A stretch of 37,249 nt of DNA from Candidatus Polarisedimenticolaceae bacterium (lineage in GTDB: Bacteria > Acidobacteriota > Polarisedimenticolia > Polarisedimenticolales > DASRJG01). The stretch spans positions 1 through 37,249 of the forward strand of contig DASVAW010000021.1 in the NCBI GenBank assembly GCA_036376135.1. Reading direction: 5' to 3'. Below the pieces are notes generated by a model. It was not told the DNA's origin. It ran no database searches and saw nothing but the letters and a program-made list of their open reading frames with translations. Below, in pieces: positions 1 through 37,249 of the stretch. Position 1 is the stretch's first letter. Every line of letters begins with the position of its first letter. A program made the position numbers and the translations under genes.

Positions 1-2018
1 GCCGCGAAATGGCCGAACCCGTCGGAGTCGTTCTCCTGGACCACCTTCTCGACGAGGTCGACGGCCTCCGCGCCGCGGTCGAGCCGCGCGAGCAGGAGCG
101 CGCGGAGGATGCGCCCCTCCCGATCCTCCATCGCGTGCCGCTCCCGCCGCTCGCAGTCCGAAAGCGCCGCCGCATAGGCGCGCCGGGCGTCCTCGGGGCG
201 GTTCGAGGCGGCGTACGCGTCGGCGAGGTTGCGCTTGTGCTCGGGGACGCCGGGGGCGAGCTCGACGGCGCGCGCGTAGGCCTCGATCGCCTCCGGCATC
301 CGGTCGAGGAAGTAGAGCGCGGTGCCGAGGTTCGACGCCGCGTCCGCGTCGGGCCGGGAGGCGAGGATCTTCCGGTAGAGCGGGACCGCGTCGAGCCAGC
401 GCCCCGAGTAGAGGTAGATCGACGCGAGGTTGTTCATCGCCGACGGGTGGTCCGGCTGGTACTCGAGCACCTTGAGGTACTCCGCCGCGGCCTCGTCCCG
501 CTTCCCGAGCCGGACGAGCTCGTACCCGAGGACGCTGCGGGCGAAGATGTGGCCGCCCGGGACCCCGGTTCCCGCCCGCAGCGTCTCGAGCCCACGGTCG
601 ACCTGCTTGAGGCCGATCTGCGCCCGTCCTTCCAGGACGAACCCCTCCCACGATTCCGGAGAGGCGGCGCGACCCCGGATCGCCGCATCGAGGGCGCCGT
701 TCCAGTCCTCGCGGGCCAAGCGCATCCACGCCCGGGCGAACCAGGCTTCCGCGAGCCCCTCGTCGGCGGCGAGGGCCTGCGCCGCGAGCGTCTCGATCTC
801 GTCCGCGTGCGCCGGGTTCCGGTCGAGCTGCTGCAGTCTCGCCACGCAGAGCGCGACGTGCGCCTGCAGCGCGGGGTTCGCGGACTCCAGGGCCAGCGCG
901 CGTCTCGCCAACTCCACCGCGGCGTTCACGTTCTCCGGGCTCGTCCCCCGGGCGAGATAGACCTCGGACTGGTCGAGCAGGCGCTGCGCCTCCGCGTTCG
1001 CGATCGGCCATCGCTCGCCCCCGAGATCCCACCACCTCGCGATCCCCCACGCCGCCACGGCGAGCAGCGCCGCCACCAGGGCGACCGCGACTCCTCTCCA
1101 TGGGACGCCTCGAGGGCCGAGCGCCTGCCGCACGACGCGCGTGGAGTGCCCCGCCTGCAGATGCTCGAGGGCGGTCGCGACGGCGGCCGCACTGCGCGGG
1201 CGCCGTGCAGGCTCCTTGGCGAGGCAGCGGTGCACGATCTCCGCGAATCCCGCCGGGAGATCGGGGCGGTGGGAGCGCAGGGACTTCGGATCGTCGTGGA
1301 GGATCGCGGCCGCGGTCGCGAGCACCGACGATTGGGTGAACGGGGGCGTCCCCGTCGCCGCCTCGTACAGGACGGTGCCGAGGGAGAACAGATCCGAACG
1401 GCCGTCCTGCGCCTCCCCCCGCGCCTGCTCCGGGCTCATGTAGGCGACCGTGCCCGCGGCGTAGCCGGTGCGCGTGAGGCGATCCTCCTCGGAGGCCGCG
1501 GTATCCCCCTCCGAGTCGGAGACGAGCCCGGAGACGCGCAGCGCCAGCCCGAAGTCCACGACCTTCGCGGTGCCGTGTTCGTCGACGAGGATGTTGCTCG
1601 GCTTGATGTCGCGGTGCACGACGCCGCGGGCGTGCGCCGCCTCCAGGGCGCGCGCGACCTGGCTCCCGATCCGCGTGAGCGCGTCCACGGGGAGCGGGCC
1701 CTCGAGCAGCCGTCTCGAGAGCGGCGTCCCGTGCACGTACTCCAGTGTGATGAAAAACAGCCCGTCGACCTCGCCGATGTCGTGCACGGCGGCGACGTTG
1801 GGGTGCGCGATCTGGGAGGCCGCCCTCGCCTCGCGGAACATCCGCTCGCGCGCCACGGGATCGTCCGCGGCCTCCGAGGAGAGGACCTTCAGGGCCACCG
1901 CCCGGCCGAGCCTCTCGTCCTCGGCGAGGAAGACGCGCCCCATCCCCCCTTCGCCGAGGAGCTTTCGGATCCGGTACGGCCCGAGGGATCCGCCGGGCTG
2001 CAGCCGGTCGTTGGGCAA
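1..2018 (-). CDS. Membrane-anchored serine/threonine protein kinase with TPR domain (3' end outside window)
   Basis: Hanks-type protein kinase that should phosphorylate Ser/Thr residues at the inner membrane. At least 672 codons are visible with no stop before the window edge. The start is a TTG at 2018-2016, preceded by a GGGAGGGG ribosome site, and the kinase fold begins almost at once. The glycine loop GEGGMG is followed by the ATP lysine K44 (VALKVL), catalytic HRDIKPSN with D137, DFG with D155, and a MSPEQA activation-segment end. After the kinase domain (about 1-280) comes one hydrophobic segment rich in Val, Ala and Leu, then tandem TPR-like helices to the edge, probably an extracytoplasmic or periplasmic protein-binding part. 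It lies 22 bases after the ligase-acyltransferase gene on the same strand, so it is probably the last visible gene of a Tricorn-ligase-kinase operon. Kinase-TM-TPR proteins are common in Acidobacteriota and Myxococcota. The substrate is unknown. Confidence 0.9.
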   Translation of the reverse strand, partial: MPNDRLQPGGSLGPYRIRKLLGEGGMGRVFLAEDERLGRAVALKVLSSEAADDPVARERMFREARAASQIAHPNVAAVHDIGEVDGLFFITLEYVHGTPLSRRLLEGPLPVDALTRIGSQVARALEAAHARGVVHRDIKPSNILVDEHGTAKVVDFGLALRVSGLVSDSEGDTAASEEDRLTRTGYAAGTVAYMSPEQARGEAQDGRSDLFSLGTVLYEAATGTPPFTQSSVLATAAAILHDDPKSLRSHRPDLPAGFAEIVHRCLAKEPARRPRSAAAVATALEHLQAGHSTRVVRQALGPRGVPWRGVAVALVAALLAVAAWGIARWWDLGGERWPIANAEAQRLLDQSEVYLARGTSPENVNAAVELARRALALESANPALQAHVALCVARLQQLDRNPAHADEIETLAAQALAADEGLAEAWFARAWMRLAREDWNGALDAAIRGRAASPESWEGFVLEGRAQIGLKQVDRGLETLRAGTGVPGGHIFARSVLGYELVRLGKRDEAAAEYLKVLEYQPDHPSAMNNLASIYLYSGRWLDAVPLYRKILASRPDADAASNLGTALYFLDRMPEAIEAYARAVELAPGVPEHKRNLADAYAASNRPEDARRAYAAALSDCERRERHAMEDREGRILRALLLARLDRGAEAVDLVEKVVQENDSDGFGHFA

Positions 2019-2040
2019 GTTCCCCTCCCGCGGCGCGATT

Positions 2041-4683
2041 CTACGTCCGCCCCGCTCGCAGGCGCTCCCACGACGCCACGACGGCGGAGCGCAGCCGTTC
2101 GGTCGTCTCGGTGTACGACGCCTCCCCCGCTCCCGCGGCCCGCAGGGGCTCGCCGAACTCCACTCGCACGCGCGCGCGGCGGTGCGGGAGGAGCGCGCCC
2201 CAGCGGAACGGCCGATGCGGCGGCCACAACGCGTCCACCCCGTCGAGGGCGACCGGAACGATCGGAACGTCCAGATGCCGGGCCAGGATCGCCGCTCCCT
2301 TCTTGAAGGCCTTCGGCGCGCCGTCCACCGAGCGTTCCCCTTCCGGGAAGAGGATCAGGACCTTGCCGTGCCGCAGTCCCCAGGCCCCCGCCTTCATCGC
2401 GCGAACGAGATGCGCGTCGGGATCGACCGGCACGACGTGGAGGGCGCGGGCGGCCCGGAGCCGCCACGTGGAGCGGAAGTACTCGCTCGCGCCGACGAAG
2501 AACATCCTCCGGAAGACGCGGTACGGGAGCGCTCCCGCGAGCAGGAAGACGTCGAGATAGCTCTGGTGGTTCGGGCAGATCACGAACGCCCCGGACGCCG
2601 GGAGCCGCTCGACGCCCGAGGCGCGGAACCCCGTGGCGATCGCGGCGGCCGCGCGCAACGCGCGGGTCAGGACGAACCACCCGATCGTCTGCAGGCGGCG
2701 CGGCTTCAGCAGCGCCGTCAGCGTCGGATCGTCCTCGGGAAGCTCCCCGAACAGCCGGTCCCAGGCGAGCCCGGGTTCCCCCGCGTCGATCCCGTCCCCC
2801 GCGGCCTCGAGTACCGCCCGGATCAGCTCGCCGAGCGTGTAGATGCGTGCGGCGGTCTCGTCGGCGATCCGCCCGCCCGCCGCGTGCTCGAGCCGCGTCC
2901 GCAATTCGACCCGCTCCATGGAGTCGAGGCCGAGGTCGAGCTCGAGGTTCGACTCCGGCGCGAGCGTGGAGCCCGGCTTCGCGACCTCCGCGACGACCTC
3001 GAGCAGCGCGATCGCCTCCGGTTCCCACCCCGCGGCGATCGTCGGCGGCGCGGCGGGGGGCGGGGACGACGCGGAGCGCGCGCGGACCTCGCGCTCGATC
3101 TCGAAGCGCCGGAGCTTGCGGGTCGTGGTGCGCGGAAGGTCCTCGAGCCTCAGGTCGTAGGAGAGCACCCGCTTGTGGCTCGGGAGCTCGAGGGAGGCCT
3201 TCTCGATCTCCCACCGGATCTGCACGTTCATGTTGACGATCCGGTGCGCGCGCATCACCTCCTGGTCGGGGACGACGACGGCGTGCAGGCGCTCGGCAAC
3301 CGGGTCGCCGGGGCGCGCGAGGGGAACGACGCACAGCTCCTTGATGAACGGCGACTTCAGGTACGCGGCCTCCACCTCTTCCGGGTAGATGTTCTTCCCG
3401 GACGCGAGGATGATCACGTCCTTGCTGCGGCCGGTGACGTGCAGCGCTCCGCGGTCGTCGAGAAACCCGAGATCGCCGGTGTGCAGCCACCCGCCGCGCA
3501 GCGTCGCCGCGTTCGCGTCCGGACGGTTCCAGTAGCCGCGCATCACGATCGGACCGCGGAGGAGCACCTCCCCGTCCCCCGCCTCGCTCTCGCGCGGGGC
3601 GATCCGCACCTCGACCCCCGGGAGCGGCCGGCCGACCCCGCCGTCGCCGGGCCGCGTGATCGTCGCCGCCCCGGCGCACTCCGTCAGCCCGTACGCCTCG
3701 AGCACGTCGATCCCCAGGCGCGCGAGGTCGCGCCCCACGGCCGGGTCGAAGCGGGAGCCTCCGGTCACGAGCAGGCGCATCCGCGGGCCGAGCGCCGCGT
3801 GCACGCGGCCGAAGAGGAACCGGCCCGCGTTGATCCCGAACGTCCCGCGCAGCGCGCCGTGCGCGGCGCGAAGGGCGCGGAAGATCGCGCGGGCGGCGGC
3901 GCCGCGCCTGGCGACCTCCTGCTCGACCCGCTGGTGGATCAGGTAGAAGAACTGCGGGACGCAGCAGAACGCGGTGATCCCGCGCTCGGCGAGCGCACGC
4001 GACAGCTCGGCGGAGTTCACCGTCTCGAGGAAGACCACGCGCGCGCCGACCGCGAAGGGGAGGAGCAGGTTGGCGAGCAGCGCCAGCGCGTGGAAGAGGG
4101 GCAGCACGCTCAGGACGACGTCGGTCTCGTCCACGGTCACGACGGAGAATGCCGCCTCGCGCTCGGCGACCAGGTTGGCGTGCGTGAGCACGACCCCCTT
4201 GGGATCGGCGGTGGTCCCCGAGGTGTAGAGGATCACCGCGGGTGCATCGGGGGTCGACGCGTGCGGCGGCGGGAGGGGACCGTCGGCCTCGACGGGGAGA
4301 CCCTCGACGGGAACCCCCGGGACCGCCGCGCGCGCCGCCTCGATCCCGCGCGGCCCCGCGAGGAGCACGCGCGCGCCGCAATCCGCGACGACGGTGGCGA
4401 TCTGCGCCGGGCGGTAGTTCGTGTCGAGCGGGACGGCGACCGCCCCGAGCCGCTGGATGCCGAGGAAGGCGGCGCACCATCGGGCGTCGTTGTCGGCGAG
4501 CAGCGCAACGCGGTCGCCCGGGGTCACCCCCAGGACGGACAGGCGCCCGGCCACCCGCGCGCCCATGGCGTCGAGCTCGCGGTACGTCACCCGCTCGAGC
4601 GCGTCGGCCCGCTGGAGCTCGACGGCGACGCGGTCCGGGAACCGCGCCGCCGTCGCCGCGAACAGGGCGTACAGGTGCTCCAT
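2041..4683 (-). CDS. Three-domain fusion: acyl-activating AMP ligase, acyl carrier protein and PlsC-type acyltransferase
   Basis: 880-residue protein that probably activates a fatty acid with ATP, loads it on its own carrier domain and passes it to a lysophospholipid-type acceptor. Residues about 1-500 are an ANL-superfamily adenylation domain: the P-loop TSGTT begins at 154, GLTEC places Glu at about 335, and HTGDLG and the GKNIYP loop follow. Residues about 555-630 are an ACP; LGLDSME gives the predicted phosphopantetheine serine S588. Residues about 665-880 are a PlsC domain with NHQSYLD (H706, D711) and FPEGERS near 780. A good GGAGAGGGG site precedes the ATG. The gene is 30 bases downstream of the Tricorn gene and 22 bases upstream of the kinase. 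E. coli Aas joins an acyltransferase and a ligase in the opposite order and without the internal ACP. Substrate chain length and acceptor cannot be read from sequence. Confidence 0.92.
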   Translation of the reverse strand: MEHLYALFAATAARFPDRVAVELQRADALERVTYRELDAMGARVAGRLSVLGVTPGDRVALLADNDARWCAAFLGIQRLGAVAVPLDTNYRPAQIATVVADCGARVLLAGPRGIEAARAAVPGVPVEGLPVEADGPLPPPHASTPDAPAVILYTSGTTADPKGVVLTHANLVAEREAAFSVVTVDETDVVLSVLPLFHALALLANLLLPFAVGARVVFLETVNSAELSRALAERGITAFCCVPQFFYLIHQRVEQEVARRGAAARAIFRALRAAHGALRGTFGINAGRFLFGRVHAALGPRMRLLVTGGSRFDPAVGRDLARLGIDVLEAYGLTECAGAATITRPGDGGVGRPLPGVEVRIAPRESEAGDGEVLLRGPIVMRGYWNRPDANAATLRGGWLHTGDLGFLDDRGALHVTGRSKDVIILASGKNIYPEEVEAAYLKSPFIKELCVVPLARPGDPVAERLHAVVVPDQEVMRAHRIVNMNVQIRWEIEKASLELPSHKRVLSYDLRLEDLPRTTTRKLRRFEIEREVRARSASSPPPAAPPTIAAGWEPEAIALLEVVAEVAKPGSTLAPESNLELDLGLDSMERVELRTRLEHAAGGRIADETAARIYTLGELIRAVLEAAGDGIDAGEPGLAWDRLFGELPEDDPTLTALLKPRRLQTIGWFVLTRALRAAAAIATGFRASGVERLPASGAFVICPNHQSYLDVFLLAGALPYRVFRRMFFVGASEYFRSTWRLRAARALHVVPVDPDAHLVRAMKAGAWGLRHGKVLILFPEGERSVDGAPKAFKKGAAILARHLDVPIVPVALDGVDALWPPHRPFRWGALLPHRRARVRVEFGEPLRAAGAGEASYTETTERLRSAVVASWERLRAGRT

Positions 4684-4713
4684 CCCCTCTCCGGGGTGGA
4701 GTCTAGCCCGGTC

Positions 4714-7700
4714 CTACTTCGGTTCCCCGCGGAAACTCTCGCGTCCCTTGTGCTCGACCGGCCCGAAGGCCGGCTTGACCGGCGGGTTCTTCGCGTGCAG
4801 CGCGAGCACCTCCGCGATCCCGCGGTCGAGCTGCGCGTCGACCCCCTTCGCGAGCTCCTGGGGAAGATTGGGGACCACGATGTCCGGGATGACGCCGCGG
4901 TTCTCGAGCCCCCAGCCGTTCTTCGGGTCCCACCACGCGAACTCGGGGTGGGTGACCATCCCGCCGTCGACCAGCGGCTTGTCGCCGCGGATGCCGACGA
5001 CGCCGCCCCACGAGCGCATGCCGATCACCGGGGCGAGTTTCTCGAGCTGCACCGAGTGCGGGAAGATGTCTCCGTCGGAACCGGCGAACTCGTTGGTGAG
5101 GACGACGAACGGGCCGTTGAGCACGCGGGCCGGGTAGGTCGAGATCCCGCCGCCGCGCGACCGGTCGAAGCTGACGACCTTGCGACGCAGCCGTTCGAGG
5201 AGCATCTGCGACACCGCACCCCCGCCGTTCCAGCGGATGTCGACGACGAGCCCTTCCTTGTCGAGCTGCGGGTAGAACCACGTGTTGAACCGCACGAGCC
5301 CGTCGATCCACATGTCGGGAACGTGGAGGTAGCCGATCTTGCCGCCGGTCTTCGAGGCGACGTATTCGCGATTGCGCCGGACCCAGTCGGCGTAGCGCAA
5401 CCCGCCGTCGCCGGGCATCGGGACGACCACGACCTCCCGGGAGCCGGCGGTCTCGGGCTTCGCGTTCACCGTCAGGACGACGCGTTTGCCGGCGAGCGCC
5501 TCGAGGTGCGCCTCGAAGGGGAGCCCGGCCTCGAAGGGACGGTGGTTGACGGCGAGGAGGTAGTCGCCCTCCTTCACGCCCACCCCCGGCTCGTCGAGCG
5601 GCGAGCGCACGTTGTCCGCCGGATCCCCGCGGTAGATGCGGGCGACCTTGAAGGCCGTCCCTTCGCGCTCGAGATCGGCGCCGAGCAGTCCGGTGGGAAC
5701 GCCGCGCGGCTCGACCCCCTGGTCGCCGCCCCAGGTGTACGTGTGCGACGTCGCGAGCTCCCCGATGACCTCCCCGATCAGGTCGCGCAGGTCGTCCCGG
5801 ATCGACAGGCGCGGGAGGAGCGTCGCGTACCGGTCGCGGATCCCCTTCCAGTCGAGGCCGCCCATCCCCGGATCCCAGTAGAAGTCGCGCATCTCGCGCC
5901 AGGCCTGGTGGTAGATCTGCGCCCACTCCTCGCGCGGGTCGAGCTCCACCACGACGCCGGAGAGATCGACCGCGGCCTCGCCGAGGGCATCCGGCGCCGG
6001 CGGCGCGTCGGCGCCGACGACGAACACCTCACCGGGCTTCTTCATGATCGCGATCTTCCCGCCCTTCGCCGCGAGCACCGCGTCGGAGATCCCCTCCATG
6101 AACGGCTTCGCCTTCTTCTTCTCGAGGTCGAAGATCATCAGGGTCGCTTCGGGCCCTGCTTCCTCGAAGAGGCCGGGCTGCTCCGCCATGCCCTTGGGCG
6201 GCAAGGCGGCCCAGAAGACCGCCTTCGCGGTCGCGAACATCCCGACGTAGTAGCCGCGGTCCACCGGGAAGGCGACGATGCGGTCGGCGATCCCGTCGAG
6301 GTCGATCGCGACGGGCTTCGGAGGTTCGTCCTTCTTGGCTTCGTCCCCCTTCTTCTTGTCCTCGTCCTTCTTCTTGCCCTCCTCTTTCTTCTTCTCGTCG
6401 TCCTTGGGGGGCAGCCCCGCGAGCTCCGCGAAGGGGTTCGGCACGTCCCTGCGCAGCGCGACGGCGAAGGGTTTGGTCTGCCGGTAGTCGACGTTGTTCC
6501 AGTCGACGTTCCCGACGATCGGGTTCGTGAAGCGGTCGCTGAGGAAGTAGAGGTAGCGGCCGTCCGGGTCCCACGCCGGCGAATGGTCGTTCGTGGTCGC
6601 CGTGGTCACGCGCACGACCTTCGCCCCGGTCGTGTCGTAGACGAAGATCGACGCGTAGTCGTTGTCCTCGACCTTGGAGTACGCCAGCCAGCGCCCGTCG
6701 GGGCTCCAGGCGTAGCCACGGATCTCGGCCTGGTTCGAGCGATCGACCTTCACCGGAGCGCCGCCCGCGGCCGGGATCACCCACAGGGTCTGCGTGCCGT
6801 CGGAGTAGGCGATCCACTTCCCGTCGGGGGACGGGGCCGGAGCGAAGTGCCAGCTCCCCTCGGCCGGCGGCTTGACCGTCTTCGCGTCGCCGCGTCCCCA
6901 CGCGTCGATCGTGCGAATCTCCTCCTCGCGGGAGGCGTCGGTGACGTACACGATCGACTTCCCGTCGTGGGAGAACGACGCCGCGCGCTCGCGCGCGCCG
7001 CTTCCGCGGGTGACGGGGAGGGTGACGCCCTTCTTGACCGGGACCGAGAAGATCTCGCCCCGGGTGACGATCGCCAGGCGCTCGCCGTCGGGGGAGAGGT
7101 CCAGCCCGCTCATGAAGCGCACCGCGTCCGAGTACCGGACCCGCGCGAGAACGCGGTCGCTCGGGAGGTCGATCGCGACCTTCGCCTGCTTCCCGGAGGC
7201 CGGGTCGAAGACGTGCACGTCGCCGGCGAGGACGAACGCGATGCGCCCGTCGGGGGCCATCGAAGGCGTGCGGACGTCCCACGGCGCGACGTCGGTCTGC
7301 CGCTTGCGGTCGGAGCCGTCGGGGAGCATCGACCAGAGGTTCGCGGTCCCCCCCTTGTCGCTGAGGAACCAGACCCGGCCGCCGTGCCACATCGGGAAGG
7401 CGTCGGTTCCCTCGAAGTTCGTCACGTTCTTGAAGTCGGCCTTCGACGGATCGCCGACCCAGATGTCGGAGGCGGTGCCGCCGCGATACCGCTTCCAGGT
7501 GAAGTTCTCCGTGACCGTGCGCGTGAACGCCCACCTTCCGGTCGAGGGCTCGATCGCGAGCCGCCCCGCCCATCCGAGCGGGAGCTTCGACGCGTCGCCC
7601 CCTCCGGCGGGGATCTGGAAGAGCTCCGGGTCGCCGTGGGGCATCTCGCGATTGCTCCGGACGAGAATGAACTTCCCGTCGGGGGTCCAGCCGACGACGA

Positions 7701-8016
7701 GGTCCGCGGCCGGGTGCCAGGTCAGCCGCCTGGGCTCGCCGCCAGCGATCGGCACGACGAACGCGTCGGCGTTGCCGTCGTAGGCGCCCGTGAACGCGAC
7801 CCACTTCCCGTCGGGGGAGATGGCGGGGAACGACTCGAACCCCGGGTGCACGGTGAGGCGCCGCGCGACGCCCCCCTTGGCGCTCGCCGTCCAGAGGTCG
7901 CCCTCCGCGGCGAAAACGATCGTGTCGCCGTTCAGGACGGGTTGGCGAAGGTAACCCTCCGCCGGAAAAGCGGACGTGGCGAAAAGGAACGCGAGCGCGA
8001 TCCCAAGTCGGCGCAT
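4714..8016 (-). CDS. Exported Tricorn-type peptidase (beta-propellers, PDZ, S41-like catalytic core)
   Basis: 1100-residue homologue of Tricorn protease, predicted to degrade peptides outside the cytoplasm. The ATG at 8016 follows a GGAGGAGGG site and starts a signal peptide (MRRLGIALAFLF, then SAFPAEG). Repeated PD40-like blades with DGK and SPDG motifs fill roughly residues 25-690, followed by a helical C1 region, a PDZ domain (about 770-860) and the S41-like C2 core. The catalytic tetrad of Thermoplasma Tricorn (S745, H746, S965, E1023) has clear counterparts here: S757-H758 in TSHTY, S980-D981 in GSDGD, and E1038 in LENRG. A Lys/Glu/Asp-rich stretch at about 537-569 interrupts the second propeller. 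Thermoplasma Tricorn is cytoplasmic; the signal peptide here argues for a periplasmic enzyme. It is the first gene of the minus-strand run that includes the ligase fusion and the kinase. Confidence 0.93.
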   Translation of the reverse strand: MRRLGIALAFLFATSAFPAEGYLRQPVLNGDTIVFAAEGDLWTASAKGGVARRLTVHPGFESFPAISPDGKWVAFTGAYDGNADAFVVPIAGGEPRRLTWHPAADLVVGWTPDGKFILVRSNREMPHGDPELFQIPAGGGDASKLPLGWAGRLAIEPSTGRWAFTRTVTENFTWKRYRGGTASDIWVGDPSKADFKNVTNFEGTDAFPMWHGGRVWFLSDKGGTANLWSMLPDGSDRKRQTDVAPWDVRTPSMAPDGRIAFVLAGDVHVFDPASGKQAKVAIDLPSDRVLARVRYSDAVRFMSGLDLSPDGERLAIVTRGEIFSVPVKKGVTLPVTRGSGARERAASFSHDGKSIVYVTDASREEEIRTIDAWGRGDAKTVKPPAEGSWHFAPAPSPDGKWIAYSDGTQTLWVIPAAGGAPVKVDRSNQAEIRGYAWSPDGRWLAYSKVEDNDYASIFVYDTTGAKVVRVTTATTNDHSPAWDPDGRYLYFLSDRFTNPIVGNVDWNNVDYRQTKPFAVALRRDVPNPFAELAGLPPKDDEKKKEEGKKKDEDKKKGDEAKKDEPPKPVAIDLDGIADRIVAFPVDRGYYVGMFATAKAVFWAALPPKGMAEQPGLFEEAGPEATLMIFDLEKKKAKPFMEGISDAVLAAKGGKIAIMKKPGEVFVVGADAPPAPDALGEAAVDLSGVVVELDPREEWAQIYHQAWREMRDFYWDPGMGGLDWKGIRDRYATLLPRLSIRDDLRDLIGEVIGELATSHTYTWGGDQGVEPRGVPTGLLGADLEREGTAFKVARIYRGDPADNVRSPLDEPGVGVKEGDYLLAVNHRPFEAGLPFEAHLEALAGKRVVLTVNAKPETAGSREVVVVPMPGDGGLRYADWVRRNREYVASKTGGKIGYLHVPDMWIDGLVRFNTWFYPQLDKEGLVVDIRWNGGGAVSQMLLERLRRKVVSFDRSRGGGISTYPARVLNGPFVVLTNEFAGSDGDIFPHSVQLEKLAPVIGMRSWGGVVGIRGDKPLVDGGMVTHPEFAWWDPKNGWGLENRGVIPDIVVPNLPQELAKGVDAQLDRGIAEVLALHAKNPPVKPAFGPVEHKGRESFRGEPK
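6311..6408 (-). repeat. Lysine/acid-rich low-complexity insert inside the Tricorn gene
   Basis: About 33 codons of the Tricorn gene, residues roughly 537-569, encode almost only Lys, Glu, Asp and Gly, as imperfect repeats of a KKKxE/D pattern. On the plus strand this appears as repeated CTTCTTC and TCCTTC runs. It lies within the second propeller and is probably a surface loop. Such charged loops occur in exported Tricorn-like proteins. It stays in frame, so it does not break the gene. Confidence 0.75.
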
Positions 8017-8181
8017 GAAACCCTCCTCCGAGGCCGGGTACGAAGGAGGGATGTTACGCGCGGGCACCAACCCCGGTTGCCGTTGGACGACTCTTTGTTG
8101 CAGGGAGACGGTGTTCTCGGGGGGGCGAGCGCCGTGGAGTCGGGCTTCGAGGGCGGAACCGCCATCGGCTACGATGCGCGC
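8017..8181. promoter_or_regulatory. Divergent intergenic region between the Tricorn and zinc-ribbon genes
   Basis: This 165-base gap must hold the promoters of both neighbours. The Tricorn ribosome site is visible as CCCTCCTCC at 8021-8029 (plus strand). A TAACAT hexamer on the minus strand (8056-8051) could be a -10 element, but no convincing -35 sits at the right distance. No clear ribosome site is seen for the zinc-ribbon gene. Confidence 0.4.
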
Positions 8182-9066
8182 GTGCGCCGCCTGATCCGCT
8201 GCCCCTCCTGCAACCGCCAGTACGACGCGACCGCTCGCGCCGCCGGCGACTTCGTCCGCTGCCGTTGCGGGAGCCGCGTCCCGGTCGGCGGAGACCCTCC
8301 CCGCGACGCCGCGGTCGTCCGCTGTGCGTCGTGCGGCGCCCCGCGGGAGGGGGCCGCTCCGGCGTGCCGATACTGCGGCTCCGACTTCACCATTCACGAG
8401 CAGGACCTCCTGACGATCTGCCCCGCGTGCCTCGCGCGGATCTCGAGCAAGGCGCGGTATTGCCACCACTGCGCCACCGCGATCGCCCCGGAAGAGATCG
8501 GCGGGGAGGAGACCGAGCGGCACTGCCCCGCCTGCGGAGACGGGAAGCGCCTGCGTTCCCGCGCGCTCGGCGCCGAGGGGATCTCGGTCCTCGAGTGCGT
8601 GCGCTGCGCGGGGTTGTGGCTTTCGACCGAGGCGTTCCAGGCCCTTCGCGACCGGACGCTGCAGGCGACGGATCCGTCCCCCGACCCGGCGACCGTGCGC
8701 GCGGAAACGCGGCGCCGGGCGAACCCGACCCCCGCGAAGGGGCGGATGTACCGGAAGTGCCCCGTCTGCGCGGAGCTGATGACCCGGATCAACTACGCGA
8801 AGCGAAGCGGGATCCTGCTCGACCGGTGCGCGCTGCACGGGATCTGGTTCGACGCGCAGGAGCTCGAGGCCGCCCTTCGCTGGATTCGCATCGGCGGGGA
8901 GCGGCTCGCCAGGGAACGGGACCTCCGCGAGGAGCGGGAGCGGGAATCGCTCCGGCGGTTCCGGGTCGAGCCGAAGGACCCGAACGACCCGCGCGCGGAC
9001 ACGAACGCGTGGGGCGAGGAGCGGCACAACGTCGTGCCCTGGATTCTCGGGAAGCTCTTCGGCTGA
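8182..9066 (+). CDS. Multi-zinc-ribbon protein with TFIIB-type zinc finger modules
   Basis: 294-residue cytoplasmic protein built from Cys-rich metal sites. Visible pairs are CPSC with CRC, CASC with CRYC, CPAC with CHHC (zinc-ribbon knuckles), then CPAC with CVRC ahead of GLWLS, and CPVC with DRCALHGIWFD. The last two match the zf-TFIIB family, in which a zinc ribbon is followed by a G(L/I)W turn. The C-terminal 70 residues are charged and helical. The GTG at 8182 is chosen because the first zinc knuckle follows within a few codons; an in-frame GTG at 8134 would add 16 residues, and neither has a strong ribosome site. The gene ends one base before the convergent PPK2 stop. The function of the bacterial family is unknown; nucleic-acid or protein binding is only a guess. 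Confidence 0.82.
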   Translation: MRRLIRCPSCNRQYDATARAAGDFVRCRCGSRVPVGGDPPRDAAVVRCASCGAPREGAAPACRYCGSDFTIHEQDLLTICPACLARISSKARYCHHCATAIAPEEIGGEETERHCPACGDGKRLRSRALGAEGISVLECVRCAGLWLSTEAFQALRDRTLQATDPSPDPATVRAETRRRANPTPAKGRMYRKCPVCAELMTRINYAKRSGILLDRCALHGIWFDAQELEAALRWIRIGGERLARERDLREERERESLRRFRVEPKDPNDPRADTNAWGEERHNVVPWILGKLFG

Positions 9067-9067
9067 G

Positions 9068-10597
9068 CTAGGTCCCCAGCCGTTTCTCCAGGGCCTGCAC
9101 CACGGTCTTCACGATCTTGACCCGTGCGTGGAGCTTGTCGTTCGCCTCGACGATCGTCCACGGCGCGTAGACGGTCGACGTCCGCCGCAGCATGTCCGAG
9201 ACCGCCTCGAGGTACGGCGGCCACTTCGCGCGGTTGCGCCAGTCCTCGTCCACGATCTTGAAGTTCTTGATCGGGGAGGCCTCGCGCTCGCGGAATCGGC
9301 GGAGCTGCTCGTCCGGGCCGATGTGCAGCCAGAACTTGACGATCGCGCACCCGGAGTCGTGCAGGGCCTGCTCGAACTCGTTGATCTCCTCGTAGGCCCG
9401 ACGCCACTCCGCCTCGGAGCAGAACCCTTCGACGCGCTCCACGAGCACGCGCCCGTACCAGCTGCGATCGAAGATCCCGAAGTGCCCCGCCTTGGGGAGC
9501 TGGTCCCAGAACCGCCAGAGGTAGTGGCGCTGCGCCGCGGCCCCCTCGGGCTTCGCAATGGGGATCACCGCGTACCCGCGCGGGTCGAGGTGCTCGGTCA
9601 GCCGCTTGATCGCGCCGCCCTTGCCCGCGGCGTCCCATCCCTCGAAGACGACGACGAGGGGTGCGCGCTCGACGTAGCAGCGGAACTCCAGCTCGCGCAG
9701 GCGCTCCTGCGCGGCCTTGAGCTCCTTCGCGTACCGGCTGCGCGGGAGCTTCGCCGAGAGGTCCACGCGGGCGAGGGGCGAGTCGCCCGGAATCGCCGGC
9801 GGCCGCTTCAGCGGATCGGCGTGCCGCTTCCCCTTCGGCGCCCGCTTCATCTGCGCCGGCGTCAACGGCTCGGGCGGAGTGATCCCGCGCGCCATCAGCG
9901 CCCGCCGCATCGCGGCGATCGTCTCCCTCAGGATCTTCACGCGGCGGAAGCGTTGCTCCTCCGCCTCCACGAGGACCCACGGCGCGTTGTGGGTGTTGGT
10001 GAGGGCGAGGGTCTCCTCGACGACGGCGACGACCTTCTTGTACTTCAGCCGGCCGAGGCCGAGGGGCTCGCGGGTGCGCCAGCGCTGGTACGGCTCCTTC
10101 TCCCACGCCTTCAGGCGCCGGCGATGCTCCTTGCGCGAGACGTGGAGCCAGAACTTCACGACGAGCATCCCGTCGTCGGTGAGCTGCCGCTCGAAATCCT
10201 TGGCGTCGTCGACGGCGCGCTCCCAGCGCGGGCGGTCGAGCGCCCCGTCGAGCCGGGCGATCGTGAGGTCGTGGTACCAGGAGCGGTCGAAGATCGTCAT
10301 CTCGTTCCGGGCCGGAAGCCTCCGCCAGAAGCGCCACAGGGTCGGACGCATCGCCTCGTCCTCGCTCGGCTGGCGCGGGGCGAACACCTTGAAGCCGCGC
10401 GGGTCCATGTGCTCGACGAGGGTCGCGATCGCGTCCCCCTTGCCCGCGCCGTCCCATCCTTCGAAAACGAGCATCACCGGGAGCCCCGCCTCCCGGGCGG
10501 CGCGCTGGAGCAGGCCGAGCTCCAGGCCCGACCGCTCGATCGCGTTCCTGTAATCGGATTTCGGCAGCCGGAGCCGGAGATCGAGCGTTTCGAGCAT
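9068..10597 (-). CDS. Two-domain polyphosphate kinase 2 (polyphosphate:AMP phosphotransferase type)
   Basis: 509-residue cytoplasmic enzyme with two consecutive PPK2 domains, the architecture of class II PPK2, which uses polyphosphate to turn AMP into ADP. The N-terminal domain has FEGWDGAGKG (Walker A) and FDRSWYH; the C-terminal domain has FEGWDAAGKG and FDRSWYGRVLVERVEGF. Both P-loops are intact, but the N-terminal domain departs from the usual RxxVERV segment after the SWY motif. A linker rich in Pro, Lys and Arg (about residues 245-285) joins the halves. The ATG at 10597 follows GGGGAGAGG. The open frame continues upstream to 10756, but that would overlap the rhomboid gene and has no family match. 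The enzyme would link polyphosphate stores to nucleotide energy charge. Confidence 0.93.
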   Translation of the reverse strand: MLETLDLRLRLPKSDYRNAIERSGLELGLLQRAAREAGLPVMLVFEGWDGAGKGDAIATLVEHMDPRGFKVFAPRQPSEDEAMRPTLWRFWRRLPARNEMTIFDRSWYHDLTIARLDGALDRPRWERAVDDAKDFERQLTDDGMLVVKFWLHVSRKEHRRRLKAWEKEPYQRWRTREPLGLGRLKYKKVVAVVEETLALTNTHNAPWVLVEAEEQRFRRVKILRETIAAMRRALMARGITPPEPLTPAQMKRAPKGKRHADPLKRPPAIPGDSPLARVDLSAKLPRSRYAKELKAAQERLRELEFRCYVERAPLVVVFEGWDAAGKGGAIKRLTEHLDPRGYAVIPIAKPEGAAAQRHYLWRFWDQLPKAGHFGIFDRSWYGRVLVERVEGFCSEAEWRRAYEEINEFEQALHDSGCAIVKFWLHIGPDEQLRRFREREASPIKNFKIVDEDWRNRAKWPPYLEAVSDMLRRTSTVYAPWTIVEANDKLHARVKIVKTVVQALEKRLGT

Positions 10598-10704
10598 CGT
10601 TCGGCCTCTCCCCGGAGCGAAAGCTAGGAGGAAGCGCGTCCGGGCGCAACGGGACTTTTTCCGATCCGGGCCTAGATTCGGGCGGAGAACCGGGAGGAGT
10701 CGCC
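10598..10704. promoter_or_regulatory. Divergent intergenic region between PPK2 and the rhomboid gene
   Basis: A 107-base gap carrying the two ribosome sites, GGGAGGAG at 10692-10699 for the rhomboid gene and the complement of GGGGAGAGG for PPK2. A run of five T at about 10657 is the only A/T-rich spot. I cannot assign promoter hexamers. Confidence 0.4.
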
Positions 10705-12186
10705 GTGATCCTGCTGCCGATCGGCCACGAAGAGGAAGGGACGCGTCGTCTGCCATGGGTGACGTTCGGGATCATGATCCTGTGCGTGCTCGCGTTCGTC
10801 GCGACGGGATTCGGGGGCTCGCGCTCGGAGTTCGAGGCGATCGACGCGACCGAGGAGGCCGCGGAGTACTGGATCGAGCATCCGTACCTGCGCCTGGATC
10901 CGCGCCTCGAGGCGACGATGCACGGCCCCGGCACGCGCAAGGACGCGCGCGAGGCCTTCCAGGAGGGGATGAAAACCTTCTCGGAGGCGCCGGACGACCC
11001 GGAGACGCTCGCCGCCGAGCAGGCGGAGCTCGACCGGCTCACGCAGGTGGCGATGAACACCTCCCCCGCGCATCCCTTCTACCGCTTCGGGCTCGTCCCG
11101 GCGAAGTTCTCGTTCGTCGCGTTGTTCACGCACATGTTCCTCCACGCCGGGTGGCTGCACCTGCTCGGCAACCTGTTCATCCTCTACCTCGCCGGGCCGT
11201 TCGTGGAGGACGTCTGGGGGCGCCCCCTCTACGCGGCGTTCTACGCGGCGTGCGGCGTCGTCGCCGCGCTGAGCTTCGCGCTCCCGCACCTCGGCGTGAA
11301 CGAGCCGATGGTCGGAGCGTCGGGCGCGATCGCGGGAGTCATGGGGGCCTTCGCCGTGCGTTACGCCGGAACCAAGGTCCACATGTTCTGGGCGGTCGGG
11401 TTGTGGATGCGCGGGACCTTCTGGGCGCCGGCCTGGGTGATGCTCGGGATCTGGTTCGCGCAGCAGGTCTTTTACGCCGTGCTCACGCACGGCAGCGCCG
11501 GCGAGGCGGGCGGGGGCGTGGCCTTCCTCGCCCACGTCGGCGGATTCGTCGCGGGCGCCGGGATCGCGTTCGGCATGAAACGGCTGCGCGCGGAGGAGCG
11601 GTGGCTCGCCGACGCGATCGACGCCAAGGCGAACAAACGCCTCGTCGACAACGCCGAGGTCGCCCAGGCCCTCGAGCTCGCGGCGGCGGGGAACGCCGCG
11701 GGCGCCTACGCGCGCCTGGAGGCCGAGGTACGTCGCGCCCCCGCCAACGGCGATGCCGTGCTCGCGTGGTGGTCCGTGGCGATCGAGCTCGAGCGGGCCC
11801 GCGACGCCGCGCCCGCGATGGCGCGCCTCGTCCAGGAGGAGGCGCGGCGAGGTCAGGTCGACCTCGCGATCGATCACTGGCTCGAGCTGCGCGAGAAGGT
11901 CCCCGGCGTCGCCGTCGAGCCGCTCACCCTCGTGCGCCTGGCCGGCGTGCTCGGTGAGCGCGGCCACGCCAAGGAAGCGGTGGAAGCGCTCAAGCGCGCG
12001 CTGATGGCCGCGGGGAAGGCGCCGACGCCGGCGACGGCGCTGCGCATCGCCGCCGCCGCCGCGGATCTGGATCCGGCGGTCGCTCGCGCGGCGGTCCAGG
12101 TGGCGCTGTCGCGCCCCGACCTCGACGCCGCCGGTCGTCGCCAGGCCGAATCGCTCCGGGAGCGCCTGACTCCGGTCGCGCGCTAG
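10705..12186 (+). CDS. Rhomboid-family intramembrane serine protease with helical (TPR-like) C-terminal domain
   Basis: 493-residue inner-membrane protein that should cleave transmembrane substrates within the bilayer. The GTG start follows GGGAGGAG. After a first membrane segment (about 16-33) comes a charged loop of about 100 residues, then the rhomboid core: HLLGN, the WGRPLY loop, catalytic GASG with S206 and AHVGG with H277, the Ser-His dyad. After the last membrane helix near residue 290, the final 190 residues are Ala-rich helical hairpins resembling TPRs, probably cytoplasmic and used for partner binding. The long first loop and the C-terminal repeat domain make it larger than minimal rhomboids such as GlpG. 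Neighbours give no substrate hint. The gene ends 25 bases before the convergent GNAT-like gene. Confidence 0.92.
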   Translation: MILLPIGHEEEGTRRLPWVTFGIMILCVLAFVATGFGGSRSEFEAIDATEEAAEYWIEHPYLRLDPRLEATMHGPGTRKDAREAFQEGMKTFSEAPDDPETLAAEQAELDRLTQVAMNTSPAHPFYRFGLVPAKFSFVALFTHMFLHAGWLHLLGNLFILYLAGPFVEDVWGRPLYAAFYAACGVVAALSFALPHLGVNEPMVGASGAIAGVMGAFAVRYAGTKVHMFWAVGLWMRGTFWAPAWVMLGIWFAQQVFYAVLTHGSAGEAGGGVAFLAHVGGFVAGAGIAFGMKRLRAEERWLADAIDAKANKRLVDNAEVAQALELAAAGNAAGAYARLEAEVRRAPANGDAVLAWWSVAIELERARDAAPAMARLVQEEARRGQVDLAIDHWLELREKVPGVAVEPLTLVRLAGVLGERGHAKEAVEALKRALMAAGKAPTPATALRIAAAAADLDPAVARAAVQVALSRPDLDAAGRRQAESLRERLTPVAR

Positions 12187-12204
12187 CCGGCCCGGACGCG
12201 CGGA

Positions 12205-12222
12205 CGCGGGCTCAGGCCCGCG
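12205..12222. terminator. Short GC hairpin at a convergent gene junction
   Basis: A perfect 7-bp stem (CGCGGGC / GCCCGCG, 12205-12211 and 12216-12222) with loop TCAG spans the stop codon of the GNAT-like gene and lies 18 bases after the rhomboid stop. No T-run follows on either side, so it is at best a weak two-way terminator or an RNA-end stabiliser. Chance is possible at this GC content. Confidence 0.35.
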
Positions 12223-13837
12223 CGAGCCTCGCGGCGAGCGCAGCCCCCGCGCGGGGGTGTGCGTCGAGGGCGTCGAGGAACGCCGTCTCCCGGCGGGCCG
12301 CCTTCGCCCGGACGACCGCCGCGAGCGCGCGGCGCTGCGCGGGCGTCCATGCGTCCATCCCGGGAAGGGACGCGACGACCGGGGCGAGGCGGCTCCACCA
12401 GGCGCGTTCGGTGGCGCTCCATCCGCGGAACGACCGCACGCCGCACGCCGCCTGCGCGCGATCCCCGGCGCCGGGATCCAGCGCGAGGCCCAGGCGCGGG
12501 GCGCGCGCGACCCAGGCCCGCGTCCCCGGCTCCGGCTCGAAATAGAGGTGGGAGGCCGCGAGCGCCTCGAGGGTGGGCGCCGTCGACCGGTGCCCCGGGT
12601 TCCGGCGCAGGCGATCGCGCTCCCGCGACTCGATCGCGCGCACCTCCGGGTCCTTCGGTCGAAACCCGAGCTTGCGGTAGAACCACCAGGCCCCCGACTC
12701 GATCCCCTCCGCGTTGCCGTGCCCCAGCTGGTACGGCTCGATCGAGAAGGCGCGCGCGCCGAACACCGCACGGGAAACGGCCAGCACCCGCGAGAAGACC
12801 CTCGCCGCGTCGAGCCCCCGGTACGTCGGGAAGGTGTTGAACGCCACCTCGGCGGCGGAGAGCAGGACGTCGGTCTGCACGTAGCCGATCGGAACGCCGT
12901 TGCGCACGGTGAGCCAGCCGTAGGCGGCCGGGAGCGGCAGGCGACGGTCCGGGAGCATCCCGATCAAGACGAAGCGCAGCCCGTCGCCGTCGTCGACGAC
13001 GCGCACGTCCCCGGGGTTCCCCCAGGCGAACGCGTCCAGGTCGCGCGACCGCGTGACCATCGCCTCCCGGGCGAGGTCGATCAGGCGCTCCGCCTCGCGC
13101 GGCGGCACCGCGCGCACGGCGTGCGGCGGCCGTCGCATCTCCGTCACGAGATCGGGACGCCGCCCCGCGTGCGCCCCGCGGCCGAAGCTCGCCGTCCCTC
13201 CCGGAAGCCGCGCGAGGGTCCGGCTCGGGGCTCCGGGGCCGGCCTCCAGCACGTAGGCGGCGTCGATCCCGTCGTGCAGCGCCTCCTTGGGGCCCGGTCC
13301 GGCCTCGAGCGAGGCGAGCCGCCCGACGAGGTACGCGGCGTCGGTCGCGCGCCCGCGCAGCCGGTCGAGCGTCGCCCACGCCGACCCGTCGAACCGTTTC
13401 GCCGCTTCCGCCGCGACCGCCGGGAGCAAGGCGGGGAGCGCGGCGCGCAGACGCGGCTCGGGGTCGGGTGCCCGGCGGTCGTAACGCAGCCGGTCGGGCC
13501 AGCGCGAGGCGAGCCAGCGGGCCATCGGCCAGAAGAAGCGGTAGCGGATCGCCGTGCCCGCCAGACCACTGTCGCCGAGGGCCTCGCGGTGTCGCGCGAG
13601 GTCGCGACGCCGGGGGAACGCGACGAGCGCGCGCTCGACCGCGTCGAGGATCTCGCGGTCGTCGGGGTAGGCGCGAAGCCGGCAGAGCAGCTCGTGCAGG
13701 CGCAGGACCGAGGCCGCGCTCGGAAGCGTCGCCTTCGCGAGCCGGCGGACGAGCGCCAGCTTCTCGGCGGCCGTGTCCCCGTCGCTGCGATCGGCGATCG
13801 CCGCCAGGCGGCGGAGGTCGCGCGGCACGGGGTTCAC
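12212..13837 (-). CDS. Unknown 541-residue protein with a GNAT acetyltransferase-like C-terminal half
   Basis: I do not recognise this family with certainty. The N-terminal third is Arg- and Ala-rich and helical. From about residue 225 to 425 it resembles a GNAT fold: an alternating beta/alpha stretch with DLDAFAWGNP, IGYVQTDVLL, an acyl-CoA-loop-like TYRGLDAARVFSRVL, and GAWWFYRKLGFRP, which is the typical last GNAT strand (YxKxGF). The tail is helical. The GTG start overlaps the upstream oxidoreductase stop by four bases (GTGA), so the two are translationally coupled and probably act together. There is no signal peptide or membrane segment, so it should be cytoplasmic. Acetyl or another acyl group could be the donor; the acceptor is unknown. 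Confidence 0.8.
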   Translation of the reverse strand: MNPVPRDLRRLAAIADRSDGDTAAEKLALVRRLAKATLPSAASVLRLHELLCRLRAYPDDREILDAVERALVAFPRRRDLARHREALGDSGLAGTAIRYRFFWPMARWLASRWPDRLRYDRRAPDPEPRLRAALPALLPAVAAEAAKRFDGSAWATLDRLRGRATDAAYLVGRLASLEAGPGPKEALHDGIDAAYVLEAGPGAPSRTLARLPGGTASFGRGAHAGRRPDLVTEMRRPPHAVRAVPPREAERLIDLAREAMVTRSRDLDAFAWGNPGDVRVVDDGDGLRFVLIGMLPDRRLPLPAAYGWLTVRNGVPIGYVQTDVLLSAAEVAFNTFPTYRGLDAARVFSRVLAVSRAVFGARAFSIEPYQLGHGNAEGIESGAWWFYRKLGFRPKDPEVRAIESRERDRLRRNPGHRSTAPTLEALAASHLYFEPEPGTRAWVARAPRLGLALDPGAGDRAQAACGVRSFRGWSATERAWWSRLAPVVASLPGMDAWTPAQRRALAAVVRAKAARRETAFLDALDAHPRAGAALAARLARA

Positions 13838-14823
13838 CCGGCGCACTCCACCAGGACGCGGCCTCGCACGCGCCGATCGAGCAACGGCTCGAATTCCCCC
13901 AGGATCGACGCCAGGGGCACCACCTTCGAGACGATCGCCTCGAGGTCGCGCGGCTTCATCGGGCCGGCGAGCTGGTCCCACAGGGCGCGCCGCAACGGCA
14001 TCGCGCAGTCCATCGAGCTGACCCCGAGGAGACTCACTCCGCGCAGGATGAACGGGAACACCGTCGTCCGGAGGTCGGGCCCGCCGGCGTTCCCGACCGA
14101 CGCGACGCTCCCCCACGGCTTCACGTGCGGGAGCAGCGAGGAGAGCAGCGTGCCGCCGACGTTGTCCACGACGCCGCCGAAGCGGGCGCGCTCGAGCGCC
14201 TTCGAGCCGAGCCCCAGGCCTTCCGGAGTCGAGACCTCCGCCGCCCCGAGCCCGCGAAGGTACGCGTGGTGCTCCTTCCGCGACGAGACGCCGATCACCT
14301 CGTACCCGCGTGCGGCGAGAATCGCCACGGCGATCGAACCCACGCCCCCCGCCGCCCCGGTCACCACGATCGGCCCCGCCTCCGGCCGCTGCCCGATCGT
14401 CTCGAGGCGGTGGACCGCGAGCGCAGCGGAGAATCCCGCGGTCCCCAGCGCCATCGCCTCGCGCAGCTCGAGCCCCTCGGGCATCGGCACGACCCAGTCG
14501 GCGGGGACGCGCACGCGCTCGGCGAACCCGCCGTCCTGCGTCTCCCCCAGCCCCATCCCGGTGACGAGGACCGGCTGACCCTCGCGAAAACGCGGGTCCG
14601 ACGAGGCGGCGACCGTGCCCGCGACATCGATCCCCGCGACGAGCGGAAGCCGCTTGAGGATCCGGCCCTTGCCGGTGACCGCGAGGGCGTCCTTGTAGTT
14701 GATCCCGGAGAAGGCGGCCCGGATCACCACCTCGCCGGGGCCGAGATCGTCGAGCTCGAGGCGCACGAGGCGACCCTCGACCCGATCCCCTTCCTGGAAG
14801 ACACGACACGCGAGAAAGCTCAA
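13834..14823 (-). CDS. YhdH/YhfP-type zinc-independent quinone oxidoreductase (MDR superfamily)
   Basis: 329-residue cytoplasmic NADPH-dependent oxidoreductase of the medium-chain superfamily. E. coli YhdH (AcuI) is 324 residues and reduces acryloyl-CoA, so an acryloyl-CoA or quinone-like enone reductase is likely. Visible marks are SGINYKDAL, GIDVAGTV, the Rossmann loop VTGAAGGVGS near 150-160, and VDNVGGTLL. No zinc-binding Cys cluster is seen. The start is TTG at 14823 with GGGAGG six bases upstream; no ATG fits the family N-terminus MSFLACRV-like start. Its stop overlaps the GNAT-like gene. It is divergent from the EamA gene, 54 bases away. Confidence 0.9.
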   Translation of the reverse strand: MSFLACRVFQEGDRVEGRLVRLELDDLGPGEVVIRAAFSGINYKDALAVTGKGRILKRLPLVAGIDVAGTVAASSDPRFREGQPVLVTGMGLGETQDGGFAERVRVPADWVVPMPEGLELREAMALGTAGFSAALAVHRLETIGQRPEAGPIVVTGAAGGVGSIAVAILAARGYEVIGVSSRKEHHAYLRGLGAAEVSTPEGLGLGSKALERARFGGVVDNVGGTLLSSLLPHVKPWGSVASVGNAGGPDLRTTVFPFILRGVSLLGVSSMDCAMPLRRALWDQLAGPMKPRDLEAIVSKVVPLASILGEFEPLLDRRVRGRVLVECAG

Positions 14824-14877
14824 GGCGACCTCCCGACCGGATGCCGCATGATACGGCCTCTCGACGGAGGAGGATCC

Positions 14878-15348
14878 ATGAAGGCGATGGCGCTGGCGAT
14901 CGCGGCCGGGTGCTGCTGGGGCATCGGCGAGGCGTGCACGAAATCGGTCCTGCACACGGGGAAGATCGGCCCCCTGACCGCGATCGCGGTGCGGTCGGCG
15001 ATCGCGCTGCCGGTCCTCGGCCTGGCGTGGTGGATCGCGACGCACGGGATCGCGTTCGAGCCCCGCGGCGCCCTCAAGGCGCTCGGCGCCGCGGACCTCC
15101 TCAAGCTCGTGATCGGCTCGGGGCTCGTCGCGGGCGCCGGCGGGATGATCTGCTTCTACGGCGCGCTCAGCCTCGGCGACCTCTCGCAGGTGAAGCCCGT
15201 GGCCTTCACGGTCGCCCCCGCGCTCGCGACGCTTCTCGGGTGGCTCGTCCTCGGCGAGGGGATGTCGTGGCGGAAGGGAATCGCCGTCCTGCTCATCCTC
15301 GCCGGAGTGGTCCTGCTGACCGGAGGCGGCGTTGCGCGCCCTCGTTGA
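14878..15348 (+). CDS. Single-domain EamA (drug/metabolite transporter) membrane protein
   Basis: 156-residue inner-membrane protein with one EamA repeat and about five hydrophobic segments: AAGCCWGIGEA at the start, then AVRSAIALPVLGLAWW, LVIGSGLVAGAGG, the PVAFTVAPALATLLGWLVLGE signature and a final GIAVLLILAGVVLL. Full-length transporters of this superfamily have two repeats and about ten helices, so this would need to form a dimer, as the small EmrE-like and half-size DMT proteins do. The ATG follows GGAGGAGG. The last 17 bases overlap the CoA ligase gene, suggesting co-translation and perhaps transport of a related metabolite. Substrate unknown. Confidence 0.88.
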   Translation: MKAMALAIAAGCCWGIGEACTKSVLHTGKIGPLTAIAVRSAIALPVLGLAWWIATHGIAFEPRGALKALGAADLLKLVIGSGLVAGAGGMICFYGALSLGDLSQVKPVAFTVAPALATLLGWLVLGEGMSWRKGIAVLLILAGVVLLTGGGVARPR

Positions 15349-17506
15349 GGATCCCTACGCCCTCGCCGCCGAGCTCGGCCTGAAGGTCCCTCCCTCGGTG
15401 CTCGTCCGCGACGCCGCGCACGCCCGCGGCCTCGACCTCAAAACCCCGCGCGTCGTCGTGAAGGCCGTCTCCTCCGCCATCGTCCACAAGACCGAGGCCG
15501 GCGCCGTCGCGATCGTCCCCGCCGAACGCGCCGCGGAGGCGGTCGCCGCGATGGAGGCGAGGCTCGCGGCGTTCCCGGTCGAGGGGTACCGGATCTTCGC
15601 GTGCGTGGAGCACGAGCGATCGTTCGGGCGCGAGCTGCTGCTCGGGATGCGCTGGACCGAGGACTTCGGCCCGGTGGTCACCCTGGCGGCCGGCGGCGTG
15701 CACGCCGAGCACCTCGCGCGCTCGTTCGTCCCCGGCGCGGACGTCGCGATCCTCTCGCCGGTTCTGGCCGGCCCCGCGGTTCTCGAGCGGGCGCTGCGCG
15801 CCACCGCCGTCGGCCCGCTGCTGCTCGACGGGCTGCGCGGCCGCCCCCCGCTGATCGGGCGCGACGCGCTCCTCGATCTGCTGGCGCGCGCTCTCGCCTT
15901 CGCGCGGGAGAACCTCCCCGGGCGCATGCTGGACTTCGAGATCAATCCCCTCGTGGTGACCGACGACGGCCTCTTTGCCCTCGATGCCCGCGCCGCGGCG
16001 GGGCGGGCGCGCGGCGCGACGCCGCCCGAACGCCCGATCGAGAAGATCGGCCGGCTGCTCCGGCCGCGGTCGATCGCGATCGCGGGGGTCTCGTCGCGCC
16101 GGAACCCCGGGCGGGTGATCCTCGAGAACGTGCTCGCGGAGGGGTTCGACCCGGCACACGTCCGCGTGATCAAGCCGGGAGCGCGCGACATCGACGGCAT
16201 CCCCTGCGTCCCGTCGGTCGCCGGACTCGAGCCGCCCGTCGATCTCCTCGTGTTGTCCGTCGACGCGGTCTCGGGCGTCGAGGCGATCGAGCAGGCCTGC
16301 GAGACCGGGCGCGCCGAGAGCGTCGTGCTCATCCCCGGCGGCCTGGGCGAGCGCGAGGGGACGGAGGCGCTCGAGTCCCGACTGCGCTCGGCGCTGGCGT
16401 CGGCCCGCGCCAGGGGGATCGGCCCGGTCGTCAACGGCGGCAACTGCCTGGGCGTGCGCTCGGCGCCGGGACGTTACGACACGATGTTCATTCCCGGCGT
16501 GAAGCTCGGCCGCGAGCCGCTCGAACGGCGCGAGGCCGCGGCGCCGCTGTCGGTCGTCTCGCAGAGCGGAGCGTTCGCGTGCGCGCGCGCCACGACCCTC
16601 GGCGGCGTCGAGCCGCGCCACCTGATCTCGATCGGCAATCAGATCGACCTCACCGCCGGCGACTACCTCCGCTGGCTGAAGGACGACGCCGGGACCGAGA
16701 TCGTCGCCTGCTACGTCGAAGGCTTCCGCCCGCTCGACGGCGCGGCGTGGATCGAAGCCGCCGCCGGGATCGTCGCCTCGGGACGCGACGTGATCCTTTA
16801 CCGCGCGGGGCGCACCGCCGAAGGCGCCGGCGCCGCCGCCTCCCACACCGCCGCGATCGCCGGGGACTTCGCGGTCCTTCGCGCCCTCGCGCGGCAGGCG
16901 GGCGTCGTGCTCGCCGAGACCGTCGAGGACTTCGACGATCTCGTGAGGTTGTTCGTCCGGTTGCGCGGACGTCGCCTCGCGGGAGCGCGGCTGGGCGCGA
17001 TGTCCAACGCCGGCTTCGAATGCGTCGCGTTCGGCGACGCCCTCGGGCCCTTCGCGTTCGCCCGATTCGCCCCCGGGACGGCCTCCCGTCTCGCGGCGAT
17101 CCTCGATCGCGCCCGCCTGTCCGGGATCGTCGCGCCGCACAACCCCTTCGACGCGACGCCGATCCTCCCCGACGCCCCGTTCGGCGAGGCGGTCGAGGCG
17201 ATCCTCGACGATCCCGGCGTCGACGCGGCGATCGTGGGGTGCGTGCCGATGACGCCCGCGCTGGCCACGCTCGCGGCCGAGGGGGGGCCGGACGACGTCG
17301 CCTCCCGCCTCGGCTCGCTGTTCGCCGCGACGGCGAAGCCCTGGGTCGCGGTCGTGGACGGGGGCCCGCCCTACGACGCGATGCGCGCCCGGCTCGAGCG
17401 CGCCGGGATCCCGGTCTTCCGGACCGCCGACCGGGCCCTGCGCCTGCTGGGGCTGTGGGCCGAGGTCAGGATGCGCGCGGAGCGGCCGTCACCGCCTTGC
17501 TCTTGA
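15332..17506 (+). CDS. ADP-forming acyl-CoA synthetase (acetate-CoA ligase type) with beta-alpha domain order
   Basis: 724-residue cytoplasmic enzyme that interconverts an acyl-CoA, ADP and phosphate with the free acid, ATP and CoA. Residues 1-225 are the ATP-grasp (beta) part, with IVHKTEAGAV carrying H52, equivalent to the second phospho-histidine of the beta subunit. Residues about 245-700 are the alpha part: a CoA-binding Rossmann domain (PRSIAIAGVSSR), SQSGAF, SIGNQIDL, and ASHTAAIAGD with H505 as the likely primary phosphorylated histidine. Most fused enzymes run alpha then beta, so the halves are swapped here. The TTG start has GGAGGCGG upstream and overlaps the EamA gene by 17 bases. 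The 3' end overlaps the convergent membrane fusion protein gene by 41 bases. Acyl specificity cannot be told. Confidence 0.92.
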   Translation: MRALVEDPYALAAELGLKVPPSVLVRDAAHARGLDLKTPRVVVKAVSSAIVHKTEAGAVAIVPAERAAEAVAAMEARLAAFPVEGYRIFACVEHERSFGRELLLGMRWTEDFGPVVTLAAGGVHAEHLARSFVPGADVAILSPVLAGPAVLERALRATAVGPLLLDGLRGRPPLIGRDALLDLLARALAFARENLPGRMLDFEINPLVVTDDGLFALDARAAAGRARGATPPERPIEKIGRLLRPRSIAIAGVSSRRNPGRVILENVLAEGFDPAHVRVIKPGARDIDGIPCVPSVAGLEPPVDLLVLSVDAVSGVEAIEQACETGRAESVVLIPGGLGEREGTEALESRLRSALASARARGIGPVVNGGNCLGVRSAPGRYDTMFIPGVKLGREPLERREAAAPLSVVSQSGAFACARATTLGGVEPRHLISIGNQIDLTAGDYLRWLKDDAGTEIVACYVEGFRPLDGAAWIEAAAGIVASGRDVILYRAGRTAEGAGAAASHTAAIAGDFAVLRALARQAGVVLAETVEDFDDLVRLFVRLRGRRLAGARLGAMSNAGFECVAFGDALGPFAFARFAPGTASRLAAILDRARLSGIVAPHNPFDATPILPDAPFGEAVEAILDDPGVDAAIVGCVPMTPALATLAAEGGPDDVASRLGSLFAATAKPWVAVVDGGPPYDAMRARLERAGIPVFRTADRALRLLGLWAEVRMRAERPSPPCS

Positions 17507-18569
17507 CCCGGTCCTTCTCGGTCAGGCCTTCGAGGATCTCGATCGAGATCCCGTCCGACAGCCCCGTCCGGACGTCGCGACGCTCGAAGCGCTGGGGCGC
17601 GGTCTCGACCTCGACCCAGGCCTGCGCCCCCTCGAACTTCAAGAGCCCCTCGTCGATGGCCAGGACCTTGTCCCGGCGATCGAGCACGATGTCGGCGTTC
17701 GCGCTGTAGTTCGCGCGGATCAGCGCCCCGGGGTCCTTCGAGAGCGCGGCGCGGATCTCGAACTGGATCGCGCCGTTCTCCTCCTTCCCCTTCGGGGCGA
17801 TGTACTCGAGGGTCGCCGCGAAGCTCTTCCCCTCGATCGCGCCGATCGTGAGCACGAGGCTCATGCCGGGGCGGAGCTTTCCGACCTCGGATTCGTCGAC
17901 CTTTCCCTCGAAGACGAGCTCGGACATGTCCGCCAGCGTCGCGACGGTGGTCCCGTCGTTGAAGGTGTTCGACTCGATCACCGACCGCCCCTCCTCCGCG
18001 GGGACGTCGAGGACCGTGCCGTCGACCGTCGCGCGGACGAGCGTGTTCGACGTGTCCCCCGCCCGCTTCGTCGTCCCCTTGAGCACGACGTCGAGCGTGT
18101 CGGTCGCCGCCTGGACCTCGGCGCGCGCCCTCGAGCGCTCGAGCTCCGTGCGGCGGAAGGTCTCGTCGGAGAGGATCCCCTCCTCGCGGAGCAGGCGCTG
18201 CCGCTCGAACTCCCGCTCGGCGTTCTCGAGGTCGATCCGCGCGCGCGCGACGCGGTTCTCCGCGGCGGCGAGGCTCGCCATGTTCGGCACGACGCGGATG
18301 CGCGCGAGGACGTCCCCGCGGCGCACGACGTCGCCCGGCTCCACGAGCAGCGCCTCCAGGATCCCCGACACCTGCGGCTTGATCTCGACCTCCTTGCGGG
18401 GGACGACGGAGCCGGTCGCCACCGTCTTGCTGACGATGTCGGTGACGAACGGGGACGCGGTCTCCCAGACCTCGGGGGGTTTCCGCGATTTCTTCCAGAG
18501 GTAGGCGATCGTGCCGACGAACACGGCGGCGAGCGCGAGCGCGGCCAGGACGGACAGCACCTTCTTCAT
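17466..18569 (-). CDS. Periplasmic membrane fusion protein of an ABC exporter (MacA-like)
   Basis: 367-residue adaptor that links an inner-membrane exporter to the outer membrane. An N-terminal anchor (residues about 4-25, ALALAAVFVGTIAYLW) is followed by a lipoyl-like half (VEIKPQVSGI, VEPGDVVRRGDVLARI), a coiled-coil hairpin rich in Arg and Glu (about 98-165), the second lipoyl half, a beta-barrel domain and a C-terminal domain. It is the last gene of the exporter operon, and its ATG overlaps the stop of the second permease (ATGA). MacA itself normally precedes MacB, so this order is reversed. No TolC-like outer-membrane channel lies in the window. The 3' end overlaps the convergent CoA ligase gene by 41 bases. 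Confidence 0.92.
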   Translation of the reverse strand: MKKVLSVLAALALAAVFVGTIAYLWKKSRKPPEVWETASPFVTDIVSKTVATGSVVPRKEVEIKPQVSGILEALLVEPGDVVRRGDVLARIRVVPNMASLAAAENRVARARIDLENAEREFERQRLLREEGILSDETFRRTELERSRARAEVQAATDTLDVVLKGTTKRAGDTSNTLVRATVDGTVLDVPAEEGRSVIESNTFNDGTTVATLADMSELVFEGKVDESEVGKLRPGMSLVLTIGAIEGKSFAATLEYIAPKGKEENGAIQFEIRAALSKDPGALIRANYSANADIVLDRRDKVLAIDEGLLKFEGAQAWVEVETAPQRFERRDVRTGLSDGISIEILEGLTEKDRVKSKAVTAAPRAS

Positions 18570-19824
18570 GACGATCGAAGCGCCTCCACGGTGGGGACCT
18601 TCAGGGCGCGCCACGCGGGCATCAGCCCCGCGGCGATGCCGGACGCGATCAGGATGCCAAGCGCCTGCAGGGCGGTCGCGATCTCCACCCCGGGGCGCTT
18701 GAAGAACATCGAATCGGTGTTCGCGACCGCCGCCGCGACCCCGTCCATCGCGAGCATCCCCGACACGAGGCCGAGGTACCCCGCCGCGGCGGTGAGCAGC
18801 ACCGCCTCGAGGACGATCTGGCTCGTGATCGCGAACGGCGTGGCCCCCACGGCGCGGCGCACACCGATCTCGTGCGTCCGCTCGCGGACGATGACGAGCA
18901 TGATGTTGCTCACCCCGATGACTCCGGCGGCGAGCGTGCCGATGCCGACGATCCAGACCAGAAGGCGGATGCCCGTGAAGACGCCCGAGAACTTCCGGAA
19001 CTCCTGCTCCAGGTTCCACGAGCCGAAGGCGCGGGCGTCGTCGGGGGAGACGGCGTGCCGGGCGCGCAGCAGCGCCTTCACCTTCTCCTCCGTCACCGTC
19101 GCGGGCACGTCGTCGCGAGACTTGATCGCGAGCCAGTCCACGCGGTTCCCGTAGTTGAAGGACTGCTGGAAGGTCGAGAAGGGGATGTAGATCGTCTGCG
19201 TCTCGCGATCGCCGCGCGTGCCGCTCTGGAGCGACTTGAAGACGCCGACCACCGTGAAGTAGACGCCCTGGATCCGGATCTCCTTCGAGAGGGGCGACTC
19301 GCCGCGCTCGAAGAGCAGCTCGCGGACCCGCGTGCCGATGACCGCGACCTTGCGGCGATCGGCGACGTCGATGGGGTTGAGGAAGCGCCCCTCCACCAGC
19401 GGCACCGTCTGGATGCGCGCGAGCTCGGGCACGTCCCCCATCACGCTGAAGCCGCCCGAGCGGTTCCGGCGCACCACGTTGTTGCCTCCGCCGAACCCGC
19501 CGAGCTGGTTGCGCGGCGCGACGATCTCGGCCTCCGGCACCTTCTGGCGCACGGCGGCGACGTCCGCGTCGGTGAGGTCGAGCTCGCGGCCGACCGGCAT
19601 CCCCTTCCAGGGCTTCGTGGTGCGCTGGCTCCAGACGAACAGGCTGTTGGTGGCTCCCCCCGAGAATCCCTCCATCGCGCCGCGCTCGAGTCCGTTCCCC
19701 GAGCCCATCATCACCATCAGCAGGAAGATCCCCCAGAAGACTCCGAACGCGGTCAGGAGCGTCCGGACCTTGTTGCCCCGCAGCGCCTCCCAGATCTCGT
19801 GCCAGTGGTCGCGGTCGAGAACGC

Positions 19825-19828
<4 letters not shown>
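18566..19828 (-). CDS. MacB/FtsX-type ABC transporter permease, second copy
   Basis: 420-residue inner-membrane permease of a mechanotransmission-type ABC exporter. It has a first membrane helix (TAFGVFWGIFLLMVMMGSG), a periplasmic MacB-core domain of about 230 residues, then three C-terminal FtsX helices, with the usual VRERTHEIGVRRAVGA coupling segment near residue 310 that touches the ATPase. It resembles the first permease in both N-terminus and coupling region, so the two are probably duplicates forming a heterodimer. The periplasmic part has a Gly/Asn-rich stretch (GGFGGGNNVV). The start overlaps the previous stop, and the stop overlaps the next start, by four bases each. Confidence 0.93.
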
Positions 19829-21049
<1,221 letters not shown>

Positions 21050-21057
<8 letters not shown>

Positions 21058-21736
21058 GGGCGATCCTCGTCTCGTCGTGCTCGATCGTGCCGTCCTTGAG
21101 CCGGATGACGCGGTCGGTGCGCTCGGCGATGTCGCGCTCGTGCGTGACGATCACGATCGTCACCCCCGAGCGGTGCACCTCCCGCAGCAGGTCCATGACC
21201 TCGGACGACGTCTGCGAGTCCAGGGCCCCCGTCGGCTCGTCGGCGAGGATCACCTTCGGGTTCGAGATCAGGGCGCGGGCGATGGCGGTGCGCTGCTGCT
21301 GGCCCCCCGACATCTCGGCCGGGCGGTGCCCGGCCCAGGGGCCGAGCCCCACGCGCTCGAGATACTCCATCGCGAGGGCCTGCCGCTTCCGGCGGGCGAC
21401 GCCCCGGTAGTACAGGGGAAGCGCGACGTTCTCCACCGCCGTCTTGAACGGGATGAGGTTGAACGACTGGAACACGAAGCCGATCCATTGCCGTCGGTAG
21501 ATGGCGGCGCGGGTCTCGTTGAGGTCGCGGATCGGGGTGCCGTCGAGGTCGTAGGTCCCCTCGTCGTGGCGGTCGAGCAGGCCGACGATGTTCATCAGGG
21601 TCGACTTCCCCGAGCCCGAGGACCCCATCACGGAGACGAGCTCCCCGGCCCCGATCTCGAGGTCGATCCCCTTCAGCACGTGCAGGCGGTTCGCCCCCGC
21701 GCCGTAGGACTTGTGGAGTCCCCGCAGACGGATCAA
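21050..21736 (-). CDS. ABC transporter ATP-binding protein of the MacB/LolD family
   Basis: 228-residue ATPase that should drive the two FtsX-type permeases encoded next to it. Walker A is GSSGSGKST (K44, S45), followed by a Q-loop in FVFQSFNL, the signature MSGGQQQR, Walker B VILADEPTGALD and the switch histidine in VTHE. The family lineage is clear from the short length, GLLDRHDEG and the PTGALD motif shared by LolD and MacB. The start is a TTG at 21736, with the weak AGGAATTGAAG upstream. It is the first gene of the four-gene exporter operon. The substrate could be a lipoprotein, peptide, lipid or antibiotic. Confidence 0.95.
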
Positions 21737-21849
21737 GACTTCAATTCCTCCAGGATCGGTCGCCGAGGAACGAAGCAGTCTAAGGCTTGATCTGGAGCAA
21801 TGCCTCCCGGCTTGCAGGCAGGGGTAAGTTCCGATCCGGGAGATCCGGA
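21737..21849. promoter_or_regulatory. Divergent intergenic region between the ABC exporter operon and bacteriohemerythrin
   Basis: A 113-base gap. GGGAG about eight bases before the hemerythrin ATG is a likely ribosome site. A small inverted repeat TGCCT/AGGCA (21801-21805 and 21816-21820) could be an operator but has only five paired bases. The heptamer GATCCGG appears twice just before the ATG. No confident -35/-10 pair. Confidence 0.35.
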
Positions 21850-22257
21850 ATGACGACCAAGGCCCGCCCCGACGACGTGCGTCTCGGAGTGCCCGCGATC
21901 GACGCGGAACACGAGGCCCAGCTGAAGCTCCTCGACGCGCTCGAGGCCGCCGCGGCCAGCGGCGACCGGGAGAGGACCCGCGATCGCCTCGCGACCTTCG
22001 TCACCTACCTCGACGCGCACTTCCTGTCGGAGCAGTTATTGATGCGCGGTCACGCCTACCCCGGCTACGCCGCCCACGTGCAGGACCACGAGGCGGCGAT
22101 CGGCATGATGAACGAGCTGCGCGAGCGGATCGACGCCGGGGAGGACGAGCTGCAGCCGCCGGTGCTCGACGCCCTCCGGCGCTGGCTCATCGGCCACGTC
22201 ACGACGGTCGACCGCGACTTCGCGGAGTTCCTGAAGGAGCGGGGGAAGGCGCGTTAG
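21850..22257 (+). CDS. Bacteriohemerythrin (di-iron oxygen-binding protein)
   Basis: 135-residue single-domain hemerythrin, probably a cytoplasmic oxygen carrier or sensor. All seven iron ligands expected for the family are present with normal spacing: H21, H57 and E61 (HFLSE), H76 and H80 (HVQDH), H116 and D121 (HVTTVD). Length matches bacteriohemerythrins such as McHr from Methylococcus. There is no signal peptide and no fused sensor domain. The last four bases overlap the end of the convergent thioredoxin gene. The pairing with thioredoxin may reflect oxygen or redox handling, but since the genes are convergent it is not an operon. Confidence 0.94.
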
Positions 22258-22586
22258 GCGAGCAGGTCGTCGAGCCCCCGGGACAGGACTCCCTTGGGCT
22301 GGGCGCCGATCAGCGAATCGACCACCTTGCCGCCCTTGAAGTAGAGGAGAGCGGGGATCGAGGTGATCCCGAATCGCGCGGCGAGATCCCCCGCCTCGTC
22401 CACGTTGACCTTCCCGACCTTCGCCCGGCCGTCGTATTCGGCGGCGAGCTCGTCGATCGACGGTCCGACCATGCGGCAGGGCGCGCACCAGGCGGCCCAG
22501 AAATCCACCAGGACCGGCACTTCGCTCTGCAGCACTTCCCGGTCGAAGTTCGTCCCGTCGAGTTGGAGCACCTTCTCGGAAGCCAT
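22254..22586 (-). CDS. trxA: Thioredoxin with WCAPC active site
   Basis: 110-residue cytoplasmic thioredoxin that reduces protein disulfides. The full fold is present: [10 protein letters not shown] with the redox cysteines C34 and C37, then the cis-proline loop [11 protein letters not shown]. The active site is WCAPC rather than the usual WCGPC; this Gly-to-Ala change is seen in a good number of bacterial thioredoxins and should keep activity. The ATG at 22586 is preceded by AAAGGGGATGGG. The nearest gene on the same strand, the ALDH gene 920 bases upstream, is separated by the plus-strand SDR gene, so the gene appears to be single. Confidence 0.95.
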
Positions 22587-22691
22587 CGTCCCATCCCCTT
22601 TCGTGAACGACCGTGTTCGCCCGCATGAGATGCATCAAGGTGTCGCGACGTCACGCCCGGGCGGCGCTAGAGTGCCGGCGGGGAGGATGCC
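22587..22691. promoter_or_regulatory. Divergent intergenic region between thioredoxin and SDR genes
   Basis: A 105-base gap with GGGAGG at about 22681 as the SDR ribosome site and the complement of AAAGGGG for trxA. I see ATGAGATGCATCA, partly palindromic around ATGCAT, near the centre (about 22625-22637). Promoter hexamers are not clear. Confidence 0.35.
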
Positions 22692-23501
22692 ATGCGCGAA
22701 CTTCGCGGAAAGCGCGTTCTCATCACGGGCGGAGCGAGGGGGATCGGGCTGGCGCTGGCGCGGCGCCTCGCCCGGGAGGGCGCGACGCTCCTGCTCGCCG
22801 ACCTCGACGCGCGGGCCCTCGACGAGTCCGCCGCCTCGATCCGGGCGACGGGAGCCGGTGCCTTCGGTTTCCCGGTGGACGTCACCGACACCCTCTCGAT
22901 CGCGGCGCTGCGCGACGCGGTCCACGGCGAGGGCGGGCCCATCGACGTCCTCGTCAACAACGCCGGGGTGGTCTTCGGAGGGCCGTTCCTCGAGGTCCCG
23001 CTGGCGCGGCACGTCACGACCTACCGCGTCAACGTCGAAGGGCTCGTCGCGATGACGCACGCGTTCCTCCCGGACCTCCTCGAGCGGGAGGACGCGCACC
23101 TCGTCAACGTCTCGAGCGCCTCGGGGTTCCTGGCGCTCCCGCACGGGACGACGTACGCCTCGAGCAAGTGGGCGGTGATCGGCTTCTCGGAGTCGCTCCG
23201 GTCGGAGCTGAAGCTCGGCGGGAACGACCACGTCGGCGTCACGACGGTCTGCCCGAGCTACGTGACCACCGGGCTCTTCGACGGGGTGCGCGCGCCCTTC
23301 CTCGTCCCGCTGCTGACCCCGGAGAGACTCGCCGAGAAGGTCACCCGCGCGATCCTCGCCGACCGACCGTGGGTTCGGCTTCCTTGGATGGTGAAGCTCA
23401 CGCCGTTCCTGAAGGGGGTCCTTCCGGCCGCGGTCTTCGACTCGACGGCGCGCCTGCTCGGGGTGTCGACGAGCATGACGACCTGGAAAGGTCGCGGGTA
23501 G
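22692..23501 (+). CDS. Short-chain dehydrogenase/reductase
   Basis: 269-residue classical SDR, an NAD(P)H-dependent oxidoreductase. The cofactor loop TGGARGIG is at residues 12-19, NNAGV follows near 88, and the catalytic Ser (VSSASG) and YASSK sit near 142-160. Arg in the loop and ADLDAR after the second strand leave the NAD or NADP choice open. The C-terminal tail is long and hydrophobic (LPWMVKLTPFLKGVLP), as in SDRs that sit on membranes or act on lipids. The gene ends four bases before the convergent ALDH gene. Fatty aldehyde, alcohol or steroid-like substrates are possible; sequence alone does not tell. Confidence 0.93.
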   Translation: MRELRGKRVLITGGARGIGLALARRLAREGATLLLADLDARALDESAASIRATGAGAFGFPVDVTDTLSIAALRDAVHGEGGPIDVLVNNAGVVFGGPFLEVPLARHVTTYRVNVEGLVAMTHAFLPDLLEREDAHLVNVSSASGFLALPHGTTYASSKWAVIGFSESLRSELKLGGNDHVGVTTVCPSYVTTGLFDGVRAPFLVPLLTPERLAEKVTRAILADRPWVRLPWMVKLTPFLKGVLPAAVFDSTARLLGVSTSMTTWKGRG

Positions 23502-23505
23502 ACGC

Positions 23506-25173
23506 TCAGGCCCGGACGGCCTCCCAGACCAGCGCGGGCAGGCGCGCGAGCGACGGCTTCAGCAGGAACCGGATCAGGCGCCGGCCGATGCCGCGTGCGG
23601 TCCTCACGTCGGGGAACCACAGCGGCTTGAGCGGGGGCCGGAACGGGGCCCGCACGATCCCCTTCTCCACGTGGTCCACGAGCAGGCAGTTGTGGACGAA
23701 GCCGATCCCCGATCCGACGTTCCCGGGCGTTCCGCCGGGATAGGCCCCCCACGGCGGGGCCATGAGGCCGAACGCCAGCCCGGTCCAGAAGTTCACGCCG
23801 ATGCAGCCGTACCGGAGGTCCGCGAGCGCCCGCTCGAACGCGTCGCGATGGCGACGCTGCGTCGCGCCGTCCGCGATCACGACGGCGGACAACGTCCCGT
23901 CGACGGAGGTGTTGACGAATTCAACGGCGCGGGGAAGGAAGTCCGCGGCGGTGCCGCCGTCGATCTCGGTGACCGCCAGGACCCCGCAGAACGCCTCGTG
24001 GGTCAACGCGTACTCGCCCTTGCGGGCGGGAACCCCGGGAACCAGCGTCCAGGGGACCACTCCCTCGACGTCGCGCCCGAATCGCTCCGCCCGGGGATAG
24101 GTGTCCACGAACGCGCGCCAGCGGTCCCGAGCCCCCGGGTAATACGCGGGCCGCTCGGGGAGCGTCGCGAAGACCCGGCGCAGCGCCTCGAGGAACGCCG
24201 CCTTGTGGGTCCACCCTCCGGCGAGCACGAGGAGCTTCGGCGCGTTGCAGTTGAAGCCGGCGTTCAGCTGGAGCATGCCGGCGACGCTGCGGGCCTGGAA
24301 CGCGACGTCCGCGGGACTCCAGTCGCCGGGCACGACGATCACCGGGGTGACGCAGCCGAGCTCGGCGGTGAACGGCTTCGAGACGAGCGGCGTTCCGGCC
24401 CGTTTCCGGCGCTCCCGCTCGTCGGGGTCCGCGCCCCACACGATGGCGTCGTAGGTCGGCGCCGCGCCCGTCATGTGAAGACCGTCGACCCGGGGGTCGG
24501 CGACGAGGCTCGCCCCGTGTCCGGGGGCGTCCTCGAGGAACGCGACGAAACCGTCGGCGACGAGGTCCGCGAAGATCCGGTCGAGGATCGGCTTCAGCCA
24601 CCGGGTGATGTGATGGAGCTTCACCAGCACGACCTCGTCGTCCACGAGTAGCTGGTGGAGGGCATCGGCCGGGGAGATCGACGAGATGTTCCCCGCGCCG
24701 AGCACCAGGCGCACCCGTCCCGTCGTCCGCGCGGCCTTGTCGGTGTAGGCGGAACCCACGGTGGGCGGAAGACCGGGCGGCACCCAGATCTCGCACGACA
24801 TGAAGGGGAAGAGCAGCCGGTCCCACAGGTCGAACGGCATCACCCGGACGGTGCGACGTCCCCCGGGCGCCGTGCGGACCCTCAGCGCGGGCTCGCCGCC
24901 CTGCGACAACGCGTCGATGTACAGGCGCAGCCCGCGCGCCAGGACCACCGGACCGGTCAGCCGGATCTCGTCGGCGACCGCGGAATCGGGACCGAGGCCC
25001 TGTGCGGCGGCGCCCGCGGCGGCCCAGGCATCCATCTCCTCCACCGTCCGATCGAGGGCGCGGCGAAGGTAGCGGATCCGGTCGGGGATCCCGACGCGGA
25101 CCCAGGCGTCCTTGCGGGAAGCGAGGCGATCGAGCACGGCGTTGAGGTCGGCTTGCGTGAGGGTCGCGGGCAT
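23506..25173 (-). CDS. Divergent aldehyde dehydrogenase-superfamily protein
   Basis: 555-residue protein with the ALDH catalytic marks: ELGCVTP with the general base E271, and GFNCNAPK with the nucleophile C309, 38 residues later, a normal gap. Around residue 165-190 the cofactor region reads LGAGNISSISPADAL and DEVVLVKLH, which replaces the standard PWNFP and KPSE segments. The N-terminal 120 residues are helical with no catalytic motifs. The end (about 490-555) is Leu/Pro-rich and basic and could bind membrane. Length exceeds the usual 480-500. The ATG follows GGGGAGGACG. It diverges from the HMG-CoA reductase gene, with which it shares a 270-base control region. The substrate could be a fatty aldehyde, or acyl-CoA by reduction; neither is proven. 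Confidence 0.85.
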   Translation of the reverse strand: MPATLTQADLNAVLDRLASRKDAWVRVGIPDRIRYLRRALDRTVEEMDAWAAAGAAAQGLGPDSAVADEIRLTGPVVLARGLRLYIDALSQGGEPALRVRTAPGGRRTVRVMPFDLWDRLLFPFMSCEIWVPPGLPPTVGSAYTDKAARTTGRVRLVLGAGNISSISPADALHQLLVDDEVVLVKLHHITRWLKPILDRIFADLVADGFVAFLEDAPGHGASLVADPRVDGLHMTGAAPTYDAIVWGADPDERERRKRAGTPLVSKPFTAELGCVTPVIVVPGDWSPADVAFQARSVAGMLQLNAGFNCNAPKLLVLAGGWTHKAAFLEALRRVFATLPERPAYYPGARDRWRAFVDTYPRAERFGRDVEGVVPWTLVPGVPARKGEYALTHEAFCGVLAVTEIDGGTAADFLPRAVEFVNTSVDGTLSAVVIADGATQRRHRDAFERALADLRYGCIGVNFWTGLAFGLMAPPWGAYPGGTPGNVGSGIGFVHNCLLVDHVEKGIVRAPFRPPLKPLWFPDVRTARGIGRRLIRFLLKPSLARLPALVWEAVRA

Positions 25174-25443
25174 GACGTCCTCCCCTTCGCCGCATGCTAC
25201 GCCGCGCACCGCGGCGCGCGCACGGAGCCTCCCGCGGAGCACCGGTCTTGCCGCACGATTGCCGCAGCGGCGACGCCGCGTTGCGGCGCGGCAAATTGCG
25301 CTCATCCCCCGTCGCGGTTGCGCGATTTCGCGCGGGGCCCGGGGCGAAGCCGCTCGGAAGACCGTGCCGCGCGGCATCCGGCCATGGCGCGGCCCATGCA
25401 TCGCCGTGGGATCGGACCCTTGTCCGAGCGCTGGAGGCTCGCC
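25174..25443. promoter_or_regulatory. Shared divergent control region of the ALDH and HMG-CoA reductase operons
   Basis: The largest gene-free stretch in the window (270 bases). It holds TTGCCGCA twice (25248-25255 and 25259-25266, one helical turn apart) and the complementary GCGGCAA at 25288-25294, with TTGC/GCAA arms around 25281-25294. This looks like an operator array between the two start codons. A GGAGG ribosome site precedes the HMGR ATG. No promoter hexamers can be named with confidence. Confidence 0.45.
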
Positions 25444-26991
25444 ATGATTCCCTCGTTCGTCCTCAAGCGCCTTTACTCCCAGGGAAGCCTCGAGACGAAC
25501 GCCGGCGGCGTTCGCTTCGCGTTGAAGAACCGATTGAGCGATGCCGTGCTCACCGGCCTGCGCCGGATCCAGATCAACGGCTCGGAGGTCCCGCTCCACG
25601 CGGTCGAGCTCGAGTTCACCGACGGGCGGCGCCTCCCCGCCGAGCTCGTCTCGAAGGAGAACCCGGTCCGCTTCCCGCTCCGCGAGATCGTCCGCGTGCA
25701 CGCGCCGGGGGAGATCGGCGCGGGGAAGAACCACAAGATCCACCTCGCCTTCGAGACGTCCCCCTTCGGCCAGGTCGCGTTCACCGTGGAGGACGCCGCC
25801 CGGACGGACACGGGACCCGCCCGCAAGGCCGAGGGGATCCCGGGGGACAGGGCCAACGACTGGGCCCCCGAGATGGTCGCCGGCCGGCGCCGGTGGCTCG
25901 AGGAGCGCACGGGAGTCCGTCTCGAGCACCTCGACAAGTACTCGTGGGAGCCCGCCCTCGCGAAGGGGAACTGCGAGAACCTCGTCGGGGTCGCGCAGGT
26001 TCCGGTCGGGCTCGCCGGCCCGCTGCGGATCCACGGCGAGCACGCACGCGGCGAGTACCTGATCCCGATGGCGACGACCGAAGGAACCCTCGTCGCCTCC
26101 TACAACCGTGGCATGAAGGTGCTCAACCTCGCGGGGGGAGTCACCTGCACCGTCAGCGACGACCGGATGCAGCGCGCGCCGGTTTTCGTGTTCCGCTCGG
26201 CGCGCGAGGCGCGGGACTTCCGGGATTGGGTCGGCCGGAACATGACGTCGATCCGGGAAGCGGCCGAATCGACCTCGAGCGTGGCGCGCCTGCTCGACAT
26301 CGACGCCTACCTCTCGAACGCCTTCGCGTTCCTGCGTTTCAGCTTCTCCACCGGCGACGCCGCCGGGCAGAACATGGTGGGGAAGGCGACGCTCGCCGCG
26401 TGCAGCTGGATCCTGTCGCACGTCGACTCGGTCGTCTCCTTCTACCTCGAGTCGAACTTCGCGACCGACAAGAAGGGCTCGCACGTGAACATGCTCCGCA
26501 CGCGCGGCAAGCGCGTGACCGCGGAGGCGACGATCCCGCGGGCGATCGTGCAGGACCATCTCCACACCGAGCCCGAGACGCTGCACCACCAGGCGCAGAT
26601 CGCCACGATCGGAGCGTACCTCTCCGGGGCGTCGAACAACGGCGCCCACTCCGCGAACGGCATCGCGGCGATGTTCATCGCCTGCGGGCAGGACGTGGCC
26701 AACGTCGCCGAGAGCTCGGCGGGGATCGTCTACACCGACGTGACGCCGGCGGGGGATCTCTACCTCTCCCTCACGATCCCCGCGCTGATCGTCGCGACCC
26801 ACGGCGGCGGCACGGGTCTTCCCACGCAGCGCGAGTGCCTCGAGATCCTCGGGTGCCGCGGCAAGGGAAAGGCCAGCCGGTTCGCGGAGATCGTCGCCGG
26901 CGTCGCGCTCGCGGGGGAGCTCTCGCTGGGCTCGGCGATCGCTTCGTTCGACTGGGTCACGAGCCACGAGACCCTGGGAAGGAACCGGTAG
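25444..26991 (+). CDS. Hydroxymethylglutaryl-CoA reductase, class I-like, with extra N-terminal domain
   Basis: 515-residue enzyme predicted to reduce HMG-CoA to mevalonate with NAD(P)H, the committed step of mevalonate-based isoprenoid synthesis. The first ~115 residues are a beta-rich domain (FVLKRLYSQGSLE, then VRFALKNRL and FGQVAFTVEDA) absent from most reductases. The catalytic core follows: CENLVGVAQVPVGLAGPL, TTEGTLVAS with the catalytic Glu, DAAGQNMV as cofactor and substrate loop, SNFATDKK with the catalytic Lys, FIACGQD with the catalytic Asp, HGGGTGLPTQ, and a C-terminal TSHETLGRNR carrying the catalytic His. The C-terminal His tail and the DKK context favour class I. The N-terminal domain replaces the membrane anchor seen in eukaryotes. 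First gene of a three-gene run. No other mevalonate-pathway gene is in the window. Confidence 0.92.
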   Translation: MIPSFVLKRLYSQGSLETNAGGVRFALKNRLSDAVLTGLRRIQINGSEVPLHAVELEFTDGRRLPAELVSKENPVRFPLREIVRVHAPGEIGAGKNHKIHLAFETSPFGQVAFTVEDAARTDTGPARKAEGIPGDRANDWAPEMVAGRRRWLEERTGVRLEHLDKYSWEPALAKGNCENLVGVAQVPVGLAGPLRIHGEHARGEYLIPMATTEGTLVASYNRGMKVLNLAGGVTCTVSDDRMQRAPVFVFRSAREARDFRDWVGRNMTSIREAAESTSSVARLLDIDAYLSNAFAFLRFSFSTGDAAGQNMVGKATLAACSWILSHVDSVVSFYLESNFATDKKGSHVNMLRTRGKRVTAEATIPRAIVQDHLHTEPETLHHQAQIATIGAYLSGASNNGAHSANGIAAMFIACGQDVANVAESSAGIVYTDVTPAGDLYLSLTIPALIVATHGGGTGLPTQRECLEILGCRGKGKASRFAEIVAGVALAGELSLGSAIASFDWVTSHETLGRNR

Positions 26992-26998
26992 GTCCGCG

Positions 26999-28684
26999 AT
27001 GGACGCCGACGCGACGGTCGCCGAACGTGCCGTGGCCGCTCCGGCCGCGCGATTCGAGACGCGCGTCCCGGAGCCGCCGGCCGGGCTCACCCGTCGGTTC
27101 CTGAAGACCCACCGCCACGCGGCGGGACTGCTCGTGGGGATGCTCGTCGCCAACGTGCGACGGCGCGCCGAGGACGGCTCCCACCGCGGCCCCGGGTTCC
27201 TGCTGCAGCGCGTCGCGGCGGCGGCGCTGCGGCCGTTCCTGTCGCGCGCGCTGCGCGATCTCCCGTTCCCCGTCCAGCTGCGCCGGCGCCTCGAGGCGCT
27301 CGGCCCCACGTACGTGAAGCTCGGGCAGATCCTCAGCCTTCGCGAGGACATCCTGCCGAGGTCGATCACCGAGGAGCTCAAGCACCTGCTCGACCGCCTC
27401 CCCGCGGTCCCGTTCGAGACGTTCCTCGCGCAGGTGGAGCACGAGCTCGGCCGGAAGGCCTCGGAGGCGTTCCTCTGGATCGACCCCGTGCCGCTCGGAT
27501 CCGCATCGATCGCCCAGGTGCACCGGGCGACGACCCGGGACGGGCACGACGTGATCCTGAAGGTGGTCAAGCCCGGGATCGCCCAGACCCTCGAGCGCGA
27601 CGCGCTCCTGCTCCGCGGTCTGGGGCGCGTCCTCCAGATTCCGCTCGGGCGGTTCCAGCCGCGCCGCGTCCTCGACGAGTTCTGCGACTACACGCTGCGG
27701 GAGGTCGACCTGCGGCTCGAGGCCGACAACGCGGAGACCTTCGCCGCCAACTTCCGCGACCTCCCCGACATCGTGTTCCCCAGGATCTTCCGCGAGCACA
27801 GCGGGAAGAGCGTGTTGTGCATGGAGTTCCTGGACGGCGTCCGCCCCGACACCCCCGAGGCGCGCGGGCTTCCCGCGGAGGACCGCAACCGGCTCGTGGA
27901 CCTCGGGGCCGCGTCGATCATCCGCATGTTGTACCTCGACGGCTTCTTCCACGCCGACCTGCACCCGGGGAACCTGATCATCCTGCCGGGCGCGCGCTGC
28001 GGGTTCATCGACCTCGGGATGGTCGGCCGGTTCGACAGCCAGCTGCGACGGACGCTCCTCTACTACTACTACGCGCTGGTCTCGGGAGACTCCGAAGGCG
28101 CCGCGCGCTACCTCGCGGCGATCGCGCAGCCCGGGCGCGGCGGCGACCCGGTCGGCTTCCGCAAGGAGGTCGAGGAGATCTGCCGGCGCTGGAAGCGCCG
28201 CGCCACCTTCGAGGGGTTCTCGCTCGCGCAGCTCATCCTCGAGTCGGTCGCCCGCGGCGGGAAGTACCGGATGTATTTCCCCGTCGAGATGGTCCTCATG
28301 GTGAAGGCGCTCGTGACCTTCGAGGGGGTCGGCCACGTCCTGAATCCCGGCTTCGACGTCGCGGCCGTCTCCCATCCGCACATCCAGCGGATCTTCCTGG
28401 GGCAGTTCAGCCCGTGGCGCCTGGCGAAGGACAGTCTTCGCGGCGTTCCCGAGCTGATCGACGCGATCGTCAAGGCCCCGATGCTCGTGACCGAGGGGCT
28501 GCAGGTGCTCGACCGTGCGACGCGACGCCAGCCGGAGAGCCCCTGGGTCGGCATCCGGGCGACGTTGCTGTCGGGTTTCTGCCTCGTCGCCGGAGCCGTC
28601 CTCGTCGCGGCGGGGGCGCGCCCCGGCCTCGCCGTGGCCCTTTTCGCGATCGCGTTCCTCCTGGCCTGGAGGCGGGGAGGTTGA
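26999..28684 (+). CDS. ABC1/UbiB/ADCK-type atypical protein kinase-like ATPase
   Basis: 561-residue membrane-associated member of the UbiB family, which supports quinone biosynthesis, probably by ATP-dependent handling of isoprenoid lipid precursors. Family signatures are all present: KLGQ at 107-110, the Ala/Ser-rich loop PLGSASIAQVH that replaces the kinase glycine loop, HADLHPGN with H318-D320, and FIDLGMVG with metal-binding D338. Two hydrophobic helices at the end (after about residue 520) should anchor it. It begins seven bases after the HMG-CoA reductase stop and ends two bases before the acyltransferase start, so all three are probably one transcript. HMG-CoA reductase makes isoprenoid precursors, and quinone tails are isoprenoid, so the neighbourhood fits. 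Confidence 0.93.
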   Translation: MDADATVAERAVAAPAARFETRVPEPPAGLTRRFLKTHRHAAGLLVGMLVANVRRRAEDGSHRGPGFLLQRVAAAALRPFLSRALRDLPFPVQLRRRLEALGPTYVKLGQILSLREDILPRSITEELKHLLDRLPAVPFETFLAQVEHELGRKASEAFLWIDPVPLGSASIAQVHRATTRDGHDVILKVVKPGIAQTLERDALLLRGLGRVLQIPLGRFQPRRVLDEFCDYTLREVDLRLEADNAETFAANFRDLPDIVFPRIFREHSGKSVLCMEFLDGVRPDTPEARGLPAEDRNRLVDLGAASIIRMLYLDGFFHADLHPGNLIILPGARCGFIDLGMVGRFDSQLRRTLLYYYYALVSGDSEGAARYLAAIAQPGRGGDPVGFRKEVEEICRRWKRRATFEGFSLAQLILESVARGGKYRMYFPVEMVLMVKALVTFEGVGHVLNPGFDVAAVSHPHIQRIFLGQFSPWRLAKDSLRGVPELIDAIVKAPMLVTEGLQVLDRATRRQPESPWVGIRATLLSGFCLVAGAVLVAAGARPGLAVALFAIAFLLAWRRGG

Positions 28685-28686
28685 CG

Positions 28687-29928
28687 ATGGCCGCCTACGA
28701 GCCTCTCGATCTCGACTACCTCGGCGACCTGATGCACTCGCACCTGGGCAACGTGATGGAGCGGTACTTCCGTCCGCGCCTGCTCGGCCGCGAGAACCTG
28801 CCGGCGTCGGGTCCCGCGATCCTCGCGCCCAACCACAGCGGAAACGCGTTCCCCTACGATGCGATGGTCTTCGACGCGCTCCTGTGGCAACGCGGCGGCA
28901 TGACCCCGGAGGCGAAGTTCCGGAGCACCTTCGAGAAGGAGCTCGCCTTCACGTGGTGGATGAACCCGTTCGGCCTCGACAATTTCTGGCGGCGCGGCGG
29001 AGGCGTGGACGTCACCTACGACAACTTCGACCGCCTGATGGCCCGGGGGGAGCGGATCGTCTACTACCCCGAGGGCGTGCCGGGGATCGGCAAGGGATTC
29101 CAGAACCGCTACCGCCTGCAGCCGTTCAAGACGAGCTTCGTCCGCCTCGCCGCGAAACACGGCGTACCCGTCCATCCGGTCTACGTCGTCAACGGCGAGT
29201 GGATCATCCCGTTCAACTTCATGCTGAAGCCGGTCGACCGGCTGTTCAGCCGCGTCTTCCACGTGCCGTTCCTGCCGCTTCCGGGTGCGCTCCTCGCGAT
29301 CTCGTGGCCGTGGGTGTGGTACCTGTCCCTGCCCGCGCGACTCATCTTCAAGATCGGCACGCCGATCGACGTCGCGGCGCGGGTACGCGAAGCGGGCATC
29401 GCCGACCCCGAGACGGCCGACCGCGAGCCGCTCGCCCGCGTCGCCGAGTCGATACGCGCGGACATGCAGCAGGAGCTCGACCGGCTCGTCGCACGATACG
29501 GACGGTCGCCGTACCACCTGCGCTCGCTCGTCCGCTCGTTCCGGAACGCCCGGGGCGCCCGGGCCTCGATGTTCCCGATCAGCTGGCCGGTGCAGTGGGT
29601 CCGCCACGATCGCGACCGTCGGCGCCCGCCCGCGCGCTCGCGCCTGCACGCGATCCTGCGGGACTTCGACCTCGCGGCGTTCTACGTGCCGTTCGGGTGG
29701 CCGCTGCTCTCGCTCGCCCGGACCTTCCGAAAGCCGCCGTGCGGCTACCGCGGCCTCCCGCGCAACGTCGCCCGGGAGCTGCGCGGGAACTTCCACTGGC
29801 GGCTCAGCGAGCGCCCCCTGCCGCCGAAGCCCGCTTCCGCCGCCGCGGCTTGCGAGCCGCCGCGCGCGACTCGCGGTCCCGAGCCAGCGCCTCCCCCCGC
29901 TCCAGCAGTCGGATCAGCTTCTCGGTGA
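28687..29928 (+). CDS. Glycerolipid acyltransferase-like protein (PlsC superfamily, long spacing)
   Basis: 413-residue protein with a lysophospholipid acyltransferase fold. The His of the catalytic motif is in NHSGNAFPYD (H50 to D58), seven residues apart rather than the usual four; a similar long spacing, I recall, occurs in some mycobacterial and other PlsC-like proteins. YYPEGVPGIGKGF near 120-135 matches the substrate loop, and VHPVYVVNGE the later strand. Two hydrophobic stretches (about 200-225 and 335-350) suggest membrane contact. The final 40 residues are Pro/Ala-rich and overlap, on the opposite strand, the last 125 bases of the patatin gene. Start ATG lies two bases after the UbiB-like gene. 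A role in phospholipid, wax or triacylglycerol synthesis is plausible. Confidence 0.88.
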   Translation: MAAYEPLDLDYLGDLMHSHLGNVMERYFRPRLLGRENLPASGPAILAPNHSGNAFPYDAMVFDALLWQRGGMTPEAKFRSTFEKELAFTWWMNPFGLDNFWRRGGGVDVTYDNFDRLMARGERIVYYPEGVPGIGKGFQNRYRLQPFKTSFVRLAAKHGVPVHPVYVVNGEWIIPFNFMLKPVDRLFSRVFHVPFLPLPGALLAISWPWVWYLSLPARLIFKIGTPIDVAARVREAGIADPETADREPLARVAESIRADMQQELDRLVARYGRSPYHLRSLVRSFRNARGARASMFPISWPVQWVRHDRDRRRPPARSRLHAILRDFDLAAFYVPFGWPLLSLARTFRKPPCGYRGLPRNVARELRGNFHWRLSERPLPPKPASAAAACEPPRATRGPEPAPPPAPAVGSASR

Positions 29929-31081
29929 GGGGAAGCCCCTCGGGCACGCGGTCGAGGATCAACTCGGTCCAGAACTCCCGGTCCTCGTCCTCGAGCACGT
30001 CCCGCCGGAGGCCGACCCCGTGCCGGGCGAGGGTCTTCTCGAACCCCGAGCCGCGCGATCGCATCCAGCGGCGCGTCGACCTCCATGCGTGCTCGAGCAC
30101 CCGGATGCGCGAGGAGAAGCTGAAGATGTTCGTGAAGAACATCTCGTAGTCGTCGGGTCCGGGCTCGATCAGGAGCGCGTCGGCGTCCGCATATCGCGCG
30201 CGGTACGCGCCGAAGCCGAGCTGCAGCCGCGAATGGATGAGTGTCCGGAAGGTCTGCGACAGGACGGCGGGGAGCCCGATCTCCGCGAGGTGCTCCTGGT
30301 GCATGGCCCCGGCCTCGACCGCGTGACGGGTGTCGATCGGCACGATCGGGTTGATGCAGAAGAGCAGGTCGGCGCCCTCCTCGAGCGCGACGGAGGCGTG
30401 CAGCGTCTTGAGCAGGACGCCGTCGGCGTAGTAGCGACCCTCGATCTTGACCGGCGGGTAGACGATCGGCAGCGCCGTCGAGGCCTGCACCGCCTGCGAG
30501 ATCGGCACGTCCTCCCATTCCTGCTCGCCGAAACGCACCGCGGTGCCCGCGTCGACGTCGGCGGCGACCACGATCAGCCGCCGTCCCAGCTCGCGGAAGT
30601 CGTTGGTGCGTCCCTCGTGGGCGAGCACCTTCTCGAGCCACTCGCGGATCGGCCGGTTGTCGAACAGGCCGAGCGGCAGCGCCCGGCCCAGGCGCGCCAT
30701 CGACTCCGTCAGCGAGAGGTCGTCCGGATCGCCGGCGTAGGCGGTGACGGCCTGGACGAGAAGCTCCGGGACGCGCAGGCCGCCGCGCAGCCACGCGCCC
30801 GCGGCGGGGGTGAAGAAGATCTTCGGGGAGAACGGGTGGACCCGGTGATCGTGCCGTGCGACCGCGCGGCACATCTGCGCGGGCGTGATCCCGTTCGACA
30901 GCAACGCCGCGACGAGCGACCCGGCGCTCACCCCGACGTACACGTGAAGGTCGGTCAGATCGACGCCCTCGAGGACCTCCTCGAGGGCCCGGAGGGCGCC
31001 GATCTCGTACACCGCTCCCGCGGGCCCGCCCCCCGCCAGGGCGAGACCGATCCGGCCGTGGCCGCGTGCGCGGCGTTTCAC
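29804..31081 (-). CDS. Patatin-like phospholipase/lipase
   Basis: 425-residue serine lipid hydrolase. The oxyanion loop LAGGGPAG, nucleophile motif GVSAGS (S52) and DGV (D220) form the Ser-Asp dyad of the patatin family. There is no signal peptide, so it should be cytoplasmic. After the catalytic domain (to about residue 290) comes a helical C-terminal part, then a basic tail RRRKRAS. The start is GTG at 31081, 16 bases after the phasin stop, so it is probably last in the PhaR-phasin-patatin run. The haloarchaeal PhaZh1 is a patatin-type PHA depolymerase bound to granules, which makes that role possible here; phospholipase activity is the simpler choice. The 3' end overlaps the acyltransferase gene by 125 bases. 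Confidence 0.92.
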   Translation of the reverse strand: MKRRARGHGRIGLALAGGGPAGAVYEIGALRALEEVLEGVDLTDLHVYVGVSAGSLVAALLSNGITPAQMCRAVARHDHRVHPFSPKIFFTPAAGAWLRGGLRVPELLVQAVTAYAGDPDDLSLTESMARLGRALPLGLFDNRPIREWLEKVLAHEGRTNDFRELGRRLIVVAADVDAGTAVRFGEQEWEDVPISQAVQASTALPIVYPPVKIEGRYYADGVLLKTLHASVALEEGADLLFCINPIVPIDTRHAVEAGAMHQEHLAEIGLPAVLSQTFRTLIHSRLQLGFGAYRARYADADALLIEPGPDDYEMFFTNIFSFSSRIRVLEHAWRSTRRWMRSRGSGFEKTLARHGVGLRRDVLEDEDREFWTELILDRVPEGLPLTEKLIRLLERGEALARDRESRAAARKPRRRKRASAAGGAR

Positions 31082-31097
31082 GGCGGAGGGTCCGGTC

Positions 31098-31478
31098 CTA
31101 GGCCTGGGCGGTCGTCTTCTTGCGGCGCGGCGCGGTGCGGGTCTTGCCGAGGGTCTTGGTCAGCGCCTCGACGCGCTTGCTCAGCGACTCGATCTCGGTG
31201 CGCGTGGGCACGCCGAAGCGGTGCAGCACCATCTGCACCTTGTCGTCGACCTCCGCCTCGATCTTCGTCGCGGCGGTCTTGATCTTGCCCTTGGTCTCGT
31301 TCACCGCGCGCCCGGGCATGTCGGCCCAGTCGCCCGTCTGCTTCCCCTTGGTCACGAGGTTCTTGAAGAGCTTGGAGCCCTCCTCCTCGGCCACGGCGAG
31401 AGCGCCGAGTCCGGCGAGCCAGATCTTCTGCGCCGTTTCGGTCGGATCGAAGTTTGCCATCGTCTTGCGGACTGCCAT
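31098..31478 (-). CDS. Phasin family protein (PhaI/PhaF-like)
   Basis: 126-residue helical protein of the phasin superfamily that coats PHA granules. The N-terminal amphipathic part (IWLAGLGALAVAEEEG) fits the granule-binding segment of PhaF/PhaI, and the middle is a long charged helix ending in a heptad-like stretch (IESLSKRVEALTKTL) and a basic Lys/Arg tail (PRRKKTTAQA) that resembles a short nucleoid-binding tail. GGGAGG precedes the ATG. It lies 66 bases after phaR and 16 bases before the patatin gene. No PHA synthase is present, so the hydrophobic surface coated could be another storage lipid. Confidence 0.88.
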   Translation of the reverse strand: MAVRKTMANFDPTETAQKIWLAGLGALAVAEEEGSKLFKNLVTKGKQTGDWADMPGRAVNETKGKIKTAATKIEAEVDDKVQMVLHRFGVPTRTEIESLSKRVEALTKTLGKTRTAPRRKKTTAQA

Positions 31479-31544
31479 TGGGAACCTCCCGGCCGCGACG
31501 TGCGGCCCAACTCCCCTGTTTGCCGCCGGACCTCTCGAAACCGG

Positions 31545-32003
31545 TTACACGCTGCGCGCGGCACGGGCCGCGCGGCCGCCGGAAACGGGGCCCTTCCCCG
31601 CCTCGGCCCGCGCGAGCGCCGCCTCGAGCTGCGCGATGCGCTCCTTCAACGACTCCATGTCCTCCCGGGCGCGGCGCACGGGACCGATCCTGTCGAGCGA
31701 AGCTTCGAGCAGCTTCTCGACGCCGATCTGGACCTGCTCGACCCCGCTGCGCAGCGCGTCCTCGCCCTTGCGGATGAGGTCGTGCAGGGTCTCCGTCGGA
31801 AGCGTGGAGGCTCCGCGTCGTCCCTGCTCCGCGATGATCTGGGCCAGGACGGCCGTCGTCACGTCCGCCTCCGTCGCATTGTCGACGATGCGGACCTGCT
31901 GCCCGTCCCGGATCCACGCGACGATCTCGTCGAGCGTCGCGTACCGACTCTCCTCCGTGTCGTAGAGCTTCCGGCTTCCGTACCGCTTTACGAGTCGCAC
32001 CAT
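31545..32003 (-). CDS. phaR: PHA synthesis regulator PhaR, DNA-binding protein
   Basis: 152-residue transcription repressor that binds DNA and PHA granules. The N-terminal 65 residues match the PHB accumulation regulator domain: VKRYGSRKLYDTEESRYATLDEI, read here as KRYGSRKLYD, then TLDEIVAWI and DVTTAVLAQII. Most PhaR proteins then carry a short granule-binding domain; here the remainder is a helical, coiled-coil-like segment (about 90-135) rich in Glu, Arg and Ala, with a short basic end. GAGGTGA precedes the ATG. It is upstream of the phasin, as PhaR and its phasin target often are. In Paracoccus and Ralstonia, PhaR represses phasin transcription until granules form and titrate it away. 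Confidence 0.92.
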   Translation of the reverse strand: MVRLVKRYGSRKLYDTEESRYATLDEIVAWIRDGQQVRIVDNATEADVTTAVLAQIIAEQGRRGASTLPTETLHDLIRKGEDALRSGVEQVQIGVEKLLEASLDRIGPVRRAREDMESLKERIAQLEAALARAEAGKGPVSGGRAARAARSV

Positions 32004-32033
32004 GGCGTCACCTCGGGGGCCCGCACATACAAG

Positions 32034-32048
32034 TGCCGCGCCGCGGCA
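32034..32048. promoter_or_regulatory. Perfect inverted repeat upstream of phaR, candidate operator
   Basis: TGCCGC-GCC-GCGGCA, a perfect 6-bp inverted repeat, lies 31-45 bases before the phaR start. CAAGTG-type arms (plus strand AAGTG before and CACTT after) surround it. PhaR of Paracoccus binds TGC-rich sites, so autoregulation through this repeat is possible. A TTGACG-like sequence on the minus strand (32072-32067) could be a -35, but the partner -10 would lie inside the repeat and is poor. Confidence 0.4.
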
Positions 32049-32068
32049 TCCTTGTCACTTGAGATCCG

Positions 32069-33112
32069 TCAAGTCATGTCAGCGACGTTACGGGCCAGGC
32101 GCTCCAGGTCGTCGAACCCGAGGGGCGGCGCGTCGCACAACGCGGCCTCGATCAGGGGGAGCTCGGAAGGCAGGAGCCCGCGCAGGCGGGCGAGCGAGGC
32201 GCGGTCGCGCCGCCCGAGCCAGGCGACGAGATCGCGGCCGGGGTCACCGGCTCGCCCCGGGACCTCCGGGTGCACGCGGTTCGCGACGACCGCGCGGAGC
32301 CGGTGCCCCTCCTCGCGGAGCTTGCGCGCGAACATCATCGCGTCCGGGACCCGCTCGGGAGCCGGAGAGGTGACGAGCAGGAACGAGGTCGTCGGGGATC
32401 GCAGGAGCTTCTCCACCCGCACCGCCCGCTCGCGGAATCCCGCGTACAGGGGCTCGAAGGCGTGGAAGAACTCGGCGAGCTCGCGCAGCAGGCCGATCCC
32501 CACGAGCCGGTCGAGCAGCCGCTCGAGGCCGCGGCCGAGAGGACCGAACCGCTCCCCCGCCCGGAACCGCCCGCGATCGTCGAACCAGGGCTTCAGCGCG
32601 ATCTCGATCGCGCCGCTGTCGAGGAAGTCCGCGATCCTGCGCGGCGCCCCCAGGAAGTCCATCGCCTGGCGCGCCGGCGGCGTGTCGAGAATCACGACGT
32701 CGTGCCGTCGCTCCTCGGCCACCTCGAACAGCCGCTCGACGGCCATGTACTCGAGGATCCCGGCGAGGCTGCCGCGAAGCTCGCGGTAGAAGCGGTTGTT
32801 CGCGATCCGCTCGCGCGAGGCCTCGTCGGGGGCGTAGCGCGCCACGATCCGGTCGAAGGTGCGCTTCGCGTCGAGCAGGCTCGCCTCGAGGATCCCCTTC
32901 GCCTCGAGGGGCACGCGGATCGAGGCGTCGCGCGCGGCGTCGCCGACGCCGAGCGCGTCCTTCAGCCGCTCCGAGGGGTCGAAAGTCATCACCAGGACGT
33001 CGCGCCCGTCGCGGGCGTACGCCACGCCCAGTCCCGCCGCGAACGTCGTTTTTCCCACGCCGCCCGCGCCGACGACGATGCGCAGGTCGGGTCCGTTCCG
33101 GCGGCGGGTCAT
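32069..33112 (-). CDS. ArsA/Get3-like ATPase, second of a tandem pair
   Basis: 347-residue P-loop ATPase of the ArsA/Get3 family. Its Walker A reads GAGGVGKTT (K21, T22), and Ala takes the place of the signature lysine that ArsA and Get3 have at the start of this loop. The switch segment is DTPPARQAMDFLGAP, resembling the actinobacterial ArsA partners (DTPPTRxALDFL) more than ArsA proper. No CxxC zinc motif of Get3 is seen. The ATG overlaps the stop of the first ATPase (ATGA), so the two proteins are made together and are probably partners. It ends 65 bases before phaR. Substrate unknown: protein targeting, metal-ion, or granule-related work are all possible. Confidence 0.9.
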   Translation of the reverse strand: MTRRRNGPDLRIVVGAGGVGKTTFAAGLGVAYARDGRDVLVMTFDPSERLKDALGVGDAARDASIRVPLEAKGILEASLLDAKRTFDRIVARYAPDEASRERIANNRFYRELRGSLAGILEYMAVERLFEVAEERRHDVVILDTPPARQAMDFLGAPRRIADFLDSGAIEIALKPWFDDRGRFRAGERFGPLGRGLERLLDRLVGIGLLRELAEFFHAFEPLYAGFRERAVRVEKLLRSPTTSFLLVTSPAPERVPDAMMFARKLREEGHRLRAVVANRVHPEVPGRAGDPGRDLVAWLGRRDRASLARLRGLLPSELPLIEAALCDAPPLGFDDLERLARNVADMT

Positions 33113-33993
33113 CGCGTCGCCCCCGGAACGCGCAGACCGCGCTCGAGGTGCGGCTCGAGGGTGGAGACGAGCTCGTCGTCGCGCTCGAAGCGCGAGAGAG
33201 GCAGCTCGATCACCGGGCCGTCCCATCCCGCGCGGAGGCGATCGAGGGAGTCCTGCTGCGCGGCGCGGCGCCTGCGCCACGCCTTCCCCGCGGCGTCCGA
33301 GGGCTCGGCGCCGATCCAGGGCGGGTACAGCGCGTTCACGACGACGGCGGCCGGTCGGCGCCGGCGGGCCTTCAGCCCTTCCGTCAGCTCGAGCGTCTCC
33401 TCGGTCGCCAGCCCCTCCGCGAGCCCGGCGACGAGGGCGGCGAAGGCGGAGCCGTCGTCGAGGAACGTCGCGACCTCCTCGATCATCCGACCGATCGGCC
33501 CCGTGCTCACGGCGTCGGCGAGCAGCGGCGGCGCGTCGAGCATCGCGAGCGCATGGCCGGTCGCGGGAGCGTCGAACACGACGAGGTCGGGACCGCGGCG
33601 CTGGCCGAGCTGGCGGACGGCATGCGCGAGCGCCGCCGCCTCCTTGAGCCCGGGCGCGCCGTCGACGAAATGGCGGTAGACGGGGCTTCGCAGCACGCGG
33701 CCGATCAGGAACGGGACCGGCAGGGCCCCGCGCACCAGGTCGTCGATGACCGTGCGCGGGTCGAGGTTGCGAAGGCGCAGGCGCTTCGCGACCTCGACCG
33801 TGCCGCCGCCGGAGGGGTCGGCGCCCAGGTAGCGGTAGAGGCTTTCGCGGGGATCGGACTCGAGGAGGAGGACGCGTCGCCCGCGGGCTGCGAGCAGGCG
33901 TCCGAGGGTCGCCGCGAGGACGCTTTTCCCCGCTCCGCCCTTGCCGGTCACGAGGATCAGCCGTCGGGAGGCGAGGGACTCGAGAAGCGTCAT
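33109..33993 (-). CDS. ArsA/Get3-like ATPase, first of a tandem pair
   Basis: 294-residue P-loop ATPase. Walker A is the deviant type TGKGGAGKS with signature lysine K18 and K23, and the switch segment DAPATGHALAML resembles the ArsA DTAPTGHTL motif. VVVNAL is the conserved nucleotide-contact strand. It is shorter than ArsA, lacks the arsenite-binding cysteines and has no Get3 CxxC motif, so arsenic export is unlikely. No ribosome site is obvious before the ATG; instead a strong hairpin (33999-34046) ends six bases upstream. Its stop overlaps the start of the second ATPase. Known arrangement in actinobacteria (Rv3679-Rv3680) is also a tandem pair. Confidence 0.9.
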   Translation of the reverse strand: MTLLESLASRRLILVTGKGGAGKSVLAATLGRLLAARGRRVLLLESDPRESLYRYLGADPSGGGTVEVAKRLRLRNLDPRTVIDDLVRGALPVPFLIGRVLRSPVYRHFVDGAPGLKEAAALAHAVRQLGQRRGPDLVVFDAPATGHALAMLDAPPLLADAVSTGPIGRMIEEVATFLDDGSAFAALVAGLAEGLATEETLELTEGLKARRRRPAAVVVNALYPPWIGAEPSDAAGKAWRRRRAAQQDSLDRLRAGWDGPVIELPLSRFERDDELVSTLEPHLERGLRVPGATR

Positions 33994-33998
33994 CGAGA

Positions 33999-34046
33999 CC
34001 GCGTCCGGAGCTCCGCCGCGGGATGCGGCGGAGCTCCGAGACGCGG
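33999..34046 (-). terminator. Strong GC-rich stem-loop between the Asp-box protein and the ArsA pair
   Basis: Arms 33999-34019 and 34025-34046 pair along 21 bases with one bulged base and a five-base loop (GGGAT). It begins five bases after the stop of the exported Asp-box gene and ends six bases before the ArsA start. No U-run follows it on the minus strand, so it may be a hairpin that protects the upstream mRNA end, a Rho-associated stop, or a structure that hides the ArsA ribosome site. The stem is visible by inspection; the role is inference. Confidence 0.65.
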
Positions 34047-34050
34047 TGTA

Positions 34051-35181
34051 CTAGAAGCCCTGCTCGCTGTCGACCCCCAGATACAGGATCGACGGATCGC
34101 CGGGGTGGAAGGCGATCGCGCTCATCTTGTCGTAGCCGTTGTGGGTCTTGGTCGGCGCACCGGCCGAGACGTCGACCTTGTAGACGTCGGTGCCGTAATC
34201 GAACGACGGCGTGCCGAACAGCCAGTAGAGGACGTCGGCGTTCGAGGGGTGCGCGGCCATCACGGAGCCGTTCGGCATGAAGAAGCCGTTGACGCCGTCC
34301 TCCTCCGCGACCGAGGACCAGCTCAGGCCGCCGTCGACCGACCGCCAGATGTGCCGGCCGTTGTTGGGGGCGCCGGCGTCGGACTCGTCGAGGTCGACCC
34401 CCTGCGCGTAGACGACGTTGCCGTCCGCCGGGGAGACCACGACGTTGAAGACGTTCACCGGGCCGAAGGTCGGCGAGATGGACGCGACCTTCTCCCAGGT
34501 CCGGCCGCCGTCGAAGGTGAGGGCGACGCCCTGGTTGGTCACGCCGAAGAGCACGTGATCGAGGTTCGCGGGATCGAACGCGGCGCGATAGACGATCGCG
34601 TCGCCGAAGCCGGAGGTGCTGACGGGCGCCCAGGAGAGGCCGCCGTCGGTCGACTCCCAGATCCGGCCGGCATCGTCGCCCACGCGCACGCGATCGCCGT
34701 CGACCGCATCGGTGCCGACGCCCACGACGTTGCCGGGGACCTTGATCGGGGTGACCGTCGTCCCGTCGACGCGCGAGAGGTCGGGACGACCGTCGGCCCA
34801 CGCCCACGCGCGATCGCCGCGGCCGGCGGTGAGCGTCAGCGCGAAGCCGTCGCTGCCGGAGGGAACCTCGACGTAGGCGACCGCATCCCAGCGGCAGCCG
34901 GCGCTCGTGGAGCGAAGAAGGGTGCGGTCCTGGACCGCCCAGAGGGTATTGGCCTTGTCGCTCGTCGCCACCCCGAGGGTGTAGCGCGTGCCGCGCAGCG
35001 TGAGCTTGGTCGGGGTCAGGGTCGCACCGTCGTCCTTCGTGTAGGTGACGGCGGCGGTGCCGGAGATCTCGCGGCACTTCGGAACGCTCCAGCCCTTGCC
35101 CTTCTCCTGTGCGGAGGCGAGCGTCGTCGCACCGGCGAGGGTGCCAAGCAACATCACGACGCGAATGGAACGGGACAACAT
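34051..35181 (-). CDS. Exported Asp-box beta-propeller protein (sialidase-fold-like, no enzyme motif)
   Basis: 376-residue secreted protein. A signal peptide (RVVMLLGTLAGATTLASAQE) is followed by a repeated fold with three clear Asp boxes, S/T-x-D-x-G-x-x-W: STDGGLSW near 177, TFDGGRTW near 222 and SVDGGLSW near 281. These are the loops of sialidase-like and VPS10-like six- or seven-bladed propellers. No Arg triad or Tyr-Glu pair of sialidases can be seen, so it is more likely a structural or binding protein. AAGGAAGGAG precedes the ATG. The final 45 residues include further blade sequence. It shares a 239-base gap with the divergent kinase at the right edge. Confidence 0.88.
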   Translation of the reverse strand: MLSRSIRVVMLLGTLAGATTLASAQEKGKGWSVPKCREISGTAAVTYTKDDGATLTPTKLTLRGTRYTLGVATSDKANTLWAVQDRTLLRSTSAGCRWDAVAYVEVPSGSDGFALTLTAGRGDRAWAWADGRPDLSRVDGTTVTPIKVPGNVVGVGTDAVDGDRVRVGDDAGRIWESTDGGLSWAPVSTSGFGDAIVYRAAFDPANLDHVLFGVTNQGVALTFDGGRTWEKVASISPTFGPVNVFNVVVSPADGNVVYAQGVDLDESDAGAPNNGRHIWRSVDGGLSWSSVAEEDGVNGFFMPNGSVMAAHPSNADVLYWLFGTPSFDYGTDVYKVDVSAGAPTKTHNGYDKMSAIAFHPGDPSILYLGVDSEQGF

Positions 35182-35203
35182 CGGGGCTCCTTCCTTGGTT
35201 GTG

Positions 35204-35225
35204 GGGATGCGAAACGAAGCATCCC
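35204..35225. promoter_or_regulatory. Inverted repeat in the leader of the Asp-box gene
   Basis: A perfect 7-bp inverted repeat, GGGATGC and GCATCCC (35204-35210 and 35219-35225), with an eight-base spacer GAAACGAA, sits 23-44 bases before the Asp-box ATG. It could be a repressor site or a short mRNA hairpin. Confidence 0.4.
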
Positions 35226-35303
35226 GCTGCTCAACTACGCAGAACGAGTACGCCGAACGCCACGAATCGGTTCACATTTCCACCCCGAATTTGCGTTCAG
35301 GCA

Positions 35304-35332
35304 TTGACGACTATTCGCTGAGCGCATTTCAT
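35304..35332 (+). promoter_or_regulatory. Possible sigma70-type promoter for the right-hand kinase
   Basis: TTGACG (35304-35309) and TTTCAT (35327-35332) are 17 bases apart, in a locally A/T-richer spot that stands out from the surrounding GC-rich DNA. The -10 matches consensus at four of six bases. The kinase ATG is about 90 bases downstream. Confidence 0.3.
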
Positions 35333-35420
35333 AAAGCCAGTGAGCGGAATTCGAATTACGGGGCACCTCGACCGTCTCAAAGTGAAACTCGATCGCGGAA
35401 GTTGGGCGTATCTTGCGGGC

Positions 35421-37249
35421 ATGTCCGCGGGGATCGGCTTTCAGCGGATCCGCCTCCTCGGAGAAGGAGGCGCCGGACGGGTCTGGCTCGTCGAAGGTCC
35501 CGGGGGATCGCGGCTGGCCGTCAAGGAGGCCACGGCCACCGACCCCGGCGGCGAGATCGCCCTTCGCCGCGAGTACGCGACGGTGGCCTCCCTGTCCCAT
35601 CCGAACCTGGTCGAAGCGGTCGCCTTCGCGCGCGACCCCGACTCCGGCGACGCCCAGCTCGTCCAGGAGTTCGTCGACGGCCGCGACCTGGTCTCGGCGG
35701 TGGCGCGCGACGGAGCCGGGGCCTTCGTCGATCTCGCGGTCGAGTCGCTGCGCGCGCTCGCGTTCCTTCACGACGCGGGTTATCTCCACCGCGACCTCAA
35801 GCCCGGAAACCTGCTCGTCCGCGATCACGCGCGCCGGGGCCGGCGCGCGGTGCTCCTCGACTTCGGCCTCGCCGCGCACGGCGGCGCGGCGAAAACCGTC
35901 GACGGAGGGCTCTCGGGGACCCTCGAGTACCTCGCCCCCGAGCGGTTCGACGGCGAGCCCGCGTCGCGTCGATCGGACCTCTACGCGCTCGGCGCGTTGC
36001 TCTACCACGCGATGCACGGGAAGCCCCCGTTCGTGCTGGAGCGCGGAGACACCGCGGCGCTGATCGCGGCGGCCCGCGAAGGCCGACGCCGGCGCCCCGC
36101 GGCGCCGAACGGTTTCCCTCCCGCGATCGCGGCGTGGCTCGAGGAGCTGCTCGCGCCGGATCCGTCCCAGCGTCCCGCCGACGCCGTCGAGGCGCTCGCG
36201 CGCCTCGGATCGGCGCTCGGGCGCATCTTCGCCGACGACACCGAGACCGAGCGGGAGGCGCGCCTGGCCTCCGGTCGCCCGGTGGCGCGCGAGGCGGAGC
36301 TCGCGGCGCTCGGCGCCGCGGTCGAGCCGGGAGACTCCCCGCGCGTCGTGTTCCTGTGCGGCGCGGCCGGATCGGGGAAGTCGCGGCTGCTGCGCTGGCT
36401 CGACGCCGGCCTCGTCGGCGAGGGGGCCGACGTGGTCCGCGTCGGCCCGGGCGACGACCCGCTCGCGTTGCTCCCCGAGCTTCGCGCCCGCGCGAAGCGG
36501 ACGCGCGTCGTGGTCCTGCTCGACGACGTCGACGCCGCCTCGGGGCGCGCCTCGGAGTTCCTGGACCGCGTGGCGCGCGAGCCGAGGGAGGCGCCGCTTC
36601 GCGTCGTGGCGGCATTGCGCCCCGCGGAGGTCCGCCCCCCGTCGGTACGGCTCCTCCTCGGACAGGTGGAGATCGTCCCGTCGTTGCGCCGGGTCGATCT
36701 CGCGCCCCTCGACGTGGACGGCCTGCGGGCGCTCGCGACGAAAGCGACCGGTCACGCGCCCTCGGAATCGCGCCTGCGCTGGCTGCGCGAGGCGTCGGAG
36801 GGGAACGCGCTCGCCGCCGCGACGCTCCTGATCGAGGGCGGCTGGGAGAAGGGCGGCCGCGCGACGAAAGCCCCGAGCCTGGAGGCGTCGGTCCGCCGCC
36901 GTCTGGACGCGCTCACGCCCGACTCGCGTCGATGGCTCGAGGCGTTGGCGTTGCTCGGATCCGGAACGCCCCGGGATGTCGCCGCGATCGCGGGCGTGCC
37001 GGAGGAAGCCGCCGCCGCCGCGCAGCGCGACGCGGAGGCCGCCGGCCTCGTTTCATCGAGCGCCGGGACGTTGCACCTCGAATCGCGCCTCGCGGCGGAC
37101 TGCGTGCGCGCCGCGATCGGCGCCGAGATCCGGCGCACGCTGTCGCGCGCGGCCGCCGAGCGGCTGGAGGTCCTGGCGTCAGAAGGCGCGGCGATCGACG
37201 AGGAGCGCGTCGCGCGATTGTGGGCCGACGCGGGGGACGGCGCTCGGGG
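35421..37249 (+). CDS. Serine/threonine kinase fused to AAA-type NTPase domain (3' end outside window)
   Basis: At least 609 codons of a large signalling protein. Residues 1-275 are a Hanks-type kinase: glycine loop GEGGAG, lysine in AVKEA, HRDLKPGN with D125, DFGLA and APERF. Residues about 290-530 are a P-loop NTPase with Walker A GAAGSGKS (K320) and Walker B VVVLLDDVD, as in STAND and AAA_16 proteins, followed by winged-helix-like and helical repeats to the edge. This arrangement is like PknK and the large kinases of Myxococcus, which sense a ligand through the C-terminal repeats. ATG at 35421 is chosen because the kinase fold follows at once; an in-frame GTG at 35382 is possible. The ribosome site is weak. 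Confidence 0.9.
   Translation, partial: MSAGIGFQRIRLLGEGGAGRVWLVEGPGGSRLAVKEATATDPGGEIALRREYATVASLSHPNLVEAVAFARDPDSGDAQLVQEFVDGRDLVSAVARDGAGAFVDLAVESLRALAFLHDAGYLHRDLKPGNLLVRDHARRGRRAVLLDFGLAAHGGAAKTVDGGLSGTLEYLAPERFDGEPASRRSDLYALGALLYHAMHGKPPFVLERGDTAALIAAAREGRRRRPAAPNGFPPAIAAWLEELLAPDPSQRPADAVEALARLGSALGRIFADDTETEREARLASGRPVAREAELAALGAAVEPGDSPRVVFLCGAAGSGKSRLLRWLDAGLVGEGADVVRVGPGDDPLALLPELRARAKRTRVVVLLDDVDAASGRASEFLDRVAREPREAPLRVVAALRPAEVRPPSVRLLLGQVEIVPSLRRVDLAPLDVDGLRALATKATGHAPSESRLRWLREASEGNALAAATLLIEGGWEKGGRATKAPSLEASVRRRLDALTPDSRRWLEALALLGSGTPRDVAAIAGVPEEAAAAAQRDAEAAGLVSSSAGTLHLESRLAADCVRAAIGAEIRRTLSRAAAERLEVLASEGAAIDEERVARLWADAGDGAR

Follow-up and report, generated by a model that had tools for sequence, protein, structure and literature searches.

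A conserved BagAB, PhaR, phasin and patatin gene unit of Acidobacteriota with a probable role in neutral-lipid inclusions

In this work, we analyzed a window of 37,249 nucleotides (contig DASVAW010000021.1 of a Candidatus Polarisedimenticolaceae bacterium) and found a gene block that is probably a module for neutral-lipid droplets under PhaR control, with a BagA/BagB ATPase pair (BagAB) that would handle or target hydrophobic proteins. The part of this proposal that concerns a neutral-lipid inclusion, at whose surface the products would reside, appears quite likely; that BagAB is the chaperone or targeting ATPase of the module, with the clients suggested below, is plausible but tentative. The evidence, as read from sequence, consists of the gene identities, their conserved order, an operator, the absence of PhaC and the association with ester synthases.

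Results

Layout of the unit

Five genes follow one another on the minus strand, coding for BagA-like, BagB-like, PhaR, phasin and patatin proteins. All of them, previously listed in the first-pass annotation, were found with domain matches, and the gap sizes given there agree with ours (-4, 65, 66 and 16 nt, the two ATPase genes overlapping by 4 nt). The unit had been drawn as 29804-33993, and the genes in that span hold; its boundary does not, since the plus-strand genes at 25444-29928 also belong to it. The full unit reads BagA>BagB>PhaR>phasin>patatin>, facing <ester synthase<ABC1 kinase<HMG-CoA reductase. In the window, the three plus-strand genes are tightly packed (2-7 nt gaps), and the 3' end of the convergent acyltransferase gene runs 125 nt into the patatin gene. 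The features are as follows:

33109..33993, minus strand: BagA-like Get3/ArsA-fold ATPase, 294 aa (PF02374, 68 bits; NCBIfam BagA, 80 bits; AlphaFold model)
32069..33112, minus strand: BagB-like Get3/ArsA-fold ATPase, 347 aa (PF02374, 74 bits; NCBIfam BagB, 222 bits; 6bs3_B match; family alignment)
32034..32048, no strand: probable PhaR operator TGCCGCGGCGCGGCA, upstream of phaR (2 mismatches to TGCCGCAnTGCGGYA)
31545..32003, minus strand: PhaR-type repressor, 152 aa (PF07879, 81 bits; TIGR01848, 83 bits)
31098..31478, minus strand: phasin, inclusion coat protein, 126 aa (PF05597, 85 bits; TIGR01837, 80 bits)
29804..31081, minus strand: patatin-like lipase, 425 aa (PF01734, 111 bits; catalytic motifs GGGxxG, GVSAG, DG)
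28687..29928, plus strand: PlsC-fold acyltransferase, 413 aa (PF01553, 55 bits; model matches PlsC 5kym)
26999..28684, plus strand: ABC1/AarF atypical kinase, 561 aa (PF03109, 199 bits; recurrent neighbour)
25444..26991, plus strand: HMG-CoA reductase, 515 aa (PF00368, 422 bits; recurrent neighbour)

The ATPase pair is BagA/BagB

The pair had been described as ArsA-like. An ATPase pair it is, with PF02374 matches in both members, but the ArsA label gives way to BagA (80.5 bits) and BagB (221.8 bits), which are the best NCBIfam matches; the pair is thus a BagA/BagB pair, distantly related to Rv3679/Rv3680 of M. tuberculosis. By sequence comparison it is homologous to BagAB, though outside the equivalog cut-offs of NF053622/NF053621 (80.5 vs 400 and 221.8 vs 521 bits). 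Two adjacent Get3-fold genes, A with a GKGG and B with a GAGG/GSGG P-loop, form the BagAB layout, and the window has it: the BagA-like protein carries the deviant Walker A motif GKGGAGKS, and the BagB-like protein the P-loop GAGGVGKT, the same as in M. tuberculosis BagB, with alanine in place of the signature lysine. The AlphaFold model of BagA (pLDDT 90; the models of the pair are of single chains) was most similar, among PDB structures, to 6bs3_A, 'bacterial Get3-like A' (TM 0.81), and the BagB-like protein matched 6bs3_B, the M. tuberculosis BagB, with an E of 1.6e-53. Paired neighbouring genes and a common fold are therefore shared with the Get3-like heterodimer of M. tuberculosis (PDB 6BS3-6BS5), whereas scores far under the NCBIfam cut-offs and the tie to PhaR, phasin, patatin and ester synthase set the window pair apart.

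The CxxC zinc site that bridges the Get3/TRC40 dimer is absent from the pair, as BagA has no cysteine and BagB a single one at residue 326. An identity as ArsA-type arsenite efflux ATPases, to which the Pfam ArsA_ATPase match could point, was rejected and has practically no probability left: these are two separate single-domain proteins, unlike the tandem fused domains of ArsA, the same cysteine count leaves out the arsenite-binding cysteines, ArsB is not among the recurrent neighbours, and BagA and BagB are the top matches.

Conservation of the linkage

The first-pass annotation had proposed to search many genomes for the pair within 5 kb of PhaR or phasin genes and had named absence of the linkage in relatives as an adverse outcome; in most relatives the linkage was found. 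Of the 60 BagB relatives whose flanks are long enough for a verdict, 50 have PhaR, phasin or patatin no more than 5 kb away (all three in 45), and 10 are unlinked. About 45 other loci show this gene order, so the arrangement is not due to chance; in many loci, the window among them, the facing genes for ester synthase, ABC1 kinase and HMG-CoA reductase complete the order, and the linkage is kept across deep BagB branches. In three genomes with canonical BagB (G005, G064 and G071; 332-338 bits), BagB and PhaR-phasin are on different contigs, so that the linkage belongs to the BagB branch of the window; WS/DGAT is also absent from these genomes. An acyl-CoA synthetase gene, FadD, stands beside BagAB in 17 loci, mainly unlinked ones. 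Where the unit is split, as in genome G052, both halves keep lipid genes: FadD and WS/DGAT accompany BagAB, and ABC1 and HMG-CoA reductase accompany PhaR-phasin-patatin. DnaJ and ClpB/Hsp20 genes also recur near BagAB.

Linked loci come mostly from Acidobacteriota, the carriers being mostly MAGs, and a few records are labelled Gemmatimonadota, Planctomycetota and Deltaproteobacteria. The recurrence across phyla that had been named as support is thus borne out weakly, by these few records; of 200 genomes from the phylum labelled Gemmatimonadota, 2 have the module, and its spread outside Acidobacteriota looks sporadic.

We also considered a function of BagAB in general stress or at the envelope, with the ATPase sharing an operon with a real inclusion module by chance and taking no part in it; we regard this as unlikely. 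In M. tuberculosis, bagAB has been linked to glycerol and NO tolerance (PMC10597346) and in streptomycin survival (PMC12216072), and the unlinked loci and the recurrent chaperone genes fit such a function; however, the persistence of the linkage across deep branches, a PhaR-type operator that precedes bagA in about nine loci, and the company of FadD and WS/DGAT where BagAB is split from phasin all speak against it.

Nature of the stored lipid

PhaR and phasins are known from PHA plastic granules, and in other Acidobacteriota families PhaR does adjoin PhaC. Both facts would suit a PHA granule module whose synthase lies elsewhere in the genome and whose ATPases deliver granule proteins, and PHA made elsewhere was indeed one suggestion of the first-pass annotation, which had seen no PHA synthase in the window. 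That observation was confirmed and extends to the whole genome, where PF07167 (PhaC_N) and TIGR01836 (class III PhaC) gave 0 matches; PHA synthase was likewise found in none of the 9 phylum-sample genomes that carry BagAB and phasin and in 0 of 47 further linked or related genomes, the only matches being two fragments below 30 bits. The suggestion fails, as PhaC is missing from every other linked genome tested as well. In addition, the window PhaR has only the N-terminal DNA-binding domain (PF07879), its C-terminus lacking the PHB_acc domain (PF05233), which had no match anywhere in the genome, and WS/DGAT or an acyltransferase is present in the unit instead. The PHA granule reading is therefore very improbable and already largely refuted.

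Wax esters, TAG or isoprenoid esters are the more likely cargo. The wax-ester/TAG synthase WS/DGAT is found in 38 of 47 BagAB genomes vs 15 of the 119 phylum-sample genomes, and in this sample all 14 genomes with an over-cutoff WS/DGAT have PhaR (p=1.6e-11, Fisher test ignoring shared ancestry). No WS/DGAT was found in the window's own genome, where the PlsC-fold acyltransferase takes the position occupied by WS/DGAT in relatives. This slot holds WS/DGAT in 15 loci, a PF01553 acyltransferase in 12 and both in none; the acyltransferase is present in all six WS/DGAT-less genomes whose map reaches the slot (L063, L082, L085, L118, L122 and the window), and in L104 it is slightly displaced. The window enzyme, for which a sequence search of solved structures gave no match, is a candidate neutral-lipid ester synthase, but it could instead make phospholipid precursors. 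The closest solved structure to the patatin is PlpD (5fqu), and its Ser-Asp dyad is intact by motif reading. What was first called a storage-granule module thus stands as a recurrent unit that points to a storage inclusion, with the other lipid that had been allowed for, and not PHA, as its probable cargo.

The known WS/DGAT inclusions, mycobacterial ILI among them, resemble the module in that enzyme, and differ from it in their coat, which is TadA/HBHA or PspA vs phasin, in the PhaR control of the module, and in the acyltransferase that replaces WS/DGAT in the window. Neutral-lipid storage in Acidobacteriota has been called unexplored (PMC10351704).

The probable PhaR operator

The motif TGCCGCAnTGCGGYA, a probable PhaR operator to which PhaR would bind, was found at 53 of 58 phaR upstreams, 48 of which have at least two sites 30-33 bp apart, mostly pairs about 31 bp apart; the background rate was 74 in 5000 random windows. 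In the window, the operator is a single, weak copy. The GCNNNGC core agrees with the published PhaR box, and the placement of paired sites round -35, with one on -10, agrees with that at B. diazoefficiens phaP1 (PMC10888616). Exact sites outside the module lie upstream of genes for acyl-CoA dehydrogenase, 3-hydroxyacyl-CoA dehydrogenase, EtfB, malate synthase and another phasin. These off-module sites are few, and some are due to chance, because the reversed control pattern also matches, once each, in 8 of 41 genomes.

The PhaR-phasin pair of PHA granules in Ralstonia, Paracoccus and Bradyrhizobium shares with the module the PhaR DNA-binding domain, the phasin family and tandem operators with a GCNNNGC core around -35/-10 (PMC10888616, PMC3570403). 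The module departs from it in the lack of PHA synthase and PHB_acc, in a regulon that leans to beta-oxidation, and in having BagAB and patatin in the operon. A sequence search of solved structures with the window PhaR gave no match.

The facing operon

HMG-CoA reductase and the ABC1 kinase recur in 26-29 loci. By hydropathy, the kinase has a hydrophobic C-terminal tail in 18 of 28 cases, the window included, and as a C-terminally membrane-anchored protein it is a candidate client of BagAB. Members of the ABC1 family are known to act in quinone synthesis, and the two genes could equally indicate quinone or isoprenoid metabolism. Their recurrence and their tight joining to the acyltransferase would also accord with an isoprenoid or quinone module without a storage droplet, in which both genes mark a membrane-isoprenoid pathway, phasin and patatin are membrane-stress or lipid-turnover proteins and BagAB targets membrane proteins. 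We find this rather improbable, somewhat more so than the general stress function, as it leaves PhaR, the phasins, WS/DGAT and the beta-oxidation operators unexplained; moreover, it merges with the droplet module if the stored esters are isoprenoid, as in plant plastoglobules (PMC12587418). These contain ABC1 kinases, TAG/phytyl-ester acyltransferases and a droplet coat protein, a likeness of parts list only: their coat, fibrillin, is unrelated to phasin, and we claim no common descent.

Discussion

In the droplet module that we favour, the ester core would be made by the acyltransferase, or by WS/DGAT in relatives, coated by phasins and mobilised by the patatin. PhaR would control its own promoter through tandem operators and, in part of the genomes, also the promoters of bagA and of fatty-acid catabolism genes. 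Titration of PhaR off DNA is known for PhaR and PHB, and by analogy the growing droplet surface would presumably do the same. BagA and BagB would pair up as a Get3-like heterodimeric ATPase; it would protect inclusion proteins of hydrophobic or amphipathic character, possibly the anchored ABC1 kinase among them, and pass them to the droplet or to the membrane at which the droplet arises.

The presence of PhaR and phasins is read as a marker of PHA; here they come with a conserved operator in genomes without PHA synthase and with wax-ester/TAG enzymes alongside, so that an annotation of PHA storage from these markers would mislead in this group. The linkage also provides a concrete candidate client set for bacterial Get3-like BagAB. 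In a bolder version, bacteria would possess a regulated ATPase dedicated to protein targeting at a storage organelle: BagAB would load proteins onto PhaR/phasin-marked neutral-lipid droplets, and this lipid role would also be ancestral to the glycerol phenotype of BagAB in M. tuberculosis. This version seems to us doubtful, although less so than the alternatives above. BagAB was not mentioned in the text searched of two mycobacterial lipid-inclusion papers. One selection in M. smegmatis yielded bagA, bagB and fadD6, the last of which is linked to TAG (PMC10597346), and this common phenotype suggests that the lipid link might extend to mycobacteria.

The Get3-like ATPase pair and its linkage to PhaR, phasin and patatin

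The first-pass annotation placed five minus-strand genes at 29804-33993 (two ArsA-like ATPases, phaR, phasin and patatin), and their coordinates and gaps were all confirmed, with matching families. The NCBIfam models nearest to the ATPase pair are BagA (33109-33993, -) and BagB (32069-33112, -), which in M. tuberculosis form a Get3-like heterodimer (Rv3679/Rv3680), but the scores fall far under the equivalog cut-offs. The solved chain nearest to the window BagB is 6bs3_B (E 1.6e-53), and the best fold match of the BagA model (pLDDT 90) is 6bs3_A, "bacterial Get3-like A" (TM 0.81). BagA retains the P-loop GKGG, that of BagB reads GAGG as in M. tuberculosis BagB, and inspection of both sequences revealed neither cysteines for arsenite nor a CxxC zinc site. 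Directly upstream of bagA lies a gene for a secreted BNR/sortilin-like repeat protein (34051-35181, -) with no sign of module membership; a protein matching PPK2 (polyphosphate kinase 2) in two stretches (9068-10756, -) is a further storage-related enzyme on the contig.

Across a spread of 119 genomes from the window's phylum, seven carried a phasin above 80 bits, six of them with BagB within ~3 kb. Scanning GTDB contigs with the BagB alignment yielded 79 loci. Almost all belong to Acidobacteriota (Thermoanaerobaculia, Holophagae), alongside some labelled Gemmatimonadota, Planctomycetota or Deltaproteobacteria; the family was present in just 2 of 200 genomes sampled from the phylum of one Gemmatimonadota-labelled record. 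By profile searches, PhaR, phasin or patatin lay within 5 kb in 50 loci (all three in 45), 10 counted as unlinked, having 5 kb or more of flank in each direction, and contig ends truncated the other 19. The proposed association of the ATPase pair with PhaR and phasin is thus real, recurring in 50 loci against 10 unlinked, in genomes that are mostly MAGs and in counts that take no account of shared ancestry. Linked and unlinked loci are intermixed in the BagB tree.

A larger unit with an ester-synthase slot

Unbiased clustering of all ORFs around the BagB loci revealed recurrent neighbours beyond the five genes.

Recurrent neighbours and their counterpart in the window
ABC1/AarF kinase: 29 loci
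HMG-CoA reductase (HMGR): 26 loci
FadD-type acyl-CoA synthetase: 17 loci
WS/DGAT: 15 loci
PF01553 acyltransferase: 11 loci outside the window
25444-29928, +: HMGR-ABC1-acyltransferase trio, facing patatin

A typical locus reads BagA>BagB>PhaR>phasin(s)>patatin> <ester synthase<ABC1<HMGR; in one genome (G052) the cluster is split, BagAB lying with FadD and WS/DGAT, and PhaR-phasin-patatin with HMGR and ABC1. The slot facing patatin holds WS/DGAT in 15 loci and a PF01553 protein, modelled with a PlsC fold in the window, in 12, never both, and the latter is present wherever the locus of a WS/DGAT-less genome extends to the slot. We read this pattern as non-orthologous replacement of the ester synthase, which does not in itself prove neutral-lipid activity of the PF01553 protein. 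Of 28 complete copies of the ABC1 kinase, 18 have a C-terminal tail that is hydrophobic. A short-chain dehydrogenase gene (22692-23501, +) lies upstream of HMGR on the same strand. DnaJ and ClpB/Hsp20 chaperone genes stand beside BagAB in about 15-22 loci (upstream of bagA in L055, L072, L084, L085, L094 and others), perhaps marking a protein-quality link.

Stored material

PHA was rejected as the stored material because PHA synthase is absent from the window's genome and the linked genomes searched: two models matched nothing in the former or among the linked genomes of the phylum sample, and class III PhaC was lacking in the 47 genomes of the contig loci save for two fragments below 30 bits. 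Eight phylum-sample genomes do carry PhaC, all with PhaR and none with BagB of the window's type. WS/DGAT, by contrast, occurs in 38 of those 47 genomes, and in the phylum sample PhaR accompanies it in 14/14 genomes above cut-off, while 0/93 PhaR-less genomes have it (Fisher p=1.6e-11, ancestry uncorrected). Three further PhaC-less Acidobacteriota (G009, G070, G115), where BagB of the window's type is absent, keep PhaR and WS/DGAT 1-4 kb apart, such that PhaR control of wax ester/TAG genes may extend more widely.

A predicted PhaR operator

An interrupted palindrome, TGCCGCAnTGCGGYA, precedes phaR. It lies within 200 nt upstream of 53 of 58 phaR genes (at most two mismatches; exact in 32), against 74 of 5000 random 200-nt windows; at least two copies, usually spaced 30-33 bp, precede 48 of the 58, and where a sigma-70-like promoter could be recognised (24 cases), it contains a site in 22. 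Its core, GCNNNGC, is identical to the PhaR box published for Bradyrhizobium; there, the phaP1 promoter has a pair of sites flanking the -35 and a third overlapping the -10 (PMC10888616). In Ralstonia, PhaR is a PHB-binding repressor of its own gene and of the phasin gene (PMC3570403). The same operator precedes bagA in about nine loci, and in two genomes with unlinked BagAB (L168, L169) it lies on the separate phaR-phasin-patatin cluster. The window has a single, weaker copy:

32034-32048: TGCCGCGGCGCGGCA, predicted operator

Proposed module

From gene order and sequence, we commit to the reading that the five genes and the facing trio would form a PhaR-regulated neutral-lipid inclusion module, in which the window's ester synthase and its lone operator copy are the weakest links. 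The ester synthase would make esters, the phasin would coat them and patatin would mobilise them; PhaR would sense the inclusion surface by leaving DNA, and BagAB would shield and deliver hydrophobic proteins at the expense of ATP, the tailed ABC1 kinase being, we infer, a natural Get3-type client. In M. smegmatis, one citrate-tolerance selection yielded bagA, bagB and fadD6 mutants; in M. tuberculosis, FadD6 has a link to TAG (PMC10597346). The module's parts list resembles that of plant plastoglobules, which combine ABC1 kinases and acyltransferases with coat proteins (PMC12587418), a likeness for which we claim no kinship.

Operator sites outside the module

Exact sites are scarce (32 of 41 genomes have one to four), and single ones outside the module may be chance since the reversed control pattern also matches, once each, in 8 of 41. 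Some precede genes for acyl-CoA dehydrogenase, 3-hydroxyacyl-CoA dehydrogenase, EtfB, malate synthase or another phasin, a suggestive common fatty-acid theme. At L166:3346 (G130), an exact operator between divergent TetR (YsiA-like) regulator and 3-hydroxyacyl-CoA dehydrogenase genes suggests beta-oxidation under shared PhaR/FadR-type control. A second phasin, whose gene follows an operator (L163:3603-4229), has a DUF2188 domain at its C-terminus and weakly matches apolipoprotein. In two distant genomes (L165:3424 in G152 and L171:3205 in G052), a gene for a ParA-like ATPase directly follows an exact PhaR-type operator; McdA-type ParAs position carboxysomes, and by analogy this ATPase possibly positions inclusions.
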